From the NCBI GenBank assembly GCA_003695725.1, contig RFHX01000351.1, positions 1 through 5,497 of the forward strand: 5,497 nt of DNA, in the 5' to 3' direction. The DNA comes from J061 sp003695725 [NCBI: Candidatus Schekmanbacteria bacterium] (GTDB lineage Bacteria > Schekmanbacteria > GWA2-38-11). The translations under genes and the position numbers were made by a program. The notes beneath the pieces are model-generated. The model was not told where the DNA came from. It did no database searches and worked only from the letters and a program-made list of their open reading frames with translations. Of this stretch, positions 1 to 5,497 are shown piece after piece (the first letter of the stretch is position 1; every line of letters starts with the position of its first letter).

Positions 1-2
1 AT

Positions 3-302
3 AAAGGCAGGATAATAAATCTATGTTTAGGGTTTTTTATAGTGATATTTATTTTTCTATCAGCTACGCTTTATGCTGTTTATTATAATGATAAAGTAAT
101 AACAAAAGGAGTTGTTGTCGTTGCAGAAGTTGATGCAAAATCGGGCAATGATTTAAAATCTGCAACGCTTTTTAAACTTCATGAAGGAAGTTTAGTGTAT
201 GTCCTTGCAGAGAATAACAATTGGTTTAAAATTGAACTTGCAGATGGCAAAAGAGGGTGGCTTCCCAAATTTGCCATTAGAACAGTATATAAAAATATTT
301 AA
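3..302 (+). CDS. C-terminal part of a BatE-like membrane protein with SH3 domain (5' truncated)
   Basis: The reading frame is open to the left edge of the window, so this is the end of a longer gene. A GTG at 42 is in frame but lies inside the membrane segment and is unlikely to be the real start. The visible 99 residues begin with a hydrophobic stretch of about 22 residues ([13 protein letters not shown] and onward), one membrane-spanning helix. A bacterial SH3-like domain follows, with the signature [13 protein letters not shown], then NNWFKIEL and DGKRGWLP. In BatE-type proteins of the Bat (aerotolerance) cluster, TPR repeats precede a membrane helix and a C-terminal SH3 domain containing an LHEG motif, and this fragment matches that tail. 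The TPR part would lie outside the window, so the BatE assignment is an inference; 'membrane-anchored SH3 domain protein' is the safe description. Its TAA stop overlaps the recA stop on the other strand, so the two transcripts converge with no space for a terminator between them. Confidence 0.75.
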
Positions 303-1342
303 GATTTTTCTTTTTCCTCTCCAGCTACTTTCTTCTTCAATCCTGTCTTTGTAAGTACTTCATCCAATATTTTGTCAAAGATTTCTCTATGTTCCTTCAA
401 GAAGGATTTTGCATTTTCCCTGCCTTGCCCGATTTTTTCATTTTTGTATGAATACCATGAGCCGGTTTTTTCAACTATTCCCAATTCAGCGGCTTTGTCT
501 AAAAGGTCTCCTTCTTTGGAGATACCTTCGCCATAGACGATATCAAATTCAGTTTCTTTAAAGGGCGGAGAGAGTTTATTCTTGACCACTTTCACTCTCG
601 TCCTATTGCCTGTAATTTGCTGACCATCCTTGATTTGTCCGATTCTCCTGATGTCGAGACGCACAGAAGAATAAAATTTTAAGGCGTTCCCTCCCGTTGT
701 TGTTTCAGGATTTCCGAACATAACTCCAATCTTCTGCCTTATCTGGTTTATAAAGATCATAGCCGTATTTGATTTACTCACTATTCCTGTAAGTTTTCTC
801 AATGCCTGCGACATAAGACGTGCCTGAAGCCCCATATGACTATCACCCATTTCGCCTTCAATTTCAGCACGTGGAACAAGAGCTGCAACGGAATCTATGA
901 TTATAAGGTCTATTGCTCCGCTTCGGACAAGGGTTTCTGCAATTTCAAGGGCTTGTTCTCCGGTATCAGGCTGTGATATCAAAAGCTCATCAGTATTAAC
1001 TCCAATCTGTGAAGCATAGGTTGGGTCAAAAGCATGCTCTGCATCAATAAAAGCACAATTTCCACCCTCTTTTTGAGCTTCAGCGATTGCGCTCAGTGCA
1101 AGTGTAGTTTTCCCTGATGCTTCAGGTCCATATATTTCAATAATTCTTCCTCTCGGTAATCCTCCAATTCCAAGTGCAATATCCAAGCCGATTGAACCGG
1201 TTGGAATTACTTTTACATCCAATGCAATATCTTTTGACCCTAACTTCATAATTGCGCCTTTGCCAAACTGTTTTTCGATTTGTGCAAAAGCGAGATCAAG
1301 CGCTTTTTTACGAGCATCATTGTTTGCTGCTTTTTCAGCCAT
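299..1342 (-). CDS. recA: RecA recombinase
   Basis: This is a complete 347-residue RecA, the normal length. The protein polymerises on single-stranded DNA, drives homologous pairing and strand exchange using ATP, and stimulates self-cleavage of LexA in species with an SOS response. Visible landmarks are the N-terminal polymerisation helix ([20 protein letters not shown], 11-30), Walker [10 protein letters not shown] (72-80), the catalytic glutamate in DAEHA (E102), Walker B LIIIDS (146-151), loop L1 around [10 protein letters not shown] (162-171), the nucleotide-sensing NQIRQKIG (Q200) and the DNA-binding loop L2 [15 protein letters not shown] (209-223). The tail is lysine- and glutamate-rich, as is usual. 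The ATG is preceded at 7 nt by AAGGAG and fits the conserved MAEKA beginning. The gene lies downstream of the FAD oxidoreductase on the same strand, 106 bp away, but has its own promoter. No key residue is missing. No recX follows, because the next gene is convergent. Confidence 0.99.
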
Positions 1343-1349
1343 AAATAAA

Positions 1350-1355
1350 CTCCTT
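1350..1355 (-). promoter_or_regulatory. recA ribosome binding site
   Basis: Read on the minus strand this is AAGGAG, a near-consensus Shine-Dalgarno sequence, 7 nt before the ATG at 1342. It supports the chosen recA start. Confidence 0.85.
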
Positions 1356-1371
1356 TATATAATTTTTGCTA

Positions 1372-1399
1372 ATTTTAACATATTCACAGTTTTGTGCAA
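1372..1399 (-). promoter_or_regulatory. Predicted recA promoter (sigma70-like, extended -10)
   Basis: On the minus strand TTGCAC (1399-1394) is a -35 element. A 16-bp spacer separates it from the -10 TAAAAT (1377-1372). A TG one base before the -10 (TGTTAAAAT) gives it an extended -10 form. Transcription would start near 1365, leaving a leader of about 20 nt that carries the AAGGAG site. This would let recA be transcribed independently of the upstream FAD oxidoreductase. The call is by eye from consensus. Confidence 0.6.
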
Positions 1400-1411
1400 C
1401 ACTTTATGCAA
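1385..1411 (-). promoter_or_regulatory. Candidate operator overlapping the recA -35 region
   Basis: Two repeat structures overlap the -35 element. On the minus strand TTGCATAAA (1411-1403) and TTGCACAAA (1399-1391) form a direct repeat of TTGCAnAAA, with 12 bp from start to start. A short dyad, CACA-AAAC-TGTG (1396-1385), covers the end of the -35 and the spacer. recA is usually controlled by LexA, and the position is right for a repressor. However, neither the E. coli type (CTGT-N8-ACAG) nor the Gram-positive type (GAAC-N4-GTTC) of SOS box is present. The regulator, if any, is unknown. Confidence 0.3.
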
Positions 1412-1427
1412 AAAATAGGGTTATCTC

Positions 1428-1448
1428 TAATAAGACTATTGTCTATTA
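1428..1448 (-). terminator. Weak hairpin just after the FAD oxidoreductase stop
   Basis: Immediately after the TGA stop, the minus strand reads TAAT-AGAC-AATA-GTCT-T-ATTA. This is an 8-bp stem with one bulged T and a 4-nt loop. It is AT-rich, and its T-run (1415-1410) lies more than 10 nt further on, so it is not a classic intrinsic terminator. It could stabilise the transcript end or partly separate this gene from recA. Confidence 0.25.
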
Positions 1449-2609
1449 TCATATAACTCCTTTTTCAAAAAAACCAGTTTTTTTATTGGAGAATCTTTTC
1501 GGCGAGTAGTGTTTTAACAGCGAGTTGTCAAAATCACTTCCAGTTATTGAAGAAGCAAGAAATTTACCTGCCGATGCGCTATGCATTACACCATGTCCGC
1601 TAAATCCGCCTGCTATATAAAAACCGCTGATTTTTTCACTTTCTCCAATGATTGCATTGTAATCAGGGGTGATAGTCCTCAATCCTGCCCATCCTGTTTT
1701 TAGGCATATGTCTTGAAAGGCGGGTACTCTATTTATTGCCTTAGCTATCAATTCATCAGTATCATTATAGTTGAAAATACACTTTTCTACATCAACTTCT
1801 TTTTTTTCCGATGCACTCAAAAGAATTGTGTCGCCTTCAGGCCTAAAATAGAAAGGGTTGTCAAAATCAATTATAAGAGGTGAATCTTTGGGGATAATAG
1901 AATTATCTGAGCTTACGAAAATCTGTCTTTGGCAGGTTTTTAAAGGGAGATTTATCTTTAACTTCTTATTCACATTGTCAAGCCAAGGGCCGGCCGCATT
2001 TATTACAATGTCTGCTTTTATTTTTTCATTCGATGATGTTTCGATTATGAAGGCACTATGCTTCTGCTTTTCAATTCTAACTGCCTCTGTTGATTTTTTT
2101 ATCTCTCCATTTTTATCTTTTGACAGAATTAAGAAATTGTAAAGCACGGTATGCGGGTCGAGATAACCGTCATTTGGAGTAAATAATCCACCAATAATAT
2201 TTTCCGTGTTTAGAAAAGGAAACTTTTTTTTGATTTCTTTTCCATTTAATAGCAGATACTCAATTCCAAGATTTTTTAGATTTTTGCTTATAGTCGCCAA
2301 TTGATTCATCGTATCCTCATAGGAAGCAAGAATCAAATAGCCATTTTTTTTGAAACCTATGGATAGACCAGTCTTTTTTTCAATTTCTTCAAAAATTTTG
2401 ATGCTTTCGATTGTCATCAATATATTTTCAACACTTGAAAATTGATGTCTTATCCCACCTGCACTTTTTGCTGTTGCTCCTGTGCCAAGCATCTTATCTT
2501 TTTCAAGAAGAACGATTTTTTTTAATTTTCCTGAATTAAGGAGGTGATAAAATATACTTGCGCCTACAATTCCGCCTCCTATTATTGCCGCTTCGTATTC
2601 TTTGACCAT
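1449..2609 (-). CDS. FAD-dependent amine/amino-acid oxidoreductase (DadA/SoxB-like)
   Basis: This 386-residue protein belongs to the D-amino-acid oxidase (DAO) fold family, which includes sarcosine oxidase beta, glycine oxidase and DadA. It would oxidise a C-N bond of an amine or amino acid with FAD as cofactor. The substrate cannot be read from the sequence. Evidence is the N-terminal dinucleotide-binding loop GGGIVGAS (11-18) with acidic residue E36 in VLLEKD, AKSAGGIRHQFSS (47-59) as in SoxB-like proteins, NAAGPW (204-209), and the C-terminal flavin-contacting pair GWAGLRTITPDYNAIIGE (306-323) and YIAGGFSGHGVMHS (331-344). There is no signal peptide or membrane helix, so it is probably cytoplasmic or peripherally membrane-bound. 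The length matches single-chain members, and no sarcosine oxidase alpha, gamma or delta partner gene is present. The ATG has AGGA 8 nt upstream. It is transcribed away from the oxidoreductase operon, starting 75 bp from it, and recA follows on the same strand. An oxygen-using oxidase and a quinone-linked dehydrogenase cannot be distinguished here. Confidence 0.88.
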   Translation of the reverse strand: MVKEYEAAIIGGGIVGASIFYHLLNSGKLKKIVLLEKDKMLGTGATAKSAGGIRHQFSSVENILMTIESIKIFEEIEKKTGLSIGFKKNGYLILASYEDTMNQLATISKNLKNLGIEYLLLNGKEIKKKFPFLNTENIIGGLFTPNDGYLDPHTVLYNFLILSKDKNGEIKKSTEAVRIEKQKHSAFIIETSSNEKIKADIVINAAGPWLDNVNKKLKINLPLKTCQRQIFVSSDNSIIPKDSPLIIDFDNPFYFRPEGDTILLSASEKKEVDVEKCIFNYNDTDELIAKAINRVPAFQDICLKTGWAGLRTITPDYNAIIGESEKISGFYIAGGFSGHGVMHSASAGKFLASSITGSDFDNSLLKHYSPKRFSNKKTGFFEKGVI

Positions 2610-2617
2610 TGTATGAT

Positions 2618-2621
2618 TCCT
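2618..2621 (-). promoter_or_regulatory. Ribosome binding site of the FAD oxidoreductase
   Basis: On the minus strand AGGA lies 8 nt before the ATG at 2609. It supports this start, which also places the GGGIVG flavin loop at the usual distance from the N-terminus. Confidence 0.55.
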
Positions 2622-2637
2622 AATTGATACATCATTC

Positions 2638-2665
2638 TTGACAACATTTATTCATTTTTCATAGT
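2638..2665 (+). promoter_or_regulatory. Predicted promoter of the polyferredoxin-AOR operon
   Basis: A perfect -35 hexamer TTGACA (2638-2643) is followed after 16 bp by CATAGT (2660-2665), which matches the -10 consensus at four of six positions. Transcription would start near 2672, only about 13 nt before the first ATG of the polyferredoxin. The element sits in the 75-bp divergent region. I could not find an equally good promoter for the leftward FAD oxidoreductase there. Confidence 0.55.
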
Positions 2666-2684
2666 TTTTAGGTAAATTAATGAT

Positions 2685-3101
2685 ATGAAAGTTATGAAAA
2701 AAATAAAGATAAAAAAAGCAACTTATCCTGAAAATTGTTCGGGTTGTAAATTATGCCAGATTGTTTGCGCTTTTTCACATAAAGGTTTCTTTGCTCCATG
2801 GCTTTCCAGAATAAAGGTTGAGGAAGAAAATTTTAAAAGTACCAAACCAAATCTTTGTAGATTCTGTGATTTTCCACAATGTATAGAATCTTGCCCTCAG
2901 AAAGCCCTATATAGAAAAGAAAATATAATTGAGATTGATATTGAAAAATGTACGGGATGCCATGAATGTGTAAAAGGTTGTCCTTATAATGCAGTTTCTT
3001 TTGATGAAGAAGAAAATCTACCATTAATATGCGACCTTTGTGAAGGAAATCCTGAATGTGTAAATATATGTCCTCGGGATATTCTTTCTTTTACTGAATA
3101 G
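2685..3101 (+). CDS. Four-cluster [4Fe-4S] ferredoxin, AOR electron-transfer subunit (AorA-like)
   Basis: This 138-residue iron-sulfur protein has exactly 16 cysteines in four groups: C18-x2-C-x2-C-x3-C28, C58-x2-C-x4-C-x3-CP70, C89-x2-C-x2-C-x3-CP99 and C116-x2-C-x5-C-x3-CP129. This is the four-cubane arrangement of HybA/DmsB-like electron-transfer subunits and of AorA-type partners of tungsten aldehyde oxidoreductases. It should carry four [4Fe-4S] clusters and act as a short electron wire in the cytoplasm. There is no signal peptide; the N-terminus is lysine-rich (KKIKIKK). The oxidoreductase gene begins 29 bp downstream in the same direction, so the two almost certainly form one operon and one complex. 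The start is uncertain between ATG 2685 and ATG 2694: the only Shine-Dalgarno-like bases (TAGG, 2669-2672) are 12 nt before the first and 21 nt before the second, which favours 2685. A two-codon frame (ATG ATA TGA, 2680-2688) overlaps this start. Confidence 0.9.
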   Translation: MKVMKKIKIKKATYPENCSGCKLCQIVCAFSHKGFFAPWLSRIKVEEENFKSTKPNLCRFCDFPQCIESCPQKALYRKENIIEIDIEKCTGCHECVKGCPYNAVSFDEEENLPLICDLCEGNPECVNICPRDILSFTE

Positions 3102-3130
3102 AGGATAAATTTAACTCGGATTGAAATGTT

Positions 3131-5017
3131 ATGTATGGGTGGACAGGTAAGCTTTTAAGGGTAAATCTTACAGAGAATAAATTTCATATTGAAGAAATGG
3201 AAAATTCTATTCTCAAAAAATTTGTCGGTGGAAGGGGAGTAAATTCATATCTGCTTTATAAGGGTGTTAAAGAAAAAATCGATTCTTTCGATCCTCAAAA
3301 TCTTCTTATTTTTGGCACAGGCCCTCTTGCCGGCACAATGATGCCCGCTTCTTGTCGTTTTACAGTCACAGCACTTTCCAGCACAACTTCAGGCCATGGT
3401 GATGCAAATGCAGGAGGATTTTTTGCTTCTGAAATGAAATTTTGCGGCTTTGATCATATTGTCTTTGAAGGCAGGGCTGAAAAGCCTGTCTATCTCAAAA
3501 TAGATAGAGAAGGGATTTCTATAGAGGATGCGGAAGAATTATGGGGGCTTGATTGTTGGGATACGCAAAGATTGTTGAGGAAAAAATATCAAGACAAAGA
3601 TTATCAAATTGCCTGTATTGGCATAGCAGGAGAAAATTTAGCCCGTGTTGCAAGCATTATGCACGGGCTTAAGCGTGCAGCAGCCAAGGGAATGGGGGCT
3701 GTAATGGGTTCGAAAAACCTTAAAGCAGTAGTCCTCAAAGGATTTAAACCATTAAGAGTAGCAAACAAGGCAAATTTTAAAAGAAAAGCGCTTGATGTAA
3801 TAAAAAGTCATATCCGCGATGATATGACTCTTTATGGAACTCCCGGCGGTGTTATACCGGAGGTAACCAGTGGATATTCACCTGCAACCAAGAATTTACA
3901 AACAACTATCTTCGAAGGCATAAAAGATATTGATCCCCGTATTATGCATCAAAAATATATTACACATATAAAAGCCTGTTTCGGATGCAGTATAGGATGC
4001 GGACGCCTTTATGAAGTAAAAGATGGTGAATTTTCAGGACTTAGCGGGGAAGGTCCTGAGCTGGCTGCAATGTGGTCATGGGGGACGCAGCCGCAGGTTA
4101 CTTCTCTTCCTGCTTTATTAAAGGCTGACGAGTTGAGCAACCGCTTAGGAGTGGACTGTATAGAAACAGGAAACACAATAGCTTTTGCTATGGAGCTTTA
4201 CCAGAGGGGAATTCTTTCTAAGGAAGATACTGACGGTATTGAGCTCAAATGGGGAGATTACAAGGCAGTTCATAGTTTGATCGAAAAAATTGCACGGCGT
4301 GAAGGGATAGGGGAAATTCTTTCAGAAGGGGTTGAAAGAGCGGCTAAAAAAATTGGAGGAGAAGCTGAAAAATATGCTCATACAATAAAAGGGCAAAGCG
4401 TGCCTGCTGATATGAGAGTAAAACACGGTATTGTCCTCGGTTATGCAACATCAACGAGGGGTGCAGACCATTTGAGAGGATTATTGATAGATGATGTAAT
4501 GCCAATAGATTATTTAAAGAATAAGTATGGAGAAGAAGCATTAAAATCTAAGGGAATCAAAGGTAAGGGCGGGGCGCTAAAATGGATACAGGATATGACA
4601 ACAGTGCCTGATTGCCTCGGTACTTGCAAGATTTTTTACATATTAAGCGCTGGTTATCAGGTTTTTACTTTTGATGACTTTGCGCAGATGCTCGAGCTTT
4701 CTACTGGTGTGAAATTTTCTGCTGATGATGTTCAAATGGCTTCAGAAAGAATCTATAATGTAGAAAGGATGTTTAGCGTCAAGATGGCTGGACACAGAAG
4801 AAATGATGACAAAGTGCCTTCTCTCTTTTTTGAAAAACCGACAGATGGCGGTCCATCAAAAGGAGAAAAGTTAAGTTACAAAAATTTTCAGGCAATGCTT
4901 GACGATTATTATAGAGCACGTGGATGGGATAATGAGACAGGAATACCGTTGCCTGAAAAATTGAAAAATATTGGGCTTGAAGAAATTGCAGATGATGCCG
5001 CTAAGATTTTATCATAA
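3131..5017 (+). CDS. aor: Tungsten-type aldehyde:ferredoxin oxidoreductase, catalytic subunit
   Basis: This complete 628-residue member of the AOR family (about 600-630 residues is normal) converts aldehydes to carboxylic acids at a tungsten bound by two pterin cofactors and passes electrons to ferredoxin. The N-terminus MYGWTGKLLRVNLT and the FVGGRGVNSYLLY segment (31-43) are typical. The [4Fe-4S] ligands are C283-x2-C286-x3-C290 (ACFGCSIGC) and C499. The two pterin-binding motifs are NRLGVD (337-342, an N-x-x-G-V-D form of DxxGLD) and DCLGTC (494-499, DxxGxC). The EGPE element (307-310) and RGADHLR (443-449), with a candidate active-site histidine H447, are also present. The only in-frame start is ATG 3131, because a TGA precedes it; its ribosome site is weak (GGA 10 nt upstream). 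The gene follows the AorA-like polyferredoxin in one operon. The FAD/NAD-linked third subunit (AorC) of the Aromatoleum-type enzyme is not visible in the window. Substrate range is unknown, and tungsten rather than molybdenum is assumed from the family. The last 23 codons lie in an 81-bp inverted repeat. Confidence 0.97.
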   Translation: MYGWTGKLLRVNLTENKFHIEEMENSILKKFVGGRGVNSYLLYKGVKEKIDSFDPQNLLIFGTGPLAGTMMPASCRFTVTALSSTTSGHGDANAGGFFASEMKFCGFDHIVFEGRAEKPVYLKIDREGISIEDAEELWGLDCWDTQRLLRKKYQDKDYQIACIGIAGENLARVASIMHGLKRAAAKGMGAVMGSKNLKAVVLKGFKPLRVANKANFKRKALDVIKSHIRDDMTLYGTPGGVIPEVTSGYSPATKNLQTTIFEGIKDIDPRIMHQKYITHIKACFGCSIGCGRLYEVKDGEFSGLSGEGPELAAMWSWGTQPQVTSLPALLKADELSNRLGVDCIETGNTIAFAMELYQRGILSKEDTDGIELKWGDYKAVHSLIEKIARREGIGEILSEGVERAAKKIGGEAEKYAHTIKGQSVPADMRVKHGIVLGYATSTRGADHLRGLLIDDVMPIDYLKNKYGEEALKSKGIKGKGGALKWIQDMTTVPDCLGTCKIFYILSAGYQVFTFDDFAQMLELSTGVKFSADDVQMASERIYNVERMFSVKMAGHRRNDDKVPSLFFEKPTDGGPSKGEKLSYKNFQAMLDDYYRARGWDNETGIPLPEKLKNIGLEEIADDAAKILS

Positions 5018-5026
5018 ATTTTGAAT
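4946..5026 (+). repeat. Left arm of an 81-bp perfect inverted repeat
   Basis: Bases 4946-5026 match the reverse complement of 5417-5497 at all 81 positions. This arm contains AOR codons 606-628, the TAA stop and 9 bp of downstream sequence. The match stops at 5027 (G here, A in the other copy). The repeat may extend further leftward, since the other arm is cut by the window end. The arms are separated by 390 bp containing the cytochrome gene. Confidence 0.97.
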
Positions 5027-5042
5027 GTAAAAAGAAGACTTG

Positions 5043-5297
5043 TTATCTGAAAATTTTGAATTCTCTATAGACCTTGTCAAAGTGGCATCTTTTACAATTT
5101 TCTGGTTCATGCGGATGCTTTTTGCCCATCGGATTGTCAGTTTCAGGACCATGACATTCGAGACACGCATCATCTGAAGTATATTCTTTATGAATTTCGT
5201 TTGCGGGAGGTGAAGGTATCTCCTGTGAAGGAAGAAAATTCAGCGCAATTACTACAAAAATCGCAAAGGCAATAAAAAGATAAGTGCTTTTTTTCAT
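5043..5297 (-). CDS. Small membrane-anchored diheme cytochrome c
   Basis: This is an 84-residue protein with two c-type heme sites, CLECH (45-49) and CKRCH (68-72). A hydrophobic N-terminal segment (YLFIAFAIFVVIALNFL, 6-22) after MKKST is a signal peptide or anchor. No clear signal-peptidase AXA site follows, so anchoring is the likelier outcome, with the heme domain in the periplasm. Extra histidines H36, H61 and H63 (KKHPHEPEN) could serve as distal heme ligands, so bis-His hemes are plausible. Such small 'doubled CXXCH' proteins shuttle electrons in anaerobic respiratory chains; the redox partner is unknown. The gene converges on the AOR gene with 25 bp between the stop codons. Its ribosome site is weak (GGA 11 nt before the ATG), and TAGAAT (5324-5319 on the minus strand) is a possible -10. 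The name of the family is not certain, but the c-type heme sites are. Confidence 0.85.
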   Translation of the reverse strand: MKKSTYLFIAFAIFVVIALNFLPSQEIPSPPANEIHKEYTSDDACLECHGPETDNPMGKKHPHEPENCKRCHFDKVYREFKIFR

Positions 5298-5337
5298 AAT
5301 TCTTACATTCCATTAATTATTCTAAATGGGCTTCTAT

Positions 5338-5372
5338 AAAAAAACACTTTCTTAGTCAAGTGCGAAAGTTTT
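5338..5372 (-). terminator. Intrinsic terminator-like hairpin with T-run
   Basis: On the minus strand ACTTTC (5369-5364), a 12-nt loop and GAAAGT (5351-5346) form a 6-bp stem. It extends by three A-T pairs if one G (5345) is bulged. A run of seven T residues (5344-5338) follows. This is the form of a Rho-independent terminator for a leftward transcript arriving from the right. It would separate such a transcript from the cytochrome gene starting at 5297. The other strand also has a T-rich stretch after the stem, so it may act in both directions. Confidence 0.5.
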
Positions 5373-5416
5373 ATTGTTTATCATATTCTTATGCGAATAG
5401 TGTATATTCTTCATTT

Positions 5417-5497
5417 ATTCAAAATTTATGATAAAATCTTAGCGGCATCATCTGCAATTTCTTCAAGCCCAATATTTTTCAATTTTTCAGGCAACGG
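5417..5497 (-). repeat. Right arm of the 81-bp perfect inverted repeat
   Basis: This arm is the reverse complement of 4946-5026 without a single mismatch, and it runs to the last base of the window. It may be the visible edge of a longer inverted duplication, or an artefact of the end of the sequence. Confidence 0.97.
5426..5497 (-). CDS. Last 23 codons of a second AOR copy (partial, possibly artefactual)
   Basis: Read leftward from the window edge, this frame encodes PLPEKLKNIGLEEIADDA and five more residues, then TAA. It is identical to the end of the complete AOR gene, both in bases and in protein (residues 606-628). If real, a second tungsten aldehyde oxidoreductase gene points towards the first, with the diheme cytochrome gene between them, and it is probably ended by the hairpin at 5338-5372. 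If the sequence end is a chimera, no such gene exists. Nothing in these 72 bases alone can decide. Confidence 0.4.
   Translation of the reverse strand, partial: PLPEKLKNIGLEEIADDAAKILS

What the first reader, a model, noticed from the sequence alone, without database searches (positions are those of the whole stretch)
4946..5497. 81-bp perfect inverted repeat places the AOR 3' end a second time at the window edge
Bases 5417-5497 are the exact reverse complement of 4946-5026 (81 of 81), covering AOR codons 606-628, the stop and 9 non-coding bases. Perfect identity that includes non-coding sequence implies either a very recent inverted duplication (two convergent AOR genes around a diheme cytochrome, able to invert or undergo gene conversion) or a chimera or assembly artefact, for example strand switching during amplification or a graph overlap at a contig end. 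The repeat running exactly into the end of the sequence makes an artefact a serious option. A second AOR gene should not be annotated without checking.
Basis: partly seen in the sequence, partly recalled or inferred. Interest (0 to 1): 0.6.

Follow-up and report, generated by a model that had tools for sequence, protein, structure and literature searches.

The report
Artefact tail at a contig end
The mirrored 81-base copy of an enzyme gene's end sits flush with the end of a draft-genome contig and is most likely a sequencing or assembly artefact rather than a second gene.

Summary
Bases 5417-5497 are the reverse complement of 4946-5026, 81 of 81; 200 shuffles give at most 17. The window is a whole contig (C351 of 374) of a draft genome, so the repeat ends at a contig end.

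The copy holds 23 codons, the stop and 9 bases. No second aldehyde:ferredoxin oxidoreductase (AOR) was found. Other AOR matches in the genome are at most 41% identical, and DNA searches, which scored only the best 40 candidates each, found no long match on another contig. The one same-family genome seen has the same gene order up to the cytochrome, then genes unrelated to AOR. Among 123 readable sampled contigs (239 ends) only this one has a self-inverted end; no other holds an exact internal inverted repeat over 29 bases. Flush overlaps seen between contig ends are 99 bases, so 81 is not an ordinary graph overlap.

Best reading: a fold-back chimeric tail, or a misjoin, kept at a contig end. 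A real recent inverted duplication is not excluded, because no reads could be examined. Do not annotate a second AOR.

The parts
4946..5026 (+). Arm 1: 3' end of the AOR gene (codons 606-628, stop TAA, 9 non-coding bases)
   Evidence: exact inverted match to 5417-5497; ORF 3131-5017
5417..5497 (-). Arm 2: exact reverse complement of arm 1, flush with the contig end; probable artefact tail
5416..5417 (.). Junction that needs read support
   Evidence: first mismatch between the arms lies at 5416 against 5027
3131..5017 (+). Aldehyde:ferredoxin oxidoreductase-like gene, 628 codons, complete
   Evidence: PF02730 and PF01314; best matches among solved structures 1aor, 9mqx, 9g7j, 8c0z
2685..3101 (+). 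Iron-sulfur (4Fe-4S) protein upstream of AOR, likely its small subunit
   Evidence: Fer4 domains; best matches among solved structures 9mqx_E, 6x6u_B, 6x1o_B, 8c0z_C
5043..5297 (-). Small protein with two CXXCH motifs (diheme cytochrome by motif, read by eye), convergent with AOR, between the two arms
   Evidence: ORF; no Pfam or NCBIfam match; 67% identical relative at the same place in G001 and 51% in G002

Best explanation
The last 81 bases of this contig are an artefact tail. Most likely a library molecule covering about 4946-5416 folded back or switched strand and copied its own start. It gave a chimeric molecule of about 552 bases whose end is the reverse complement of 4946-5026. Because the true genome beyond 5416 was poorly covered or ambiguous, the assembler kept this chimeric end and stopped where the molecule ended. 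Shown: the exact inverted copy, its position flush with a contig end, and the lack of a second near-identical AOR among the protein matches of the bin. Inferred: the fold-back step and the low coverage. A misjoin made by the assembler itself would look the same.
For: The tail is flush with the contig end. It is the only self-inverted end among 239 ends of 123 readable sampled contigs, and the only exact within-contig inverted repeat over 29 bases in about 1.09 Mb, so real inverted duplications of this kind are not a habit of this genome. The flush overlaps seen between contig ends are 99 bases (6 of 6), so the word size was about 99-100. From general knowledge of such assemblers, a true repeat of only 81 bases would not stop one, and a true repeat longer than the word should tend to break the contig at the main copy and leave a partner contig. 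The main copy is unbroken. No partner was seen: the protein search scored all its 12 candidates, the DNA searches 40 of 119, 54 and 64 candidates. The closest relative has the same gene order and no second AOR tail beyond the cytochrome. The span of both arms, 552 bases, is near the 500-base target insert of one study that names the Schekmanbacteria (passage of PMC5079060); that this contig comes from that study is not shown. Sonication libraries are reported to yield chimeric reads made of a strand plus its inverted complement (passages of PMC10908179, human DNA).
Against: No reads or coverage were available, so no chimeric read was seen. An assembler that demands repeated support should drop a single chimeric read (general knowledge). 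No microhomology is visible left of the junction (7 of 15 bases agree); it could lie inside the first bases of the tail, since the true sequence beyond 5416 is unknown. No second example of the same artefact was found in the sample, so a systematic artefact is not shown. One other contig end (C8) stops inside a 94-base exact copy of another contig's interior (C168), and that could be a genuine repeat, so contigs here may stop at real repeats without breaking the other copy.
Confidence: 0.75

Rival explanations
1. A real, recent inverted duplication of the AOR 3' end or of the whole gene lies beyond the contig end, so that two convergent copies flank the cytochrome gene. The contig stops because the true repeat is longer than the assembler's word.
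For: Perfect identity including non-coding bases fits a recent event. Contig C8 stops inside a near-identical copy of the interior of C168 (94 exact bases, going on past one mismatch), so real repeats may end contigs here without breaking the other copy. The rest of a second copy could hide in contigs under 3,000 bases, which read as N (15 of 138 fetched), or outside the bin.
Against: No near-identical AOR piece on another contig by protein (all 12 candidates scored); none by DNA among the scored candidates. The same-family genome has unrelated genes beyond the cytochrome. A repeat longer than the word would tend to break the contig inside the main AOR, which is unbroken. The other AOR-family matches are at most 41% identical, so they are not recent copies.
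Confidence: 0.17
2. Strain variation: a minor strain in the sample carries a rearrangement with the inverted copy, and its junction was assembled onto the major strain's contig.
For: The genome is a draft in 374 contigs with 1.19% estimated contamination, and some contig ends in it lie at repeats (at least 12 of 239 ends share 20 or more exact bases with the sampled contigs, six of them as flush overlaps).
Against: Nothing specific supports it; no variant contig for this region was seen among the scored candidates (40 of 119).
Confidence: 0.06
3. An invertible or mobile element with inverted terminal repeats that carries the cytochrome gene.
For: Two inverted arms flank a single gene.
Against: No site-specific recombinase or transposase domain in the six window proteins scanned. 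The arms are mostly coding sequence of the neighbouring enzyme. In G001 the cytochrome gene sits at the same place and no second AOR tail was found in the 14 kb read.
Confidence: 0.02

Closest known systems
Fold-back or strand-switch chimeric reads from library preparation (PMC10908179, passages seen, 12 of 31 places)
   Same: One part of the molecule is followed by the inverted complement of a nearby part of the original strand.
   Different: That study describes human libraries and artefacts tied to natural inverted repeats or palindromes; here no such repeat can be seen, and the artefact would have survived into a contig.
Local assembly errors and non-unique contig ends in metagenome assemblies (PMC7111523, passages seen, 12 of 16 places)
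   Same: Assemblers are said there to retain non-unique sequence at scaffold ends and to make local errors that lack read support.
   Different: The end overlap it describes is about the largest word size (99 bases seen here), not 81. The passages seen do not describe an inverted tail, and the words 'palindrom' and 'inverted' do not occur in its main text.
Aldehyde:ferredoxin oxidoreductase with its iron-sulfur subunit (solved: 1aor, 9mqx, 8c0z, 6x6u)
   Same: The main gene and its upstream iron-sulfur gene match the large and small subunits by sequence.
   Different: Only the main copy at 3131-5017 belongs here; the 81-base tail is not a gene.

Membership tests
Second AOR gene (arm 2) | AFOR_N and AFOR_C domains and a complete reading frame | tested here: not met
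   Arm 2 holds 23 codons only; the contig ends there. What lies beyond is unknown
Second AOR gene (arm 2) | Another near-identical AOR piece elsewhere in the genome that would continue it | tested here: inconclusive
   None by protein (12 of 12 candidates scored) and none by DNA (40 of 119, 54 and 64 candidates scored). But 15 of 138 fetched contigs, all under 3,000 bases, read as N and may be invisible to searches, and unbinned sequence was not searched
AOR (main gene, 3131-5017) | AFOR_N and AFOR_C domains | tested here: met
   PF02730 E 2.8e-72, PF01314 E 1.2e-110
AOR (main gene, 3131-5017) | Bound tungsten cofactor and aldehyde oxidation | not testable with these tools
   needs protein work
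Chimeric or misassembled contig end | Tail duplicates nearby sequence and ends flush with a contig end | tested here: met
Chimeric or misassembled contig end | Junction lacks independent read support | not testable with these tools
   no reads held
Ordinary word-length graph overlap | Exact flush overlap of about the largest word (99 here) with another contig end | tested here: not met
   81 bases, matching the contig's own interior; no partner contig among scored candidates
Invertible element | Site-specific recombinase nearby | tested here: inconclusive
   no such Pfam domain among six window proteins; genes beyond the contig end are unknown

The most novel reading that the evidence does not exclude
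A very recent real inverted duplication has put two convergent AOR copies around a small cytochrome gene, possibly allowing inversion or gene conversion in part of the population.
Probability: 0.15. Interest if true: 0.3.

Novelty: not a real feature. Interest (0 to 1): 0.07.

Why it matters
It mainly prevents a wrong annotation (a phantom second AOR or an 'inverted repeat element') from spreading from a draft genome. If the duplication were real, it would be a recent, possibly unstable copy-number change at an enzyme locus in a lineage with no cultured member known to me (recalled, not checked).

Tried and rejected
Graph overlap: rejected because the flush overlaps seen here are 99 bases and no partner contig was seen. 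Ends were compared only among the 123 readable sampled contigs, so overlaps with unsampled contigs are not counted.

Finding the true continuation by gene order: two genes beyond the cytochrome in G001 were searched in the own genome. The spore photoproduct lyase-like one gave nothing (which warns that an empty answer shows nothing without a positive control). The ParB-like one gave only a weak 27% match on C151. So the true neighbour of 5416 was not found.

Conservation of 5298-5497 (119 bases upstream of the cytochrome gene plus the 81-base tail) with the 485 bases upstream of the G001 gene: no better than shuffles (187 of 200 reach the score). A search of the own genome with 5298-5416 gave only itself and matches of 14-19 bases at E above 0.5. 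Promoter hits are at the shuffled level (2 found, mean 2.2) and no terminator-like site was found. No Rfam family and no tRNA.

Named genomes: one relative confirmed, a Candidatus Schekmanbacteria MAG (a single-protein query reaches close relatives only, and records of the own genome may be left out). Viral contigs: none.

Papers: Schekmanbacteria with aldehyde ferredoxin oxidoreductase, 0 papers. Searches on inverted repeats, assembly errors, chimeric reads and contig ends held 91, 98 and 133 papers, of which I saw 20, 15 and 12 in listings; none of the listed titles or abstract starts describes this exact pattern. A search on tandem inversion duplication was seen as a listing of 8 of 12 and not used.

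The contig sample is not random: 138 of 374 contigs, 18 picked by hand (the window itself, some with AOR or other matches, some by number) and 120 at steps in contig number. 15 read wholly as N and were dropped; one of them had given a spurious self-match. Seven were cut at 20,000 bases, so only one of their ends was counted.

Full report
Observation. 5417-5497 is the exact reverse complement of 4946-5026 (81 of 81), with a mismatch at the next position. The longest exact inverted repeat of the window is 81, against 13 without the tail and 11-17 in 200 shuffles. The arm covers AOR codons 606-628, the stop and 9 non-coding bases. BLAST extends the match to 93 columns at 96%, but the flanks are at chance level (324 of 500 shuffles reach the score).

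Where it lies. The window is the whole of contig C351, 5497 bases, of a 2.77 Mb draft genome in 374 contigs (completeness 97.84, contamination 1.19). The repeat is therefore flush with a true contig end. A search of the whole phylum covered 4 genomes, the own one included. One of them, G003, has a 12,313-base contig 146 with the AOR relative. A named record with the same number and length belongs to Candidatus Schekmanbacteria bacterium GWA2_38_11.

Genes. Left to right: an SH3-domain protein, RecA, an FAD-dependent oxidoreductase, a 4Fe-4S protein, AOR, and a small protein with two CXXCH motifs on the opposite strand. The AOR and the 4Fe-4S protein match the large and small subunits of solved aldehyde oxidoreductases by sequence. 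The same order is found in G001, the only same-family genome seen, where AOR is 74% identical and the cytochrome gene also converges on it. Beyond the cytochrome, G001 has a spore photoproduct lyase-like gene, a ParB-like gene and a glycosyltransferase. There is no second AOR tail in the 14 kb read. In G003 the AOR is 62% identical, no cytochrome relative was found in that 70%-complete genome, and the tail query gave only a chance-level match (E 0.33).

Is there a second AOR? The own genome shows 12 protein matches besides the main gene, all 12 candidates of the first look having been scored. One match is the tail itself; the others are at most 41% identical. DNA searches with the whole window, with the 81-base arm and with the rest of the AOR gene found the contig itself, its arms, and short weak matches on C71, C373, C195, C268, C162 and C312. 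They scored only 40 of 119, 54 and 64 candidates, so they are not exhaustive. The 22 bases at the junction side of the repeat occur only in the two arms, allowing one mismatch. So no other contig was seen to continue a second copy. Caveat: 15 of 138 fetched contigs, all under 3,000 bases, read as N and may be invisible to searches, and unbinned sequence was not searched.

How do contigs end in this assembly? Of 138 fetched contigs, 123 were readable (1.09 Mb, 239 ends). Compared only with each other, 12 ends carry an exact repeat of 20 bases or more. Six are three flush pairs of exactly 99 bases, three are direct repeats of 41-43 bases within the same contig, two are copies inside or near the end of another contig (94 and 40 bases), and one is the window's inverted end. 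The 99-base overlaps point to a word size of about 99-100. One study that names the Schekmanbacteria used IDBA-UD with words from 40 to 100 in steps of 20, 150-base pairs and a 500-base target insert (passages of PMC5079060). PMC7111523 states that IDBA-UD overlaps often equal the largest word (passage), which would be 100 rather than 99, so the assembler of this genome is not identified. With such words a true repeat of only 81 bases would be passed through, and a longer true repeat would be expected to break the main copy or leave a partner contig (general knowledge). Neither was seen. The C8/C168 end (94 exact bases) shows that this expectation may not be strict.

Mechanism. The simplest account is a chimeric library molecule of about 552 bases: 4946 to 5416, followed by the inverted copy of its own first 81 bases. 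Its outer end would be the contig's end. Chimeric reads made of a strand and its inverted complement are reported from sonicated libraries (passages of PMC10908179, human DNA). This step is inferred; an assembler misjoin is equally compatible with the sequence. I put 0.75 on artefact of either kind, 0.17 on a real inverted duplication, 0.06 on strain variation and 0.02 on an invertible element.

Verdict. Observation confirmed; the feature is probably not real biology. A second AOR should not be annotated, and 5417-5497 should be marked as unsupported.

Noticed in passing
L145 1-94 (G000:C8 start) and L161 271-364 (G000:C168): The start of contig C8 is an exact 94-base reverse-complement copy of the interior of contig C168, with similarity continuing past one mismatch; both contigs also carry an AOR-family gene.
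   Followed up: partly
G000: The genome holds many diverged AOR-family matches (on C71, C312, C168, C8, C268, C303, C6, C373, C130, C43); relatives do too (17 matches in G001, 14 in G002). Not examined.
   Followed up: no
window 5043-5297 and L172 1483-1734: The small two-CXXCH protein has a relative in G002 on a contig (C19) that carries none of that genome's AOR matches, so the protein is not tied to AOR.
   Followed up: partly
L030 96-132 and 820-856 (G000:C162): An internal 37-base inverted repeat, 95% identical, the next longest inverted repeat in the contig sample.
   Followed up: no
L053 start, L097 start, L162 end: Three contig ends stop at exact direct repeats of 41-43 bases within the same contig.
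   Followed up: partly
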